Part shown: positions 1 through 64,000 of the stretch, piece by piece | Layout of the letters: each line of letters begins with the position of its first letter | Numbering within the stretch: position 1 is the first letter of the stretch | Origin: Maribacter caenipelagi | Lineage (GTDB): Bacteria; Bacteroidota; Bacteroidia; Flavobacteriales; Flavobacteriaceae | Direction: 5' to 3' | Assembly (NCBI RefSeq): GCF_004364175.1 | Contig: NZ_SNZW01000014.1 | Coordinates: 372,001-436,000, forward strand | Length of the DNA stretch: 64,000 bases | The notes under the pieces: generated by a model | The model's database searches: none | The model's input: the letters and a program-made list of their open reading frames with translations, nothing else | Told to the model about the DNA's origin: nothing | Position numbers and translations under genes: made by a program

Positions 1-39
1 ACCTTAAGCAACGAAAACCAAAATTCACGGCGAAAGTAA

Positions 40-98
40 ACATTTAGTTTAATCTTTCTAAGTAAACTTTTATAATACTACATTTGAAAACTAAATGT
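40..98. repeat. 11-bp inverted repeat flanking a promoter-like box
   Basis: ACATTTAGTTT (40-50) and its exact reverse complement AAACTAAATGT (88-98) are separated by 37 bases. The sequence TACATTTG (79-86) between the arms fits the Bacteroidetes -7 box TAnnTTTG. The right arm ends ten bases before the ATG of the downstream lipoprotein gene, so the repeat could be an operator or a 5' leader hairpin. Upstream context is outside the window. The repeat is seen directly; its role is inferred. Confidence 0.4.
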
Positions 99-107
99 AA
101 ACCCACC

Positions 108-1256
108 ATGTTTAAACGATTACTTTTTATAAGTTGTCTTCTTTTGTTATGCGGATGCAAGCAGCAGAAAAAAGATAAAACATCCAATAAAATCAATGAT
201 AATAGTACAACTATACGCTACGCCAATGGTTTTACTATTGAATCGCAGGCTAACGGAATTACTATTATTAAAGTTCTGAAACCTTGGGTGAATGCAGAAA
301 CCACTTATACGTATGCGTTGGTTCCGAAAGAAATTCAAGCCATAGTAACATTAAACAAAAGTGAATATAACGCAATAATCGCTACCCCTGTAGAGAACAT
401 TGTTGTGACCTCAACTACTCATATACCTGCTTTAGAAGAATTAGGCATATTAGACCACCTCATTGGTTTTCCCGATACCAAATACATCTCATCTAAAGCT
501 GCAAGAAAAAGAATCAATTCTGGAAAAATTACAGAATTAGGAGTCAATGAAAGTTTGAATACCGAAGCAATATTAAATTTACGACCAGACCTCATTTTCG
601 GCTTTGCCATTAATGACGGTAACAGCACCTACGAAACCATTCAACGTGCTAACATACCTGTTGTTTATAATGGCGATTGGGTTGAAGAAACCCCTTTAGG
701 GAAAGCGGAGTGGATTAAATTCTTTGCTCCTTTTTTCAATAAAACAAAAGAAGCAGATGCTATTTTTAATAGAATTGAAGAATCTTATTTAGAAGCCAAA
801 GCATTAGCTTCTAAAGCTAAAAACAAACCTACTGTAATTAGTGGATCAATGTTTAAAGATGTATGGTATTTACCTGGCGGAAAAAGTTGGTCAGCGAATT
901 TTCTAGAAGATGCCAATGCAGATTACCTTTGGAGTGCTACGGATGAAAACGGTAGCCTTTCTTTAAGTTGGGAAAGTGTTCTTGACGTTGGTCAACATGC
1001 CGAATATTGGATCGGTCCGGCGCAATTCGCTTCTTACCAAGAATTGAAATCATCTAGTCCACATTACGCACAGTTTGATGCTTTCCAAAACAATAAAATA
1101 TTCAGTACCGCAAATACGTTAGGTGAAACTGGTGGTACCTTATACTATGAACTTGGACCGCAAAGACCAGACCTTGTTTTAAAAGATTTAATTTATATTT
1201 TGCATCCAGGGTTATTACCTAACTACGAACCTTACTTTTTTAAACCGCTGCTTTAA
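108..1256 (+). CDS. ABC transporter substrate-binding lipoprotein (cobalamin/siderophore type)
   Basis: Periplasmic solute-binding lipoprotein of the BtuF/FepB class, which should hand a corrinoid, siderophore or heme-like ligand to the permease encoded next. I chose the ATG at 108 (382 aa) over an in-frame TTG at 84, because it puts a typical lipoprotein signal at the very N-terminus (MFKRLLF...) with lipobox LCGC and acylated Cys17, and because the TTG overlaps a promoter-like TACATTTG. The body has the class III binding-protein features: the STTHIPALEELG segment, 'LRPDLIFG' and a C-terminal half starting near 'PTVISGSMFKDVWY'. It is followed directly by the FecCD permease and an ATPase, giving a complete importer. 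Substrate is not decided by sequence; vitamin B12 is my preference because this gene trio in Flavobacteria commonly accompanies BtuB-like receptors, but no receptor or riboswitch is visible here. Confidence 0.85.
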   Translation: MFKRLLFISCLLLLCGCKQQKKDKTSNKINDNSTTIRYANGFTIESQANGITIIKVLKPWVNAETTYTYALVPKEIQAIVTLNKSEYNAIIATPVENIVVTSTTHIPALEELGILDHLIGFPDTKYISSKAARKRINSGKITELGVNESLNTEAILNLRPDLIFGFAINDGNSTYETIQRANIPVVYNGDWVEETPLGKAEWIKFFAPFFNKTKEADAIFNRIEESYLEAKALASKAKNKPTVISGSMFKDVWYLPGGKSWSANFLEDANADYLWSATDENGSLSLSWESVLDVGQHAEYWIGPAQFASYQELKSSSPHYAQFDAFQNNKIFSTANTLGETGGTLYYELGPQRPDLVLKDLIYILHPGLLPNYEPYFFKPLL

Positions 1257-2288
1257 TTGACGAACCAATCTACATATAGCTTTCATTTTATCGGGCTACT
1301 GATTGTATTACTCATATGTTTTGTAATCAATATTTGTTTAGGCTCTGTTACTATTTCATTTATAGATACACTTAAAATATTGTTTGGGTCAGTATCTGAA
1401 AATGACTCTAATACATATATCATTTGGCAATACCGATTGCCTAAAGCTATAACAGCTATACTAGTAGGTGGCGGACTCTCACTTAGTGGACTGCTCATGC
1501 AAACCCTTTTCAGAAATCCTCTGGCAGGACCCTACGTATTAGGTATAAGCTCCGGAGCTAGTTTAGGTGCTGCGCTATTAATAATGGGAACTTCGTTATT
1601 TTCTGGTGCACTCACCTTTTCTGCCTTTAACGACATTACACTTGCTATTGCATCTAGTCTAGGTTCATTTTTTGTACTATCATTAGTTCTAGTAGTTGCG
1701 GCGAAAGTAAAAGATACCATGGCACTATTGATTATAGGGCTTATGTTTGGCAGCATTACCGCTGCTATTGTAAGCGTGCTTTCTTATTTCACCAAAGCTG
1801 AAAAATTACAGCGGTATATTTTTTGGTCATTTGGTAGCTTGGGCAATTTATCATGGGTACAATTACTAATAGTTGCGCTATGTACGATGATAGGAATTTT
1901 TCTAAGCATCATCTCCATTAAACCGTTAAATGCTTTTTTACTCGGCGAGAATTACGCTAAGAGTTTAGGTATTGGTTTACAAAAATCGCGGTACATTATC
2001 ATAGTAGCCACAGGATTACTTGCCGGATCCATTACTGCTTTTGCGGGTCCTATTGCTTTTGTCGGGTTAGCCGTACCACATATCACTAAACAATTAATTC
2101 ATACTACTGATCATAAAATTCAAATACCTGCTGTACTTTGTTGTGGGGCAACTTTAATGTTAATATGTGATACCATTGCCCAACTACCAGGCTCTGTAAG
2201 TGTTTTACCGATTAACGCTATAACCAGTATATTAGGTGCTCCGGTGGTAATATGGCTATTGGTACGTAAACGAAAAATGATATTTTAA
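1257..2288 (+). CDS. FecCD/BtuC-family ABC transporter permease
   Basis: Inner-membrane permease of a type II ABC importer, 343 aa. It begins with a TTG codon placed immediately after the TAA of the binding-protein gene; no ATG occurs before the first predicted membrane helix, so TTG is the only sensible start. About ten hydrophobic segments are present. Family signatures include 'LPKAITAILVGGGLSLSGLLMQ' (here abbreviated from residues about 60-80), 'NPLAGPYVLGISSGASLG' and the cytoplasmic 'GPIAFVGLAVPHITKQLI' region that contacts the ATPase. The zero-base spacing implies translational coupling with the upstream gene. The family is clear; ligand identity follows the binding protein and is uncertain between cobalamin and an iron chelate. 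Confidence 0.9.
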   Translation: MTNQSTYSFHFIGLLIVLLICFVINICLGSVTISFIDTLKILFGSVSENDSNTYIIWQYRLPKAITAILVGGGLSLSGLLMQTLFRNPLAGPYVLGISSGASLGAALLIMGTSLFSGALTFSAFNDITLAIASSLGSFFVLSLVLVVAAKVKDTMALLIIGLMFGSITAAIVSVLSYFTKAEKLQRYIFWSFGSLGNLSWVQLLIVALCTMIGIFLSIISIKPLNAFLLGENYAKSLGIGLQKSRYIIIVATGLLAGSITAFAGPIAFVGLAVPHITKQLIHTTDHKIQIPAVLCCGATLMLICDTIAQLPGSVSVLPINAITSILGAPVVIWLLVRKRKMIF

Positions 2289-2367
2289 TTGTAAAGCCAG
2301 AGACATCGATTCGAATAATATAAATAGCGTATTAAATATAGAAGACCTTTCCATTGGCTACGATAAA

Positions 2368-3087
2368 ATGGTTATTGCTTCTGCAATCTCTTTTCAATTA
2401 AAGAAGGGTGAACTTGCTGCTATTGTGGGTATCAATGGTATTGGTAAATCGACGCTATTAAAAACTTTAGGTAGGTTTCAACCTATAATTTCTGGATCAA
2501 TAAAAATTGAAGGAAAAGAGTTATCGACTTATGATTATCTACAAATGGCTTCTAAAATAAGTGTGGTACTTACAGAATCTATCGCTTCTAAAAATCTATC
2601 AGTTTATGAGTTATTAGCATTAGGGAGACAACCCTATACAAATTGGTTAGGTAAATTGGCTGATACCGATGTCTCCATAATCAATAAAAGTATTGCCTTA
2701 TTAGAACTAGAACCTTTCTTAGATAAAAAATGCTTTCAATTAAGCGATGGACAATTACAACGTGTGCTTATCGCAAGAGCTTTAATTCAAGATACCGACA
2801 TTATACTACTTGATGAGCCAACAACACATTTAGATCTATACCATAAAGTTCAGATTTTAAAACTTTTAAAATCTATTGCCCACGAAACGAACAAAACTAT
2901 TTTATTTACAAGTCATGAAATTGAACTCGCTATACAATTATGCGATAAAATGTTGATTTTAGATGGAAGAGAGAATGCATTTAATGAGCCTTGTAAATTA
3001 ATAGAGAACAAAAATTTTGATACTCTCTTCCCTACTGACACCATTTCTTTTGACTCAAATACCGGTTCTTTTAGGATTAAGAAGTAG
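2368..3087 (+). CDS. ABC transporter ATP-binding protein (BtuD/FecE type)
   Basis: Cytoplasmic ATPase of the importer. From the first ATG it has Walker A GINGIGKST, signature LSDGQLQR, Walker B IILLDEPT followed by HLDLYHK, and the switch histidine in 'TSHEIE'. The start is problematic. The reading frame is open back to a TGA at 2278-2280, and codons 2329-2367 translate as VLNIEDLSIGYDK, which looks like the missing first strand and the A-loop tyrosine of an ABC ATPase. No ATG, GTG or TTG lies in frame between 2281 and 2368. Either translation starts at a rare codon such as ATT/ATC/ATA upstream, or the annotated 239-aa protein lacks its A-loop. The 79-base gap to the permease stop is therefore probably partly coding. 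Confidence 0.85.
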   Translation: MVIASAISFQLKKGELAAIVGINGIGKSTLLKTLGRFQPIISGSIKIEGKELSTYDYLQMASKISVVLTESIASKNLSVYELLALGRQPYTNWLGKLADTDVSIINKSIALLELEPFLDKKCFQLSDGQLQRVLIARALIQDTDIILLDEPTTHLDLYHKVQILKLLKSIAHETNKTILFTSHEIELAIQLCDKMLILDGRENAFNEPCKLIENKNFDTLFPTDTISFDSNTGSFRIKK

Positions 3088-3198
3088 AAATTTCAACATA
3101 TTTAAGATTTTAGATATGGTATGTTAATTAAAATAGATCCTCACTTTTACACTTTACTATGCAATCAAGTATCTTTACCCGATTACGTTAGTACACCG

Positions 3199-4548
3199 AT
3201 GAACGAAATTTATATTTATTTCTTAGTAGGAATCCTTTGTCTTGCCATAGGATATTTTCTTGGTAACTATATTCAGCTTCTAAAAACAAAATCCCGTCAA
3301 AGCACATTAGAAGAACGTGAACAGCAAATGCTAAATAACCTTTCTGTTTTTCAAGATCGGTTGAAAGAAAGTGAAACACACAAACAACAACTACAATCTG
3401 AAAAAGAGCAACTTGGTAATCAAATTGTCAGATATCAGGCAGATTTAGAAAACTTGCAGAAAAAAAATGGTGAGCAGAAAGAAGAAGTAGAAAAGCTTCA
3501 GGAAAAATTTTCTAAAGAATTTGAGAACCTTGCCAATAAAATTCTTGAAGAAAAAAGCTTAAAATTTACGGAGCGAAATGAGAAGAACATCAAAAACATT
3601 CTTACTCCTCTAAATGAGAAAATTTTGCTTTTTGAAAAGAAAGTCGAAGAAAGTCAGAAAGAAAACATCAGTATACATTCTGCCCTAAGAGAACAATTAC
3701 TAAATCTACAGACCCAAAATATAAAAATTACCCAAGAAGCAGAGAACTTGACCAAAGCATTAAAAGGTGACAGCAAAATGCAAGGTAATTGGGGTGAACT
3801 TGTATTGGAGCGTGTTTTAGAAAAATCTGGATTAGAGAAAGACCGAGAATATACCGTTCAACAAAGTTTTACCCGTGTAGATGGCAGTCGAGTATTGCCA
3901 GATGTAATTATCAACCTACCTGATGGTAAAAAAATGATAGTTGACTCTAAGGTTTCATTAACCGATTATGAACGCTTTGTAAATGCCGAAGAGGAGTTAA
4001 AAGAAAAGTTTTTAAAAGACCATATCAACTCGCTCAGAAGACATGTAGACCAATTATCTGCGAAAAAATATGAAGATTTGTATGAAATGGAGAGTCCAGA
4101 TTTCGTATTGATGTTCATCCCCATTGAACCCGCATTTGCCATAGCTATCAATCAAGATAGTTCTTTATACAACAAAGCTTTTGAGCAAAATATTATAATT
4201 GTTACTCCTTCTACTCTTCTTGCTACTTTGCGTACTATTGATAGCATGTGGAATAATGAGAAGCAACAACGTAATGCCATTGAAATTGCACGTCAAGCGG
4301 GTGCACTTTATGATAAATTTGAAGGCTTTGTAAGCGACCTAACAAAAGTGGGTAAAAAAATGGACGAAGCAAAAGGAGAATATCGTGGGGCAATGAATAA
4401 ATTAGTCGACGGTCGCGGTAATATTATCACGAGCATCGAAAAACTAAAAAAAATGGGTGCGAAAGCAAAAAAATCAATTCCTGAACCACTATTAAACAGA
4501 GCTTTTGAAGATGATGATTTTGACGAAGAACCGAAATTAAAACTATAA
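3199..4548 (+). CDS. rmuC: DNA recombination protein RmuC
   Basis: RmuC-family protein, thought to limit DNA inversion at short inverted repeats; the biochemical activity is not firmly established, though the conserved domain resembles restriction endonuclease folds. I use the ATG at 3199 (449 aa), which starts with one membrane helix (FLVGILCLAIGYFLG); an upstream in-frame ATG at 3121 adds 26 residues that do not look like this family. A long coiled coil rich in E, K and Q covers about residues 30-185. The core domain contains 'GNWGELVLERVLEKSGL', 'LPDVIINLPDGKKMIVDSK' with the nuclease-like D...DSK pattern at about 235-250, and 'PIEPAF'. It follows the ABC genes on the same strand. Confidence 0.92.
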   Translation: MNEIYIYFLVGILCLAIGYFLGNYIQLLKTKSRQSTLEEREQQMLNNLSVFQDRLKESETHKQQLQSEKEQLGNQIVRYQADLENLQKKNGEQKEEVEKLQEKFSKEFENLANKILEEKSLKFTERNEKNIKNILTPLNEKILLFEKKVEESQKENISIHSALREQLLNLQTQNIKITQEAENLTKALKGDSKMQGNWGELVLERVLEKSGLEKDREYTVQQSFTRVDGSRVLPDVIINLPDGKKMIVDSKVSLTDYERFVNAEEELKEKFLKDHINSLRRHVDQLSAKKYEDLYEMESPDFVLMFIPIEPAFAIAINQDSSLYNKAFEQNIIIVTPSTLLATLRTIDSMWNNEKQQRNAIEIARQAGALYDKFEGFVSDLTKVGKKMDEAKGEYRGAMNKLVDGRGNIITSIEKLKKMGAKAKKSIPEPLLNRAFEDDDFDEEPKLKL

Positions 4549-4583
4549 TAAAAAACCATTAATTTAATATTTAAACTAAACAC

Positions 4584-4949
4584 ATGAAAAAAATAGTATC
4601 ATTACTTTTATTAAGCGTAGTCGTTATTGGTTCGCTGTATTACGCCTTTATATACTTTGTTACCTTCAGTGAAGGTGTACGTTCTGGAGAACTCATAAAA
4701 ATTAGCCACAAAGGTGTCTTAGTTAAAACTTGGGAAGGTGAAATTAGCCAAGGAATTTCAGGCGCTCAAATATTCTCTTTTTCTGTGTTGGATAAGGATA
4801 AAGAGGTTATTGATAAACTTCAAGAATACCAAGGTCAATATGTAAAAGTAAGTTACGTTGAAAGATATGCTACGTTCTTTTGGTTAGGCGATTCAAAATA
4901 TTTTATCACCGAAGTACAAGCCGAACAATCACCACATTTTAGAAATTAG
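4584..4949 (+). CDS. small membrane-anchored protein of unknown function
   Basis: 121 aa with one N-terminal membrane helix (about residues 4-26) and a soluble domain that starts FSEGVRSGELIKISHKGVL. The rest contains short beta-rich segments such as 'VKVSYVERYATFFWLGDS' and ends near 'FITEVQ'. The orientation is not determined by the sequence; the helix could be an uncleaved anchor with the domain in the periplasm. I recognise it as a conserved Flavobacterial small protein but know no function. It is 35 bases downstream of rmuC and 29 bases upstream of the thioesterase gene, so the three are probably co-transcribed. Confidence 0.75.
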   Translation: MKKIVSLLLLSVVVIGSLYYAFIYFVTFSEGVRSGELIKISHKGVLVKTWEGEISQGISGAQIFSFSVLDKDKEVIDKLQEYQGQYVKVSYVERYATFFWLGDSKYFITEVQAEQSPHFRN

Positions 4950-4978
4950 ATATTACTTTAAAAAATTACCACAACCAT

Positions 4979-5524
4979 ATGGAAAAGTTTAAAAGCGTCA
5001 GAGAATCTAGAGTATCTATCACTGAATTAATGCTTCCCTCCCATTCTAATTTTGGAGGAAAAGTACATGGCGGATATATATTAAACTTAATGGATCAAAT
5101 TGCCTTTGCGTGTGCTTCTAAACATTCGCAACAGTACTGTGTAACCGCTTCTGTTAATCGTGTAAATTTCTTGAATCCTATTGAAGTAGGTGAATTGGTG
5201 ACCTTAAAAGCAAGTATTAATTACACAGGTCGTACCTCAATGGTGGTTGGTGTTCGTGTGGAGTCTGAAAATATTACATCGGGCACTAAAAAGCACTGTA
5301 ACTCCTCTTACTTTACCATGGTAGCTAAGGGAACAGATGGTAAAAATGTTCCCGTACCTGGATTAATAATTTCTGATGACCAAGGTATTAGAAGATTTGC
5401 ACGTAGCAAATACCGCAAATTAGAAGCTCAAGAAAGAGACACTAAATTTGAATCTAAAACCTTTAATTCAGAAGAATATATTAAAGAATTGGAATCTGAA
5501 AATATTAAGATTGAGATGAAGTAA
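4979..5524 (+). CDS. acyl-CoA thioesterase, hotdog fold (YciA/BACH-like)
   Basis: Hydrolyses acyl-CoA to free acid and CoA in the cytoplasm. The N-terminal hotdog domain carries the signature 'HSNFGGKVHGGYILNLMDQIAFACA', split here as residues about 22-45, with the catalytic Asp/Asn region at N24-G26 and D39. 'VTASVNRVNFLNPIEVGE' and 'GRTSMVVGVRVESEN' continue the fold. 181 aa is normal for a single hotdog domain with a C-terminal tail. The last 20 bases overlap the 3' end of pgl on the opposite strand. Substrate chain length cannot be read from the sequence. Confidence 0.88.
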   Translation: MEKFKSVRESRVSITELMLPSHSNFGGKVHGGYILNLMDQIAFACASKHSQQYCVTASVNRVNFLNPIEVGELVTLKASINYTGRTSMVVGVRVESENITSGTKKHCNSSYFTMVAKGTDGKNVPVPGLIISDDQGIRRFARSKYRKLEAQERDTKFESKTFNSEEYIKELESENIKIEMK

Positions 5525-6230
5525 GAAGCTTTGCTGCAGCAGCATCTAAAAACCAGACTAAGTCTTTTGTTTTAGGTGCTACGTGACTTGCAGGGTATTC
5601 TAAATAGCCTTCTTCTCTATCAATAATAATCTTTACCTTTTCTGCCTTGCTTTCGCCAGTTACCAAAAAAGCAACGGTTTTTGCATTATTGATTATTCTA
5701 CCTGTTAGCGAAACCCTTCGTTGACCAGATTCTGGGTGAATAGCCACCTCACAATTATCTGGTGAAACCCAAAGATTAATTTCATGTGGAAAAATTGATG
5801 CCGTGTGCCCGTCATCTCCCATACCAAGAATCACTAAATCGAATTGAGGTAGACCTAATTCTTTTGGCAATTCTTTATCCAACAACTCTCCATAACGCTG
5901 GGCTTCATCTTTAGGATTATTTTCACCTTTTATTCTATGAATGTTTTGCTCAGGTATATCAACTTTAGATATTAAATGATCTACAGTCATTTTATAATTA
6001 CTCTCAGCATCATCTGGAGCAACACATCTTTCATCGCCCCAATATAAATGAATATTATTCCAATCTACATCATTAGCAAATTCCTCCGCTAGAACATCGA
6101 ATACAATTTTAGGTGTACTACCACCAGATAAGGCTATATGAAAAGCCTTCTGAGTACCTGATTTTTCAATCAAATACTTAGAAAACTCTTCTGCAACCTT
6201 TACTTTATTTTGATAAACTTTTATTTCCAT
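5505..6230 (-). CDS. pgl: 6-phosphogluconolactonase
   Basis: Hydrolyses 6-phosphoglucono-1,5-lactone to 6-phosphogluconate, the second step of the oxidative pentose phosphate pathway. 241 aa, typical for the DevB/Pgl family, with 'ALSGGSTPKIVFDVL' near the N-terminus (phosphate binding), 'HLYWGDERCVAPDDAESNY' in the middle and 'ILGMGDDGHTASIFP' around residue 140, which holds the catalytic histidine region. It lies 30 bases downstream of zwf on the same strand, so the two form an operon that catalyses consecutive reactions. Its 3' end overlaps the thioesterase gene tail to tail by 20 bases. Confidence 0.95.
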   Translation of the reverse strand: MEIKVYQNKVKVAEEFSKYLIEKSGTQKAFHIALSGGSTPKIVFDVLAEEFANDVDWNNIHLYWGDERCVAPDDAESNYKMTVDHLISKVDIPEQNIHRIKGENNPKDEAQRYGELLDKELPKELGLPQFDLVILGMGDDGHTASIFPHEINLWVSPDNCEVAIHPESGQRRVSLTGRIINNAKTVAFLVTGESKAEKVKIIIDREEGYLEYPASHVAPKTKDLVWFLDAAAAKLLTSSQS

Positions 6231-6260
6231 TTTAAATACAAACTTTAAATATCCTATTTC

Positions 6261-7793
6261 TTAGCAAATAACACAGTATCCTGATTCATCTGCTAAATTC
6301 TCACTTGGGTTACGCCATTCTCCAACTCCTTCTATAAGTTCATTGGCATTCTCAGGACCCCAAACTCCGGCTGCATAGCCATACATTTTTACATCCTTTC
6401 CTTTTTTCCAATAATCTAAAATAGGATCTACAAATGCCCAAGCTGCCTCAACCTCATCGGCTCTTGCGTATAATGTAGCATCACCTTGCATAGCATCTAA
6501 AAGTAAACGCTCGTAAGCTTCCATCACGTGAGTTTCGGTTAAGCTTGAATAGTAGAAATCCATATTTGCGCGTTCCACCTCAAAACCTTGTCCAGGCACT
6601 TTTACTCCGAATTTTATCAAAATACCTTCATCTGGCTGAATACGAATAACCAATTTATTATCCTTATTACTTATACCAGATTCTTTAAATATTTGATGAT
6701 GTGGAGTTTTGAAATGTATTACCACCTCGGTAACTTTTGTAGGCATACGTTTTGCCGTTCTAACATAGAAAGGAACATCTGCCCAACGCCAATTATCTAC
6801 AAAGAATTTAACAGCCGCAAAGGTTTCGGTAGTTGAATTTTTATCAACTCCCTCCTCTTCTCTATAACCCTTAACTTCTTGTCCGTCAATTTTTGAAGAC
6901 ACATATTGTGCTCTAATTGTATTTTCAAAAAGGGTCTTATCGTCATTCATAATCCTAAGCGACTTTAATGCTTTCAGCTTCTCATTACGAATTTCTTCTG
7001 CATCGGCACTCAATGGCGGCTCCATAACAATTAAAGCAACAATTTGTAATAAATGGCTCTGAAACATATCTCTCAATGCGCCAGATTTGTCATAATATCC
7101 ACCTCTTTTTTCAACACCAACACTTTCAGCATTTGTAATCTCTACATGGTGAATATAATTTCTGTTCCAAAGTGGCTCAAAAATACTATTGGCAAAACGT
7201 GTTACCAATAGGTTTTGTACCGTTTCCTTTCCTAAATAATGGTCTATTCTGAATATTTGCCCTTCTTTAAAATAGGTATGTAAACCATCGTTTAATTCTT
7301 TGGCAGACTCCAAACTGTATCCGAATGGTTTCTCAACAATAATTCTTCTCCAGCCTGTAGATTCATTATTTAATCCTTGATCCGATAAGTTTTTGGCAAT
7401 TGGCTCATACAAACTAGGTGGTGTAGATAAATAGAACATATGATTGCCCCCAGTACCATATTTCTGATCCAAATCTGAAATACGCTTTTCTAAACGCTCA
7501 TATGATGTATCATAATCTGAACCTAAATCTTCGTAAAAAAGCTTATCTGCAAATTTCTGAATATAATCTTCATCAAACTCCTCTCTTTCTTTTTCTAAAT
7601 AAGTGCTTTCTAGAACTACTTTACTTCTAAATTGTAAATCGCCCAAATCACTCCTACTCACACCAAGAACCACAAAATTATCAGGAAGGTCATTGCCTTT
7701 ATATAAATTAAAAATTGCGGGTATTAATTTTCTTGCTGTTAAATCTCCAGATGCTCCAAAAATTACGAGCATTTGATTTTCTGTCTTTTTCAT
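6261..7793 (-). CDS. zwf: glucose-6-phosphate 1-dehydrogenase
   Basis: Oxidises glucose 6-phosphate to 6-phosphogluconolactone and produces NADPH. I take the ATG at 7793 (510 aa), which places the Rossmann motif GASGDLTARKL directly after a short lead 'MKKTENQMLVIF'. An ATG at 7841 would add 16 residues unlike the family. Further motifs: 'EKPFGYSLESAKELN' and the active-site 'RIDHYLGKETVQNLL' with the catalytic His. The C-terminal end 'WRNPSENLADESGYCVIC' has two cysteines close to the terminus, which I cannot explain. Operon with pgl; divergent from gnd. Confidence 0.96.
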   Translation of the reverse strand: MKKTENQMLVIFGASGDLTARKLIPAIFNLYKGNDLPDNFVVLGVSRSDLGDLQFRSKVVLESTYLEKEREEFDEDYIQKFADKLFYEDLGSDYDTSYERLEKRISDLDQKYGTGGNHMFYLSTPPSLYEPIAKNLSDQGLNNESTGWRRIIVEKPFGYSLESAKELNDGLHTYFKEGQIFRIDHYLGKETVQNLLVTRFANSIFEPLWNRNYIHHVEITNAESVGVEKRGGYYDKSGALRDMFQSHLLQIVALIVMEPPLSADAEEIRNEKLKALKSLRIMNDDKTLFENTIRAQYVSSKIDGQEVKGYREEEGVDKNSTTETFAAVKFFVDNWRWADVPFYVRTAKRMPTKVTEVVIHFKTPHHQIFKESGISNKDNKLVIRIQPDEGILIKFGVKVPGQGFEVERANMDFYYSSLTETHVMEAYERLLLDAMQGDATLYARADEVEAAWAFVDPILDYWKKGKDVKMYGYAAGVWGPENANELIEGVGEWRNPSENLADESGYCVIC

Positions 7794-7942
7794 TATGGGT
7801 TGATATTCTTTATTGTTCAAATATCCTAAAATCTTAGCCATTATTGGTCTTCTTTAAGACGGAATTTGGAATTAAAGTCAATATTTTAAATTATTTTTGA
7901 TTGATATTATGTTACTAACAATATATAAATAGAGTGTTGTAA

Positions 7943-7950
7943 TATATTTG
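7943..7950 (+). promoter_or_regulatory. -7 promoter box of gnd
   Basis: TATATTTG matches the Bacteroidetes -7 consensus TAnnTTTG and lies 28 bases before the gnd ATG. No TTG at the expected -33 distance is visible. The intergenic region between the divergent zwf and gnd starts is 185 bases. Confidence 0.5.
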
Positions 7951-7978
7951 TGTATTTTAATTAAAAAACAATCAATTT

Positions 7979-9379
7979 ATGTATGATTTTGGCTTAGTAG
8001 GTCTTGGAGTAATGGGACAGAATTTTATCTTAAATGTAGCTGATAACGGATTTTCTACTTACGGATATGATTTAGATGATGAAAAGGTAGAGACTTTAAA
8101 GACTTTAGGTGGAGATTTAGATAAAGTAAGTGCCTCTAGCAATATAAAAACCTTTGTTAAAAACTTAAAGCAACCACGTAAAATAATGTTATTGGTGCCT
8201 GCCGGTAAAATTGTAGACGGTGTTATAGAGTCTCTTTTGCCACATATTGACAAAGGTGATATCATTATTGACGGAGGAAACTCTTTTTTTACCGATACCG
8301 ACAGAAGAGAAGCTTATTTACAACAGAAAGGCTTTAACTTTTTTGGAGCAGGAGTTTCTGGCGGTGCAAAAGGTGCCCGTAAAGGTCCGAGTATTATGCC
8401 AGGTGGTTCAAAATCTGCTTACGAACATATTAAACCAATTTTTGAAGCAGTATCTGCAAAATATAATGGGGAACCTTGTGTTGCTTATTTAGGACCTAAA
8501 TCTGCAGGTAACTACGTAAAAATGGTGCACAATGGTATTGAATACGGATTGATGCAGCTGACTTCTGAAATTTACGATGTTCTAAAAAAAGGTGGTGACT
8601 TTGATAATGATGAATTACATAGCACTTTCGCAAAATGGAATGCCGGTAGATTGCAATCGTTCTTAGTAGAAATTACCTCTGAAATATTCGAGCAAGAAGA
8701 TGACTTAGTTAAAGGACGCTTAGTGGATCAAATTTTAGATAAGGCAAAACAAAAAGGAACCGGTAAATGGACAAGCCAAAACGCAATGGATCTAGGTATA
8801 CCTGTACCGTCAATTGATGTTGCTGTTAGCATGCGTGAAATTTCTGCTTTAAAAGATGAAAGAATAAAAGCCGATGCCTTATATGACAGACCTTCGGTAG
8901 CACATATGGATAAAGAGAAGTTAGAAACGCTTACTGAAAAAGCTTTATACTTTTCATTTATCATTACTTATTCGCAAGGGTTACACCAATTAGCAGATGC
9001 TTCTAAAGAATATGGTTATGATTTAAATATCTCTGAAATTGCTAAAATATGGCGAGCTGGCTGTATAATCCGTGCCGGTTTGTTAGCTGATATTGCTGAA
9101 GCTTTTAAAGCTGAACCTAATTTGCCTAACCTTTTACTTTCGCCAAATTTTGTTAGTAAAGTAAAAGAAACGGTTGGTGCTGCGAGAGAATTGGTTGCTT
9201 TTGGTGCACAAAACGGAATTCCGCTACCCGGGCTATCAAATTCACTTACGTATTTTGATGCGTATACTTCTAGCAAATTACCTCTAAACCTAATTCAGGC
9301 GCAACGCGACTATTTTGGTTCTCACACTTATGAACGTTTAGACCGTGAAGGTATTTTCCATACAGAATGGGAAGATTAA
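7979..9379 (+). CDS. gnd: 6-phosphogluconate dehydrogenase, decarboxylating
   Basis: Converts 6-phosphogluconate to ribulose 5-phosphate, CO2 and NADPH. 466 aa, the length of the long dimeric form of the enzyme. The N-terminal Rossmann motif is GLGVMGQNF. The substrate-binding segment 'GVSGGAKGARKGPSIMPGG' is near residue 127, and 'KSAGNYVKMVHNGIEYG' carries the catalytic Lys and conserved His-Asn. The C-terminal tail reads 'DYFGSHTYERLDREGIFH', which reaches into the partner active site in the family. Placed back to back with zwf-pgl, it completes the oxidative branch within 4 kb. Confidence 0.97.
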   Translation: MYDFGLVGLGVMGQNFILNVADNGFSTYGYDLDDEKVETLKTLGGDLDKVSASSNIKTFVKNLKQPRKIMLLVPAGKIVDGVIESLLPHIDKGDIIIDGGNSFFTDTDRREAYLQQKGFNFFGAGVSGGAKGARKGPSIMPGGSKSAYEHIKPIFEAVSAKYNGEPCVAYLGPKSAGNYVKMVHNGIEYGLMQLTSEIYDVLKKGGDFDNDELHSTFAKWNAGRLQSFLVEITSEIFEQEDDLVKGRLVDQILDKAKQKGTGKWTSQNAMDLGIPVPSIDVAVSMREISALKDERIKADALYDRPSVAHMDKEKLETLTEKALYFSFIITYSQGLHQLADASKEYGYDLNISEIAKIWRAGCIIRAGLLADIAEAFKAEPNLPNLLLSPNFVSKVKETVGAARELVAFGAQNGIPLPGLSNSLTYFDAYTSSKLPLNLIQAQRDYFGSHTYERLDREGIFHTEWED

Positions 9380-9389
9380 AAATCAACAT

Positions 9390-9929
9390 TTGAAAAAATA
9401 TAAAACTGTTTTAAATAGTATTTGCCTTTCACTGATGGTGGCAACGACAATTATTTCGTGTAAAGAAGTTTCTAAAGAAGAAGTTCCGGTTGAAGTTCTT
9501 GACAATCATACTCTTGATAGAAAGGCAAATGCTATTTTAATAGATTCTCTTGTTAGGCAGGTTTATGTTCCTATTTATTCTGACATTTATAATCAAACAA
9601 GAGATACTAGAACTTTACTTACCGCTACCTTAAGCATTAGAAATACTAGCTTGAAGGATAGCTTATTCGTAAGTAAGATCGATTACTATAATACAGAAGG
9701 CGATTTGGTTAGAAGTTATATCGACTCCCCTATTTATCTCACCCCAATGGAGTCTATTGATTACGTTATTGAACAACAAGATACTTCTGGTGGTAGTGGC
9801 GCTAATTTTTTGATTGATTGGTACTCGAAGAAACAACTGAACCCGTTGTTTCAAGCAGTGATGGTTGGCGGACTAGGAGCACAAGCGTTTTCTTTTACTA
9901 CGGAAGGAATCGAAATTACCGAAGAGTAA
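9390..9929 (+). CDS. DUF3124 family lipoprotein
   Basis: Predicted lipoprotein of unknown function. I choose a TTG start at 9390 (179 aa), ten bases after the gnd stop, because it gives a canonical signal KKYKTVLNSICLSLMVATT with lipobox IISC; a GTG at 9345 would overlap gnd and bury the signal. The mature part has the DUF3124 pattern: 'VYVPIYSDIYNQTRDTR', 'TLSIRNTSLKDSLFVSKI', 'YLTPMESIDYVIEQQDTS' and 'GGSGANFLIDWYS'. Location just after gnd suggests co-transcription but no functional link is obvious. Family assignment is from memory of the domain pattern. Confidence 0.8.
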   Translation: MKKYKTVLNSICLSLMVATTIISCKEVSKEEVPVEVLDNHTLDRKANAILIDSLVRQVYVPIYSDIYNQTRDTRTLLTATLSIRNTSLKDSLFVSKIDYYNTEGDLVRSYIDSPIYLTPMESIDYVIEQQDTSGGSGANFLIDWYSKKQLNPLFQAVMVGGLGAQAFSFTTEGIEITEE

Positions 9930-9994
9930 AGAGTAATTACATTCTTCATTACTGTCAATAAAATATGCTTAAGTCTTTATATCATACTTGAATT

Positions 9995-10333
9995 ATGTAT
10001 TCTATATACGTTATCGAATTATCTAAAAAAGTGTTTTCTGAGAATAGAAAGTTCAGAGAAGCGAATCCGCAATTTAATGGTGTGTTAGAATGTCTTTATG
10101 TTGGTATGACCAGCAAAACACCTAAAGAACGTTTTGACCAACATAAAAACGGAACCTTAAGCAAAAAAGGACATAATATATCTTCAAAAATTGTAAAGAA
10201 ATACGGTTTGTATCTACGCGGCAGTCTTTTTAATCATATTGATAAAATAAAGTCAAAAACCGAAGCTTTAAAAATGGAAGAGCAATTGGCACTTGAACTT
10301 AGACGAAAAAAATATGCTGTTTGGTTTAACTAA
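9995..10333 (+). CDS. GIY-YIG nuclease-like protein
   Basis: Small 112-aa single-domain protein. The two strands that name the family appear as SIYVIEL (residues 3-9) and CLYVGMT (33-39); the conserved Arg is R46 in 'TPKERFDQHKNG', a Glu lies in 'ALKMEEQLA' (95-96) and the protein ends in the family-like 'AVWFN'. These fit the catalytic Tyr-Arg-Glu-Asn set, although the first tripeptide is IYV instead of GIY. It could cut DNA or be a non-catalytic relative. Its stop lies five bases from the stop of the convergent Pycsar-effector-like gene. Confidence 0.65.
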   Translation: MYSIYVIELSKKVFSENRKFREANPQFNGVLECLYVGMTSKTPKERFDQHKNGTLSKKGHNISSKIVKKYGLYLRGSLFNHIDKIKSKTEALKMEEQLALELRRKKYAVWFN

Positions 10334-10338
10334 AGTTC

Positions 10339-11559
10339 TTATTTAGGCAATGGCGTTACAGCATCTAAAAGTTCATCTTCCATACCGTAATATTTCAAGG
10401 CAAAGCCGAATGCTACAACAGAGAGAATTATGCCAATAAGAAACACGGTGTAAGTCCATCTTAAAAGTCTATATTTTTCTTGTAAAACCTTTCCTAAATA
10501 ATACAGATCCATACTTAATGAATCGTAAATAGATTCTTTGCTCTTTATGATATCTCTTAATTTAGATTTAAAGTCATCCAATTCCATAGTATGAAAATTT
10601 CCGAAGAACAAAAAATTGGTATCCTTCTTCTTAATATCTTCATCTACTACATCGGTATTGCTCACTTTTGGTCGTGTAGCCAAAACGGACATAATCATCG
10701 AAGCAATACTAAAGAGAACAAATATTACGGTCGGGTATATTAAATAAGAATTTGACGGGGAATCTAACTTAGGTATCAAATTAGCAATAAGAAGCGAAAT
10801 AATAATAGCATTTACAGAAAGTAGAATATTCGCTTTAGTATCTGCAATATCACTCAGTTTAATATGGTTTCTAAGTTCTATACGATATAAGGACTGAATT
10901 GCGCGCTGCGGACTTTCATCTTTCAACTTCGCTTTTAAAACTTCTTTCTTTTCGGTTTTTTCAGCCTTTTGTAATTTAGAAATTAAATCAAGAATATTTT
11001 CTTCTTTTTGCTCTTGCCAGTTTTCTTTCGCAAAGTCTGTATAATATTTGTGCTGTAGGCGAAGTTTCTCTAGATAGCTTAATCGCCAAGTATCTAAATC
11101 GGGTATAGATGCCTTAAAATTTTCCAACTCCATTCTCAATAATTGAAGCATCTCTTCAAAATCTTTAGATGCATAAAACCAGGTGCTTACATCTTTTAAG
11201 ATTTTTTCCGAATCATTTTTAGGTTCATCATTTTGCCAGGCACTTTTAATGAGTTCAACGATTGCCTCTATTTCATTTGAAGAACAGCTATTGTCTTTTA
11301 AAAATTGGGAGACCAATCGTACACTTTCATTCAAATGGTTATCATAATCTACCGCAAAACCAGCATGAATAAACCAAACACCTATCAATACCTTATCTAC
11401 ATCAACATCTAAATTACTTGAAGCTTCTAATATTTTTTTCGACTTATCAATTGTCTTATTAGAAAAGCTCTGGCTATGAAAAAGAAAATTCTTGTTCATT
11501 TGATCTGCCATTAAATTTTTAATATATTTTTCAGCTTTTGCTGTTATAGACTTATTCAT
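10339..11559 (-). CDS. Pycsar-effector-like membrane protein with degenerate HD domain
   Basis: 406 aa in two parts. Residues about 10-150 follow the order of an HD phosphohydrolase (H28 in FLFHSQ, then IHAGF, H75 in DNHLNESV), but the defining His-Asp pair reads H65-A66 and the later Asp-Ala-Asp region reads LKDVSTW, so metal-dependent hydrolysis is unlikely. Residues about 220-390 match the Pycsar effector membrane domain (DUF5706): 'IELRNHIKLSDIADTKANIL' leads into two helices (about 244-264 and 273-294), and a third lies near 370-390. Charged coiled coil links the two parts. In Pycsar systems such proteins sense cyclic pyrimidine nucleotides made by a neighbouring cyclase and damage the membrane; no cyclase gene is present here. 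The next upstream gene on the same strand encodes the exported kinase-like protein, 67 bases away. Confidence 0.75.
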   Translation of the reverse strand: MNKSITAKAEKYIKNLMADQMNKNFLFHSQSFSNKTIDKSKKILEASSNLDVDVDKVLIGVWFIHAGFAVDYDNHLNESVRLVSQFLKDNSCSSNEIEAIVELIKSAWQNDEPKNDSEKILKDVSTWFYASKDFEEMLQLLRMELENFKASIPDLDTWRLSYLEKLRLQHKYYTDFAKENWQEQKEENILDLISKLQKAEKTEKKEVLKAKLKDESPQRAIQSLYRIELRNHIKLSDIADTKANILLSVNAIIISLLIANLIPKLDSPSNSYLIYPTVIFVLFSIASMIMSVLATRPKVSNTDVVDEDIKKKDTNFLFFGNFHTMELDDFKSKLRDIIKSKESIYDSLSMDLYYLGKVLQEKYRLLRWTYTVFLIGIILSVVAFGFALKYYGMEDELLDAVTPLPK

Positions 11560-11626
11560 AATTTCAAGTTTGATTCTTAATATTCATTACGGCACTTTTC
11601 AATTCTCCCTTAATTTCTAATTCAAA

Positions 11627-12904
11627 TTATTTATTTACACAATTAAAACATGACATCTGCCCTTTAGTCATTTCAATATCTTCAGACCCTTTTAGCGTTT
11701 CGGTCAATTCTTCACTATTGGTCAACTCTTGATGAAATTGAAGTGCATATTCCTTAAGGTCATCTCGTCTATTTTTAATTTTTGCAATTAGCTCCTTTCC
11801 ATCCAACTCAAAAATTTCATCAGTCCATACGTCAAAAGATGACTCAATAGCTTTATCTGTTAGTAACAATTGTAATTGTTTAGCTTCTTGCTCAAAAACA
11901 GACCGAGGAATATCTCTCATAAAATAAACATCGAACGGAGATATTAAACCTGGTAAAAATTCAATTTCAGATTCAAAACTTTGCACTTCTGGAAGAAAAG
12001 TATTGTTAGATATCAAAGTCGGCAACACACCTTCTAGATTGAAAAATGCGTTATCTCTATCGCACGGTAAAGGAACTGCATTAATTGAATCCCCAATATT
12101 TTCAATAGCCCAGCCCCATTGTTTTGCATGCCGATCCCAATCACCTATTAACAAATCAAATAGACGCGCTCTAACCAATATATTTACATTTATGCCAACT
12201 TTGCTTGTGTTTTTAATTTTGAGCTTTTGTAGGTCATCTGTATCAATCAACGAATCAACATTCTTAAGGCCTAACCAATCAGCGTTTCCTTCTGTTTCAT
12301 ATTCTAAAAGAAATAGCCGATTCCCATATTTAACGTTATAATCTGAAAGTTTCCCTTGTTTTGGTAAGAATACCAACTTAGGAATGGTATTAAGAATTTT
12401 TACTTTTTTTGAAAGTTCAGAAACTACTAATGCCGCATAAGGATGTTGAGCAGAAATACCATCGACTACTATATTTTCTATCCCTAAAGTATGGGCAATT
12501 TTCGGTACTAATGGCGAAGGGTCTTTAGAAACACTGCGCAGCGTCATCAAAGTACCGTCATCTTTCTTTAATTTTAAGGAATGCGTTTGTTGACCACCAC
12601 CTTCTTCTAAAATATTTACATTACCATTTAAATCGTTTAAATATAATATAGGCACTTTTACAGGTGTAGACCAAGCTTTTCTATACTGCTCGCCCTGCAT
12701 TACATTTTTAATACTATTGGCTTCATATAAAGTGCTTGCGGCCACTATAACGGAGTCATACTTTTTAAAATCTATCTCATTGACATCAGAGAGCCCTATA
12801 ATCTCACAAGTATCAAATGTTTTGTCGGTACTAGACAATGACCAGTATGTAAATGATGCAAATAGCGCCACTAAAAAAACCATAATGAGTACAACTTTTT
12901 TCAA
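11627..12904 (-). CDS. exported protein with HipA/Fam20-like kinase motifs
   Basis: 425 aa, beginning with a membrane helix/signal (residues 4-23), so the body lies outside the cytoplasmic membrane. A possible glycine-rich nucleotide loop EEGGGQQTHSLKL (100-112) is followed by 'MTLRSVSKDP' with a candidate ATP-contacting Lys127. 'AQHPYAALVVSEL' and 'PKLVFLPKQG' come next. The likely catalytic core is LFDLLIGDWDRHAKQW (249-263) and, about 20 residues on, LPCDRDNAFF (279-288); this order and spacing resemble HipA and secretory Fam20 kinases (GNxDRH, then DN). The same block occurs, from memory, as a C-terminal part of large Bacteroidetes metallophosphoesterases; here it stands alone. The C-terminus has a CFNC pair. 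Kinase activity is an inference. Confidence 0.55.
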   Translation of the reverse strand: MKKVVLIMVFLVALFASFTYWSLSSTDKTFDTCEIIGLSDVNEIDFKKYDSVIVAASTLYEANSIKNVMQGEQYRKAWSTPVKVPILYLNDLNGNVNILEEGGGQQTHSLKLKKDDGTLMTLRSVSKDPSPLVPKIAHTLGIENIVVDGISAQHPYAALVVSELSKKVKILNTIPKLVFLPKQGKLSDYNVKYGNRLFLLEYETEGNADWLGLKNVDSLIDTDDLQKLKIKNTSKVGINVNILVRARLFDLLIGDWDRHAKQWGWAIENIGDSINAVPLPCDRDNAFFNLEGVLPTLISNNTFLPEVQSFESEIEFLPGLISPFDVYFMRDIPRSVFEQEAKQLQLLLTDKAIESSFDVWTDEIFELDGKELIAKIKNRRDDLKEYALQFHQELTNSEELTETLKGSEDIEMTKGQMSCFNCVNK

Positions 12905-13046
12905 CCTTAATAATTTTGCATTAACAAAACAAGATTAGCAATAAAGAGTAAAATTGAAGTACCGGATAAAATAATTTTTTAACCTTAAAAAGGGATTATT
13001 CCGATTATGAGACAACTACATTTATTTACATCATCAAATGTTAAAA

Positions 13047-13068
13047 TTGTGATGATATCTCATTATAA
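13047..13068. promoter_or_regulatory. candidate operator upstream of acyl-CoA synthetase
   Basis: A 22-base imperfect palindrome made of TTGTGATGATA and TCTCATTATAA, 51 bases before the ATG of the acyl-CoA synthetase gene. Its half-site TTRTRATG recurs upstream of the second acyl-CoA synthetase (42989-43032) and, with one change, in the 28-bp palindrome of the MarR-fad operon. Regulator unknown; function inferred. Confidence 0.3.
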
Positions 13069-13119
13069 ATTGATTAAATTTAAGGGTCAAGCAATTATTT
13101 CAATTTAAAGTATGTTTTT

Positions 13120-14745
13120 ATGAACGGATTAATAATGGATTACCCGCTTACCACAAATACAATCTTAAATTATGCGAATAGCGCTTTTCCTGATAAAAAA
13201 TTAATTTCATACTTACCCGACGGAAGCAGGCATGAATATACCTACGGGAAATTGTATAAGCGTTGTTGCCAGCTTGCTAATGCCCTAAAAAATAAATTAG
13301 GAATAACTAAAGGCGATATGGTCGGTACATTTGCTTGGAACCATTATCAACATGTGGAATTATATTACGGAATACCAGGTATAGGGGCTGTTTGCCATAC
13401 TATCAATATTAGATTATCATCTCAACAAACGGAGTTCATTATTAACCATTCTGAAGATAAAGTCATTTTTGTTGATGCTACTTTGGTTCCCCTATTAGAA
13501 AAAATTGCTCCTAAACTAGAGACTGTAGAAAAGTATATAATCATCAATGCCCCAAAAGGCTTTACCAGTACCCTACTTAACACTATACATTACGAAGATT
13601 TAATTGGAGAACAATTAGAAACTATAGACTGGCCGACCATAAATGAAAATGACGCAAGCGGCATGTGCTACACAAGTGGTACAACCGGTATGCCTAAAGG
13701 AGTTTTATACAGCCATAGATCAACGTACTTACACGCTATGACCATTCTCTCTCCTAATGCGGGTAACTATAGTAATAACGATATCGTTTTATTAGTTGTA
13801 CCTCAATTTCATGTTATGGCTTGGGGCTTTCCATATATGTGCCTATTGACCGGCTCAGATATGGTAATGCCTTCGTTGCATCTGCGCCCAGATGCCATTA
13901 TTAGAATTCTTGAAAGTGAAAAAATAAACAAAGCTAACGGAGTACCGTCTATTTGGAGAGGTGTGTATGAAGAAATGAAAAAGAATCCGCCGAAAACAAA
14001 ACTTGCTTTAGAAGAGTATTTAGTAGGTGGCTCTGCATTGTCTGGTAGTCTTATAGAAAATTTTGAAAAGGATTTCGGTATTAAGGGAGTTCAAGCATGG
14101 GGTATGACTGAAACTTCTCCACTTGGCACAGCCAGTAGACTTCAAAAAAAGCACGAAAGCCTTAGCTATAAGGAGCAAATTAAAGTACGTGCAAAACAAG
14201 GAATTGAATTTCCAGGAATAGAAATGCGAATTATTGGCGATGACGGAAAAGTAGCCCCGCGCGATGGAAAAACAATGGGGGAACTACAGGTCAAAGGAGC
14301 TTGGGTCATTAAGTCTTATTTTAAGACTAATAGCCGCGATAACTTTACAAAAGATGGTTGGTTTAGAACAGGCGATGTAAGCACAATCGATGCAAATGGC
14401 TATATGGAAATTACCGATCGCACCAAAGACTTAATAAAAAGTGGTGGCGAGTGGATATCTAGTGTTGCACTCGAATTAGCACTGATGTCGCATGTTAATA
14501 TTAGAGAAGCTGCCGTTATTGCAATACCTGATGAAAAATGGTCAGAAAGACCTTTAGCTACATTAGTTTTAGCAGATAAGGATAAAAATATATCAAGCGA
14601 GGAATTGAAAGAATTTTTAGCCAAAGACTTTGCCAGTTACCAAATTCCCGATAATTACGTTGTTATCGATGAAGTACCAAAAACAAGTGTCGGTAAATTT
14701 GACAAGAAAGAAATTAGAAGACTATATGCAGAAGGGAAACTTTAA
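13120..14745 (+). CDS. fatty-acyl-CoA synthetase (AMP-binding)
   Basis: Activates a fatty acid to its CoA thioester via an acyl-adenylate. 541 aa with the AMP-binding P-loop YTSGTTGMPKGV (residues about 184-195), 'GMTETSPLGT' (A5 motif), 'GWFRTGDV' (A7) and the C-terminal lysine in 'PKTSVGKFDKKEIR' (A10). Overall arrangement is that of medium/long-chain synthetases of the AlkK type. An alternative ATG at 13135 would remove five residues. It is monocistronic, 215 bases from the divergent kinase-like gene, with carB converging on its 3' end. Chain-length preference is not decidable. Confidence 0.9.
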   Translation: MNGLIMDYPLTTNTILNYANSAFPDKKLISYLPDGSRHEYTYGKLYKRCCQLANALKNKLGITKGDMVGTFAWNHYQHVELYYGIPGIGAVCHTINIRLSSQQTEFIINHSEDKVIFVDATLVPLLEKIAPKLETVEKYIIINAPKGFTSTLLNTIHYEDLIGEQLETIDWPTINENDASGMCYTSGTTGMPKGVLYSHRSTYLHAMTILSPNAGNYSNNDIVLLVVPQFHVMAWGFPYMCLLTGSDMVMPSLHLRPDAIIRILESEKINKANGVPSIWRGVYEEMKKNPPKTKLALEEYLVGGSALSGSLIENFEKDFGIKGVQAWGMTETSPLGTASRLQKKHESLSYKEQIKVRAKQGIEFPGIEMRIIGDDGKVAPRDGKTMGELQVKGAWVIKSYFKTNSRDNFTKDGWFRTGDVSTIDANGYMEITDRTKDLIKSGGEWISSVALELALMSHVNIREAAVIAIPDEKWSERPLATLVLADKDKNISSEELKEFLAKDFASYQIPDNYVVIDEVPKTSVGKFDKKEIRRLYAEGKL

Positions 14746-14792
14746 ATAAATCAAAGTTCCCCTTCTACTATATTATAAGTCTAACAATAAGA

Positions 14793-17645
14793 CTACTTAC
14801 TTAAGTACATTTTACGTCTTGCGTAAAGGTTGTAAAATTCATCGTCTTTTAGACTATCAATGAATAAAATGCTTTCACCTGTACTCTTCATCTCAGGACC
14901 CAAATTCTTATTTACATTCGGGAATTTGTTGAAAGAGAATACCGGTTGCTTAATTGCAAAGCCTTCTAATTGCGGATTAAATTTGAAATCTTTAACCTTC
15001 TTCTCACCTAACATGACTTTAGTAGCATAATTTACATAAGGTTCCTTATATGCTTTTGCAATAAAAGGTACCGTACGCGATGCTCTAGGGTTAGCTTCAA
15101 TGATATAAACTACCTCGTCCTTTATAGCAAATTGAATATTTATGAGACCAACTGTATTTAAAGCTAGCGCAATTTTCTTTGTGTGATCTTTAATTTGCTG
15201 CATTACCAATTCACCAAGATTAAATGGTGGTAGTGTAGCATTTGAATCTCCTGAATGAATACCACAAGGTTCTATATGCTCCATTATACCGATGATATAT
15301 ACATCTTCACCATCGCAAATAGCATCTGCTTCTGCTTCTATAGCTCCATCTAAATAATGATCTAATAGTAATTTGTTATTCGGTATTTTTCTAAGAAGAT
15401 CAACAACATGCTCTTCTAGTTCTTCTTTATTAATAACAATTTTCATTCCCTGACCACCTAAAACGTATGAAGGTCTCACTAATAAGGGAAAATCTAATTC
15501 ATCTGACAGTGCCAATGCCTCATCTGCAGTTTCTGCTACTCCGAATTGCGGGAAAGGAATATCATTCCTTTGTAATAACTCAGAAAAACTACCTCTGTCC
15601 TCTGCTAAATCTAAGGATTCAAAACTCGTTCCAATTATTTTTATACCATATTTAGATAATTTCTCAGCTAGTTTAAGAGCTGTTTGACCACCTAATTGAA
15701 CAATTACTCCCTCAGGTTTTTCATGACGAATTATATCATATATATGTTCCCAAAAAACTGGTTCAAAGTAAAGTTTATCTGCCGTATCAAAATCTGTCGA
15801 TACCGTCTCAGGATTACAGTTAATCATAATAGTTTCATAACCACATTCAGCTGCAGCTAAAACTCCATGAACACAACAATAATCAAATTCAATACCTTGA
15901 CCTATTCTGTTAGGTCCTGAACCAAGAACTACAATTTTCTTCTTATAGGTTACAACACTATCGTTTTCTACATAACGCGTACCATCAGGTTTCTCTATCT
16001 CAGCTTCAAAAGTTGAATAATAATATGGTGTCATCGCCTTAAACTCTGCGGCACAAGTATCAACAAGTTTATAAACTCTATTAATATTCAGCTCTGTTCG
16101 CTTATTATACACTTCACTTTCATAACAATCTAACATATGTGCTATTTGTCTGTCTGCAAAACCTTTTTGCTTGGCTTCTAACAACAGGTCTTTTGATAGC
16201 GTAGCAATCGTATACTTTGTTATTTCTTTTTCTAAAAAATACAACTCCTCATACTGCTTCAAGAACCACATATCGATTTTTGTAATCTCGTGTATGCGAC
16301 TTAGCGGAATACCCATTTGAATTGCATCATAAATTACAAATACACGATCCCAACTCGGTATGGTAAGCTTGCTTATTATTTGATCATAATTCTTATAACC
16401 TTTTCCATCGGCACCCAAACCATTACGTTTAATTTCTAAAGATTGGGTCGCTTTATGCAATGCTTCTTGAAACGATCGCCCGATACCCATTACTTCTCCT
16501 ACAGATTTCATCTGCAGACCTAAGGTACGGTCAGAACCTTCAAACTTATCGAAGTTCCAACGCGGTATTTTTACGATGACATAATCTAATGTCGGCTCAA
16601 ATAATGCCGATGTAGATTTCGTAATTTGATTATCTAATTCATCTAACGTATAGCCTATTGCCAATTTGGTTGCTACTTTTGCTATTGGATAACCAGTTGC
16701 TTTTGAAGCCAGCGCCGATGATCTAGATACTCTCGGGTTTATTTCAATTGCTATGATATCTTCCTTCTCATCAGGACTAACAGCAAACTGTACATTACAG
16801 CCACCTTCAAAATCACCTATGCTACGCATCATATGTATCGCCATATCACGCATTTTCTGATATGTTCTATCTGAAAGGGTCATTGCAGGCGCTACAGTTA
16901 TAGAATCTCCGGTATGGATACCCATGGGATCCATATTCTCTATAGCACATATAATAACAACGTTATCATTTTTATCTCTTAGAAGCTCAAGTTCATATTC
17001 TTTCCAACCCATTAGGGCTTTATCAATCATTACCTCATGAATTGGAGAAATCTCCAAACCATAACTTAATTGCTCGTCAAAATCTTCTGGCTTATAAACT
17101 ATCGATGCTCCCGCACCACCAAGTGTATACGAGGCTCGTATTACTAATGGAAAACCAAACTCTTGAGCGATTTCTTTACCTTTTAAGAAAGACGTTGCTG
17201 TAGCCTGTGGTGCCATACCAACACCAATCTTCAACATTAGCTCTCTAAACTGCTCTCTATCTTCGGTAATATTAATGGCATCGATATCAACACCTATTAA
17301 TTCTACGCCGAAATCTTCCCAAATTCCTTTTTTATCTGCTTCTATACAAAGATTCAAAGCTGTCTGCCCCCCCATAGTTGGCAAAACCGCATCTATCTGA
17401 GGGTGTTCTTTCAAAATCTCTATTATAGATTTTGTAGTTAACGGTTTCAAATAAACATGATCCGCCATGGTTGGATCCGTCATTATAGTTGCAGGGTTAC
17501 TATTTATCAAAATAGTTTCAATACCATCTTCACGTAACGAACGTAAAGATTGACTACCTGCGTAATCAAATTCACATGCTTGACCGATAACAATAGGACC
17601 TGATCCTATTAATAAAATTGAGTTTAAATCTTTTCTTTTTGGCAT
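14793..17645 (-). CDS. carB: carbamoyl-phosphate synthase large subunit, lacking allosteric domain
   Basis: Makes carbamoyl phosphate from bicarbonate, ammonia delivered by CarA, and two ATP, feeding pyrimidine and arginine synthesis. The two homologous ATP-grasp halves are present: the first begins 'SILLIGSGPIVIGQACEFDY', the second 'VVLGSGPNRIGQGIEFDY' near residue 560. The protein stops at 950 aa after 'RKMYLSK', whereas enterobacterial CarB is about 1,070 aa; the missing part corresponds to the C-terminal MGS-like domain that binds UMP and ornithine. There is no room for a hidden frameshifted domain, because the next gene ends 47 bases away. It lies 89 bases downstream of rpmH, with a strong terminator between them. 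Confidence 0.95.
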   Translation of the reverse strand: MPKRKDLNSILLIGSGPIVIGQACEFDYAGSQSLRSLREDGIETILINSNPATIMTDPTMADHVYLKPLTTKSIIEILKEHPQIDAVLPTMGGQTALNLCIEADKKGIWEDFGVELIGVDIDAINITEDREQFRELMLKIGVGMAPQATATSFLKGKEIAQEFGFPLVIRASYTLGGAGASIVYKPEDFDEQLSYGLEISPIHEVMIDKALMGWKEYELELLRDKNDNVVIICAIENMDPMGIHTGDSITVAPAMTLSDRTYQKMRDMAIHMMRSIGDFEGGCNVQFAVSPDEKEDIIAIEINPRVSRSSALASKATGYPIAKVATKLAIGYTLDELDNQITKSTSALFEPTLDYVIVKIPRWNFDKFEGSDRTLGLQMKSVGEVMGIGRSFQEALHKATQSLEIKRNGLGADGKGYKNYDQIISKLTIPSWDRVFVIYDAIQMGIPLSRIHEITKIDMWFLKQYEELYFLEKEITKYTIATLSKDLLLEAKQKGFADRQIAHMLDCYESEVYNKRTELNINRVYKLVDTCAAEFKAMTPYYYSTFEAEIEKPDGTRYVENDSVVTYKKKIVVLGSGPNRIGQGIEFDYCCVHGVLAAAECGYETIMINCNPETVSTDFDTADKLYFEPVFWEHIYDIIRHEKPEGVIVQLGGQTALKLAEKLSKYGIKIIGTSFESLDLAEDRGSFSELLQRNDIPFPQFGVAETADEALALSDELDFPLLVRPSYVLGGQGMKIVINKEELEEHVVDLLRKIPNNKLLLDHYLDGAIEAEADAICDGEDVYIIGIMEHIEPCGIHSGDSNATLPPFNLGELVMQQIKDHTKKIALALNTVGLINIQFAIKDEVVYIIEANPRASRTVPFIAKAYKEPYVNYATKVMLGEKKVKDFKFNPQLEGFAIKQPVFSFNKFPNVNKNLGPEMKSTGESILFIDSLKDDEFYNLYARRKMYLSK

Positions 17646-17674
17646 TTTTGAGTTTAGTATTTTGGGAATTGGAC

Positions 17675-17709
17675 AAAAAAAAGGTGCTACTTTCGGAAAA
17701 GTAACACCT
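17675..17709 (-). terminator. intrinsic terminator after rpmH, directly before carB
   Basis: Read on the minus strand, AGGTGTTACTTT and AAAGTAGCACCT pair over 12 bp with one G-U, loop TCCG, followed by eight T. It lies 25 bases after the rpmH stop and 29 bases before the carB ATG. It could also work as an attenuator for carB. Confidence 0.85.
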
Positions 17710-17734
17710 ATATATTATAAAAACTATACAATCA

Positions 17735-17902
17735 TTATTTCTTATGTCTAGTTTCAGAGGAAACAGTCAATTTTTTTCTTCCTTTTGCTCTTCTTCTTGC
17801 AAGAACTTTTCTACCGTTTACGGAAGCCATACGCTCGCGAAAACCATGTTTGTTCTTTCTCTTTCTTTTTGACGGCTGATATGTTCTTTTTTGTCCGGGC
17901 AT
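17735..17902 (-). CDS. rpmH: 50S ribosomal protein L34
   Basis: 55-aa basic ribosomal protein of the large subunit. The translation starts [20 protein letters not shown] and continues [20 protein letters not shown], then [15 protein letters not shown]; this is the standard L34 sequence ([27 protein letters not shown]). Start and stop are unambiguous. A full Bacteroidetes promoter is upstream and a strong terminator follows the stop. The usual dnaA/rnpA neighbours are absent, as is common in this phylum. Confidence 0.97.
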
Positions 17903-17959
17903 CTCTTAAACCTTTTCTATTTAATTTGAATTATTCAGAATTCTCTGTGAAACTGGGCG

Positions 17960-17989
17960 CAAATATACAAAGAGTTTTTTCTTTAACAA
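17960..17989 (-). promoter_or_regulatory. rpmH promoter (TTG-N19-TATATTTG)
   Basis: On the minus strand TTG (17989-17987) is followed after exactly 19 bases by TATATTTG (17967-17960), a full match to the Bacteroidetes sigma-A consensus. Predicted transcription start is near 17953, giving a leader of about 50 bases before the ATG. Confidence 0.85.
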
Positions 17990-18046
17990 GTGATATGAAA
18001 AAAAATATTTTTATAAATCCGTACGTCACAAAACGAAGCTTTTGAT

Positions 18047-18054
18047 TAATTTTG
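18047..18054 (+). promoter_or_regulatory. -7 promoter box, TPR-like gene
   Basis: TAATTTTG fits TAnnTTTG, with no clear -33 TTG. It would give a leader of about 95 bases before the ATG at 18156 and is arranged back to back with the rpmH promoter. Confidence 0.4.
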
Positions 18055-18155
18055 CCCGAATCGAAATTTAACGCCGAAATCGCTTTATTTTAATAGGGTT
18101 ACAATTCATTTCAAAATATCGACCAAACAATCACCGAGATATAAAAACTTAAAAT

Positions 18156-18671
18156 ATGTTCAATAAAAATTTAAAATTAATCATTGCAGGACTTATAATT
18201 GCTTTTTCCGTATACCAATTTATAGAAGGCAATATCGGAAATGGCATATTTTTAATTCTACTATCCTTAATATTTATCTTTCTTTATTTTAGAAATGAAA
18301 TTATTCTTTTGGCGTTTTTAAGAATGCGTAAGCAAGATTTAACCGGAACAAAGAATTGGCTGGATAAAATTAAAAATCCTGAAGGGGCACTAACGGTTAA
18401 GCAACAAGGTTACTATAATTACCTACACGGTATTATATTCTCTCAAACGAATTTAACCCAAGCTGAGAAATACTTTAAAAAAGCACTAAAGCTTGGCTTA
18501 ACTATGGATTATGATGTTGCTATGGCTAAATTGAGCCTAGCAGGTATTTCTATGCAAAAACGTCGTAAAAGAGAAGCTACAATGCTACTTAACGAAGCCA
18601 AGAAATTAGATAAAAACAATATGTTGACGGATCAAATTAAAATGATGCAACAACAATTGAAGAAAATCTAA
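18156..18671 (+). CDS. TPR-like membrane protein of unknown function
   Basis: 171 aa. Two hydrophobic helices occupy about residues 8-24 and 29-57 ('GIFLILLSLIFIFLYF'). The remaining cytoplasmic-looking part contains helix pairs compatible with one or two tetratricopeptide repeats: 'QGYYNYLHGIIFSQTNLTQ' then 'AEKYFKKALKLGL', and 'MAKLSLAGISMQKRRKREA'. TPR proteins hold other proteins together, but no partner is evident. The gene is monocistronic; its stop is two bases from that of the convergent lytic transglycosylase. Confidence 0.7.
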   Translation: MFNKNLKLIIAGLIIAFSVYQFIEGNIGNGIFLILLSLIFIFLYFRNEIILLAFLRMRKQDLTGTKNWLDKIKNPEGALTVKQQGYYNYLHGIIFSQTNLTQAEKYFKKALKLGLTMDYDVAMAKLSLAGISMQKRRKREATMLLNEAKKLDKNNMLTDQIKMMQQQLKKI

Positions 18672-18673
18672 TC

Positions 18674-19630
18674 TTATTTAGCCTCTCTATAGTATCCTTT
18701 ATTTGGAATTTCCACTGTATACTTCTTACGAGAATTATTATTTAAATGTGCCTCTCTCAGCCAAGGATTGTGGCGCTTTAATATTTTATAGTTGATTTCG
18801 TATTCTTGCGCAAAATTAGCAAAATCACTTACTGGCTCATCTATTTCCACAGTAAATGTCGGTACCGCTTCGTACATATCTTCTTTCTCGATATGAAAAC
18901 CATACTTTTCTGGATTGGAAAGGATTTCTTTGATTGCCATAATTCTGAATACATACCTACCTGTTTCACTACCAAGTAATAGATCCCAGTAATTATCTAC
19001 TTGTTGAATGCCCATGTATTTATTGATAGCACCTGGACCTGCATTATAAGCAGCTGCAGTTAATGCCCAACTACCATATTTGTCTTTCCATCTGTTCAAG
19101 TACTTACAAGCAACCTCTGTAGACTTTTCTAAGTGGTAACGTTCATCGACATTTGAATTCACCTCTAAACCATACTCCCTACCTGTTTCTCTCATTATCT
19201 GCCAAAAACCAGTTGCACCTGCTGGCGAAACCACATTTGTCAATCCGCTTTCAGCTACAGCTAAATATTTAAAATCATCAGGAATTCCATTTTTAGCTAA
19301 AATTGGCTCAATTATAGGAAAATACTTATTTGCTCTTTTAATAAGTAATACGGCATTTGACTGCCAATAGGTATTCACTAAAAATTCGCGATCTATACGC
19401 TCCATGATTTCAGGATCTGCCTGAGGAACAATTTCTCCTGCAAAATTCAAATCGGCAGGTATGTCAATTGATGAAATCCTATAAGACTTAGATACGTTTG
19501 TTTGAACACTATCATTTGCAACCACCCTATCGTTGCTAACAATACCATCAGTGTTTCCAACAGCAAATATCAATGTACCCGCAACGAATACAACACCTAA
19601 CAACATCAATATATTCTTAATAGTTTTCAT
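18674..19630 (-). CDS. lytic murein transglycosylase (SLT/MltD-like)
   Basis: Cleaves the glycan strands of peptidoglycan in the periplasm with formation of 1,6-anhydro ends. 318 aa: N-terminal signal/anchor (residues 6-24), then the SLT domain with catalytic Glu127 in 'YLAVAESGLTN', 'GATGFWQIMRETGREYGL' and 'AAAYNAGPGAINKYM'. The C-terminal 70 residues (from about 'FTVEIDEPVSDFANFAQEY') resemble the end of MltD proteins but without a convincing LysM repeat. A promoter-like pair TTG-N20-TACCTTTG lies about 45-75 bases upstream, at 19674-19704. Confidence 0.9.
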   Translation of the reverse strand: MKTIKNILMLLGVVFVAGTLIFAVGNTDGIVSNDRVVANDSVQTNVSKSYRISSIDIPADLNFAGEIVPQADPEIMERIDREFLVNTYWQSNAVLLIKRANKYFPIIEPILAKNGIPDDFKYLAVAESGLTNVVSPAGATGFWQIMRETGREYGLEVNSNVDERYHLEKSTEVACKYLNRWKDKYGSWALTAAAYNAGPGAINKYMGIQQVDNYWDLLLGSETGRYVFRIMAIKEILSNPEKYGFHIEKEDMYEAVPTFTVEIDEPVSDFANFAQEYEINYKILKRHNPWLREAHLNNNSRKKYTVEIPNKGYYREAK

Positions 19631-19673
19631 GAATTTTATATTTTAAATTATTTCTACCAATACTTTAGTCTAC

Positions 19674-19704
19674 CAAAGGTATATATAGAACTATCTTATT
19701 CCAA
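19674..19704 (-). promoter_or_regulatory. promoter of lytic transglycosylase gene
   Basis: Minus strand TTG (19704-19702), 20-base spacer, TACCTTTG (19681-19674). It overlaps the 3' end of the upstream hydrolase gene (stop at 19696). Confidence 0.5.
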
Positions 19705-20358
19705 AATAATTGTTGGCAAGTTCTCGTTAAACCACTTTGCCCTATGTATTATCATAGTATGGGTTCCATTCGGCACATGTAAACAATTGCTAATATTTGT
19801 TATTGGAAATACAGTATCCTTTTCACCCTGTATATGCACCAATTTCTCGTATGGTTCCTCTTGTTTCCAATTTACCAGCTCGTTTATACACCAATCTATA
19901 TAGCTTTTATCTCTAACTGATAAATATTTTTCATACAACGAAAGACGTCTCGTTACACTTTCACCAAATGCATATTTAGCCAATAATTCTACATTGTTGA
20001 CCAAACCTGTAGGAAGCAGTTTATGAACACTTGTATACCTAGCAAACATCATACGCTTTGGCAGCTCATATCTAGTTTTTACACTTGACACAATTATTAC
20101 TTTTCTTACCCCAAGATATTTAGACATTTCTTGAACTAGTAGTCCGCCTAACGAAACCCCCAACAACACCACATTTTCGTGTTGTATTTTACTACACATG
20201 TTTTTTGCATAATCATCAAATGAAATACCTTTTACAGGAATACTCCATTCTAAAAAATGAAGTTCAAAGCTTTCTTTAGGTAGTTTTATATACTCGAAAA
20301 TAGCAGGACTTGCCGCCATACCCGGCATACAATACACATGAATTACATTATCTGTCAT
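19696..20358 (-). CDS. alpha/beta hydrolase
   Basis: 220 aa from the ATG at 20358; a GTG two codons upstream (20364) is less likely. The nucleophile elbow is GVSLGG with Ser69, the acid is probably in 'GEKDTVFP', and the histidine in 'NGTHTMIIHRAKW', so a complete Ser-Asp-His triad is present. 'YCMPGMAASPAIFEYI' near the N-terminus would form the oxyanion-hole loop. No signal peptide, so cytoplasmic. Substrate unknown; fold identification is firm, function is not. Confidence 0.8.
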   Translation of the reverse strand: MTDNVIHVYCMPGMAASPAIFEYIKLPKESFELHFLEWSIPVKGISFDDYAKNMCSKIQHENVVLLGVSLGGLLVQEMSKYLGVRKVIIVSSVKTRYELPKRMMFARYTSVHKLLPTGLVNNVELLAKYAFGESVTRRLSLYEKYLSVRDKSYIDWCINELVNWKQEEPYEKLVHIQGEKDTVFPITNISNCLHVPNGTHTMIIHRAKWFNENLPTIILE

Positions 20359-20411
20359 AGGCACGAAGCGTAGTAAAAACTAGGAAATTAAGTATTTTTT
20401 AACTACTTTTG

Positions 20412-20507
20412 TAAGAGAATACGAAAAACATATACAATTTGATATGTTATATTTTATGCAGTATTCCCTAATGATAAATTACGATATGAGAACATCGTAA
20501 TTTTTTT
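20412..20507 (+). ncRNA. candidate small structured RNA or attenuator leader
   Basis: A TACTTTTG promoter box (20404-20411) is followed by a compact set of inverted repeats: outer helix GAATAC (20417-20422) with GTATTC (20461-20466); inner hairpin AACATAT (20427-20433) with ATATGTT (20442-20448); then AAATTACGAT (20476-20485) and its exact complement ATCGTAATTT (20494-20503) ending in seven T, which is a terminator shape. No open reading frame fills it. It may be an independent RNA of about 90 nt or the leader of the GNAT gene starting at 20536. No family recognised. Confidence 0.35.
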
Positions 20508-20535
20508 GTCTAACAACAACACTAAAATTTTCTAT

Positions 20536-20832
20536 ATGAACGATGTTATCATTAATGACAATTCTTTTCTGCGACAATTTGAAACTACTGTAGATGGTCA
20601 TCTTGCCAGAATTGAATATTCTTCTCAAGAACGAAAGGTATTCCTTACCAAATTAGTTGTTCCAGAAGAAATTACAAATGAAGATTTTAGAGAAAACTTC
20701 ATCAAAGCCGTTCTAAGTATTATTCAAGAAAGAAACCTTAGAGTTGTACCTACAAGTCCTCATATAGCAGGATTTCTGCGAAAGAATAGAAGACAGTATA
20801 AAGAAATGCTACCTATCGGCATTCGTATCTAA
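20536..20832 (+). CDS. small GNAT-fold acetyltransferase-like protein
   Basis: 98 aa from the ATG at 20536; an in-frame TTG at 20506 sits in the T-run of the upstream hairpin and is unlikely. It matches the short YjdJ/Gtn-type N-acetyltransferase domain: 'FETTVDGHLARIEYSSQER', 'VFLTKLVVPEEI' (beta strands before the acetyl-CoA site) and 'RVVPTSPHIAGFLRKNR', the end that usually reads PxCsyv..y...h. Acceptor substrate unknown. Single gene, ended by a bidirectional terminator shared with mtaB. Confidence 0.75.
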   Translation: MNDVIINDNSFLRQFETTVDGHLARIEYSSQERKVFLTKLVVPEEITNEDFRENFIKAVLSIIQERNLRVVPTSPHIAGFLRKNRRQYKEMLPIGIRI

Positions 20833-20838
20833 TAAATT

Positions 20839-20868
20839 AAAAAGCCTTTCAATTGAAAGGCTTTTTTT
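20839..20868. terminator. bidirectional terminator, GNAT gene / mtaB
   Basis: AAAAAGCCTTTC and GAAAGGCTTTTT form a 12-bp stem with loop AATT, flanked by T-runs on both strands. It overlaps the mtaB stop codon region, so it serves both convergent genes. Confidence 0.85.
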
Positions 20869-22195
20869 ATGCTTCTACTTTTTCGCTTACAAAATCAAAC
20901 CTAACCAAACCATCCTTGTCAATTTCAGTCAGATTAACCTGATGTAATGTATTTACCAATTCAGGATTCCAAGGAGATTTTACTTTCACGTAATTTTCAG
21001 TAAATCCGTGAATATATCCTTCTTTATTCTCACCTTCGAACAACACAGTTAAATCATTTCCTAACTGACTCTCATAAAACGCTCTTCTCTTCTTTACAGA
21101 CAATCCACGTAACATTTTACTCCTTTTACCTCTTACTTTATTAGGCACCACACCATCCATTGTAGCAGCTGGCGTATTATCTCTCTCTGAATATGTAAAA
21201 ACATGTAAATAAGAAATATCTAAATCATTCAAAAAGTGATACGTCTCTAAAAAGTGTTCTTCGGTCTCACCAGGAAAACCTACAATAACATCAACCCCAA
21301 TACAGCAGTTTGGCATTACCTCTCTAATCTTCGCTACCCGTTCCCTGTAGAGATTCGTCATATAACGACGCTTCATTAATTTCAGAAGATCATCACTACC
21401 ACTTTGCAAGGGTATATGAAAATGAGGTACAAAAGTTTTGCTTTGAGAAACAAACTCTATTGTTTCATTCTTTAAAAGATTTGGCTCAATAGATGAAATT
21501 CTCAACCGATGTATTCCATCGACATCGTCTAAAGCCGTAACAAGGTCTAAAAAAGTATGCTCATGCTTTTTATTACCGAACTCCCCTTTACCGTAATCTC
21601 CAATATTTACTCCCGTTAGAACAATTTCCTTAATACCTTGCTCAGATATATCTGCCGCGTTCATTAAAACATTTTCTAAGGTATCGCTTCGAGAAATACC
21701 TCGTGCCAAAGGAATTGTGCAGTAGGTACATTTATAATCACAGCCATCTTGGACCTTTAAAAAAGCTCTTGTTCTATCGCCAATTGCATAACTGCCTACA
21801 TAAAAATCAGCATCTGCTATTTCACAAGAATGAACTTTTCCGTGATCATTTTTGGTTAAATCATTTATATAATCGGTAATCTTGAATTTTTCGGTAGCTC
21901 CTAAAACCAAATCAACTCCATCAACATCCGCAAGTTCTTCTGGCTTTAACTGAGCATAACAACCTACAGCCGCAACAAAAGCATCGGGATTTATCTTCTG
22001 CGCTTTTTTAACTATAGTCTTAAATTTTTTATCGGCATTATCGGTTACAGAGCATGTATTTATAACATACATATCTGCTTTTTCGGAAAAATCTACCCTA
22101 TCGAATCCCTCGTCTGCAAAGCTTCGGGCTATGGTAGATGTTTCTGAAAAGTTCAACTTACATCCTAAAGTGTAAAAAGCCACTTTCTTCTTCAT
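20867..22195 (-). CDS. mtaB: tRNA t6A37 methylthiotransferase MtaB
   Basis: Radical-SAM enzyme that adds a methylthio group to N6-threonylcarbamoyladenosine 37 in ANN-decoding tRNAs. 442 aa. N-terminal UPF0004 domain starts 'FYTLGCKLNFSETS' and has cysteines in TCSV and GCYAQ for one Fe-S cluster; the radical-SAM cluster is CDYKCTYC around residue 150, followed by 'IPLARGISRS'. The C-terminal TRAM region is 'FEGENKEGYIHGFTENYVKV'. The N-terminal TLGCKLN signature distinguishes MtaB from MiaB and RimO. Confidence 0.95.
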   Translation of the reverse strand: MKKKVAFYTLGCKLNFSETSTIARSFADEGFDRVDFSEKADMYVINTCSVTDNADKKFKTIVKKAQKINPDAFVAAVGCYAQLKPEELADVDGVDLVLGATEKFKITDYINDLTKNDHGKVHSCEIADADFYVGSYAIGDRTRAFLKVQDGCDYKCTYCTIPLARGISRSDTLENVLMNAADISEQGIKEIVLTGVNIGDYGKGEFGNKKHEHTFLDLVTALDDVDGIHRLRISSIEPNLLKNETIEFVSQSKTFVPHFHIPLQSGSDDLLKLMKRRYMTNLYRERVAKIREVMPNCCIGVDVIVGFPGETEEHFLETYHFLNDLDISYLHVFTYSERDNTPAATMDGVVPNKVRGKRSKMLRGLSVKKRRAFYESQLGNDLTVLFEGENKEGYIHGFTENYVKVKSPWNPELVNTLHQVNLTEIDKDGLVRFDFVSEKVEA

Positions 22196-22279
22196 CTAAT
22201 AATCTCTTTGAGCGTGTAAAAATACTTAAACTTCAATTAGCTGTTGTAAGCTAAGTAGTTGAATTTCAATTCTAAATAC

Positions 22280-23455
22280 TTAATACTTTCTCCATTTTTT
22301 TGTTATTTCAAAAACATGGGTTAGAATATTGGCTTCAACTTCATCAAACTCCACCCCTCTTCTAGCCATCATTACTTTAGCAGCATCAAATGCTTTTGCA
22401 GGTTGATATGCCGTAAACCCAGATGCTCCACCCCAACTAAAACTTGGTACAAAATTTCTTGGAAACCCAGGAACATAGATATTGGAATTCACCCCTATTA
22501 CTGTACCTGTATTAAACATTGTATTAATAGCGGTTTTACTATGATCACCCATCATTAAACCGCAAAACTGCAATCCGGTTTGTTCGAAACTCTCGGTAGC
22601 ATAATTCCACAGACGGACTTTCGCATAATTATTTTTTAGGTTCGAGTTATTGGAATCCGCACCTATATTACACCATTCCCCCAACACGGCATTACCCAAA
22701 TATCCTTCATGGCCTTTGCTTGAATATCCAAAAATAACCGAGTTACTTACTTCTCCACATACCTTGCTATACGGACCAATAGTATTCGCTCCATAAAGCT
22801 TACCTCCCATTTTTATGATAGCATTATTACAAAGTGCCAAACCACCACGTATTAAACTACCTTCCCAAATTTCAGAATTCTTTCCCAAGTAAATAGGTCC
22901 GTCAGTAGCATTTAGAATACTAAACTCAACCTTTGCTCCTTCTTCAAGAAATATACGCTCTGGGTGAATTAATTGATTGGTACTCGATATCGGTTGACTT
23001 TTTCGACCTTTTGTAATAAAATCAAAATCGAACTGTAAGATATCTGCATTTTTATCAAAAATATCCCAAGTATTGTTGATCTGAACAATATCATCCTTAA
23101 ATTCAACCGTACTGAAATTACTTAATTCATCTGCACTTTTAGAAACTTCAGCTAAATAAGCTATAATCAATTCGCCCGACATTAACACCTCACCAGATTG
23201 CAAAGCCTTCACCGCTTTTAACAACTCGTTAGAAGGTAATATCGATGCATCTATAAAAACATTAGAATCTTCTAAATTTACAGGGTATTTTACACTTAAA
23301 TACTCTTCGGTCAAAGATGTAACCGAAACCTTTAAAAATGCCTCCCAACGCTCTTTCAAGGTCATAATACCTACTCGAATTTCTGAAACGGGACGAGTAA
23401 ATGTGAAGGGTAAAAGATGATGCCTTCGAGGACCATCAAAAAGTATAAAGTTCAT
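22280..23455 (-). CDS. GlmU-like sugar nucleotidyltransferase/acetyltransferase
   Basis: 391 aa, the Bacteroidetes-type protein proposed to replace GlmU in UDP-N-acetylglucosamine synthesis. It starts 'MNFILFDGPRRHHLLPFTFT' with 'RPVSEIRVGI', the signature of this family, in place of the LAAGxGTRM loop of ordinary GlmU. The second half is a left-handed beta-helix: 'IYLGKNSEIWEGSLIRGG', 'GPYSKVCGEVSNSVIFGYSS', 'YLGNAVLGEWCNIGADSNNS'. Assignment to UDP-GlcNAc synthesis rests on family context and not on direct motif proof of both activities. It lies 142 bases downstream of rpmE on the same strand. Confidence 0.85.
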   Translation of the reverse strand: MNFILFDGPRRHHLLPFTFTRPVSEIRVGIMTLKERWEAFLKVSVTSLTEEYLSVKYPVNLEDSNVFIDASILPSNELLKAVKALQSGEVLMSGELIIAYLAEVSKSADELSNFSTVEFKDDIVQINNTWDIFDKNADILQFDFDFITKGRKSQPISSTNQLIHPERIFLEEGAKVEFSILNATDGPIYLGKNSEIWEGSLIRGGLALCNNAIIKMGGKLYGANTIGPYSKVCGEVSNSVIFGYSSKGHEGYLGNAVLGEWCNIGADSNNSNLKNNYAKVRLWNYATESFEQTGLQFCGLMMGDHSKTAINTMFNTGTVIGVNSNIYVPGFPRNFVPSFSWGGASGFTAYQPAKAFDAAKVMMARRGVEFDEVEANILTHVFEITKKWRKY

Positions 23456-23546
23456 ACAAGATGATTTTTTTCAAAATTAACAAATATCCGTAGAGCATCT
23501 ATAAATAATAGACAACTTCCTTTATTTAAAAGTTAAATGCAAAAGA

Positions 23547-23577
23547 AACGCCTTCGAAAATTTCGAAGGCGTTATAT
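23547..23577 (-). terminator. terminator after rpmE
   Basis: AACGCCTTCG and CGAAGGCGTT pair perfectly around AAAATTT (23547-23573), 24 bases past the rpmE stop. On the minus strand the stem is followed by TTTCTTTTG, a modest T-tract. Confidence 0.7.
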
Positions 23578-23597
23578 TTATTAAAGAAATAAAAATA

Positions 23598-23870
23598 CTA
23601 TTCCTCTTCTTTTTTCTCCTCTTTAGAAAATTTCTTGTATTTGTTCTTGAACTTGTCGATACGACCTGCTGTATCCAAGAATTTAGCTTTACCAGTGTAA
23701 AACGGGTGAGAAGTTCTTGAAATTTCCAATTTTACCAATGGATACTCAACACCATCTACATCTAAAGTCTCTTTAGTGTCAGCTGTTGATTTAGTCAAAA
23801 ATACTTCTTCATTAGACATGTCCTTAAAGGCCACTATCCTATAATTTTCTGGGTGTATATCTTTTTTCAT
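23598..23870 (-). CDS. rpmE2: 50S ribosomal protein L31 type B
   Basis: 90-aa ribosomal protein. Start at the ATG at 23870 gives '[20 protein letters not shown]', and '[19 protein letters not shown]' then '[12 protein letters not shown]' complete the L31 signature; the longer open frame to 24014 is leader sequence. The CxxC zinc motif of type A L31 is missing, so this is the zinc-independent form. A Glu/Lys-rich tail ends the protein. It has a full promoter and a GC-rich hairpin in its leader. Confidence 0.95.
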
Positions 23871-23885
23871 TTTAAAAACTTTAAC

Positions 23886-23905
23886 GCACCCATTCCGACG
23901 GGCAC
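23886..23905 (-). promoter_or_regulatory. leader hairpin before rpmE2
   Basis: On the minus strand GTGCCC and GGGTGC pair (two G-U) around GTCGGAAT, inside a leader of about 43 bases and 15 bases before the ATG. It is GC-rich in a very AT-rich context, which would suit an L31-binding autoregulatory site. No known leader family recognised. Confidence 0.35.
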
Positions 23906-23919
23906 TCATTTTAAGGCTG

Positions 23920-23949
23920 CAAAAATAGTGAAATTCTACAAACAGACAA
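23920..23949 (-). promoter_or_regulatory. rpmE2 promoter (TTG-N19-TATTTTTG)
   Basis: Minus strand TTG (23949-23947), exactly 19 bases, then TATTTTTG (23927-23920). Full match to the Bacteroidetes consensus and the same spacing as the rpmH promoter. Confidence 0.85.
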
Positions 23950-24049
23950 TTACAAAACCAAAAAAATATTAAATTTAATTTTTTCACTTTTGTAACAAAA
24001 GATATATTTATCATACTAATATACCAAACAACCTATAATCACTATAATC

Positions 24050-24571
24050 ATGGAAGAAAATCAACCTAAAACTGGAAAATTTGCATTGAACTACGGGCTG
24101 CTAACCGGTCTTATCGGTGTTATATTTGGCATTATGCTCTTTGTAATGGAAATGCATTACGAACAAGGAGCCTCAATACAAATAACACAAACCTTAATTT
24201 TAGCTGCGGGTATAATTCTAGCAATAGTTCAATTTAAAAAAGCTGGCGGCGGATTTTTAAGTCTTTCCAATGCTTTAAAAGTTGGAGCTGGAGTAGCACT
24301 TATAGCTGCAATTGTTGGATTATTATATTTCTTTATATTATCTAACGTTATTGAGCCTGGTTATATGGACAAAGTATTTGAAATTGGAAAAATCAAAGCA
24401 ATGGCAGACAATCCAAGCCTTACGGAAGAACAAATTGATCAGGGTATAGAAATGCAAAAAAGCTTTGCATGGATATCCTACCCCGTTTTAATAATAATAA
24501 ATGTGCTAATCGGACTAATAATAGGTCTGATCACCGGATTAATCTTGAAAAAAGAAGAAGCTGCTTATTAA
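24050..24571 (+). CDS. DUF4199 membrane protein
   Basis: 173 aa with four membrane helices: about residues 13-32, 46-60, 75-98 and 142-165. The pattern of a first pair of helices, a loop with 'GGGFLSLSNALKVGAGVAL', then a charged periplasmic/cytoplasmic loop (100-138, including 'NPSLTEEQIDQGIEMQKS') and a final glycine-rich helix matches DUF4199, a family found mostly in Bacteroidetes and usually next to a dolichyl-phosphate-mannose-synthase-like glycosyltransferase, as here (46 bases to the next gene). Function unknown; the steady neighbour suggests a part in lipid-linked sugar handling. Confidence 0.8.
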   Translation: MEENQPKTGKFALNYGLLTGLIGVIFGIMLFVMEMHYEQGASIQITQTLILAAGIILAIVQFKKAGGGFLSLSNALKVGAGVALIAAIVGLLYFFILSNVIEPGYMDKVFEIGKIKAMADNPSLTEEQIDQGIEMQKSFAWISYPVLIIINVLIGLIIGLITGLILKKEEAAY

Positions 24572-24587
24572 TGCTAAGTAATTGTAG

Positions 24588-24595
24588 TATTTTTG
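24588..24595 (+). promoter_or_regulatory. -7 promoter box before glycosyltransferase
   Basis: TATTTTTG matches TAnnTTTG 22 bases before the ATG at 24618. No -33 TTG at standard distance. It suggests the glycosyltransferase can be transcribed apart from DUF4199. Confidence 0.35.
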
Positions 24596-24617
24596 GGGAC
24601 AATACCAGAAGTCGCGC

Positions 24618-25577
24618 ATGCAATTATCAATAGTAATTCCTTTACTTAACGAAGAAGAATCACTTAAAGAACTTCATGATTGGGTTGTATCTGTGATGCA
24701 AGCCAATCATTTTTCTTATGAAATACTATTTGTTGATGATGGCAGTACTGACGCCTCATGGAAAATTATCACAGAACTATCCGAGAAAAACCCTGCTGTT
24801 AAGGGAATTCATTTTTTACGCAATTTCGGTAAATCACAAGCACTACATGCCGGTTTCAAAGCAGTAAGCGGTGATGTTATCATTACGATGGATGCTGATT
24901 TACAAGATAACCCAGAAGAAATTCCTGAGTTATACAATATGATTACCAACGAAGATTACGAACTGGTATCTGGCTGGAAAAAGAAACGCTACGATTCTAT
25001 CGTCTTCAAAAACACTCCATCAAAATTATTTAATTGGGCAGCCAGAAGAACATCTGGTGTTAGATTGCATGATTTTAATTGTGGACTAAAAGCCTACGCG
25101 AAAGATGTTGTAAAAAACATTGAGGTATCTGGTGAAATGCATAGATATATACCTGTACTTGCGAAAAATGCTGGTTTTTCTAAAATTGGCGAAAAAGTAG
25201 TTCAACACCAAGCTCGTAAATACGGTAAAACAAAATTCGGAATGGAACGTTTCATTAATGGATTTCTAGATTTACTAACCATTTGGTTCGTATCTAGATT
25301 TGGTAAACGACCTATGCACCTTTTTGGAGCGTTGGGCGTTTTAATGTTTTTAATCGGATTCGGATTTGCTATCTATTTAGGTATAGATAAATTATTCATA
25401 AACAAGTTTGGAAGATTAATTACAGACCGTCCACAATTTTACATTTCACTGATAGCCATGGTTATAGGAACTCAGTTGTTCCTTGCCGGATTCATCGGCG
25501 AAATATTAATACGTTCTAAGAAAGAAGAAAAAAGATATATTGTCTCTGAAGAAATAAACACCGTACTTTTAGAATAG
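24618..25577 (+). CDS. family 2 glycosyltransferase (DPM/GtrB-like)
   Basis: Transfers a sugar from a nucleotide sugar to a polyprenyl phosphate at the inner membrane. 319 aa. The GT-A domain begins 'QLSIVIPLLNEEESLKELHD', has 'YEILFVDDGSTDASW' and the metal-binding DAD in 'ITMDADLQDNPEEIPEL'. 'HDFNCGLKAYAKDV' and 'HQARKYGKTKFGMERF' are typical of the DPM1/GtrB subgroup. Two C-terminal helices (about 235-257 and 272-293) anchor it. Upstream DUF4199 and downstream phosphohexomutase fit a lipid-linked sugar route; the sugar is not known. Confidence 0.9.
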   Translation: MQLSIVIPLLNEEESLKELHDWVVSVMQANHFSYEILFVDDGSTDASWKIITELSEKNPAVKGIHFLRNFGKSQALHAGFKAVSGDVIITMDADLQDNPEEIPELYNMITNEDYELVSGWKKKRYDSIVFKNTPSKLFNWAARRTSGVRLHDFNCGLKAYAKDVVKNIEVSGEMHRYIPVLAKNAGFSKIGEKVVQHQARKYGKTKFGMERFINGFLDLLTIWFVSRFGKRPMHLFGALGVLMFLIGFGFAIYLGIDKLFINKFGRLITDRPQFYISLIAMVIGTQLFLAGFIGEILIRSKKEEKRYIVSEEINTVLLE

Positions 25578-25619
25578 TAAAATTCTTACTAACTTAATTG
25601 CACATAAAACTAAAACCAA

Positions 25620-27329
25620 ATGGATAACATCCTTGAAACTGCTAAAACCTGGCTTACCGATTTTTTCGACCCAGCTGTTAAAAAAGAAATTGAACATCTT
25701 ATCGCCAACGACAAAGAAGAACTGAACGATCGTTTCTATAAAAATATGGAGTTCGGTACAGGTGGTATGAGAGGCGTTATGGGCGTGGGTACCAATCGTA
25801 TAAATAAGTATACTTTGGGTAAAAGCACACAGGGACTTAGCAATTACTTAAATAAAGTATATAGAGGCGAAGAAATCAAAGTGGTTATCGCTTTTGATTG
25901 CCGACATAATAGTGATACGCTCGCTAGAACCGTAGCTGAAGTATTTTCTGCTAATAATATTAAGGTATACCTTTTCTCTGATTTGCGTACCACACCAGAA
26001 CTATCGTTTGCAGTAAGACATTTAAATTGCCATGCTGGTATTGTACTAACAGCATCTCACAATCCACCTGAATATAATGGGTATAAAGTATATTGGACAG
26101 ACGGCGGACAAATTGTACCCCCACAAGACGGAGCTATTATTGCAGAAATAAATTCTCTTGATTTTGAAGATATAAAGTTTGATGCAAATGATAGCCTTAT
26201 TCATGTAATCGACAAAGAGGTTGATGAAGCTTTTATTGCTCAGTCTGTCGAAGCAGGAAATTTTAATGCAGAAGGAAAAGATGACTTTAAAATTGTTTTT
26301 ACATCACTACACGGAACTTCAATTACTGCTATACCAGAAGTATTGAAACGCGGTGGGTATGAAAATGTGACTATTATAGAAGAACAAGCTAAGCCAGATG
26401 GAAATTTCCCTACGGTTAAATCTCCGAATCCTGAAGAATCAGAAGCGCTTTCAATGGCTGTTAAAAAGGCTGAAGAAATTGGTGCTGATATGGTTGTAGG
26501 TACAGATCCCGATAGTGACCGTCTAGGTATCGCGGTTCGTAACCTTGATGGAGAGATGGAAATTGTTAACGGAAACCAAGCTATGGTTTTAATGACAAAA
26601 TTTCTTCTAGAAAAAAGAAAAGAAAAAGGATTTAAAGGCAATGAATTTATTGCTAGTACTATAGTTTCTACCCCAATGATGGAAGCTATGGCGAAAGCTT
26701 ACGGTGTAGAATTTAAAACTTCTTTGACCGGATTTAAATGGATTGGTAAAATGATCAAAGATTTCCCTGAGTCAGATTTTATTGGTGGTGGCGAAGAAAG
26801 CTTTGGTTACATGGTTGGTGATTTTGTACGTGATAAAGATGCGGTTACTTCTACCCTATTGGCTTGTGAAATTGCTAGCCAAGCGAAAGCCAATGGCAGT
26901 TCTTTTTACAAAGACTTAATTCAATGTTATGTTGACTATGGCTTTTATAAAGAGCATTTAGTTTCCATCACTAAAAAAGGAATTAGCGGTGCCGAGGAAA
27001 TTAAGCAGATGCTGAAGGACTTTAAAGAAAATCCGGTGGAATCTGTTGCTGGATCTAAAGTAAAGTGGATTGAAGATTACAACACTTCAATTGCTAAAAA
27101 TGTATTGACCGATGAAGAAAAAACTATTGATATTCCAAAATCTAACGTATTAATCTACGAAACTGAGGATGGAACTAGAATAGCAGCAAGACCAAGTGGT
27201 ACCGAGCCTAAGGTGAAGTTTTACATTAGCACAAATACGACATTAGAAAAAACTGAAGATTATAAAAAAGTAGCAGCAGAACTTGACAATAAGGTCAAGA
27301 GCATTCTTGCTGAGCTTAATTTAGCTTAA
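25620..27329 (+). CDS. phosphohexomutase (phosphoglucomutase/phosphomannomutase)
   Basis: Interconverts hexose 1- and 6-phosphates, linking central metabolism to nucleotide sugars. 569 aa, alpha-D-phosphohexomutase superfamily. The phosphoserine loop is LTASHNPPEYNGYKVYW (about residues 141-157), the magnesium loop is GTDPDSDRLGIAVRN (about 293-307), the sugar-binding loop is 'GGGEESFGYM' and the phosphate loop is 'RPSGTEPKVKFYIS'. The N-terminal 'GTGGMRGVMGVGTNRIN' marks the long phosphoglucomutase-type subfamily. Its TAA shares a base with the next gene's ATG (TAATG), so the two are translationally coupled. Confidence 0.93.
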   Translation: MDNILETAKTWLTDFFDPAVKKEIEHLIANDKEELNDRFYKNMEFGTGGMRGVMGVGTNRINKYTLGKSTQGLSNYLNKVYRGEEIKVVIAFDCRHNSDTLARTVAEVFSANNIKVYLFSDLRTTPELSFAVRHLNCHAGIVLTASHNPPEYNGYKVYWTDGGQIVPPQDGAIIAEINSLDFEDIKFDANDSLIHVIDKEVDEAFIAQSVEAGNFNAEGKDDFKIVFTSLHGTSITAIPEVLKRGGYENVTIIEEQAKPDGNFPTVKSPNPEESEALSMAVKKAEEIGADMVVGTDPDSDRLGIAVRNLDGEMEIVNGNQAMVLMTKFLLEKRKEKGFKGNEFIASTIVSTPMMEAMAKAYGVEFKTSLTGFKWIGKMIKDFPESDFIGGGEESFGYMVGDFVRDKDAVTSTLLACEIASQAKANGSSFYKDLIQCYVDYGFYKEHLVSITKKGISGAEEIKQMLKDFKENPVESVAGSKVKWIEDYNTSIAKNVLTDEEKTIDIPKSNVLIYETEDGTRIAARPSGTEPKVKFYISTNTTLEKTEDYKKVAAELDNKVKSILAELNLA

Positions 27330-29155
27330 TGAACTATTTCAAAAAGATTCTTCGCTTTGCGAAGCCTTACAAGATATATGCTATTTTAAATATTATATCT
27401 AACATCTTTTATGCACTGTTTTCAACATTGGCGATGATTTCATTGTTTCCAATGTTGAATGTGCTATTTAATCAAACAGAAAAAATATACACCAAACCAA
27501 AATGGAAGGGTATTTCTGATTTAAAAGATTTTGTTACCGACTCTTTAAACTTTTATGTTACCGAACGAAGCGAGCATAGCGATCCAGGTGAAGTGCTTAT
27601 GATAATGGTAGGATTAATAATTACGATGTTTCTTCTAAAGAATCTTTTTAATTACCTAGCTATGTACTTCATTACATTTCTTCGTAATGGTGTTCTTAAA
27701 GATTTGCGTAATGAACTCTATGACAAAACTATAGAACTACCCATATCATATTATTCTGAAAAAAGGAAAGGTGACACTATTGCCCGCATAACATCTGATG
27801 TATTAGAAATACAACATTCCTTTTTATCTATTTTAGAACTAGTTGTAAGAGAACCACTTACAATCATTTTTACGATTATAGCCATGTTAGCTATTAGTCC
27901 GAAATTAACCTTATTTGTTTTTCTATTTCTTCCAGTTTCAGGATTTTTAATTTCATTGATCGGTAAATCTTTAAAACGAAAATCTGACAAGGTTCAAAAT
28001 GAACAAGGCTACTTCCTTTCTATTTTAGAAGAAACATTAGGTGGCTTACGAGTCATCAAAGCATTCAATGCCGAATCGGTCTTTGCTAATAAATTTCAAG
28101 CTTCCACTAAAAGATTTTTTAATTTCTCAAATAGCTTACTTAATAGACAAAACTTGGCTTCACCTACAAGTGAATTTTTTGGTATTGCTGCTATCGGAGT
28201 CATTCTTTGGTATGGAGGGCAAATGGTGCTGGTAGATAAAACACTTGAAGCTGAACTCTTTATTACCTATATGGCATTGTCATATCAAATACTAACACCT
28301 GCAAAAGCCATAAGTAAAGCTTCTTACGGTGTTAAAAAGGGCAATGCAGCTGCAGAACGTGTTTTAGAGATTTTAGAAACAGAAAATCCGATTTCAGAGA
28401 TTGACAATCCTATCCATCAAGAAACATTTGATACAGCTGTACACATTAACAATATCTCTTTTAAATACGAAGATGATTATGTATTAAAAAAATTCAACCT
28501 AACAGTTGAAAAAGGAAAAACCGTTGCCCTAGTTGGGCAATCTGGTAGCGGAAAAAGTACCATTGCCAATCTTGTAACACGTTTTTATGATGTTAACGAA
28601 GGTGATATTAGCATTGATGGAAACAACATCAAAAATCTAAGTAAAAAATCGCTTCGTGGTTTGTTAGGATTGGTTACTCAAGATTCTATCTTATTTAATG
28701 ATACCGTTAAAAACAACATCGGATTAGGAAAAGAAAACGCGACCGAAGAAGAAATAATAGAGGCTGCCAAAATTGCAAATGCGCACGATTTCATCATGGA
28801 TTTACCTAATGGTTACGATACTAACATTGGTGATAGCGGTAATAAATTAAGTGGTGGTCAAAAACAGCGCTTGTCCATTTCTAGAGCAGTTTTAAAAAAT
28901 CCACCAATTATGATTTTGGACGAAGCTACCTCTGCTTTAGATACCGAAAGCGAGCGCTTGGTACAGGATGCTCTTGAAAAGATGATGAAGAACAGAACTT
29001 CTATTGTTATTGCTCACCGACTTTCTACTATACAAAATGCAGATACTATTGTTGTACTTCAAAAAGGAGAAATTGTTGAGCAAGGCACTCATGCAGAGCT
29101 ATTAGAGCTGAATGGTACGTACAAGAAACTTGTACAGATGCAATCTTTGGTATAA
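27329..29155 (+). CDS. ABC exporter, fused permease/ATPase (MsbA-like)
   Basis: 608-aa half transporter that should work as a homodimer in the inner membrane, possibly flipping lipids or lipid-linked glycans. The membrane domain (residues 1-325) has six helices. The ATPase part shows A-loop 'ISFKYEDDYVLKKF', Walker A GQSGSGKST, Q-loop 'VTQDSILFNDTV', signature LSGGQKQR, Walker B IMILDEATSALD and the His of 'VIAHRLSTI'. It overlaps the phosphohexomutase gene by one base and is followed by a bidirectional terminator, marking the end of the transcription unit. Confidence 0.92.
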   Translation: MNYFKKILRFAKPYKIYAILNIISNIFYALFSTLAMISLFPMLNVLFNQTEKIYTKPKWKGISDLKDFVTDSLNFYVTERSEHSDPGEVLMIMVGLIITMFLLKNLFNYLAMYFITFLRNGVLKDLRNELYDKTIELPISYYSEKRKGDTIARITSDVLEIQHSFLSILELVVREPLTIIFTIIAMLAISPKLTLFVFLFLPVSGFLISLIGKSLKRKSDKVQNEQGYFLSILEETLGGLRVIKAFNAESVFANKFQASTKRFFNFSNSLLNRQNLASPTSEFFGIAAIGVILWYGGQMVLVDKTLEAELFITYMALSYQILTPAKAISKASYGVKKGNAAAERVLEILETENPISEIDNPIHQETFDTAVHINNISFKYEDDYVLKKFNLTVEKGKTVALVGQSGSGKSTIANLVTRFYDVNEGDISIDGNNIKNLSKKSLRGLLGLVTQDSILFNDTVKNNIGLGKENATEEEIIEAAKIANAHDFIMDLPNGYDTNIGDSGNKLSGGQKQRLSISRAVLKNPPIMILDEATSALDTESERLVQDALEKMMKNRTSIVIAHRLSTIQNADTIVVLQKGEIVEQGTHAELLELNGTYKKLVQMQSLV

Positions 29156-29191
29156 ATTTTTATACCTAGTTATTCCTAAAAATTATAAATT

Positions 29192-29225
29192 AAAAAAGCC
29201 ATCTTTTCAGATGGCTTTAGTTTTT
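29192..29225. terminator. bidirectional terminator after ABC exporter
   Basis: AAAGCCATCT (29195-29204) and AGATGGCTTT (29209-29218) form a perfect 10-bp stem with loop TTTC, with T-rich sequence outside on both strands. It separates the exporter gene from the convergent lipoprotein gene. Confidence 0.8.
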
Positions 29226-29240
29226 ATATAAAGTGTTTAA

Positions 29241-29915
29241 CTATCTAGCCACCTTAATATCAACAATCATAATTTGACCGTCGTTACTCTTCATTTTAAT
29301 AGCACCTTTATGTCCTGCTGCATTCTCAAACAAAACAATAGTAGGGTAATCTTGTGGTCCCATTGCCTCATCTTCATTCTCAATAACTAAGTCAATAAGT
29401 GCACTTTCGTCGGTTATAGCATCAAATTCCGCAACCGTCATTTGATCTGCTGTATTTTCCATTTTAGTTGTGGTACCGCCTTCTATTTGCTCATCTTGGA
29501 ACAAATCATCAGGACTCATCCAAAATAAGAATCCGGGATTTGACGGACTCATATCATACCAAGCTAAATCAATAGTTAGTGCTATTTCTGCATCAATCTC
29601 ATTGTATGTGTATAAATTTCCTGTGCTTGAAGAAAAGAAACGCTTTGTATCCAAACCATCAGTATCAACTATAAATTCAATATTTTCATATAAAACATAG
29701 CTGGATAATTCTTCAGCTTCCTCTTCTGTTTCTTCTCCTGTTTCCTCCTCAGCCTCTTCTTCGTTCTCGGTTTCTTCTTCTACTATTTCATCCTCTTCAT
29801 CAGCTTGTTCAGTTAAGTCCTCGATTATTACATCTTCGTTATCGTCACTACATGAAATAATTGTAATTGATGCCATTAAATAGCATACTAAAAGATAATT
29901 TTTCTTTAAAATCAT
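29241..29915 (-). CDS. lipoprotein with Glu-rich linker, unknown function
   Basis: 224 aa. Lipoprotein signal ends at lipobox IISC (Cys22), followed by SDDNED, which suggests the outer face of a membrane. Residues about 28-72 are almost pure Glu/Asp with a few Thr and Ala, a low-complexity acidic tether. The remaining 150 residues form a domain I do not recognise: 'YVLYENIEFIVDTDGLDTK', 'IALTIDLAWYDMSPSNPGF' and 'YPTIVLFENAAGHKGAIKMK', compatible with an all-beta fold. Monocistronic; no functional context. Confidence 0.7.
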   Translation of the reverse strand: MILKKNYLLVCYLMASITIISCSDDNEDVIIEDLTEQADEEDEIVEEETENEEEAEEETGEETEEEAEELSSYVLYENIEFIVDTDGLDTKRFFSSSTGNLYTYNEIDAEIALTIDLAWYDMSPSNPGFLFWMSPDDLFQDEQIEGGTTTKMENTADQMTVAEFDAITDESALIDLVIENEDEAMGPQDYPTIVLFENAAGHKGAIKMKSNDGQIMIVDIKVAR

Positions 29916-30055
29916 ATAAATATATTTTGGTTTGTTTGATAACGAATAGAAAATTTAATTATTGGAATACCAATTAAAAAGTATCAAATACCTAATGTAA
30001 TGATTAAACCTTTTTCTAATTTCGGAGTCCAACAGTGAACAAACCTCATTTATAG

Positions 30056-30598
30056 GTGATCGAAGAGGATACATTAGTATTAGATTTAAAAACTAAAAGC
30101 AAGCAAGCAGTAGCTTTTGAGGTATTAGTGAATACTTACAAAGAACGTTTGTATTGGCAAATACGTAGTATTGTACTAAGCCATGATGATGCTAATGATG
30201 TTTTACAGAATACTTTTATTAAAGTTTATAAAAATATAGACGGTTTTAATGGAGATAGCAAACTCTTTTCTTGGATGTACCGCATTGCAACTAATGAGGC
30301 TTTAAATTTTATTAAGCAACGAGCAAAATTGCAAGGAGTATCTGATACTGACTATCAAGATAAATTGTTATCTAATTTAGAAGCTGATGTTTATTTTGAG
30401 GGAGATGAAATTCAGCTTCAACTACAAAAAGCCATTGCAACACTCCCTGAAAAGCAAAAACTGGTATTCAATATGAAATATTTTCAGGAGATGAAATACG
30501 AAGAGATTTCAGAAATATTGAATACGTCTGTAGGTGGTTTAAAAGCCTCTTATCATTTAGCAATAAAAAAATTAAAGCAGTATTTAAAAGAAGATTAA
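30056..30598 (+). CDS. ECF-family RNA polymerase sigma factor
   Basis: 180 aa. It starts with GTG at 30056, directly after an in-frame TAG (30053-30055), so no longer form is possible. Region 2 is 'LVNTYKERLYWQIRSIVLSH' through 'DDANDVLQNTFIKVYKNID', with the -10-binding 'FSWMYRIATNEALNFIKQR'. Region 4 is 'IATLPEKQKLVFNMKYFQEM' with the helix-turn-helix 'KYEEISEILNTSVGGLKASY'. The gene heads a three-gene operon with a probable anti-sigma factor and a Spy-like protein, pointing to envelope stress. Confidence 0.93.
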   Translation: MIEEDTLVLDLKTKSKQAVAFEVLVNTYKERLYWQIRSIVLSHDDANDVLQNTFIKVYKNIDGFNGDSKLFSWMYRIATNEALNFIKQRAKLQGVSDTDYQDKLLSNLEADVYFEGDEIQLQLQKAIATLPEKQKLVFNMKYFQEMKYEEISEILNTSVGGLKASYHLAIKKLKQYLKED

Positions 30599-30631
30599 AC
30601 CTTTTATACAATTGATTGTCAAACTAATATC

Positions 30632-31138
30632 ATGAACAAAAACAAGAAAATTCCGTTTAAAACTCCAGAAGGCTATTTCGATAGCTTTGAGGATAAGCTA
30701 ATGGATAAATTATCTAAAACCGAAAGTACTATCCCAAAAGATAGCGCTTTTAAGGTGCCTGATAATTATTTTGAATCGTTTAATGAATCTCTTAAAGGAA
30801 AGCTTGATAATGAACCAAAGGTAATTCCGCTTTTTCCTATAAATAAAATAATGTCCGTAGCTGCTTCAATTGCTGCTATTGCACTTATAGCTTTAGGGTA
30901 TAACTGGAACTCTTCAAGCGAATTAGGTTTCAACGATTTAGCAAATACCGATATTGAAGCATATTTCGAGAATAATGATTTTGAGTTATCTCCTTATGAA
31001 ATCGCAGAGGTGCTACCAGTAACCAATACTGAATATTCAGATTTTTTAAGTTCGCCTATTGAAGGCGATAACCTACTAGATTACTTAAATGAAAATGTAA
31101 GTGATTTTGATGAACTAAATATTGAAGACAATGAATAA
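30632..31138 (+). CDS. probable membrane anti-sigma factor
   Basis: 168 aa with one membrane helix at about residues 71-88 ('IMSVAASIAAIALIALGY'). The cytoplasmic N-terminal part carries an internal duplication: 'IPFKTPEGYFDSFEDKL' (7-23) and 'SAFKVPDNYFESFNESL' (38-54). Such PEGYFdsF modules are common in Bacteroidetes proteins encoded after ECF sigma genes. The periplasmic tail is strongly acidic. It lies 33 bases after the sigma gene and overlaps the next gene by eight bases. Role as anti-sigma is inferred from position and topology; there is no zinc-finger ASD motif. Confidence 0.65.
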   Translation: MNKNKKIPFKTPEGYFDSFEDKLMDKLSKTESTIPKDSAFKVPDNYFESFNESLKGKLDNEPKVIPLFPINKIMSVAASIAAIALIALGYNWNSSSELGFNDLANTDIEAYFENNDFELSPYEIAEVLPVTNTEYSDFLSSPIEGDNLLDYLNENVSDFDELNIEDNE

Positions 31139-31568
31139 ATACATAATAATCATATTTCTATTTGTAACTACCCTTTCATTTGGGCAAAGAAACCAAGATT
31201 GGGATAAGATAAATACATTAAAAATAGCTTTCATTACTGAAAAGCTTTCATTAAACACTAAAGAGGCTCAAGAGTTCTGGCCTGTATATAATGAGTATCA
31301 GGAAAAGAGAAATATTTTACGTAGAAAAAGTCATGAGCAGATTAGAGGTAAAATGAAAGATGCCGATGCCCTTACCGAAAAAGAGGCTGAAAAACTGTTA
31401 GCACTTCACATGCAAATTGAAGCAGAGGAAGAAGTGTTGGATAATAATTTTCTTAAAAATGTTAGCAAAGTAATTTCTTCTAAAAAAACACTATTGCTAT
31501 TGCGCTCAGAAGAAGAGTTTAAACGTCAACTAATGAAGCAGTATCGTCAAAATAAAGGCGGTCGATAA
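31131..31568 (+). CDS. Spy/CpxP-like periplasmic protein
   Basis: 145 aa from the ATG at 31131, which overlaps the upstream stop; a TTG at 31122 is possible. Signal peptide ending near 'TTLSFGQ', then an almost all-helical mature part: 'KIAFITEKLSLNTKEAQEFW', 'PVYNEYQEKRNILRRKSHEQ', 'ALTEKEAEKLLALHMQIEAE'. Charged, helical, with two Leu-Thr/Ser-x-x-Glu-Ala repeats similar to the LTxxQ motif of Spy/CpxP, which are periplasmic chaperones or stress sensors. Operon with a sigma factor supports a stress role; sequence identity to Spy is not strong. Confidence 0.65.
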   Translation: MNKYIIIIFLFVTTLSFGQRNQDWDKINTLKIAFITEKLSLNTKEAQEFWPVYNEYQEKRNILRRKSHEQIRGKMKDADALTEKEAEKLLALHMQIEAEEEVLDNNFLKNVSKVISSKKTLLLLRSEEEFKRQLMKQYRQNKGGR

Positions 31569-32591
31569 TTACTTAAAAACTAGTTTAGAAATACGATTCT
31601 TACCGGCTGCATAGGCAATAGAATCATTCTGAAAGCGTATGGTATAGAAAGATTCTTTAGATAATTCTTTCCAACTTTCACCCATATCAGAAGAGTACGT
31701 TATTCCTGTAAACCCTACAACAACTAGTCCGGTTCCGTTAGTTCCAGGTATAAATTGAACACAACTTTTATAACCAGGTTCATTACCGTCAGCTACCAAA
31801 CGCCAAGTTTTTCCGCCATCTTTTGTAATTGCTTTGTTAGCCTTAAAATTATTTGGATTGGTATAATCGCCTCCAATTGCAAAACCTAAATTCTTATCAT
31901 AGAAATCAATGGAATAAATGCCTTCTGTTGGCTCGGCATTGGTAATTGGAGTTTGATAAGTTTCCCATGACTGGCCTTTATCCGAAGAAAACAAAATTCG
32001 TCCAGATGTGGTTGCTACCCAAATAGTATCATCAATTGTTTTAATATTCGTATTACTTGCAGCAAAAGCTCCTTCCCCCTCTATTCCTTCTGGTAATTGA
32101 GAACATGGCAATTTAGTCCACGTTTTTCCTCCATCCGAAGTTATTATAACACTTAAACATCCGTGAATAGAATCTCCTATTGCTATTCCGTCTTTATCAT
32201 TTAAAAAGGTCATGGCATCATAAAACACGACTTCTCCCTCCTCTTTATACACCAATTCCATTCGCCCATTATCTCCAGTTTTATAAAGCAGTGCAGGTGA
32301 CTCGATTGAAAGCATAAAAAAATCGGTAGATGTATGTGCCACTGCTCTGAATGCCGGTACACTTGTATGATATTTTTCAATATTAGTGCGCACTTTACCG
32401 GTAGTTAAATCAATAGTGCCTAAAGTGCCTTTATTAGCTCCGAAAGCCAAGCTATTCCCCATAAGCTCAATAGCTCTAATACTTAAAGAATCTGAATATA
32501 CTGTTTCAATATTCACCGAACTAAAAGTAATTGGCTGCACACTTTCTGAACATGAAATCATTATAACAATCAAAAGAAAAGTATAACGCAT
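31569..32591 (-). CDS. lipoprotein with Asp-box/YCF48-like beta-propeller
   Basis: 340 aa. Lipobox MISC with Cys14, then a propeller with four Asp-box turns: SDGGKTW, SDKGQSW, KDGGKTW and SDMGESW. This arrangement is found in YCF48-like photosystem-assembly relatives and in sialidase-type propellers, but the catalytic Arg triad and the Asp/Tyr/Glu of sialidases cannot be made out, so a binding or scaffold function is more likely. Its stop touches that of the Spy-like gene with no base between. Confidence 0.75.
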   Translation of the reverse strand: MRYTFLLIVIMISCSESVQPITFSSVNIETVYSDSLSIRAIELMGNSLAFGANKGTLGTIDLTTGKVRTNIEKYHTSVPAFRAVAHTSTDFFMLSIESPALLYKTGDNGRMELVYKEEGEVVFYDAMTFLNDKDGIAIGDSIHGCLSVIITSDGGKTWTKLPCSQLPEGIEGEGAFAASNTNIKTIDDTIWVATTSGRILFSSDKGQSWETYQTPITNAEPTEGIYSIDFYDKNLGFAIGGDYTNPNNFKANKAITKDGGKTWRLVADGNEPGYKSCVQFIPGTNGTGLVVVGFTGITYSSDMGESWKELSKESFYTIRFQNDSIAYAAGKNRISKLVFK

Positions 32592-32643
32592 AGGATTATG
32601 GTATAAAGTTGCTCAAAAATAAATGGAATCGCTTCTAAAACAA

Positions 32644-32651
32644 TACCTTTG
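32644..32651 (+). promoter_or_regulatory. -7 promoter box before rRNA methyltransferase gene
   Basis: TACCTTTG matches TAnnTTTG, about 98 bases before the ATG at 32749. No standard-distance TTG. Confidence 0.35.
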
Positions 32652-32748
32652 CAGCCATAATTTTTTGGAGGACTAAAGCCTATCTAAACGATAATCATTA
32701 CAATGACGGCTTCAAATCTTCTGACCATGTAAAATAATAGCACTTCTA

Positions 32749-33963
32749 ATGAAATTACACAGAAATTTGGTGTTTGCCGTGATCGACGCCTTAAACCTTA
32801 TATTTAACGAAAACGAATATGCCGATAAGGTAGTTCAAAAAGTATTGCGTTACGACAAACGCTGGGGCGCTCGTGACCGTGGCTTTATTGCCGAAACTAC
32901 CTATGAAATGGTACGTTACAAGCGTTTATACACTGAAATAGCCGAAGTAAAAGCTCCTTTTAGTAGACCAGACCTATTTCGTATGTGGGCAGTTTGGGCA
33001 GTATTGAAAGGTATTAGTTTACCAGATTGGAAACAGATAGAACCAACCCCTGAACGAAGAATTAAAGGTAAATTCGATGAGCTTTCTCAAATAAGAAAAT
33101 ATAGAGAGGCTGTGCCAGATTGGATCGATGAGTTATGCGTAAAGGCTTTAGGTGAAAAATTATGGACCGAAGAGCTAGCAAAACTTAATGTACCTGCAGA
33201 TGTTATTTTGCGTACCAACACCTTAAGAACTACAAAAGAAGAATTGCGTAAAGCACTTTTAGATGAGAATATCGTAGCTGAGCCTATAAAAGGTCACCCT
33301 TCTGCATTGAAATTGGTTGAGAGAGCAAATGTATTTGTTACTCAAGCTTTTAAAAACGGAATGTTCGAAGTACAAGATGCCTCATCTCAATTAGTTGCCG
33401 AGTTTTTAGATGTTGAACCTGGGCAACGTGTTGTAGATACTTGTGCCGGTGCCGGCGGTAAATCTTTACATTTAGCAGCGTTAATGGAAAACAAAGGTCA
33501 ATTGATTTCTATGGATATTTATGGGAGTAAATTGAAGGAATTAAAAAGACGTGCCAGACGTAATGGAGCTCATAATATTGAGGTTCGCGAAATTGATTCT
33601 ACCAAAGTATACAAGAAACTGTATGGTAGTGCCGATAGAGTTCTTATTGACGCCCCATGTACAGGATTGGGAGTTCTGCGAAGAAACCCAGATTCTAAAT
33701 GGAAAATGCAACCGGAGTTTCTTGACAAAATAGTAAAGACCCAACATGAAATCATTAGAAATTACAGTAAAATAGTAAAACCAGGCGGAAAAATGGTTTA
33801 CGCTACCTGTTCAATTTTACCTCAAGAAAATAGCCATCAAGTTCAGTCTTTCTTAAAATCTGAAGAAGGTAAAGATTTCACTTTGGTAAAAGACAAAAAA
33901 ATATATGCTTCTAAAAGTGGCTTTGACGGATTTTATATGGCATTGTTAGAGAAGAGTATTTAA
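32749..33963 (+). CDS. rRNA cytosine-C5 methyltransferase (RsmB/NOL1-NOP2-sun family)
   Basis: SAM-dependent m5C methyltransferase acting on rRNA (16S C967 for RsmB; the exact target here is not fixed). 404 aa. N-terminal NusB-like helices (residues 1-140) with 'DKRWGARDRGFIAETTYEMV'. SAM-binding motif I is DTCAGAGGKSLHLA (about 227-240). Two catalytic cysteines: PCTGLG in 'VLIDAPCTGLGVLRRNP' and ATCSI in 'MVYATCSILPQEN'. Single gene, ended by a strong hairpin. Confidence 0.9.
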   Translation: MKLHRNLVFAVIDALNLIFNENEYADKVVQKVLRYDKRWGARDRGFIAETTYEMVRYKRLYTEIAEVKAPFSRPDLFRMWAVWAVLKGISLPDWKQIEPTPERRIKGKFDELSQIRKYREAVPDWIDELCVKALGEKLWTEELAKLNVPADVILRTNTLRTTKEELRKALLDENIVAEPIKGHPSALKLVERANVFVTQAFKNGMFEVQDASSQLVAEFLDVEPGQRVVDTCAGAGGKSLHLAALMENKGQLISMDIYGSKLKELKRRARRNGAHNIEVREIDSTKVYKKLYGSADRVLIDAPCTGLGVLRRNPDSKWKMQPEFLDKIVKTQHEIIRNYSKIVKPGGKMVYATCSILPQENSHQVQSFLKSEEGKDFTLVKDKKIYASKSGFDGFYMALLEKSI

Positions 33964-33981
33964 TACTAGTTTCTAAAAATT

Positions 33982-34019
33982 AAAAAGCCTTTCAATTTTT
34001 ATAATTGAAAGGCTTTTTT
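33982..34019. terminator. terminator, rRNA methyltransferase / amidohydrolase
   Basis: AAAAAGCCTTTCAATT (33982-33997) and AATTGAAAGGCTTTTT (34003-34018) pair over 16 bp with a 5-base loop, with T-tracts on both strands. The stem shares AAAAAGCCTTTCAATT with the terminator at 20839. Confidence 0.88.
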
Positions 34020-34039
34020 GATGGATAGTATTCAAGCGC

Positions 34040-35632
34040 CTATTCTTTCAACGTTGGGTATTCAATACCCAACTGCTCTAAGTATGTGTCATACTTTGAT
34101 TCATCGTAATAGAACTTTTCTAATTCTGGTCTAAATTGATCTTGCTTGTCTTTGTTTAAATAAATTGGCGGCATATCACTTTCAGAAATCATAGGTTGGT
34201 ATTTAGTTTCTTTTTGCTGCTCATTATTAAAATAATCCCAGGCACCTTTCATTAAATCTGGTTTTAATAAAAAGTCAATAATCGTCATTGCCTCTACCTT
34301 TGCTCCTGCTACGACGCCTTTATGAGCAATTGGTGTTGCCATGGCAATAGCATTACTCCAATGATGCCCTTGTAACCCTGGTATGTTTGATGGATACCTC
34401 AATGTTACCGTAGGCACTTTCCAAGAAATATCGCCTATATCGTCAGAACCACCACTAATAGGCTCAATCACCGGGAGCCCCAATTCATCTAGTTTTACAG
34501 GCAAACCTTCTATTTTCTCGGAATTTACTTCAGTTTGTACAGCTTTTGCCAACTGTTGATCAGCATCTGACCATTCTGGCAGTCCGACTTCTTTAATATT
34601 AGAATACATGGTTTCTGCTATTACCTTATTGTAATGTCTTGGCCATGCAGTACCCAAAACTTTAGAAGTCATGGTTGTACCTGTCATTAAAGCTGCTCCC
34701 TTAGCCATATCGTTTGCCATGGCGTACATCTCCATGATTCCCTCATATTTTATATCTCTAAAATAGAACCAGATCGCTGCTTTAGAAGGCACCACATTTG
34801 GTTGATCACCTGAGTCCGTAAAAATAGAATGTGAACGTTTTAAAGGATGCAGATGTTCTCTCTTATAATTCCAGGCGATATTCATTAACTCTGCAGCATC
34901 TAAAGCACTTTTCCCCCTCCACGGAGAACCTGCGGAATGAGCCGCTTCACCATCAAAGGCATATTCCACTGATATTAACCCCGTACCTCTTGTTGGTCCG
35001 TATGAAACTCCAAGGTTGTTTCCAACGTGAGTGAAAATGCACATATCAATATCATCAAAACGACCATCTCGTACATACCAAGCTTTGGCAGCCACGAGCT
35101 CTTCTGCGATACCTGGCCAAACTAGAAGAGTACCGCCAATATTTTCACGCTCCATTATTTTTTTAACCGCTAAGGCGGAAGAAATATTCATCGGAATACC
35201 AGAATTATGTCCTTCGCCATGCCCTGGAGCTCCTTCTACTATTGGTTTGTGATATGCAACACCTGGATATTGGGATGCCTTGGGAATACAATCTACATCA
35301 CTACCCAAAGCAATTGTAGGTCCTTCACCATTACTCCAAGTGGCAAACCACGCGGTAGGAATCCCTGAAATAGAATTTTCAATCTCGAATCCGTTTTCTG
35401 CTAAAATTCCGGTTAGATACTTCGAAGATTCCACCTCTTGGAATCCTAATTCTGAAAAACTAAAAATCTTATCTACCATTACCTGAGATTGTTTTTTATT
35501 CTCCTCAACAATAGTGGCGACTTCAGTTTTTAATTTTTCAATTTGTTTGTTTGATCTTTTCTTTTGTGCGTACACGCCACTTAAGGCGAATACACAACAT
35601 GCGAATGCACATAGTGTAGTTCTTTGTTTCAT
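34040..35632 (-). CDS. secreted M20-family amidohydrolase (AbgB-like)
   Basis: 530 aa with a cleavable signal peptide (CAFACCVFALSGVYAQ). M20 metallopeptidase family of aminoacylase/p-aminobenzoyl-glutamate hydrolase type: 'GEGPTIALGSDVDCIPKASQ' (first metal ligand region), 'GAPGHGEGHNSGIPMNISSA', 'WPGIAEELVAAKAWYVRDG' with the catalytic Glu, 'FTHVGNN', and the dimerisation part 'FDGEAAHSAGSPWRGKSALD'. A conserved late segment is 'ISGGSDDIGDISWKVPTVTL'. It would cleave amide bonds of acylated amino acids or peptides outside the cytoplasm. Substrate unknown. Confidence 0.85.
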   Translation of the reverse strand: MKQRTTLCAFACCVFALSGVYAQKKRSNKQIEKLKTEVATIVEENKKQSQVMVDKIFSFSELGFQEVESSKYLTGILAENGFEIENSISGIPTAWFATWSNGEGPTIALGSDVDCIPKASQYPGVAYHKPIVEGAPGHGEGHNSGIPMNISSALAVKKIMERENIGGTLLVWPGIAEELVAAKAWYVRDGRFDDIDMCIFTHVGNNLGVSYGPTRGTGLISVEYAFDGEAAHSAGSPWRGKSALDAAELMNIAWNYKREHLHPLKRSHSIFTDSGDQPNVVPSKAAIWFYFRDIKYEGIMEMYAMANDMAKGAALMTGTTMTSKVLGTAWPRHYNKVIAETMYSNIKEVGLPEWSDADQQLAKAVQTEVNSEKIEGLPVKLDELGLPVIEPISGGSDDIGDISWKVPTVTLRYPSNIPGLQGHHWSNAIAMATPIAHKGVVAGAKVEAMTIIDFLLKPDLMKGAWDYFNNEQQKETKYQPMISESDMPPIYLNKDKQDQFRPELEKFYYDESKYDTYLEQLGIEYPTLKE

Positions 35633-35802
35633 GATGGTTATTTGAATTAGCTGCTAGAAGTTACATAAATTGATTGTTATGCGTGCGGAAACAACTAATT
35701 TTTATCTAATTCAAAACCAGAGTAATCTATTTTAAAGTAATAGGATTTTTCAGGGCATTAAAATTCATTTTCCAAAACCTTAGTAAATATTGTAAAATGA
35801 TT

Positions 35803-36177
35803 TTAAAAAAGAGGTAATTGTTGATTTTGAGGGGCTTCTTGAATATCGGGTGCCTCAATCTTCACTGCTTTTTGTTTTTGTCCCCAACGAGTCATTGCCT
35901 GCACCACCGGAAGTAATGATCTACCTAACGGCGTCAACGTATATTCTACTCGTGGCGGAATTTCACCATACAATGTACGATCAAGAATACCCGACCGCTC
36001 TAAAGACTTTAATTGCTTGCTTAGCATTTGGCGATTTATTCCCTCAATTTCTGCAAAAAGCTTATTAAATCGATTGGTGCCTTTATTAATATGATACAAA
36101 ATTATGGGCTTCCATTTTCCGCCTATCATATCCGTACAATATTCAAGTGCCTGTGTTTTATTATTTTGCTTCGCCAT
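35803..36177 (-). CDS. HxlR-family winged-helix transcriptional regulator
   Basis: 124 aa from the ATG at 36177; an upstream start at 36198 adds seven residues. HxlR signature: 'ALEYCTDMIGGKWKPIILYH' with the Cys near the N-terminus, then 'RFNKLFAEIEGINRQMLSKQ' as recognition region and 'PRVEYTLTPLGRSLLPVVQA' for the wing. These regulators often respond to electrophiles through the N-terminal Cys. Target is unknown; the gene stands alone between the amidohydrolase gene (same strand, 170 bases downstream) and purL (divergent). Confidence 0.9.
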   Translation of the reverse strand: MAKQNNKTQALEYCTDMIGGKWKPIILYHINKGTNRFNKLFAEIEGINRQMLSKQLKSLERSGILDRTLYGEIPPRVEYTLTPLGRSLLPVVQAMTRWGQKQKAVKIEAPDIQEAPQNQQLPLF

Positions 36178-36414
36178 GCTAATTATTTTTACCATCAAAC
36201 TTTATTCTACCGTATATAGATAGCTTTAATAAGAAGTCTAATAAACATACTATTACTCTATTTAAATTAAAAATCTAATTTTCATACGATAAAGCAAAAC
36301 TTTATGATATTGATAATTATAGTTGATAAAGGTAAAACAAAATCTCACTAATTTCATTAACAATTACTGTTTAAAAGTGTTTCACATTCCCGTAAATCTT
36401 AGCAAGTAAAGTCT

Positions 36415-36422
36415 TAATTTTG
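36415..36422 (+). promoter_or_regulatory. -7 promoter box of purL
   Basis: TAATTTTG fits TAnnTTTG, 31 bases before the purL ATG. No -33 TTG at standard distance. The 276-base gap between the HxlR gene and purL otherwise holds only AT-rich sequence with a weak ATAAAG/CTTTAT hairpin. Confidence 0.45.
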
Positions 36423-36453
36423 TAATTCAAAAATCAATACCAGACACACTACA

Positions 36454-39400
36454 ATGATTCACTTTTTTGGGGAACCTAGCAAAAAGGTTTTTGCGGTACA
36501 GACCGCTAAGGAACTTTCATCTGAAGATACAAGTAAACTTATATGGCTGTTCGGCAACCAACCTAAAATAAATGCGGCGTCTCTTGACGCCTTTTTTGTT
36601 GGTCCTAGAGCCGCAATGATTACACCTTGGAGCACCAATGCCACTGAGATTACTCAAAACATGGGTGTTTCTGGAATTATACGAATTGAAGAATTCAATA
36701 CTGTAGAAGAAAAATTTACAGGTTTCGATCCTATGATTTCCCAGAAATATAGCTCTCTTACTCAACAAGTATTTGATATTCTTATAGAGCCAAAACCTAT
36801 CTTAAATATTGAAGATATTGCTGCTTTCAACAAACAAGAAGGCTTAGCTCTCAATGATGAAGAAGTAGACTACCTTGAGAACCTCAGTAAAAAACTTGGT
36901 CGAAAACTTACCGATTCTGAAGTATTCGGTTTTAGTCAAGTAAATTCTGAGCATTGTAGACATAAAATATTCAACGGCACTTTTGTTATTGACGGTGAAG
37001 AAATGCCTTCTTCGCTATTTAAATTGATTAAGAAAACTTCTCAAGAGTTTCCTAATGATATCGTATCTGCCTATAAAGACAATGTTGCCTTTGTAAAAGG
37101 ACCTAGAGTAATGCAATTTGCTCCTAAAACAGCAGACAAGCCAGATTTCTATCAAGAGAAGGAGTTTGATTCCGTAATTTCTATTAAAGCAGAAACACAT
37201 AACTTCCCTACCACTGTAGAGCCTTTTAATGGTGCGGCAACTGGTGCTGGTGGAGAAATAAGAGATCGTTTAGCTGGTGGAAAAGGTTCTTTACCTCTTG
37301 CTGGGACTGCGGTTTACATGACCGCCTACTCTCGCTTAGAAAAGGAAAGACCTTGGGAAAAAGGAATGCAGGAAAGAGATTGGTTATATCAAACTCCTAT
37401 GGACATCCTTATAAAGGCTTCTAACGGTGCTTCAGATTTTGGCAACAAATTTGGTCAGCCATTAATTACTGGTTCTGTTCTTACATTTGAATATGATGAA
37501 GCTTCTACTCCGTTTGAATCTTCTGAAGAAAAGACAAGTTCTTCAACAGAAACCAAACGTAAATTAGGGTATGATAAAGTGATCATGCAAGCCGGTGGTA
37601 TCGGATATGGTAAAATTGAACAAGCAATAAAAGACAAGCCTGAAACAGGTAATAAAATAGTAATTTTAGGTGGCGACAATTACCGAATTGGTATGGGTGG
37701 CGCTGCGGTTTCTAGTGCAGATACGGGCCAATTTAGCTCGGCTATTGAACTTAACGCTGTACAACGCTCTAATCCTGAAATGCAAAAAAGAGCTGCCAAT
37801 GCTATTCGTGGTATGGTAGAAAGTGATGAAAATACGATTGTATCTATTCATGACCATGGTGCTGGCGGACACCTAAATTGTCTATCTGAACTAGTTGAAG
37901 AAACTGGTGGTAAAATAGATTTAGATAAGTTACCTGTTGGTGACCCAACCCTATCTGCCAAAGAAATTATAGGTAACGAATCTCAAGAACGTATGGGTCT
38001 TGTTATCGGTAAAAAGGATATCGACCTTCTAAAACGTATCGCTGATCGTGAGCGTTCGCCAATGTACGAGGTTGGTGATGTTACTGGTGACGACCGTTTT
38101 ACATTTGAATCTAAAACCAATGGTGCTAAGCCGATGGATCTAGATTTGTCTGATATGTTCGGTAGTTCTCCTAAAACCGTAATGACAGATAAGACGGTTA
38201 TTCGTGATTATACGAATGCAGAATATTCATTAGAGTTTTTCCACGATTATTTAGATGCAGTGCTTCAGCTTGAAGCTGTTGCGAGTAAAGATTGGCTAAC
38301 GAATAAAGTGGACCGTTGTGTAGGTGGTCGTGTAGCAAAACAACAATGTGTTGGTCCGTTACAATTGCCATTGAACAACTGCGGAGTAATGGCGCTGGAT
38401 TTCAAGGGAAAAGAAGGAATTGCGACAAGTATCGGACACTCCCCCATTTCTGCATTGATCAATCCTGCAGCAGGTAGTAAAAATAGTATTGCAGAATCAT
38501 TGACCAATTTAGTTTGGGCTCCGTTGAAAGACGGATTGGCTTCTGTCTCTCTTTCCGCTAACTGGATGTGGCCTTGCAAAAATGAAGGTGAAGATGCTCG
38601 TCTATACAAGGCGGTACAAGCGGTTTCCGATTTTGCTATTGATTTAGGAATCAACGTTCCTACAGGAAAGGATTCTCTTTCCATGAAACAAAAATATAAA
38701 GATGGTGATGTCATTTCGCCTGGTACGGTAGTAATTTCAGCTGCTGGCAATTGTAGCGATATTACAAAGGTTGTTGAGCCGGTTTTACAGAAAAATGCAG
38801 GTGCTATATATTACATCAACCTATCTAAAGATAATTTTAAATTAGGCGGGTCATCTTTCGCACAGACTAGAAATAGTATCGGTAACGAAACACCTACAAT
38901 TATTGATTCAGCATACTTTAAAACTGTTTTCAATACCATTCAATCTTTAATTAAAGCCGATAAAATAGTAGCCGGTCATGATGTCGCTTCTGGCGGATTG
39001 ATAACCACTCTTTTAGAGTTATGTTTTGCAGATACTAATTTAGGTGCTAATCTTGACCTAACGGATTTAGGAGAAGCTGATACAATTAAAGTTTTGTTTT
39101 CTGAAAATACAGGTATTGTTCTACAGGCAAAAGATGATAGTATTGAATCAATTTTCGCATCTAAAAATATTGAAGCTAAGAAAATAGGTACGGCTACCAA
39201 TGAAGCCACTCTTACTGTTAAAAATAACGGTATGGAAATGGGACTTAATATTGAAACCCTTCGTGATACTTGGTATAAAACATCTTACCTGCTAGATAAT
39301 CAGCAAACAGCCAATGGTTTAGCAAAAGATAGATTTGACAATTACAAAAATCAACCTTTACAATATAATTTCCCTTCTACAACACCTATACAGCTTCCAA

Positions 39401-40176
39401 GTCGAAGTCTAAACGGAAACGAAGCGAGACCAAAAGCAGCGATTCTTCGTGAAAAAGGAAGTAATTCTGAGCGTGAAATGGCAAATGCTATGTATTTAGC
39501 AGGGTTTGATGTAAAGGACGTTCATATGACCGATTTGATTTCAGGTCGTGAGAATCTTGAAGATATTCAATTCTTAGGTGCCGTTGGCGGATTCTCAAAT
39601 TCTGATGTACTAGGAAGTGCTAAAGGATGGGCAGGTGCCATTAAATACAACGAAAAAGCTAATACTGTCATTAAAAACTTCTTTGCAAGACCAGATACCT
39701 TATCTGTAGGTATATGTAACGGATGTCAGTTGTTCATGGAATTAGACTTAATCAATCCGGAGCACGAAGTTCATGGTAAAATGACATATAATGATTCTCA
39801 TAAGCACGAGAGCAACTTTACCTCTGTAGAAATACAGAAGAACAACTCTGTAATGCTTTCTTCTTTAGAAGGTAGTAAGCTTGGAGTTTGGATTTCTCAT
39901 GGCGAGGGTAAATTCGATTTACCGCAAACTGAAGAGAATTATGATATTGTTGCTAAATATGGTTATGAAGGTTATCCGGCAAACCCAAATGGTAGTGATT
40001 TCAATACCGCTATGCTTTGTGATAAAACAGGTAGGCATTTAGTAACTATGCCACATATTGAACGTTCTATTTTTCCATGGAACTGGGCACATTACCCAAC
40101 GGATAGAAACGATGAAGTTTCCCCGTGGCTAGAAGCTTTTAAAAATGCTAAAGCATGGGTAGATAATCAAAAATAA
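36454..40176 (+). CDS. purL: phosphoribosylformylglycinamidine synthase, large single-chain form
   Basis: Converts FGAR, glutamine and ATP to FGAM in purine synthesis. 1,240 aa, the large fused type with N-terminal PurS-like part, FGAM synthetase core and C-terminal glutaminase. Visible landmarks: 'FSQVNSEHCRHKIFNG' (about 165), 'AETHNFPTTVEPFNGAATGA', 'SIHDHGAGGHLNCLSE', 'VPTGKDSLSMKQKYKDG', and in the glutaminase 'LSVGICNGCQLFMELDL' with the nucleophilic Cys and 'WISHGEGKFDLP' with the His. Reading frame is intact throughout. It is a single-gene unit closed by a hairpin. Confidence 0.97.
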   Translation: MIHFFGEPSKKVFAVQTAKELSSEDTSKLIWLFGNQPKINAASLDAFFVGPRAAMITPWSTNATEITQNMGVSGIIRIEEFNTVEEKFTGFDPMISQKYSSLTQQVFDILIEPKPILNIEDIAAFNKQEGLALNDEEVDYLENLSKKLGRKLTDSEVFGFSQVNSEHCRHKIFNGTFVIDGEEMPSSLFKLIKKTSQEFPNDIVSAYKDNVAFVKGPRVMQFAPKTADKPDFYQEKEFDSVISIKAETHNFPTTVEPFNGAATGAGGEIRDRLAGGKGSLPLAGTAVYMTAYSRLEKERPWEKGMQERDWLYQTPMDILIKASNGASDFGNKFGQPLITGSVLTFEYDEASTPFESSEEKTSSSTETKRKLGYDKVIMQAGGIGYGKIEQAIKDKPETGNKIVILGGDNYRIGMGGAAVSSADTGQFSSAIELNAVQRSNPEMQKRAANAIRGMVESDENTIVSIHDHGAGGHLNCLSELVEETGGKIDLDKLPVGDPTLSAKEIIGNESQERMGLVIGKKDIDLLKRIADRERSPMYEVGDVTGDDRFTFESKTNGAKPMDLDLSDMFGSSPKTVMTDKTVIRDYTNAEYSLEFFHDYLDAVLQLEAVASKDWLTNKVDRCVGGRVAKQQCVGPLQLPLNNCGVMALDFKGKEGIATSIGHSPISALINPAAGSKNSIAESLTNLVWAPLKDGLASVSLSANWMWPCKNEGEDARLYKAVQAVSDFAIDLGINVPTGKDSLSMKQKYKDGDVISPGTVVISAAGNCSDITKVVEPVLQKNAGAIYYINLSKDNFKLGGSSFAQTRNSIGNETPTIIDSAYFKTVFNTIQSLIKADKIVAGHDVASGGLITTLLELCFADTNLGANLDLTDLGEADTIKVLFSENTGIVLQAKDDSIESIFASKNIEAKKIGTATNEATLTVKNNGMEMGLNIETLRDTWYKTSYLLDNQQTANGLAKDRFDNYKNQPLQYNFPSTTPIQLPSRSLNGNEARPKAAILREKGSNSEREMANAMYLAGFDVKDVHMTDLISGRENLEDIQFLGAVGGFSNSDVLGSAKGWAGAIKYNEKANTVIKNFFARPDTLSVGICNGCQLFMELDLINPEHEVHGKMTYNDSHKHESNFTSVEIQKNNSVMLSSLEGSKLGVWISHGEGKFDLPQTEENYDIVAKYGYEGYPANPNGSDFNTAMLCDKTGRHLVTMPHIERSIFPWNWAHYPTDRNDEVSPWLEAFKNAKAWVDNQK

Positions 40177-40199
40177 ATATTTAAAATTCATATAAAATC

Positions 40200-40241
40200 A
40201 AAAGCTGTGCACACCCAAGTCTGGGGTACACAGCTTTTTTT
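40200..40241. terminator. terminator, purL / T9SS gene
   Basis: AAAGCTGTG (40201-40209) and CACAGCTTT (40229-40237) form the outer stem; inner ACCC/GGGG pairs extend it. T7 follows on the plus strand. It lies between convergent genes and may serve both. Confidence 0.8.
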
Positions 40242-40255
40242 ACAACCAAAACGTA

Positions 40256-42853
40256 TTATCTAACTAACAATCTACCGCTCCATATTTTCTCATTGGAGTT
40301 TTTCAACTTATAGAGGTATAACCCAGGAGCTAAATCTTTTCTTTCTACAACTATTTCATTTTGCCCTGCTATACTTTCACCTTCCATATGGTGATTTCCT
40401 AAAAGTCTACCGCTCAAAGAATAAATATCTAATTGATAAGTATCTGCCTTTTCTTCATAGAAGAATAAGCTTGAACTTTCAATCATAGGATTCGGATAAA
40501 CAACTGATTTATTTAAATCAGAGTCTACGAATTCTTGACCCAGCTCACGATTATGAAAATCTATATTCTGTAAGGTCATCGACTTCTCTTCTGCATACCC
40601 ATTTTCGGCAACTAGATTAAATGAAAGCACTTTTATATCAGAGAAATCAGTACCCACATCTGAATCATTTTTAAAATCGGTTGCAGATAACGTATAATCA
40701 TCCATTTCACTTACTAAACTGATAGTGGTTTTATAGATTGAACCATCACCTTTAATCAATTGTACATCTAAATTACCTGTTCCTTTTGCCTCAAAACTCA
40801 CTTTGCCATACTCACTTAAATCGACAGCTGCAAACCTCGGACTTAAAGCACGATACACCCCTAAATAATTACTAGTACTACCTTCTAATTTTATATTTCT
40901 TTCAATAGGGTAACCTTCACCAACATACGGTCCATCTGCAGGTAACACTTCATATGTCGCTACAATGGTCTCTTCGGCAGAATCATCTAAGCCCCATGGA
41001 GCATCGGCAACAAATAAATCATCTGGCGTTGTACCCAAACCTGCACTTATTCTAAATCCCAAATCGAACAAAGTTCCTGTTTTTAAAGCTACAGAATCTA
41101 AATATCCATCAATATCCGCTGTTACTCCCAATACCTCAGTATCGCTAGTTTCGGTAAGTTTTAAACCTCCTTCCAGATTTATACTTTCAGAATTATTATT
41201 GTTCACTAAATTCAACAATACTTCGCCGTTTTTATAACTGGCAGACTTTACAAATACTGGCGGAGGAGTTGATCCATTATACTGGGTGATATCTGCATTA
41301 ACTTCTAATAAGTTTAAAATTTCATCGGCTAACAGTAATAAATCATCTACAGAATTTGACCATATTTGAAAATTATAATAAGCCGTATCACTTACATATG
41401 CATCTATATTCCAGTGCGATTCTATGGTAAAATTATCATCTGCATTTACCCTTGCAGAAAAAGTTAAGGCAAACTCAAGACTTCCGTCCGGTTGTTTTAT
41501 TATCGACTTTATAAAATCTTTTTCACGTAATTGAATGTTTGAGACCGATAGTAACTGAGCTCCTAAAAATCTGTCGCAAATAAACTTGCTATGCTCATAA
41601 ACTTTATCATCGGTTTTAATAACCATTAAAGACCCTAAGTTTTCAGACCCATTTAAATAATCTACCGAATAAATATCTGAAGCATTGGTCAAATCTAATA
41701 AATCGCTCGGTGACGATTCTATTGTACTTGTTTCACCAACTACACCCAAAGGAACCAAACTATTTAAAGGAATTTCATTAATTGCTGTTTTAGAGCTGAG
41801 ACCATAAAATGCATTTTTTACTAGCTTTTTTGCCGTTGACTTATCAAATACATAATTAGATTTTGCCCTATTGAAATTTCTTTTACTAATTAAATTCGCC
41901 AATCTGTCATTACTTTCCAATCCCCCTTTATTTGCACTAGAGGTAGTAACAATTACAGGACAAGAAGCAACACCGGAACATGAAGGGTCATCACAATCTA
42001 CCAAGCCGTCACCATCATCATCTACTCCGTTCAAACAATCTTCTTGTGGTACAGGAGCGGTTGGGCACCGAGCACCATCATTACTTGATGCAGCCGGACC
42101 GAAAGCAAAAATATTTGAATTCATATTGCCATCAGTAATATTCTGTACTTGCTCAATTTTATATACCGATCCAGTCTGGTTGGCAGAAATATAAAAATTA
42201 CCATCTACGTCAAAATAAACCGCACCAAATGTGTAGCTTAAACCCTCAAGAATAGGTACTTCTCCCAAATTATATACCTTACCAGTTTCAGGATCAATTT
42301 TAAATAATTTTCTGGTTCTACCTTCTACCGTATACAACATACCATCAGCGGCATTGAAAGCCCAATCGGCAATACCTAAGCTTTGACTTAGTTTAAAAGC
42401 TCCTAAATACTCTAGATATGTAGCTGACTCAGGGTTAATATCTACCTTAAAATAGGAAGAACCACCTGCTTTGAAAAAATAAACACCATCAGGAGAAATA
42501 TCTCCCACGTATTTATTGCCAGTTGGCAATTCTGGAATCGTATATTGATCTACGGTATAATCTTTACCTATTCGTACTATAGTACTAGATGGGGTTGATA
42601 AATATCCCCATAAATAACCGTCCGTTGCATTATAACCCACTCCATTTACATTTCCAGGAGTTATATTTTCTGCAACCAAATAAGAACTACCAGATGCAAG
42701 ATCTAGTGCATAAATGTCATTATATTGAAATAAATATGCATTATAATCGCAGTTGAACGGTTCTGATTGAGCGCTCATATTTAAGGATAGCATAACATAA
42801 ATAATGATTGCTATTAGCTTATAAGAGAATGTAGTTATGTAGTTTTTTTCCAT
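40256..42853 (-). CDS. T9SS-secreted multidomain protein
   Basis: 865 aa with an N-terminal signal ending near 'LSLNMSAQ'. Residues about 35-265 look like a beta-propeller (DUF6923-like): 'FQYNDIYALDLASGSSYLVA', 'VGYNATDGYLWGYLS'. Next comes an acidic calcium-binding-like loop, 'CLNGVDDDGDGLVDCDDPSC' (about 274-293). The middle (320-560) contains a repetitive beta domain I cannot name, and 650-780 resembles a carbohydrate-binding-like fold ('VSFEAKGTGNLDVQLIKG'). The C-terminal 80 residues are a type A T9SS sorting domain: 'VVYPNPMIESSSLFF', 'YQLDIYSLSGRLLGN', 'LAPGLYLYKL'. It should be exported by the type IX system to the surface or medium. Ligand unknown. Confidence 0.85.
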   Translation of the reverse strand: MEKNYITTFSYKLIAIIIYVMLSLNMSAQSEPFNCDYNAYLFQYNDIYALDLASGSSYLVAENITPGNVNGVGYNATDGYLWGYLSTPSSTIVRIGKDYTVDQYTIPELPTGNKYVGDISPDGVYFFKAGGSSYFKVDINPESATYLEYLGAFKLSQSLGIADWAFNAADGMLYTVEGRTRKLFKIDPETGKVYNLGEVPILEGLSYTFGAVYFDVDGNFYISANQTGSVYKIEQVQNITDGNMNSNIFAFGPAASSNDGARCPTAPVPQEDCLNGVDDDGDGLVDCDDPSCSGVASCPVIVTTSSANKGGLESNDRLANLISKRNFNRAKSNYVFDKSTAKKLVKNAFYGLSSKTAINEIPLNSLVPLGVVGETSTIESSPSDLLDLTNASDIYSVDYLNGSENLGSLMVIKTDDKVYEHSKFICDRFLGAQLLSVSNIQLREKDFIKSIIKQPDGSLEFALTFSARVNADDNFTIESHWNIDAYVSDTAYYNFQIWSNSVDDLLLLADEILNLLEVNADITQYNGSTPPPVFVKSASYKNGEVLLNLVNNNNSESINLEGGLKLTETSDTEVLGVTADIDGYLDSVALKTGTLFDLGFRISAGLGTTPDDLFVADAPWGLDDSAEETIVATYEVLPADGPYVGEGYPIERNIKLEGSTSNYLGVYRALSPRFAAVDLSEYGKVSFEAKGTGNLDVQLIKGDGSIYKTTISLVSEMDDYTLSATDFKNDSDVGTDFSDIKVLSFNLVAENGYAEEKSMTLQNIDFHNRELGQEFVDSDLNKSVVYPNPMIESSSLFFYEEKADTYQLDIYSLSGRLLGNHHMEGESIAGQNEIVVERKDLAPGLYLYKLKNSNEKIWSGRLLVR

Positions 42854-42885
42854 AATTTCTACTATTTGAAATAAATATTTCTTCT

Positions 42886-42893
42886 CAAATCTA
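42886..42893 (-). promoter_or_regulatory. -7 promoter box of T9SS gene
   Basis: TAGATTTG on the minus strand matches TAnnTTTG, 33 bases before the ATG at 42853. Confidence 0.4.
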
Positions 42894-42988
42894 AAATAAA
42901 TTATTAAGGAAATTTCTTACAAACATTTGAGATGTATACATAACACGCTCAAATACAATTTATTGTAGATGAACAGTTAAATTCGTCA

Positions 42989-43032
42989 CATTACAAGCTA
43001 ATGAGCTCTTATTAAGAATATTGTAATGAGAT
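42989..43032. promoter_or_regulatory. nested inverted repeats upstream of acyl-CoA synthetase
   Basis: CATTACAA (42989-42996) and TTGTAATG (43021-43028) are exact complements 24 bases apart, and the near-palindrome TAATGAGCTCTTATTA lies between them. The right arm extends to TTGTAATGAGAT, which matches the half-site of the site at 13047-13068. Likely operator for a fatty-acid regulator; inferred. Confidence 0.3.
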
Positions 43033-43107
43033 GCATATTTATTTAACAATACAATTTTAAAATATCGAGTTCTTTCACTATTTTGCAATTCTTATTAGAA
43101 ATTAAGT

Positions 43108-44880
43108 ATGCAAAAAGTTACCCGTCTTTTTGACTTTCCATATTATCAGCTTGAAAAGCATGCCTTAAAAGAGGCATTGGTGTCAAAAAAAAATGGAGAG
43201 TGGATAAAAACATCTACTCAAGAATATATTGATAAAGCAAATGCCATCAGCCGAGGACTTTTACGCCTTGGGGTTAAACCTAACGACAAGATTGCCGTAA
43301 TATCACTTACCAATAGGACAGAGTGGAATATTATGGATATTGGTATTCTTCAACTTGGCGCACAAAACGTACCTATTTACCCGACCATTTCTGAAGAAGA
43401 TTATGCTTATGTTCTAAATCATTCTGAGGCTAAATACTGTTTTGTTTCTTGTCATGAAGTTTATGAAAAAGTAGTTTCAATTAAAGATCAGGTCAAAAGC
43501 TTAGAAAATGTCTATTCTTTTGATGAGCTTACTAATTGTGACAACTGGGGAAAGGTTTTAGAATTAGGTTCAGACAAGTCAAATCAAGATGAAGTTGAAA
43601 AATTAATGCATGCCGTTACTCCCGATGATTTGGCAACATTAATATATACCTCGGGTACAACAGGCAGACCTAAAGGTGTTATGCTATCGCATAATAATTT
43701 GGTCAGTAATGCCATTGAAAGTTCTAAGCGCTTCCCTATCGAAGACGGAAAAACAAAGGCATTAAGCTTCCTACCCCTGTGTCATGTATACGAGAGAATG
43801 CTGATATACCTTTATCAATATAGAGGTGTTTCTATTTACTACGCAGAGTCACTTGATAAAATTAGCGACAATTTGAAAGAAACTAGTCCGCATGTTATGA
43901 CAGCGGTACCTAGACTTTTAGAAAAGGTATATGATAAAATATATGCTAAAGGAACCGAGCTGACCGGAATAAAAAAGAAATTATTCTTTTGGGCCGTAGA
44001 ACTAGGTCTAAAATATGAACCTTATGGTCAAAATGGATGGTGGTACGAAACACAACTTTCTATTGCTAGAAAATTAATTTTCAGTAAATGGAAAGAAGGT
44101 TTAGGTGGCAACCTAGGTTTAATCGCTTCTGGTAGCGCGGCTTTACAACCACGATTATCGCGAATATTTAATGCTGCGGAATTTGGACTTATGGAAGGGT
44201 ACGGATTATCTGAAACTTCACCTGTAATTTCGGTTAATGATATGCGCGAAGGCGGATTCAAAATTGGAACCGTTGGTAAGCCTATAGATAGAACCGAAGT
44301 TAAAATTGCTTCTGACGGAGAGATTTGTATTAAAGGCCCGCAAGTAATGCTTGGGTATTATAAAGATGAAGAAAAAACCAAAGAGGTAATTGTCGATGGG
44401 TATTTCTTAACTGGAGATATTGGAGAATTGGATAGCGACGGATTCTTAAAAGTTACCGACCGTAAAAAAGAAATGTTTAAAACCTCTGGAGGTAAATATG
44501 TAGCACCTCAATTATTAGAAAATCGTTTTAAGCAATCTAGATTTATCGAACAAATTATGGTAGTTGGTGAAGGCGAGAAAATGCCTGCTGCACTGATACA
44601 ACCAGATTTTGAATTCTTAAAAGAATGGGCATCTCTACATAACATTAATGTTCCAGAAAATTCTAGCCTTATAGAGAATGAAAAAGTATTGGAACGTTAC
44701 CAACAAGAAATTGATGAAGCAAATGAAAAATTTGCTAAATGGGAAAAGGTAAAACAGTTCAGACTTACACCAGACGCATGGAGTATGGAAGGTGGCCACC
44801 TTACCCCTACAATGAAATTGAAAAGAAAGATTATTAAGCAGAAATATATGGCGCTGTATAATGATATCTATGAACACTAA
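43108..44880 (+). CDS. long-chain fatty-acid-CoA ligase (FadD15/FAA-like)
   Basis: Activates long-chain fatty acids to acyl-CoA for degradation or lipid synthesis. 590 aa. AMP-binding loop 'LIYTSGTTGRPKGVMLSHNN' (about 177-196), 'FLPLCHVYERM' typical of the long-chain group, 'LMEGYGLSETSPVISVN', 'GYFLTGDIGELDSDGFLKVT', 'DRKKEMFKTSGGKYVAP' and a C-terminal 'LTPTMKLKRKIIKQKY' with the catalytic Lys. The length and these motifs separate it from the 541-aa synthetase at 13120. It lies 300 bases upstream of the fad operon on the same strand. Confidence 0.92.
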   Translation: MQKVTRLFDFPYYQLEKHALKEALVSKKNGEWIKTSTQEYIDKANAISRGLLRLGVKPNDKIAVISLTNRTEWNIMDIGILQLGAQNVPIYPTISEEDYAYVLNHSEAKYCFVSCHEVYEKVVSIKDQVKSLENVYSFDELTNCDNWGKVLELGSDKSNQDEVEKLMHAVTPDDLATLIYTSGTTGRPKGVMLSHNNLVSNAIESSKRFPIEDGKTKALSFLPLCHVYERMLIYLYQYRGVSIYYAESLDKISDNLKETSPHVMTAVPRLLEKVYDKIYAKGTELTGIKKKLFFWAVELGLKYEPYGQNGWWYETQLSIARKLIFSKWKEGLGGNLGLIASGSAALQPRLSRIFNAAEFGLMEGYGLSETSPVISVNDMREGGFKIGTVGKPIDRTEVKIASDGEICIKGPQVMLGYYKDEEKTKEVIVDGYFLTGDIGELDSDGFLKVTDRKKEMFKTSGGKYVAPQLLENRFKQSRFIEQIMVVGEGEKMPAALIQPDFEFLKEWASLHNINVPENSSLIENEKVLERYQQEIDEANEKFAKWEKVKQFRLTPDAWSMEGGHLTPTMKLKRKIIKQKYMALYNDIYEH

Positions 44881-44912
44881 TAGTATTTAATAGCTATTTA
44901 CTAGTAAAACAC

Positions 44913-44954
44913 AACACCCAACTAAGACTCAAAAATGATAATTAGTTGGGTGTT
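44913..44954 (+). terminator. terminator-like hairpin after acyl-CoA ligase
   Basis: AACACCCAACTAA (44913-44925) and TTAGTTGGGTGTT (44942-44954) pair perfectly over 13 bp with a 16-base loop. The sequence after it (TATAGTTTTATG) is only a weak T-tract. Confidence 0.55.
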
Positions 44955-45124
44955 TATAGTTTTATGAGTGATTACATTAATCGTATTATCACATAATGAA
45001 TACTTCATTTTAATCCTATATAGTTAATAGACACACTTCTACATTATTTAAATGACAAAATATTAGTAGAAATAATTATAGGCTCATATTTCTCTAACAT
45101 CACTTCTTAACCAAAATTTAAACT

Positions 45125-45152
45125 AAATTTATTATGCATGCATAATAAATTT
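45125..45152. promoter_or_regulatory. perfect 28-bp palindrome, probable MarR operator
   Basis: Half-site AAATTTATTATGCA is followed directly by its exact reverse complement TGCATAATAAATTT. It ends three bases before the -7 box TATATTTG (45156-45163), so a bound protein would cover the -33 region. The MarR gene begins 29 bases further on, which suggests autoregulation and control of the fad operon. Confidence 0.75.
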
Positions 45153-45155
45153 TCT

Positions 45156-45163
45156 TATATTTG
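45156..45163 (+). promoter_or_regulatory. -7 promoter box of MarR-fad operon
   Basis: TATATTTG matches TAnnTTTG, 18 bases before the ATG. No TTG at -33; the palindrome takes that place, so activation or weak basal transcription is possible. Confidence 0.6.
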
Positions 45164-45181
45164 GGAACCAACTAAAGAAGT

Positions 45182-45613
45182 ATGAAGGAAGCAACGATAG
45201 ATTATGCGTTGAGAGCTACATGGCAAGCAGTAGCAAGAATGTATAATGAAGAAGCAAAGAATTTTGATTCTACTATGGCTGTTGGTTTTACATTACTAAG
45301 TATTGATCCAAAAACGGGCACACCATCTACTTCCCTAGGTCCAAAAATGGGAATGGAAGCGACTAGCCTATCTAGGATTCTGAAAAGTATGGAACAAAAA
45401 GGTCTTATCTTAAGAAAACCTAACCCTAAAGATGGCAGAGGTGTTCTTATTTATCTAACAGACTTCGGACTTGAGAAAAGGAATGATTCTAAAAATACAG
45501 TTCTTAGATTTAATGAGGCAGTAAAAAATGAAGTGACAGATGAAAAATTAGAAAGTTTTTTTGAAGTTACAGATGCCATCAATAAACTCATTGCAGACAA
45601 AAAATTATTTTAA
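45182..45613 (+). CDS. MarR-family transcriptional regulator
   Basis: 143-aa winged-helix repressor. 'AVGFTLLSIDPKTGTPSTSL' begins the DNA-binding part, the recognition helix is in 'MGMEATSLSRILKSMEQKGL', and the wing is 'ILRKPNPKDGRGVLIYLTDF' with the DxR typical of MarR. Flanking helices form the dimer interface. First gene of the fad operon (33 bases to the next), preceded by a perfect palindrome, so a local repressor that responds to acyl-CoA or fatty acids is the likely role; ligand is inferred. Confidence 0.92.
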   Translation: MKEATIDYALRATWQAVARMYNEEAKNFDSTMAVGFTLLSIDPKTGTPSTSLGPKMGMEATSLSRILKSMEQKGLILRKPNPKDGRGVLIYLTDFGLEKRNDSKNTVLRFNEAVKNEVTDEKLESFFEVTDAINKLIADKKLF

Positions 45614-45646
45614 TTCAACATATCAAATTAATACAGCATAAAGTAC

Positions 45647-48052
45647 ATGAACAAGCACATTAAAAAAGTAGCGGTCATTGGCTCAGGAATTATGGGTAGC
45701 GGTATCGCCTGTCATTTTGCAAATATTGGCGTAGAGGTTTTATTGTTAGATATTGTTCCTAGAGAACTGAACGATAAAGAGAAAGCAAAAGGTTTAACCT
45801 TGCAAGACAAAGTAGTTCGCAATAGAATGGTAAATGATTCTTTAACAGCGGCGTTAAAATCAAAGCCATCACCTATTTATCATCAAAAATTTGCCAACCG
45901 TATTACTACGGGTAATATGGAAGATGATATTTCAAAAATATCTAAAGTCGATTGGATTATTGAGGTTGTTGTTGAACGATTAGATATTAAAAAACAAGTA
46001 TTTGAAAATATTGAAAAGTACCGTACTCCGGGTACTTTAATTACTTCGAACACTTCTGGTATTCCTATCAAATTTATGTCAGAAGGTAGAAGTGATGACT
46101 TTCAAAAACATTTTTGTGGTACCCACTTTTTTAACCCTGCACGTTACTTAAAACTTTTTGAGATCATTCCTGGTCCAAAAACAGATGCTGATGTATTAAG
46201 TTTTTTAAATGGATACGGAGAAAAGTTTTTAGGTAAGACTTCTGTAGTTGCCAAAGATACCCCGGCATTTATAGGTAATAGAATTGGAATTTTTAGTATT
46301 CAAAGCCTTTTCCATATGGTCAAGGAAATGGATATGACAGTTGAAGAAGTTGATAAGCTTACCGGTCCTGTTATCGGCAGACCAAAATCTGCTACATTTA
46401 GAACTGTTGACGTTGTTGGTTTAGATACTTTGGTACACGTTGCCAATGGTATTTATGATAATTGTAAAGATGATGAGCGTCACGATTTATTTAAACTACC
46501 AGGTTTCATCAATACCATGATGGAAAATAAATGGTTGGGTAGTAAAACAGGGCAAGGTTTCTATAAGAAATCTAAAGATGCAAAAGGTAAAACCGAAATA
46601 TTAACACTTAATTTAGAAACGATGGATTATCGTTCTAAAAAGAGTGCAAAATTTGCCACGTTAGAATTAACAAAAACGGTTGATAAAGTTGTTGATCGCT
46701 TTACAGTACTTTGTGGCGGAAAAGATAAAGCAGGTGAATTCTATCGTAAGAGTTTCGGACAATTATTTGCCTACGTTTCTCATAGAATACCTGAAATTAC
46801 AGATGAGCTTTATAAGATAGATGATGCTATGAAAGCTGGTTTTGGCTGGGAACATGGTCCTTTCCAAATTTGGGATGCCGTTGGTCTAGATAAAGGTCTT
46901 GAGTTTATTAAGGCTGAAGGTTTAGATGCTGCTGCTTGGGTTCAAGAAATGAAAGCTACCGGTAAAGATTCTTTTTACTCGGTAAAAGAAGGAAGCTCTT
47001 ATTTTTATGATATTCCGAAAAAATCCATGGAAAAAATTCCTGGGCAAGATTCATTTATCATCTTAGATAACATTAGAAAATCTAAAGAAGTATTTAAAAA
47101 TGCCGGTGTTGTTGTTGAAGATTTAGGCGATGGAATTTTGAATGTAGAATTTCAATCTAAAATGAATACCATAGGTGGTGATGTTTTAAGTGGCTTGAAT
47201 AAAGCAATTGACATGGCTGAAAAAGATTTTCAAGGTTTGGTCGTTGGTAACCAAGCACCGAATTTCTCTGTTGGAGCAAACATAGGCATGATTTTCATGA
47301 TGGCAGTCGAGCAAGAATATGACGAGCTGAACATGGCTATTAAAATGTTCCAAGATACTATGATGCGCATGCGTTACTCCTCTATTCCGACAATTTCTGC
47401 CCCTCATGGTATGGCGTTAGGTGGTGGCTGTGAGATTTCACTACATGCAGATAAGGTTGTTGCGGCAGCTGAAACTTATATGGGACTTGTAGAATTTGGA
47501 GTTGGTGTTCTTCCTGGTGGAGGTGGCTCTAAAGAGATGGCGTTACGTGCTCAAGACACTTTTAAGAAAGGTGATGTTGAATTAAACGTATTACAAGAAT
47601 ACTTCTTGACCATAGGTATGGCAAAAGTATCTACTTCAGCCTACGAAGCTTTTGATTTAGGATTGCTTCAAAAAGGTAAAGATGTTGTAGTAGTTAACAA
47701 AGACCGTCAAATAGCGACTGCAAAAGCTCATGCTATTTTAATGGCAGATTCTGGGTATACACAACCACCAGCTCGCAAAGATATTAAAGTACTAGGTAAA
47801 CAGGCTTTAGGTATGTTCGTGGTAGGTACAGATGCTATGGAAGCTAGCCACTATATTAGCGAACATGATAAGAAAATTGCAAATAAGCTTGCTTATGTAA
47901 TGGCGGGTGGTGATTTATCAGAACCTACGTTAGTATCTGAGCAATATCTTTTGGATATAGAGCGTGAAGCTTTCTTATCGCTATGTACCGAGAGAAAAAC
48001 TTTGGAACGTATTCAGCATATGTTGAAAACGGGTAAGCCATTACGTAACTAA
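45647..48052 (+). CDS. fadN: 3-hydroxyacyl-CoA dehydrogenase/enoyl-CoA hydratase (FadN-like)
   Basis: Bifunctional beta-oxidation enzyme, 801 aa. The dehydrogenase comes first: Rossmann motif VIGSGIMGSGIACHFAN, 'KVDWIIEVVVERLDIKK', 'SNTSGIPIKFMSEGRSDDF' and 'GTHFFNPARYLKLFEIIPG' with the catalytic His. The hydratase domain is C-terminal: 'FQGLVVGNQAPNFSVGANIG' and 'SAPHGMALGGGCEISLHADK', with 'FGVGVLPGGGGSKEMALRA'. This order (dehydrogenase then hydratase) is that of Bacillus FadN, the reverse of FadB/FadJ. Fits with thiolase and acyl-CoA dehydrogenase genes following. Confidence 0.92.
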   Translation: MNKHIKKVAVIGSGIMGSGIACHFANIGVEVLLLDIVPRELNDKEKAKGLTLQDKVVRNRMVNDSLTAALKSKPSPIYHQKFANRITTGNMEDDISKISKVDWIIEVVVERLDIKKQVFENIEKYRTPGTLITSNTSGIPIKFMSEGRSDDFQKHFCGTHFFNPARYLKLFEIIPGPKTDADVLSFLNGYGEKFLGKTSVVAKDTPAFIGNRIGIFSIQSLFHMVKEMDMTVEEVDKLTGPVIGRPKSATFRTVDVVGLDTLVHVANGIYDNCKDDERHDLFKLPGFINTMMENKWLGSKTGQGFYKKSKDAKGKTEILTLNLETMDYRSKKSAKFATLELTKTVDKVVDRFTVLCGGKDKAGEFYRKSFGQLFAYVSHRIPEITDELYKIDDAMKAGFGWEHGPFQIWDAVGLDKGLEFIKAEGLDAAAWVQEMKATGKDSFYSVKEGSSYFYDIPKKSMEKIPGQDSFIILDNIRKSKEVFKNAGVVVEDLGDGILNVEFQSKMNTIGGDVLSGLNKAIDMAEKDFQGLVVGNQAPNFSVGANIGMIFMMAVEQEYDELNMAIKMFQDTMMRMRYSSIPTISAPHGMALGGGCEISLHADKVVAAAETYMGLVEFGVGVLPGGGGSKEMALRAQDTFKKGDVELNVLQEYFLTIGMAKVSTSAYEAFDLGLLQKGKDVVVVNKDRQIATAKAHAILMADSGYTQPPARKDIKVLGKQALGMFVVGTDAMEASHYISEHDKKIANKLAYVMAGGDLSEPTLVSEQYLLDIEREAFLSLCTERKTLERIQHMLKTGKPLRN

Positions 48053-48060
48053 AAATTACG

Positions 48061-48146
48061 TAGCTGTTAGCCAATAGCAATTAGCTATGGGCCTATTTTA
48101 AAACAACAATTAAATGCTAATAGCTAAAAGCTAATAGCCTAAAGCA
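48061..48146 (+). repeat. degenerate TAGC-type repeat in operon spacer
   Basis: The 100-base spacer between fadN and fadA is built from repeated 5-8-base words: TAGCTGTTAGCC, AATAGC, TTAGCTATGG, TGCTAATAGCT, AAAAGCTAATAGCC. At least seven AGC-containing words occur in both orientations, so several weak hairpins are possible. No coding sequence. Confidence 0.6.
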
Positions 48147-48152
48147 TAAAAA

Positions 48153-49343
48153 ATGAAAACTGCATATATAGTAAAAGGATATAGAACTGCTGTTGGAAAA
48201 GCTCCAAAAGGTGTTTTCCGTTTCAAGCGAACAGATGAATTGGCTGCCGAAACCATTGAATATATGATGAAGGAATTGCCACAATTCGATAAAAAACGTA
48301 TTGATGATGTAATCGTAGGTAATGCAATGCCTGAAGGTTCTCAGGGTTTAAACATGGCAAGACTAATTTCTTTGATGGGATTGGACATTGTTGATGTACC
48401 AGGTGTAACGGTAAATAGATTCTGCGCATCAGGTTTAGAAACTATCGGTGTTGCCGCAGCTAAAATTCAAGCTGGTATGGCCGATTGTATTATTGCCGGT
48501 GGTGCAGAAAGTATGAGTTCTGTTCCAATGACAGGTAATAAACCAGAGCTAAATTATGACTTAGCAAGTTCAGGTCATGAAGATTATTACTGGGGAATGG
48601 GTAATACTGCCGAAGCTGTAGCAAATGAATACAAAGTATCTCGGGAAGATCAAGATAATTTTGCCTACAACTCTCATATGAAAGCTTTAAAAGCACAAGC
48701 AGAAGACCGTTTTCAGAGTCAGATAGCACCTATTGAAGTTGAAGAAACTTATTTAGACGCCAACGGAAAAAAAGCTCATCGTAAATATACGGTCACCAAA
48801 GATGAAGGTCCCAGAAAAGGAACTTCTGTAGAGGTATTAAATAAACTTCGTCCAGTTTTTGCTGCTGGCGGAAGCGTAACTGCAGGTAACTCATCTCAAA
48901 TGAGCGATGGTGCAGCATTCGTTTTGATAATGAGTGAAGAAATGGTGAAAGAATTAAACCTTGAACCTATTGCTAGATTGGTAAATTATGCTGCTGCAGG
49001 TGTGCCACCAAGAATAATGGGTATTGGTCCTATTGCCGCTATTCCAAAAGCATTAAAGCAAGCAGGTTTAAAGTTAAATGATATTGATTTAATAGAATTA
49101 AACGAAGCCTTCGCTTCTCAATCTTTGGCAGTAATGCGCGAATTGAATATCAATCAAGATATCGTTAACGTAAATGGTGGCGCTATTGCCCTTGGTCATC
49201 CGTTAGGATGTACCGGAGCAAAATTATCTGTACAGTTATTTGATGAAATGCGCAAAAGAGATATGCAAGGCAAATACGGTATGGTTACCATGTGCGTAGG
49301 TACAGGTCAAGGTGCTGCAGGAATATTTGAATTTTTAAATTAA
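48153..49343 (+). CDS. fadA: acetyl-CoA C-acyltransferase (thiolase)
   Basis: Last step of beta-oxidation: cleaves 3-ketoacyl-CoA with CoA. 396 aa. Nucleophile Cys is in 'VNRFCASGLETIGVAAAKIQ' (about Cys90); 'LNEAFASQSLAVMRELN' and 'NVNGGAIALGHPLGCTGAKL' hold the His, and 'MVTMCVGTGQGAAGIFEF' the second Cys. All three catalytic motifs are intact. Third gene of the operon, separated from fadN by a repetitive spacer. Confidence 0.95.
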   Translation: MKTAYIVKGYRTAVGKAPKGVFRFKRTDELAAETIEYMMKELPQFDKKRIDDVIVGNAMPEGSQGLNMARLISLMGLDIVDVPGVTVNRFCASGLETIGVAAAKIQAGMADCIIAGGAESMSSVPMTGNKPELNYDLASSGHEDYYWGMGNTAEAVANEYKVSREDQDNFAYNSHMKALKAQAEDRFQSQIAPIEVEETYLDANGKKAHRKYTVTKDEGPRKGTSVEVLNKLRPVFAAGGSVTAGNSSQMSDGAAFVLIMSEEMVKELNLEPIARLVNYAAAGVPPRIMGIGPIAAIPKALKQAGLKLNDIDLIELNEAFASQSLAVMRELNINQDIVNVNGGAIALGHPLGCTGAKLSVQLFDEMRKRDMQGKYGMVTMCVGTGQGAAGIFEFLN

Positions 49344-49350
49344 CAATTTT

Positions 49351-49412
49351 ACTGATTACTATAAAAGTATTTACTGAATACTTAATACTAATTACTTTAT
49401 ACTAAATACTAT
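49351..49412 (+). repeat. degenerate TACT-type repeat in operon spacer
   Basis: The spacer between fadA and the acyl-CoA dehydrogenase gene is made of TACTGATTACTAT, TTTACTGAATACT, TAATACTAATTACT and TATACTAAATACT, i.e. runs of TACTnAATACT-like words. It does not resemble the TAGC-type spacer upstream but has the same organisation. Confidence 0.55.
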
Positions 49413-49419
49413 TAACATC

Positions 49420-51231
49420 ATGAGTACAGATACAGCAAAAAAAGATATTCTTAGAGGAGGACAGTTCCTTGTCAAAGAAACCAATTGTGAAGATATTTTC
49501 ACATTAGAAGATTTGAATGAAGAGCAACGCATGATGCGTGAAAGCACCAAAGAATTCGTAGACAGAGAACTTTGGGCACATTGGGAGCGTTTTGAAAATA
49601 AAGATTACGCTTTTACCGAAGAAACTATGCGTAAAGCTGGTGAATTAGGGTTATTAAGTGTTGCTGTACCAGAATCTTACGGTGGTATGGGAATGGGTTT
49701 TGTATCAACCATGTTGGTTTGTGATTACATTTCTGGTGCTACTGGTTCTTTTAGTACTGCTTTTGGTGCACATACCGGTATTGGTACAATGCCAATTACC
49801 CTATATGGATCTGAGGAGCAAAAACAAAAATATGTGCCAAGATTAGCTTCTGGAGAATGGTTCGGCGCTTATTGCCTTACTGAGCCAGGTGCTGGTTCTG
49901 ATGCAAATTCAGGAAAAACGAAAGCTGTTCTTTCTGAAGATGGTAAATCATACAGTATTACTGGTCAGAAAATGTGGATTTCTAACGCAGGTTTCTGTAA
50001 TATGTTTATCGTATTTGCTCGTATTGAAGATGATAAAAACATTACCGGTTTTATTGTTGAAAATGACCCAAGTAACGGTATTACTTTAGGTGATGAAGAA
50101 AAGAAATTGGGTATTCACTCCTCTTCTACTCGTCAGGTGTTCTTTAATGAAACAAAAGTTTCTGTAGAGAATATGCTTTCTACTAGAGGAAACGGATTTA
50201 AAATTGCAATGAACGCTTTAAATGTTGGTCGTATTAAATTAGCGGCTGCTTGTTTAGATGCTCAAAGAAGAGTTATCGGTGAAGCTACTAAATATGCAAA
50301 TGAGCGTATTCAGTTCAAAACTCCGATTATGAACTTTGGCGCTATCAAATCTAAAATTGCCGAGATGGCAACTAGCGTTTATGTTGATGAATCTGCAAGT
50401 TACCGTGCTGCTAAAAATATAGAAGATCGAATAGCTATTCGTGAAGCTGAAGGTAATTCGCACCAAGAGGCTGAACTTAAAGGTGTCGAAGAATATGCTA
50501 TTGAATGTTCTATTCTTAAAGTAGCTGTTTCTGAAGATTGTCAAAATACTACAGATGAAGGAATCCAAATTTTCGGTGGTATGGGCTTTAGCGCCGATAC
50601 TCCTATGGAATCTGCTTGGAGAGATTCTAGAATTGCACGTATTTATGAAGGTACCAACGAAATTAATAGAATGTTAGCGGTAGGTATGCTTGTTAAAAAA
50701 GCTATGAAAGGTCATGTTGATCTTTTGGGTCCTGCTACTGCTGTTGGTGAAGAGTTAATGGGTATTCCTTCTTTTGATACTCCAGATTTTTCTGAACTAT
50801 TCGCTGAAGAAAAAGATATCTTGAAAAGACTTAAAAAAGTTTTCTTAATGGTTGCTGGATCTGCAGTACAGAAATACGGAGCAGATTTAGAGAATCACCA
50901 ACAATTAATGTTGGCTGCCTCTGATATTCTTATTGAAGTATACATGGCAGAATCTGCTTTATTACGTACTGAGAAAAATGCAAAACGATTTGGAGAAGAA
51001 GCACAAGCTACACAAATAGCGATGTCTAGACTATACTTGTTCAATGCTACTGAAACTATTATTAATAAAGGAAAAGAAGCTATCGTTTCTTTTGCTGAAG
51101 GTGATGAGCAAAGAATGATGTTAATGGGACTTAAACGTTTCACGAAATATACAAATTACCCTAATGTAGTTGCCTTACGCACACAAATTGCCGATAAGGT
51201 TGCTGCAGATAACGGTTATACGTTTGACTAA
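49420..51231 (+). CDS. fadE: acyl-CoA dehydrogenase (FadE, Bacillus type)
   Basis: First step of beta-oxidation, FAD-dependent; 603 aa. N-terminal part 'FTLEDLNEEQRMMRESTKEF', then 'VAVPESYGGMGMGFVSTMLV', 'GAYCLTEPGAGSDANSGKTK' (FAD/substrate signature 1), 'ITGQKMWISNAGFCNMFIVF', and signature 2 'QIFGGMGFSADTPMESAWRD' followed by 'SRIARIYEGTNEINRML'. The extra C-terminal domain of about 160 residues is normal for this long subclass. Ends the operon before a strong terminator. Electron-transfer flavoprotein genes are not in the window. Confidence 0.95.
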   Translation: MSTDTAKKDILRGGQFLVKETNCEDIFTLEDLNEEQRMMRESTKEFVDRELWAHWERFENKDYAFTEETMRKAGELGLLSVAVPESYGGMGMGFVSTMLVCDYISGATGSFSTAFGAHTGIGTMPITLYGSEEQKQKYVPRLASGEWFGAYCLTEPGAGSDANSGKTKAVLSEDGKSYSITGQKMWISNAGFCNMFIVFARIEDDKNITGFIVENDPSNGITLGDEEKKLGIHSSSTRQVFFNETKVSVENMLSTRGNGFKIAMNALNVGRIKLAAACLDAQRRVIGEATKYANERIQFKTPIMNFGAIKSKIAEMATSVYVDESASYRAAKNIEDRIAIREAEGNSHQEAELKGVEEYAIECSILKVAVSEDCQNTTDEGIQIFGGMGFSADTPMESAWRDSRIARIYEGTNEINRMLAVGMLVKKAMKGHVDLLGPATAVGEELMGIPSFDTPDFSELFAEEKDILKRLKKVFLMVAGSAVQKYGADLENHQQLMLAASDILIEVYMAESALLRTEKNAKRFGEEAQATQIAMSRLYLFNATETIINKGKEAIVSFAEGDEQRMMLMGLKRFTKYTNYPNVVALRTQIADKVAADNGYTFD

Positions 51232-51268
51232 TTCAGATTACCTTTTGTTGTTTGGTAAGTTGAATCGA

Positions 51269-51294
51269 AACCGTCCCAATTGGGGCGGTTTTTT
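51269..51294 (+). terminator. terminator of fad operon
   Basis: AACCGTCCC and GGGGCGGTT form a 9-bp stem (one G-U) with loop AATT, followed by TTTTTTG. GC-rich stem and T-run: classic intrinsic terminator, about 40 bases after the fadE stop. Confidence 0.9.
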
Positions 51295-51331
51295 GTTTGG
51301 TAAACATTCATATTGCGACTACTTTTAAACC

Positions 51332-52768
51332 ATGCATAAAAAACTACTAGAACAGGTTTACAAAACTTCTGATTTTAATTCAAATGGTCACCTTTTAATC
51401 GACCAATTGACTTCTCATTTAGAGGATAAACTCAATGCTTCTTCTCGTAATGCAATTAACTGGAACGAACCTGAAAAGGAACTTGAATTCTGGAAGAATT
51501 TTTTATCGGATGGTGATAGTAATGATTTGTTCAAAGAAATTACTAAGAGAACCACACATATACACCACCCTCATTACATGGGTCATCAAGTGAGTCCGCC
51601 AGCGCCAATTACAGCATTAACAGGCTTAATTAGTTCCCTAATAAATAATGGTACTGCTGTGTATGAAATGGGCATGTCCTCAAATGCAATAGAGCGAATT
51701 ATCATTGAGCTGGTATGTAAAAAAATAGGTTTCGCTGAAACTTCTGGAGGATTCTTAACCTCTGGAGGGACATTAGCAAATCTCACAGCACTTTTAAGTG
51801 CACGTAAAGCAATTACAAAAAGAGATATTTGGAATAAGGGCAACCAAAACCAATTAGGCATTATGGTAAGCGAAGAAGCGCATTATTGCGTTGATCGTGC
51901 GGCTAGAATTATGGGTTTAGGTGAGCAGGGAATTATTAAAGTTCCTGTAACCAAAGAATTTAGAATGGATACGGATTTAATGGAATCTAAATTCAAAGAA
52001 GCTCAAGAAAAGGGAATTGAAATATTCGCTATTATTGGTAGTGCCCCTTCTACTGCTACTGGTATTTTTGATGACTTAGAAGTGATTGGAGAATTTGCTA
52101 AAAAACAAAACATTTGGTTTCATGTTGATGGCGCACATGGTGGAGCGGGAATTTTTTCAAAAAAATACAAACACACTATTAAAGGTATTGAACTTGCAGA
52201 TTCCGTTGTTATCGACGGTCACAAGATGATGATGATGCCAGCGCTGACAACTGCCCTTGTCTATAAAGATGTAAAAAATGCCAAAGCAACTTTTAGCCAA
52301 AAAGCTGATTATTTATTATCAGATTCTGAGTATGAAGATTGGTACAACTCTGGTAAACGAACGTTTGAATGCACCAAAAATATGATGGCAATTCATTGGT
52401 TCACACTTCTAAAATTATACGGAGAAGAAGTCTTTGACGCCAATGTTACCCTACTCTATGATATGGGCGCGCTATTTGCAAGTTTAATTGAGCAAGAGCC
52501 AAATTTGGAATTGGCACTTCAACCAATGTCCAACATTGTATGTTTTAGATACTATTCACCAGGGTTAGATACAGAAGAATTAAATGCCTTAAATGCAAAA
52601 ATTCGCCAATTCTTATTAGAAGACGGCGAATTTTATATTGTACAAACGAAGCTAAAAGGATCACATTATATGCGTATTACGGTTATGAATCCGTTTTCCA
52701 CCGAGCAACATTTTAAAGCCCTGATCGATAAAATCAAAGCTTTTTCAACAAGCAGATTATTCTCTTAA
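51332..52768 (+). CDS. PLP-dependent group II decarboxylase
   Basis: 478 aa, fold type I. 'NAIERIIIELVCKKIGF' and 'GFLTSGGTLANLTALLSARK' line the cofactor phosphate site, 'WFHVDGAHGGAGIF' holds the Asp that pairs with the pyridine nitrogen and the Ala stacked on the ring, and Lys in 'VVIDGHKMMMMPALTTALV' is the Schiff-base residue. This matches the glutamate/aromatic/diaminobutyrate decarboxylase group. Substrate amino acid is not determined. Its 3' end overlaps the convergent GH15 gene by 12 bases. Confidence 0.9.
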   Translation: MHKKLLEQVYKTSDFNSNGHLLIDQLTSHLEDKLNASSRNAINWNEPEKELEFWKNFLSDGDSNDLFKEITKRTTHIHHPHYMGHQVSPPAPITALTGLISSLINNGTAVYEMGMSSNAIERIIIELVCKKIGFAETSGGFLTSGGTLANLTALLSARKAITKRDIWNKGNQNQLGIMVSEEAHYCVDRAARIMGLGEQGIIKVPVTKEFRMDTDLMESKFKEAQEKGIEIFAIIGSAPSTATGIFDDLEVIGEFAKKQNIWFHVDGAHGGAGIFSKKYKHTIKGIELADSVVIDGHKMMMMPALTTALVYKDVKNAKATFSQKADYLLSDSEYEDWYNSGKRTFECTKNMMAIHWFTLLKLYGEEVFDANVTLLYDMGALFASLIEQEPNLELALQPMSNIVCFRYYSPGLDTEELNALNAKIRQFLLEDGEFYIVQTKLKGSHYMRITVMNPFSTEQHFKALIDKIKAFSTSRLFS

Positions 52769-54559
52769 AGACTCTAACATTTGATCTTCACTTTCTTTTT
52801 TAGAGAAATTGATTGCGCACTCTATCAATGCTAAATGTGAGTAGGCTTGCGGAAAGTTTCCTAACAATCTCTTTGTCTTAAAATCAATATCTTCACTAAA
52901 GAGACCTAAATGATTGCTATAACTTAATAAGCGTTCAAAATACTCTTGTGCTTTCTTACGTTCTCCAATTTTAAACAAGCTATTTATATACCAAAAAGTA
53001 CATACTGTAAATGATGATGAAGGTAAACCAAAATCATCTTCATTTTTATAACGATACAGCAATCCGTCATTGTTTAACTCCTTACCTATGGCGTTAACTG
53101 TTTTAATATAGCGTTCGTCTTTAGCTTTCACGCATCCGTAAGATTCCATCAATAACACAGAGGCATCTAACTCTTTTGACCCGTAAGATTGCGTGTATGC
53201 TCCAACTTCTTCGTTCCATGCGTTGTCATAGATGTCTTTCCAAATTTCTGCTCTAATAGGCTCCCATTTTTCAATTTTATGTTTCTTACCTAACATTTCT
53301 GCCACTTTTATCGCACGATCTAAAGCTGTCCAACATAATACTTTTGAAAAGGTAAAATGTCGATCTTCTGTTCTGAACTCCCAGATACCCTTATCGGCAT
53401 CCTTCCAGTTGTTACTTACGATCCAAACGATTCCTTTTGTTATTGCCCAAAGATCTTCACCATTTTCTATATCTATGCTGAATTTCACCATCTGTTCATA
53501 TATCACATCCATCAGAATACCATAAATATCATTCTGTTTTTGGTGATATGCCGCATTACCTATACGTACTGGTTTAGATCCTTTATAACCCGCTAAGTGT
53601 TCTAGTGTTTCTTCGGTCAGTTTCTTCTCTTTGTTGATACCATACATGATTTGTAACTTCTCTGCCTTATCTGGTATCAAATCAATAATGAACTGTAAAT
53701 AGCGTTTTGCAACATTTTTATGCCCCAATTCAGATACGACCTTAATCACCATAGATGCATCACGGATCCAACAGAATCGATAATCCCAATTACGTACTTC
53801 GCCAATAGTTTCAGGCAAAGATGTCGTTGCTGCCGCTAATACGGCACCGGTCTTATCATAACTTAAAAGCTTTAGCGTCAGTGCACTTCTAGAAATCTCT
53901 TCATTATATTTCTTGTAGGTCGGTGTTAGATTAGACCAGTTCAACCAATATACCTTTGTATTCTGCAACTCTAAATAGGCTCTTTCTGTAGTTGGTAATA
54001 ACAACTTCTCGTTGTAGCCCATAAGCATATACTCATCTTGAGTCAGCTCTACTTCAGCACTATTTACAACAGATTCTTTATCAAATGACGTGTATAAGAA
54101 AACGGTATCGAACTTTACATCGTGGGTTAAACTTGCTATAAAGTCTTTTTTAATAAAGGTTTCCGTTTTCCCCATCGCATATTCCAACTTTGGGTCATAC
54201 AATACCGAAAAACAAGGCTTGCCGGATATATACTTAAAATATCGCACCAATTCTGGTGGAGAATGATATTTTTTCTCCTCTTTTCGATATCTCGGCATAA
54301 AATCATGAATTTCAAAATGATTACTACCAGACTTAAATGAAGTAATCAAAATACTAGTGTATTGTTCGTATTTCTGGGTGATTTCATAACTATCATCAAC
54401 ATTTATTTCAAAACTGCCACCAATTTTTTCATCTAACAATTTGGCAAAAACCGATGGACTATCAAATTCTGGCAAACAACACCAGTCGATACCTCCTGTC
54501 TTTGAAATTAATGCTGCACTTCTACAATTCCCTATTATTCCGTAGTCTAAATTATCCAT
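52757..54559 (-). CDS. glycoside hydrolase family 15 (glucoamylase/trehalase-like)
   Basis: 600 aa, cytoplasmic (no signal). GH15 pattern: N-terminal 'YGIIGNCRSAALISKTGGID' with 'WCCLPEFDSPSVFAKLLDE', the core motif 'IGEVRNWDYRFCWIRDASMV', 'GIWEFRTEDRHFTFSKVLCW' with a candidate catalytic Glu, and 'PSSSFTVCTFWYINSLFKIG' near the end. Bacterial GH15 proteins of this length can be trehalases or glucan hydrolases; the divergent trehalose-phosphate synthase gene 103 bases away favours trehalase. The assignment to trehalose is inferred. Confidence 0.88.
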   Translation of the reverse strand: MDNLDYGIIGNCRSAALISKTGGIDWCCLPEFDSPSVFAKLLDEKIGGSFEINVDDSYEITQKYEQYTSILITSFKSGSNHFEIHDFMPRYRKEEKKYHSPPELVRYFKYISGKPCFSVLYDPKLEYAMGKTETFIKKDFIASLTHDVKFDTVFLYTSFDKESVVNSAEVELTQDEYMLMGYNEKLLLPTTERAYLELQNTKVYWLNWSNLTPTYKKYNEEISRSALTLKLLSYDKTGAVLAAATTSLPETIGEVRNWDYRFCWIRDASMVIKVVSELGHKNVAKRYLQFIIDLIPDKAEKLQIMYGINKEKKLTEETLEHLAGYKGSKPVRIGNAAYHQKQNDIYGILMDVIYEQMVKFSIDIENGEDLWAITKGIVWIVSNNWKDADKGIWEFRTEDRHFTFSKVLCWTALDRAIKVAEMLGKKHKIEKWEPIRAEIWKDIYDNAWNEEVGAYTQSYGSKELDASVLLMESYGCVKAKDERYIKTVNAIGKELNNDGLLYRYKNEDDFGLPSSSFTVCTFWYINSLFKIGERKKAQEYFERLLSYSNHLGLFSEDIDFKTKRLLGNFPQAYSHLALIECAINFSKKESEDQMLESLRE

Positions 54560-54662
54560 TCAATAAAAATCTTGATTCATATGAGGTTTCAATTGCTATT
54601 GCCCTCCTTTTTCCCGAAATTTAGAGAAATAATTATCAAGAAGTAGCAAAAAAAACTCTTTT

Positions 54663-56876
54663 ATGGCGAAAACTATCATTATCTCAAATAGACTACCTGT
54701 ACAATTACAAATTAGCAATGGAGACATTACTGCTGTGCCAAGTGTCGGTGGATTAGCCACTGGTATGAAATCTGTACACACTGGCGGCGATAGTCTTTGG
54801 ATTGGTTGGAGCGGATTAACAGATGAGGAAATACCTGAAGAACTGATTCCTAAAATTGATAGCGCATTAGCCGAACATGGATCTTCTAAAGTAAATCTTA
54901 CAGAAAAAGAAGTGGACGGTTTTTACTACGGATTCAGTAATAGAACTATATGGCCACTGTTCCATTACTTTTTAGAATATTCTGAGTTTGAACTTGAAAG
55001 TTGGGAAATTTATAAAGCCGTGAATCAAAAATTTGCCGATGCCATTCTAGAAAAAGCAGATAATGAAGATACTATTTGGATTCACGATTACCAACTAATG
55101 TTAGTACCACAAATGGTACGTGCTGAAAGACCAGAGATTTCTATTGGCTTCTTTTTACACATTCCTTTTCCTTCTTATGAAATATTTAGAACACTACCTT
55201 GGCGACAAGAGGTGCTACAAGGTCTATTAGGTTCAGACTTAATTGGTTTTCATACTTACGATTACGAACGTCACTTTTTAAGCTCTGTTCGAAGACTATT
55301 AGGCTTAGAGGTAAGTTTTAACGATATCTACCTTGACGATAGGGTTATAAAAGTAGACTCTTTTCCCATGGGAATCGACTACAAGAAATTTAGCGATGCA
55401 GCTAAAGAGCATTCTCAGCGAAGCGAAGACGAAAAGTCTGAATTACAAAAAAGATTGGATACCCATAAGAAATCGGCACCAGATGCTAAATTCTTTTTAT
55501 CTATTGACCGATTAGATTATACCAAAGGTATTGCGAAGCGATTAAATGCCTTTGAGTATTTCTTAAATAAATACCCGCAGTATAAAGAAAAAGTAAGACT
55601 TATTATTCTTGCTGTTCCTTCGCGTTCTAACGTTCCACAATATCAATTACTAAAACGTGAGGTTGATGAATTGGTTGGTCGCATAAATGGAGAATTATCT
55701 ACCGTAAGCTGGACACCTATTTGGTATTTCTATAGATCTATGCCTTTTGATAATTTAATTGACCTGTACACATCTTCAGATATTGCTTGGTTAACGCCTA
55801 TTAGGGATGGTATGAATTTGGTAGCCAAAGAATACATTGCTACTAGAACGGATAAAACAGGTGTGCTAATCCTTAGTGAAATGGCCGGTTCTGCCAATGA
55901 AATGAATGAATCATTATTAATTAACCCTAATAACTTTGAACAAATAGCAGATGCACTTTTTGAGGCTATCAACATGCCAAAAGAAGAACAAATTTCTAGA
56001 AACACGTTATTGCAAAAAAGATTGGAGCGCTATAACGTAGAGAAATGGGCGAACGACTTCATGAATTCTTTAGTAGGTCAAAAAGAAAAAGACCAGACCT
56101 ATAAGTCGAAAAAATTATCGACCGACCTTATGAATACGGTAATGGATAAGTACAATAAAGCTAAAAGAAGACTAGTATTCTTAGACTATGACGGTACATT
56201 GGCTGGTTTTCATACCGATCCTCAAAAGGCATCGCCTGATGAAGAATTGTACAAACTTTTAGACGAGATTTCTTCGCAGCCAAATACAGATATGTATTTG
56301 ATTAGCGGTAGGGACAAGGAAACGTTTACCAAATGGTTCTTACCTAAAAAATACAACATGATTGTTGAGCATGGTGTGTGGATTTCTCAAGGTGGTGAAG
56401 AATTTAGAATGCTGGAAAATGTTAAGAAAGACTGGATGGAGAAAATTTTACCAGTGTTAGAATCTTTTGTTGACAGAACACCTGGTAGTTTTATTGAAGA
56501 GAAAAATTACTCTTTGGCATGGCATTATAGAAAAACAGATCCTGACTTTGGTCAAAAGCGTTCTGTTGAACTAAATACGGTACTTACCAGTCTTATTGCC
56601 AATGACGACTTAAGCGTTTTAAATGGTAATAAGGTAATGGAAATTAAAAGTAGTAACGTAAACAAAGGGCGAGCTTCTATGCGTGTGTATACCGAACATG
56701 ATTACGATTTTGTTTTCGCAATTGGTGATGATTGGACCGATGAATTTATGTTTCAAGAACTACCAGAGGAATCTATTACCGTAAAAGTGGGACGTCAAAA
56801 AACACAAGCAAGATATTTTGTTGACAACACTAAAAATGTTCGTACAATTTTAAAAAGATTCGCCAACAAAAAATAA
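54663..56876 (+). CDS. bifunctional trehalose-6-phosphate synthase/phosphatase
   Basis: 737 aa. N-terminal GT20 synthase: 'IIISNRLPVQLQISNGD', 'SVGGLATGMKSVHTGGDSLW', 'IWIHDYQLMLVPQMVRAERP', 'FFLHIPFPSYEIFRTLPWRQ' and 'TPIRDGMNLVAKEYIATR' (UDP-glucose binding). C-terminal HAD phosphatase from about residue 495: 'RLVFLDYDGTLAGFHTDPQK' with nucleophile Asp, 'YLISGRDKETFTKWFLP' and 'FAIGDDWTDEFMFQELP'. The protein thus makes trehalose from UDP-glucose and glucose 6-phosphate in two coupled steps, for osmotic or stress protection. The fused form is usual in Bacteroidetes. Confidence 0.96.
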   Translation: MAKTIIISNRLPVQLQISNGDITAVPSVGGLATGMKSVHTGGDSLWIGWSGLTDEEIPEELIPKIDSALAEHGSSKVNLTEKEVDGFYYGFSNRTIWPLFHYFLEYSEFELESWEIYKAVNQKFADAILEKADNEDTIWIHDYQLMLVPQMVRAERPEISIGFFLHIPFPSYEIFRTLPWRQEVLQGLLGSDLIGFHTYDYERHFLSSVRRLLGLEVSFNDIYLDDRVIKVDSFPMGIDYKKFSDAAKEHSQRSEDEKSELQKRLDTHKKSAPDAKFFLSIDRLDYTKGIAKRLNAFEYFLNKYPQYKEKVRLIILAVPSRSNVPQYQLLKREVDELVGRINGELSTVSWTPIWYFYRSMPFDNLIDLYTSSDIAWLTPIRDGMNLVAKEYIATRTDKTGVLILSEMAGSANEMNESLLINPNNFEQIADALFEAINMPKEEQISRNTLLQKRLERYNVEKWANDFMNSLVGQKEKDQTYKSKKLSTDLMNTVMDKYNKAKRRLVFLDYDGTLAGFHTDPQKASPDEELYKLLDEISSQPNTDMYLISGRDKETFTKWFLPKKYNMIVEHGVWISQGGEEFRMLENVKKDWMEKILPVLESFVDRTPGSFIEEKNYSLAWHYRKTDPDFGQKRSVELNTVLTSLIANDDLSVLNGNKVMEIKSSNVNKGRASMRVYTEHDYDFVFAIGDDWTDEFMFQELPEESITVKVGRQKTQARYFVDNTKNVRTILKRFANKK

Positions 56877-56903
56877 GTTTACATACTAGCCACTCTCATT
56901 AAT

Positions 56904-58427
56904 ATGAAACAAATTTACACCCTTACATTCGTAAGTGTTTTTTGCAGCCTTACTACTTATGCCCAACAAGGCACAGAAGTTTATTTAGCGAATTTAGATT
57001 TGGGTAATGACAGTTTGAAAATTAATAGGGTTATAAACATATCTCAAAACGAAGGTTATGACAATCAGCCTTCATTTTTTTCTGATGACAAAATTCTTTT
57101 TGCTTCAACTAGAAATAGTCAAACAGATATTATTCTATATGATATAAACGATAAAAAATCAACTTGGCTTTCACATACACCCAATGGCAGTGAATATTCT
57201 CCTTTAAAAATTCCTGAAAAAGAGGCTATTTCAGCCGTGCGCTTAGATGAAGATGGCTTACAACGTTTATATGAGTATAGTTTAAAGACAGGTGAATCAA
57301 AGGTTTTATTACCCAATTTAAAAGTGGGTTATCATGTTTGGTATTCCAGTGACATTATCGTGTGTACGGTTTTAGTTGAAAACAGTATGGATTTAGTGGT
57401 GTATAACCTAAAAGAAAATACCAATTACACTGCTCAGAAAAATGTAGGTAGGTCGTTGCATAAAATTCCTAATTCTGAACTCATTAGCTTTATTTCAAAA
57501 GATGTAGAGAAGAGTATTATAAAATCACTACACCCAAGTTCTAGAGAAACGAAAGAGATTATTCCACTTTTAGGAGATATCGAAGATGTTTGTTGGACTG
57601 CTGATGGAAGCTTAATAACTGCTAATAATAGTAACCTTTTAACCTTTAAGCCATCACTTGACAAAGAATGGAATTTATTTTTCAAATTTCAACAAACTGA
57701 TATTCATGGATTATCAAGACTAGCAATTAGTCCCAACGGAAAGTATATTTCTTTGGTATCTAAAGATGCTCCAGATAAAATTGTACAAAAGCAAGTAGAT
57801 ACTTTTAATGCACGAGATTTAGAAGCATTCGCAAATTGTTATTTAGAAGATGTTGTAGTGAAAAATTTTCCCTCAGATATTTTATACACAGGTAGACAAC
57901 AATTAAAAGAGAACTACAAAGCTTTTTATAAAAGAACACCTGCTATAGAAGTTAAAGTATCTTCAAGAATTGTAATTGGTGCTACTGTAATTGACCAAGA
58001 ATTTGTTTCTATTGGTGATAAACAGAAACAGCAAGTGGCTATTTATGAAACTGCCGGACTCATAAAAAGCATGACTTTTATTAGCGATGAAAAAACAACT
58101 TTTGACCCAGAGGTCATTGTTCAAAGGCAACTTGAAGCTTATAATAATAGAGATATCGAAAGTTTTTTAGCCACGTATTCTAAACAAGCAAAAATTTATA
58201 ACTACCCAGGAGAATTAAGATCTGAAGGCACAGATGCAATGCGTACTGGCTATACCGAATTCTTTAATTCTGCCCCTGATCTACATTGCGAAATTCTCAA
58301 TAGAATTGTTATTGGAAATACCGTTATCGATGAAGAGTCAATAACTGCAAATGGCAAAACTTTTAAAGGCGTAGCTATTTATGAAGTCGAAAATAATGAG
58401 ATAGCTAAAGTCACATTTGTCAATTAA
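56904..58427 (+). CDS. exported beta-propeller with two tandem SnoaL-like domains
   Basis: 507 aa with signal peptide (MKQIYTLTFVSVFCSLTTYAQ region). Residues about 25-290 resemble a TolB/WD40-like propeller: 'NQPSFFSDDKILFASTRNSQ' and 'DIILYDINDKKSTWLSH'. They are followed by two copies of an NTF2/SnoaL domain of about 105 residues: 'VQKQVDTFNARDLEAF...' and 'VQRQLEAYNNRDIESF...', ending with the parallel stretches 'RIVIGATVIDQE' and 'RIVIGNTVIDEE'. I know propellers of this kind followed by a single SnoaL-like domain; the tandem pair is unusual to me. Adjacent MFS gene starts four bases after the stop. Function unknown. Confidence 0.75.
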   Translation: MKQIYTLTFVSVFCSLTTYAQQGTEVYLANLDLGNDSLKINRVINISQNEGYDNQPSFFSDDKILFASTRNSQTDIILYDINDKKSTWLSHTPNGSEYSPLKIPEKEAISAVRLDEDGLQRLYEYSLKTGESKVLLPNLKVGYHVWYSSDIIVCTVLVENSMDLVVYNLKENTNYTAQKNVGRSLHKIPNSELISFISKDVEKSIIKSLHPSSRETKEIIPLLGDIEDVCWTADGSLITANNSNLLTFKPSLDKEWNLFFKFQQTDIHGLSRLAISPNGKYISLVSKDAPDKIVQKQVDTFNARDLEAFANCYLEDVVVKNFPSDILYTGRQQLKENYKAFYKRTPAIEVKVSSRIVIGATVIDQEFVSIGDKQKQQVAIYETAGLIKSMTFISDEKTTFDPEVIVQRQLEAYNNRDIESFLATYSKQAKIYNYPGELRSEGTDAMRTGYTEFFNSAPDLHCEILNRIVIGNTVIDEESITANGKTFKGVAIYEVENNEIAKVTFVN

Positions 58428-58431
58428 TCTA

Positions 58432-59616
58432 TTGAAACAAAAGCTACATATTCTTCCCATCATTATTCTATCGCAATTTGCCTGTACCTCTACTTGGTTT
58501 GCAGGAAATGCTATTATAGAATCACTAACTAAAAAGTTAGATTTTGGTCCAGATATTATTAGTTACGTAATCTCTTCGGTACAATTCGGATTTATCGTTG
58601 GAACGCTAATATTCGGAGTTTTAATGATTGCAGATCGGTTTTCTCCATCAAAGGTTTTTATGATTTGTGCCTTTCTAGCATCTGTTTCTAATTTGACATT
58701 AATCTATCCAGAATTGAACCTGGGTGGTTTACTACTCGCGAGATTTAGTACAGGTTTCTTTTTAGCAGGTATTTATCCCGTGGGAATGAAAATTGCCGCA
58801 GATTATTATGAAAAAGGACTCGGCAAAGCATTGGGATTTTTGGTAGGAGCATTAGTTTTAGGTACTGCTTTTCCGTTTTTAATTAAAGGGAGCCCTTTAG
58901 CAAGTCATCCAGATAAGGTTATTTTGTTGACATCTGGCATTACAGCTTTGGGCGGACTATTACTCTTTTTACTGGTGCCCAATGGTCCGTACAGAGTGGC
59001 AAGTACGGGTTTGAAATTTGATGCGGGACCAAAGCTTTTTAAAAATTTTGAATTTAAAAAAGCTGCTTTCGGGTATTTCGGACATATGTGGGAACTCTAT
59101 GCTTTTTGGGCATTTACACCTGTTGCAATACAATGGTACGCCATACAATCTGGTCATAATATTTCTGTATCCCTTTGGTCGGGAATCGTTATTGCCCTTG
59201 GTGGATTATCCTGTGCCTACGGCGGCATTATTTCACAACGAATAGGCAGTAAAAAGGTAGCTCTAATAGCATTGGTAGCATCAGGATTTCTATGTTTAGT
59301 TTCTCCTTTGCTGTTTTCACTTCCTATATATCTATTTTTAACAGGCTGGTGTCTATGGGGCATTGCAATTACCGCTGATTCTCCTCAATTCTCAAACTTG
59401 GTAGCATCGGCTGTTGCACCCGAACTAAAAGGAACCGCACTTACATTGGTAAATTGTATTGGTTTTGCCATTACCATTGTAAGTATTCAACTTCTAGGAT
59501 CACTTCAATCAATAGTGCCTACCTATCTTTTATTTATTCCTTTAGCTATTGGCCCGTTGCTTGGTGTATATAATTTAAATATTAATAAAAAAAACAGCGG
59601 TAGTTCAAAAAGTTGA
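58432..59616 (+). CDS. MFS transporter
   Basis: 394 aa from a TTG at 58432, four bases after the upstream stop; an alternative TTG at 58417 overlaps that gene. Twelve membrane helices can be counted. The start 'KLHILPIIILSQFACTSTWF' and 'AGNAIIESLTKKLDFGPD' match a subgroup of major facilitator proteins seen in Proteobacteria and Bacteroidetes; 'YPVGMKIAADYYEKGLGKAL' is motif-like loop 4-5. Coupled with the propeller-SnoaL gene. Substrate unknown. Confidence 0.88.
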   Translation: MKQKLHILPIIILSQFACTSTWFAGNAIIESLTKKLDFGPDIISYVISSVQFGFIVGTLIFGVLMIADRFSPSKVFMICAFLASVSNLTLIYPELNLGGLLLARFSTGFFLAGIYPVGMKIAADYYEKGLGKALGFLVGALVLGTAFPFLIKGSPLASHPDKVILLTSGITALGGLLLFLLVPNGPYRVASTGLKFDAGPKLFKNFEFKKAAFGYFGHMWELYAFWAFTPVAIQWYAIQSGHNISVSLWSGIVIALGGLSCAYGGIISQRIGSKKVALIALVASGFLCLVSPLLFSLPIYLFLTGWCLWGIAITADSPQFSNLVASAVAPELKGTALTLVNCIGFAITIVSIQLLGSLQSIVPTYLLFIPLAIGPLLGVYNLNINKKNSGSSKS

Positions 59617-59771
59617 TACCATTCTCTGTTTAAATAGCACTACCTTTTTATCCTATCAAAATAATACCATAAGCTCCTATACTTTTATACATGAAATTAT
59701 GCTCAACCCTATATTTTACTTAATTTTAGAAACCTATTGCCCAAACTAACTTTACTCAAAAAATACTTGAA

Positions 59772-61103
59772 ATGAAAAAATTGTTACTCTTCACTTTATT
59801 AACTTCGACTATGACGTTAACAGCGCAAACCGACCAACGTATTTATGATATTATCGATGCCGTTTCTGCCGAACGAATAGAAAACGATGTTACCAGACTT
59901 GCAAATTTTGGTACTAGACATACGTTAAGCGATACGGTCTCAACAACAAGGGGAATTGGTGCCGCTAGACGTTGGATAAAAAGTGATTTCGAAAAAACTT
60001 CAGCTGAATGTAACGGGTGTTTAAATGTTTTCTTTCAAAAAGATTTAGTAAAAAAAGGTGCTAACGATCGTATTATAAAAGATGTAGAAGTTGTTAATGT
60101 ACTGGCTATTCAAAAGGGAACAAAATATCCAAATCGCTATATAATTATGAGTGGCGATATCGATTCTCGTATAAGTGACCCTACTAATTTTACCGATGAT
60201 TCCCCCGGTGCGAATGACAATGCCAGTGGTATGGCAGGTACACTTGAGGCTGCCCGTGTGCTTTCTAAATATAAATTCGAGAACAGCATTATCTATATGG
60301 GTCTTTCTGGTGAAGAGCAAGGTCTTTTTGGCGGTGGTGGTATTGCCCAATACGCTAAAGATAAAGGCTGGGAAGTTATTGGCATTTTCAATAATGATAT
60401 GATCGGTAATATTACTGGTGTCGATGGTACGGTAAGCAATGTAGATTTTAGAATTTTCTCAGAACCTGTACCACCGACCGAAACCGAAGCACAACGTAAA
60501 GCAAGACGTTTTTATGGTGGTGAAGTTGATGGTGTATCTAGACAACTCGCGCGCTATGTGCATAAAAATGTGAAACAGTACATGCCAGAAATGAACCCAA
60601 TGATGATTTATCGTTTGGATCGTTTTGGTCGTGGTGGGCACCATAGACCTTTTAATGATGCAGGTTTCCCGGGTATTCGTATTATGGAAGCTCATGAGAA
60701 CTACACGCAACAACATCAAGATATTCGTGTTGAAGACGGTATTGCTTACGGCGATGTCTTAAAACATGTTAACTTTAAATATGCAGCTAAATTAACAGCT
60801 GTAAACGCAATTAACTTGGCATCTATTGCTTGGGCACCACCTGCTCCAAAAACCGTTAAAATAGGCGGTATTGTTGAACCTGCCGCTAAATTTCAATGGA
60901 GTAAGGTAGATGGTGCAAAAGGATATAAAATATACTGGAGAGATACTACATCGCCAACTTGGGACCATAGTAGATATGTTGGTGACGTTTCTGAATTTGT
61001 TTTAGAAGGCATTGTTATCGATAATTTTTTCTTCGGAGTATCAGCTGTTGGCGAAGACGGATTCGAGAGCCCGGTTGTTTTTCCTAATGGAATTTTTAGA
61101 TAG
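59772..61103 (+). CDS. secreted M28 family zinc peptidase
   Basis: 443 aa, signal peptide ending near 'TLTAQT'. M28 aminopeptidase domain with zinc ligands around 'DDSPGANDNASGMAGTLEAA' (Asp near residue 147), catalytic and ligand Glu in 'YMGLSGEEQGLFGGGGIAQ' (about 180), Asp in 'GIFNNDMIGNITG', and His in 'IRIMEAHENYTQQHQDIR'. A fibronectin type III-like domain follows from about residue 360 ('AAKFQWSKVDGAKGYKIYWR'). No T9SS tail, so probably periplasmic or outer-membrane located. Next gene is an M1 peptidase 18 bases on. Confidence 0.9.
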   Translation: MKKLLLFTLLTSTMTLTAQTDQRIYDIIDAVSAERIENDVTRLANFGTRHTLSDTVSTTRGIGAARRWIKSDFEKTSAECNGCLNVFFQKDLVKKGANDRIIKDVEVVNVLAIQKGTKYPNRYIIMSGDIDSRISDPTNFTDDSPGANDNASGMAGTLEAARVLSKYKFENSIIYMGLSGEEQGLFGGGGIAQYAKDKGWEVIGIFNNDMIGNITGVDGTVSNVDFRIFSEPVPPTETEAQRKARRFYGGEVDGVSRQLARYVHKNVKQYMPEMNPMMIYRLDRFGRGGHHRPFNDAGFPGIRIMEAHENYTQQHQDIRVEDGIAYGDVLKHVNFKYAAKLTAVNAINLASIAWAPPAPKTVKIGGIVEPAAKFQWSKVDGAKGYKIYWRDTTSPTWDHSRYVGDVSEFVLEGIVIDNFFFGVSAVGEDGFESPVVFPNGIFR

Positions 61104-61121
61104 ACTTAATCTATATTAGAC

Positions 61122-62729
61122 ATGAACAAACTACTAGTTGCTTTTACCCTTGGGATATTTACTTTTTCGCAAGCCCAGACCTTTACCGAACAAGATACAC
61201 TTAGAGGTAGTATTACCCCTGAACGTGAATGGTGGGACCTAAATTATTATCACCTAGATATTGATGTTAATCCTACTGATAAGTTTATCAACGGAAGCAA
61301 TACAATTAGCTACGAAGTGCTGAAACCTCATCAAGTACTACAAGTAGATTTGCAACCGCCATTACGTATTGAAAAAGTGACTCAAGATGGAGTTGAACTT
61401 GAAGTGACACATAACATAAATGCTCATTTCATACAACTTACCAAACCTCAGCAAGTAGGTGATTTCAATGAGGTAATCGTAACATATTCCGGACATCCAA
61501 AAGAAGCGGTTAGAGCCCCATGGGATGGAGGATTTTCATGGAAGAAAGATGCAAACGGTAAAGATTTCGTCGCTACTTCTTGCCAAGGGCTAGGCGCAAG
61601 TGTTTGGTGGCCAAATAAAGACCATATGTACGACGAGGTTGATAGCATGTTAATCAGTGTAAAAGCTCCAAAGGGACTTATGAACATCTCTAACGGCCGC
61701 CTTAGAAGTATTGACAAGGAAACTAATACCAGTAATTGGTTTGTTTCTAATCCTATTAACAACTATGGTGTTAATGTAAACATTGGTGATTACATACATT
61801 TCGATGAAATATATCAAGGCGAAAAAGGTGTACTTGACATGGATTATTATGTTTTAAAAGATAATCTAGAGAAAGCTGAAGTACATTTTAAAGATGCCCC
61901 TAAAATGATGCAAGCCTTTGAATACTGGTTCGGGCCCTACCCTTTTTACGAGGACTCATTTAAATTGGTAGAAGTACCTTATTTGGGCATGGAACACCAA
62001 AGCTCTGTTACCTATGGCAATCAATATAAAAAAGGATATTTAGGCAGAGATTTATCAGGTACCGGTTGGGGATTAAAATTCGATTTTATTATTATTCATG
62101 AAGCCGGGCACGAATGGTTTGCAAATAATATTACCTATAAAGATGCTGCAGATATGTGGGTTCACGAAGGCTTTACCTGCTATTCTGAAAGCCTATTTTT
62201 AGACTACCATTATGGTACCGAAGCAGCAAATGCATATGTTCAGGGTATTCGAAATAATATTAGAAATGACAAACCTATTATCGGCATCTACAATGTAAAT
62301 CATGAAGGTAGTGGCGATATGTATTATAAGGGTTCTAATATTCTTCACACATTGCGACAGGTGGTAAATGATGATAGAAAATGGAGAACTATTCTACGTG
62401 GTCTTAATTCTGAATTCTATCATAAAACAGTTACTACCGACGAAATTGAGAAGGTAATCGGGATAAAAATGAAGCGCGATTTAAAACCGTTCTTTGACCA
62501 GTACTTACGAACGACCAAAATTCCGGTTTTCGAATATAAGGTGAAAGGTAAAAAAGTATCTTATCGCTTTATCAATACGGTAGATAATTTTAGTCTGCCT
62601 ATTAAAGTATATATCGATGACACACCAGTTTGGCTTGAACCAAGTATGGAATGGCAATCTAAAAAAATGAAAGGTAATCCTAAAACCTTACGTGTAGACC
62701 CAAATTTCTATATCGAAATCAACCCGTAA
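61122..62729 (+). CDS. secreted M1 family aminopeptidase
   Basis: 535 aa with signal peptide (VAFTLGIFTFSQAQ). N-terminal beta domain from 'WWDLNYYHLDIDVNPTDKF'. Catalytic domain: exopeptidase motif in the form LGMEHQSSVTYGN (GAMEN equivalent), zinc site H326-E-A-G-H330 and E349 in 'WVHEGFTCYSES', i.e. HExxH-x18-E, all intact. It removes N-terminal residues from peptides. With the M28 gene in the same operon, both would work on peptides outside the cytoplasm. Confidence 0.93.
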   Translation: MNKLLVAFTLGIFTFSQAQTFTEQDTLRGSITPEREWWDLNYYHLDIDVNPTDKFINGSNTISYEVLKPHQVLQVDLQPPLRIEKVTQDGVELEVTHNINAHFIQLTKPQQVGDFNEVIVTYSGHPKEAVRAPWDGGFSWKKDANGKDFVATSCQGLGASVWWPNKDHMYDEVDSMLISVKAPKGLMNISNGRLRSIDKETNTSNWFVSNPINNYGVNVNIGDYIHFDEIYQGEKGVLDMDYYVLKDNLEKAEVHFKDAPKMMQAFEYWFGPYPFYEDSFKLVEVPYLGMEHQSSVTYGNQYKKGYLGRDLSGTGWGLKFDFIIIHEAGHEWFANNITYKDAADMWVHEGFTCYSESLFLDYHYGTEAANAYVQGIRNNIRNDKPIIGIYNVNHEGSGDMYYKGSNILHTLRQVVNDDRKWRTILRGLNSEFYHKTVTTDEIEKVIGIKMKRDLKPFFDQYLRTTKIPVFEYKVKGKKVSYRFINTVDNFSLPIKVYIDDTPVWLEPSMEWQSKKMKGNPKTLRVDPNFYIEINP

Positions 62730-62804
62730 AGTTCACTTAATAACATATTTATTTTTAGCGTTCATCATAAATTAAATAGGGTTAATTTCCTTTTTAAATT
62801 AAGG

Positions 62805-62812
62805 TATTTTTG
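62805..62812 (+). promoter_or_regulatory. -7 promoter box of DUF2914 gene
   Basis: TATTTTTG matches TAnnTTTG, 23 bases before the ATG at 62836. A TTA 20 bases upstream may stand in for the -33 TTG. Confidence 0.5.
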
Positions 62813-62835
62813 CCGCAGCAATTTGTTAGGTTTCC

Positions 62836-63951
62836 ATGAAAAAAACGCTCGCGATATATCGAAATAGTGCCTTTAGATCTTTTATTAGAAGACATTCTAA
62901 ATATGCACCAATACTATTTTTTATTGGAGGATTCATTTTTGACACCCTAACATTAGGTCGTATTGATCGCACCTATGATCTAACGGTTTTATGTCTGCAC
63001 ATGACCTCATTATCTATTGTACTCTATCTCTATAATCTAGCTGATGATGACAAATGGAAAAATACTTTCTTAGAACGATTTGAAGAATATTTGCCATTGG
63101 CTATTCAATTCTTTTTCGGCGGATTATCAAGTGCTTATGTCATCTACTTCTCTAGAAGTGTTTCCTTATCTAAAACTGCATCATTTTTTATAATTCTTGT
63201 GTTATTATTGATTGCCAATGAATTTCTAAAAAAAAGAATCTCTAATAAATATTTACAATTTGGGGTATACTACTTTATTAGTTTTACATTTTTCACTTTT
63301 ATGATTCCTGTATTCTTAAAGGAATTAAACACCAACGTATTTTTAATTTCAGGTGCGGTTAGCTTAGTTAGTACTTTGGTTCTACTCACCTTTATCTATA
63401 GTAAAAGTCCTAGTACGCGCAAAGAAATAAAACTTGGTAAAATGATTGCCATAATCTTAGCTATTTATGGTATCATAAATCTTTTTTACTTTCTAAGATT
63501 AATACCACCGGTTCCATTAGCCTTAGACAAGGGTATGGTTGCCCACGATATTGTGTTAAAAAACGGTAATTATGAAGTTACTTATGAATCTGAAGAATCG
63601 TTCGTTTTCTGGAGAAAACACAAACTAGATTACAGCTATACTCCAGATCAACGTGTTTATATATTTTCTTCAATTTTTGCCCCTACAGATTTAAAAAAAT
63701 CTATTTTTCATCGATGGAGAAGATATAATGATGAAACTAAAGAATGGGTGAACGTAGAAGATATTGGTTATGATATTACGGGAGGTAGAGATGGTGGTTT
63801 TAGGGGTTACACCTACAAAACCAATGTAACCCCGGGCGAATGGGAAGTTCAAGTACTAACTGAAGAAGAACAAGTTTTAGGTGTCATCGGTTTTCATATT
63901 AATCTTAATACAAACCAAAAACCATTGCGTCTGAAGACCTCAAAATTCTAA
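62836..63951 (+). CDS. DUF2914 membrane protein
   Basis: 371 aa. Seven or so membrane helices lie within residues 20-235 (the last is 'MIAIILAIYGIINLFYFLRL'). The C-terminal soluble part has the DUF2914 pattern: 'VYIFSSIFAPTDLKKSIFHR', 'WRRYNDETKEWVNVEDIGYD' and 'RGYTYKTNVTPGEWEVQVLT', which predicts a beta-sandwich on the outer face. Function is unknown; in other bacteria the domain is found in envelope proteins. Last complete gene of the window; the 49 bases after it hold nothing recognisable. Confidence 0.8.
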   Translation: MKKTLAIYRNSAFRSFIRRHSKYAPILFFIGGFIFDTLTLGRIDRTYDLTVLCLHMTSLSIVLYLYNLADDDKWKNTFLERFEEYLPLAIQFFFGGLSSAYVIYFSRSVSLSKTASFFIILVLLLIANEFLKKRISNKYLQFGVYYFISFTFFTFMIPVFLKELNTNVFLISGAVSLVSTLVLLTFIYSKSPSTRKEIKLGKMIAIILAIYGIINLFYFLRLIPPVPLALDKGMVAHDIVLKNGNYEVTYESEESFVFWRKHKLDYSYTPDQRVYIFSSIFAPTDLKKSIFHRWRRYNDETKEWVNVEDIGYDITGGRDGGFRGYTYKTNVTPGEWEVQVLTEEEQVLGVIGFHINLNTNQKPLRLKTSKF

Positions 63952-64000
63952 TTTGATTTCATTACCACATTTAAATAATTAAATTTCAACACCTTAACCT

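Follow-up and report, generated by a model that had tools for sequence, protein, structure and literature searches.

A Conserved Predicted Kinase-Fold Protein of Maribacter caenipelagi and Its Recurrent HD-PycTM Neighbour in Bacteroidota

Introduction

The window, which is the whole stretch of 64,000 nucleotides of Maribacter caenipelagi DNA analysed here, contains a gene for a protein with a predicted membrane anchor and kinase fold, the putative active-site residues of which are invariant among its relatives, and beside it a gene for a predicted inner-membrane protein of HD-PycTM type, which recurs next to the same domain family across the Bacteroidota. The reading frame, the anchor pattern, the predicted fold, the invariant residues, the domain shared with fused proteins, and the recurrent neighbour are established below. 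The protein is read as a periplasmic kinase-fold phosphotransferase of a trans-envelope module, whose HD-PycTM part would handle a cytosolic nucleotide, and this reading is held with slightly more confidence than doubt.

Bacterial kinases that act outside the cytoplasm are poorly known, and their phosphate donor is an open question. The present family has a fully conserved putative active site and occurs in 113 of 296 sampled Bacteroidota genomes, and its members are frequently joined to a phosphatase-like part and a barrel of outer-membrane type; its recurrent neighbour may be a sign of an undescribed envelope module for phosphate-based signalling. No description of the kinase-fold family or of its pairing with HD-PycTM was found in the open-licence literature; the fold and each of the parts are known, and what appears new relative to that literature is the family, its place inside the presumed “Metallo” Omp85 proteins, and its linkage to HD-PycTM.

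Gene and Membrane Anchor

11627 to 12904, minus strand: stand-alone kinase-fold protein, exported (predicted), 425 aa, TTG start; supported by the AlphaFold2 model (pLDDT 92.5, pTM 0.92) and by relatives.
12839 to 12895, minus strand: predicted N-terminal membrane anchor, residues 4-22, N-in/C-out, from hydropathy and charge bias; helix 2-24 in the model.

The preliminary description, made from the letters of the window, had placed an exported protein at exactly this frame, and the gene was recovered with the same ends, on the minus strand and with the TTG start. The same start position, likewise TTG, is found in several Maribacter relatives, and the frame is real and conserved, the stand-alone gene being present in 24 of 36 genomes of the genus, the window's own included; two of these 24 rows have an internal stop, and one of the two covers only residues 129-423. 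Pfam and NCBIfam scans of the 425-aa protein gave no match, with best E-values of 0.056 and 0.033, respectively, far below the cut-offs.

The N-terminal membrane signal that had been claimed is also borne out, since residues 4-22 are strongly hydrophobic (Kyte-Doolittle 2.2) and form a single helix. The net charge of the flanks is +2 on the N-terminal side and −2 on the C-terminal side, which points to an N-in/C-out orientation, and thus the remaining chain with the catalytic domain should lie in the periplasm and the anchor in the inner membrane.

Active-Site Motifs and Their Conservation

12569 to 12601, minus strand: candidate Gly-rich nucleotide loop GGGxQxxSLKL, residues 102-112; G102-104 and S109 in 66/66 rows, Q106 in 62/66.
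12524 to 12538, minus strand: R123 (strand 119-124 of the AlphaFold2 model) and K127, candidate ATP-phosphate contacts; both 66/66.
12110 to 12142, minus strand: predicted catalytic loop D255-W-D257-R-H259-x-x-Q262-W-x-W265; named residues except W256 66/66; aligned with CotH W-D-x-Y and HipA N-x-D-D-H.
12044 to 12061, minus strand: predicted metal-binding motif D282-x-D284-x-x-F287, DFG-type; D282 and D284 66/66; aligned with CotH IPYDYDNTFG.
11639 to 11650, minus strand: C-terminal cysteine pair CFxC of the stand-alone group; in the window protein and 23/24 other stand-alone proteins.

Conservation was read from an alignment of 66 rows, which comprises the window protein and 65 of the best 80 loci of a contig scan (25 stand-alone rows and 41 others). 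Identical in all rows are G102-104, S109, R123, K127, P155, E201, R247, D250, D255, D257, R258, H259, Q262, W263, W265, D282, and D284; Q106 (62/66), D148 (65/66), and H154 (59/66) are nearly so, and position 287 is Phe in 59 rows and Tyr in the remaining ones. The motif positions given in the preliminary description proved right (GGGQQTHSLKL at 102-112, Lys at 127, DWDRH at 255-259, and DRDN at 282-285), and D257, H259, and D284, whose loss among homologues had been set beforehand as refuting the kinase reading, are invariant. Such conservation together with the predicted fold rules out a chance motif. The CFxC pair stands within the last 45 residues and, among the 24 stand-alone loci of the best 80, is missing from the Saprospiraceae protein.

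Two of the earlier assignments stood in part. Lys127, proposed as the candidate lysine, is invariant, but strand 119-124 of the model, likely beta-3, bears R123, and K127 comes just after it. Similarly, D284 of DRDN is invariant as expected of a key residue, but the metal-binding DFG-type aspartate is probably D282, because, of the two Asp residues in the shared P-x-D-x-D-x-x-F motif, 16 CotH rows keep only the first without exception. The profile alignment on which this comparison is drawn, with GDWDRH opposite GSWDDY and the PxDxDxxF motifs opposite each other, is weak (E 0.0041, probability 8%), and that with HipA is weaker (E 0.08, probability 0.7%). The P-x-D pattern is common to the window family, CotH, and HipA; the 14 HipA rows show N-x-D-x-H-x-x-N and P-A-x-D with an invariant Asn at catalytic D+5, a position occupied by Gln262 in 66/66 rows of the window family.

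The same residues bear on whether phosphate is transferred at all. A pseudokinase, in which the kinase fold is kept and a nucleotide or phospho-ligand is bound as by a sensor, would suit the atypical Gln at D+5 and the Arg on strand 119-124, as well as a periplasm not known to contain ATP; however, in 66/66 rows there is no change at either Asp equivalent, at the loop glycines, or at R123 and K127, which is unusual for pseudokinases, and this explanation is judged unlikely.

Predicted Fold

The AlphaFold2 model was computed from the 66-row alignment (pLDDT 92.5, pTM 0.92) and presents a two-lobed kinase fold, on which Foldseek and VIA-align agree at clan level (CotH/HipA/PI4K type). The best Foldseek matches were CtkA (E 2.6e-5), CotH (E 1.6e-4), and HipA (E 2.4e-4), with TM-scores of 0.22-0.38 when normalised by the query, so that the window domain is only distantly related to these proteins. 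By VIA-align the model superposed on CotH with Z 14.3 (4.3 A over 258 residues), followed by PI4K-II beta (14.2), CtkA (12.8), and HipA (11.2). Fam20-type entries appeared lower in Foldseek (4kqa at rank 20, E 9.6e-3; 5yh2, E 0.030), and Fam20C was not found among 50 VIA-align rows. A profile of the 66 relatives searched against the PDB also gave CtkA as the best match (E 7.6e-4), aligned through the DRH motif, with the next match at 0.032, whereas phmmer searches of the PDB with single proteins returned nothing at E 10 for the window protein and at E 1 for a paralogue.

Thus the HipA/Fam20-type kinase reading of the preliminary description is upheld, in the form of a predicted CotH/CtkA/HipA/PI4K-II-type fold; structure comparison with HipA and Fam20C had been proposed as its test, and a fold unrelated to kinases did not emerge. 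Membership in the known Pfam families was rejected: CotH (PF08757) did not match the window protein and reached only 1/66 members (E 0.032), and HipA (PF07804), likewise without a match to the window protein, reached 4/66 (best E 0.025), its Asn at D+5 being absent here. Matches to DUF1598 and other weak Pfam matches (best E 0.0018-0.0019 among the 66 members) were taken as noise.

The fold would also accommodate a different chemistry, such as adenylylation, phosphorylation of glycan or lipid head groups, or the use of a donor other than ATP (a nucleotide passed by PycTM or a lipid-linked pyrophosphate). SelO is a kinase fold that performs adenylylation. The PI4K-II match as good as that of CotH, the nucleotide-related partner (YpgQ-like HD and PycTM), and the atypical D+5 Gln and strand Arg speak for such chemistry; against it, the motifs are laid out as in CotH, CtkA, and HipA, which transfer phosphate, and no measurement favours another donor, so it is considered rather unlikely. 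A phosphotransferase remains the preferred reading of the domain.

Fused Relatives and Distribution

The resemblance noted in the preliminary description, between the domain and a block attached to Bacteroidetes metallophosphoesterases, was confirmed: the window's genome encodes three paralogues of 1194-1246 aa in which the domain forms the unannotated middle between a metallophosphoesterase-like N-terminus and an Omp85-type C-terminus. The PF00149 cut-off is passed by one of the three, and in the other two the phosphatase motifs are degenerate by eye. The paralogue L004 keeps a purple-acid-phosphatase-like set (GDxG, GDNxY, GNHD, GHxH), degenerate by eye in L002 and L003, and all four phosphatase search patterns were matched in 23/40 fused proteins. 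The C-terminus is Omp85-like in 3/3 paralogues, and the NCBIfam model Omp85_fam matches them with E-values of 4.5e-12 to 1.6e-17, at 46-64 bits against a model cut-off of 200; a lipoprotein-type N-terminus is seen by eye in 2/3. The 425-aa window protein consists of the middle domain only and has neither the metallophosphoesterase nor the Omp85 barrel. A metallophosphoesterase of Riemerella was set aside as a relative, since a review lists it as a T9SS effector (PMC10202324).

The domain was found in 44 of 60 genomes of relatives, and among the 113 positive genomes of the even phylum sample 6 carry a frame of ~430 aa; the matches listed among the best 80 loci of the contig scan all carry Bacteroidota names. 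Four architectures recur, namely, metallophosphoesterase-domain-barrel (~1240 aa), domain-barrel (~860-960 aa), forms of ~500-570 aa, of which several begin like lipoproteins, and the stand-alone form (~425 aa). Moreover, a split form, in which a kinase-domain gene with a lipoprotein-like start stands beside a separate metallophosphoesterase gene, was seen in 2/5 loci inspected (L156, 1551-4413, plus strand; L158, 519-3293, minus strand), the metallophosphoesterase gene following within ~15 bp of the kinase-domain gene. In the tree of 66 rows all 25 stand-alone rows, one of them from a Saprospiraceae bin, lie on one side of a branch with 100/100 support.

A distant relative of the domain (23.6% identity) is encoded on the Parabacteroides distasonis plasmid NZ_OY725747.1 (131151-132149). 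In two genomes of the sample (G128:C10 and G077:C15) a short CotH-family gene with a frame of 378-393 aa lies ~1.4-2.2 kb from a domain-barrel match.

The HD-PycTM Partner

10339 to 11559, minus strand: HD-PycTM inner-membrane partner (predicted), 406 aa, 67 bp downstream on the same strand; PF18967 E 5.1e-32.

The partner has three predicted transmembrane segments with the C-terminus out, and its degenerate HD domain would be cytosolic by charge bias. The structural model (pLDDT 83, pTM 0.54) is nearest in its N-terminal region to HD hydrolases including YpgQ, with weak E-values; against the PDB the protein had no match below E 0.001, the best being HD hydrolases (E 0.019) and YpgQ with ADP (E 0.09). 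Because of these weak PDB E-values, the HD reading of the partner rests on TM-scores of ~0.6-0.7 by target and on the Pfam HD match of one homologue (L056). Three loci encode HD and PycTM separately, in overlapping genes of ~205 aa each. No homology was seen between the kinase-like protein and the HD-PycTM partner.

An alignment of the window's partner with 24 of the other HD-PycTM proteins found divides them by their neighbours. The HD site (H, HD, D) is preserved in 18/18 aligned partners of fused proteins and in 1/7 neighbours of stand-alone proteins, being lost in 6/6 aligned neighbours of flavobacterial stand-alone genes (the window's own, L034, L035, L038, L047, and L055) and intact in L056. 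This decay indicates that loss of catalysis is tolerated in such gene pairs; in the same branch the kinase site is kept, and with the phosphotransferase still taken as the preferred reading the partner there would be a sensor or scaffold.

Other genes adjoin the pair. A small GIY-YIG protein of 112 aa (9995-10333, plus strand; PF01541 E 1.2e-5) lies beside it, as in the Maribacter loci L034-L036, and a DUF3124 protein (PF11322 E 1.5e-45) is encoded at 9345-9929, plus strand, with an uncertain GTG start; the latter frame overlaps the end of a frame which by eye resembles 6-phosphogluconate dehydrogenase. No HipB-like neighbour was recognised by eye.

Genomic Linkage of the Domain Family and HD-PycTM

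The linkage was tested in two samples. In 60 genomes of relatives 106 of 110 domain rows were used (4 fragment rows were left out), together with 123 of 129 PycTM rows (6 weak or fragment rows were left out), the “long” class including one frame of 229 aa and one of 301 aa. A family member lay within 5 kb of 77/87 long PycTM genes as against 2/36 short ones, and long PycTM occurred in 44/44 domain-bearing genomes and in none of the rest. HD-PycTM was near 62/82 fused genes and 15/24 stand-alone genes, the other 9/24 not being beside one.

The second sample comprised 296 Bacteroidota genomes with 142 domain rows and 134 PycTM rows. Within 6 kb of the domain were 61/78 long PycTM genes, 13/25 short high-scoring ones, and 0/31 short low-scoring ones. 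Both genes were present in 93 genomes, the domain only in 20, PycTM only (at least 80 bits) in 6, and neither in 177, a co-occurrence with a Fisher p of 9e-49 when kinship between genomes is ignored. Adjacency was observed in 72 genomes from 18 families and 39 genera, against ~0.4% per gene expected under random placement; these 72 genomes carry 74 adjacent PycTM genes, three of them in one genome (G000). The gene pair is found in varying orientations (upstream divergent, downstream on the same strand, and others), and this speaks against a single frozen operon having simply been inherited.

Most of the linkage comes from the fused forms, and beyond the Maribacter clade the stand-alone form is less tightly linked. 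Among the 24 stand-alone loci of the best 80, HD-PycTM was in the flanks of 7 (three Maribacter, Arenibacter, Pareuzebyella, Winogradskyella, and the Saprospiraceae bin), and none was found within the flanks of 17, one of these loci being truncated; of the six ~430-aa matches in the phylum sample, the one in the window is alone in having PycTM within 6 kb. For the domain-barrel form without metallophosphoesterase (~860 aa) no HD-PycTM was found in 10 loci with short flanks, and in the phylum sample 13 matches of the domain-barrel class have one within 6 kb. The protein had been called stand-alone at the outset, and this holds for the polypeptide but not for the gene, as HD-PycTM recurs as a neighbour of the family and lies 67 bp downstream here.

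A role in anti-phage defence, as a Pycsar- or CBASS-like abortive pair with HD-PycTM as the membrane effector, has to be weighed here, as the partner matches PF18967 and the PADLOC model PycTM (E 5.7e-20) and the kinase-like protein weakly matches PDC-M03A (E 1.9e-4). PycTM is described as disrupting the membrane by forming a pore (PMC11224242). Nevertheless, the pairing recurs phylum-wide, mostly with Omp85-type proteins, the kinase-like protein matches no phage record and 5 plasmid records, and no cyclase or CD-NTase gene was recognised by eye among the frames adjoining the pair in the window and in the relatives' loci, so that defence appears very improbable. In the Bacteroidota sampled, long HD-PycTM proteins mostly adjoin the kinase-fold family, and the Pycsar-effector name given by PF18967 and PADLOC may mislead; many model-named Pycsar effectors of this phylum may be unrelated to phage defence.

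Proposed Mechanism

If the protein is, as preferred here, a kinase-fold phosphotransferase of the periplasm that belongs to a trans-envelope module, the following course is proposed. The single N-terminal helix would hold the protein in the inner membrane with its CotH/CtkA/HipA-type kinase domain in the periplasm, where ATP or another nucleotide with Mg or Mn might be bound through the GGGxQxxS loop, R123/K127, and D282/D284. D257 would serve as the catalytic base, and phosphate would pass to an envelope substrate, which may be a protein, glycan, or lipid. HD-PycTM is envisaged to act together with the kinase-fold protein by direct contact, its cytosolic YpgQ-like HD domain hydrolysing or sensing a nucleotide and its PycTM segments passing either that state or the nucleotide to the other side of the inner membrane. 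For the fused proteins, the reverse reaction at the Omp85 barrel could fall to the purple-acid-phosphatase-like part. The partner in the flavobacterial stand-alone branch would have the sensor or scaffold role described above, and the direction of signalling between the two proteins is likewise putative.

No ATP pool is known to be established in the periplasm, and the difficulty of ATP outside the membrane, which the preliminary description had raised, stands; the HD-PycTM partner offers a place to start the search. That an inner-membrane neighbour of one nucleotide-hydrolase-like kind occurs in 18 families provides a testable candidate source for a nucleotide signal.

A wider scheme may be sketched as speculation and is, taken as a whole, unlikely. 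It supposes an undescribed trans-envelope phosphorylation system of Bacteroidota, in which a periplasmic kinase-fold domain and a phosphatase, usually in one Omp85-type protein, are served by an inner-membrane HD-PycTM protein with a PycTM pore by which nucleotide is supplied or gated. In that case the window gene would represent a branch whose kinase has become detached from the barrel and sits at the inner membrane beside a partner devoid of the HD site.

Comparison with Known Systems

CotH (PF08757; Bacillus cereus, PDB 5jd9) is a kinase acting on spore-coat material and the best structural match (Z 14.3), with aligned W-D and P-x-D-x-D-x-x-F motifs; the window family differs in R123 on the strand, in the predicted envelope anchor, and in a domain common to Omp85-type and metallophosphoesterase fusions. 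CtkA of Helicobacter pylori (PDB 3akj/3akk) is the best match by Foldseek and by PDB profile and shares DRH-x-x-x-W, but it has Asn at D+5 and only ~12-14% identity to the window family. HipA (PF07804), the cytosolic toxin of HipBA pairs, has a kinase fold (Z 11.2) with the same order of Gly loop, Lys/Arg, D-x-H, and PxxD, while Asn stands at D+5 where the window family has Gln. Fam20-type kinases are secreted eukaryotic Golgi kinases with a D-R-H loop; their structural match (PDB 4kqa, a Golgi casein kinase entry which we take to be a Fam20 protein, and 5yh2) is weaker than those of CotH, CtkA, and HipA.

The Pycsar effector PycTM (PF18967) shares with the partner the PycTM segment (E 5.1e-32); unlike it, the partner has an HD domain and a genomic link to a kinase-fold family, with no cyclase recognised nearby by eye. 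The “Metallo” subfamily of Omp85 proteins has a PF00149 part before the Omp85 barrel (Heinz and Lithgow 2014, PMC4104836) and is described there without a kinase domain, the word “kinase” occurring 0 times in the main text and PF00149 being called a metalloprotease domain. The window protein differs from this subfamily in having neither metallophosphoesterase nor barrel. We infer that the “Metallo” proteins are the fused relatives of the window domain, which gives them a likely function-bearing middle.
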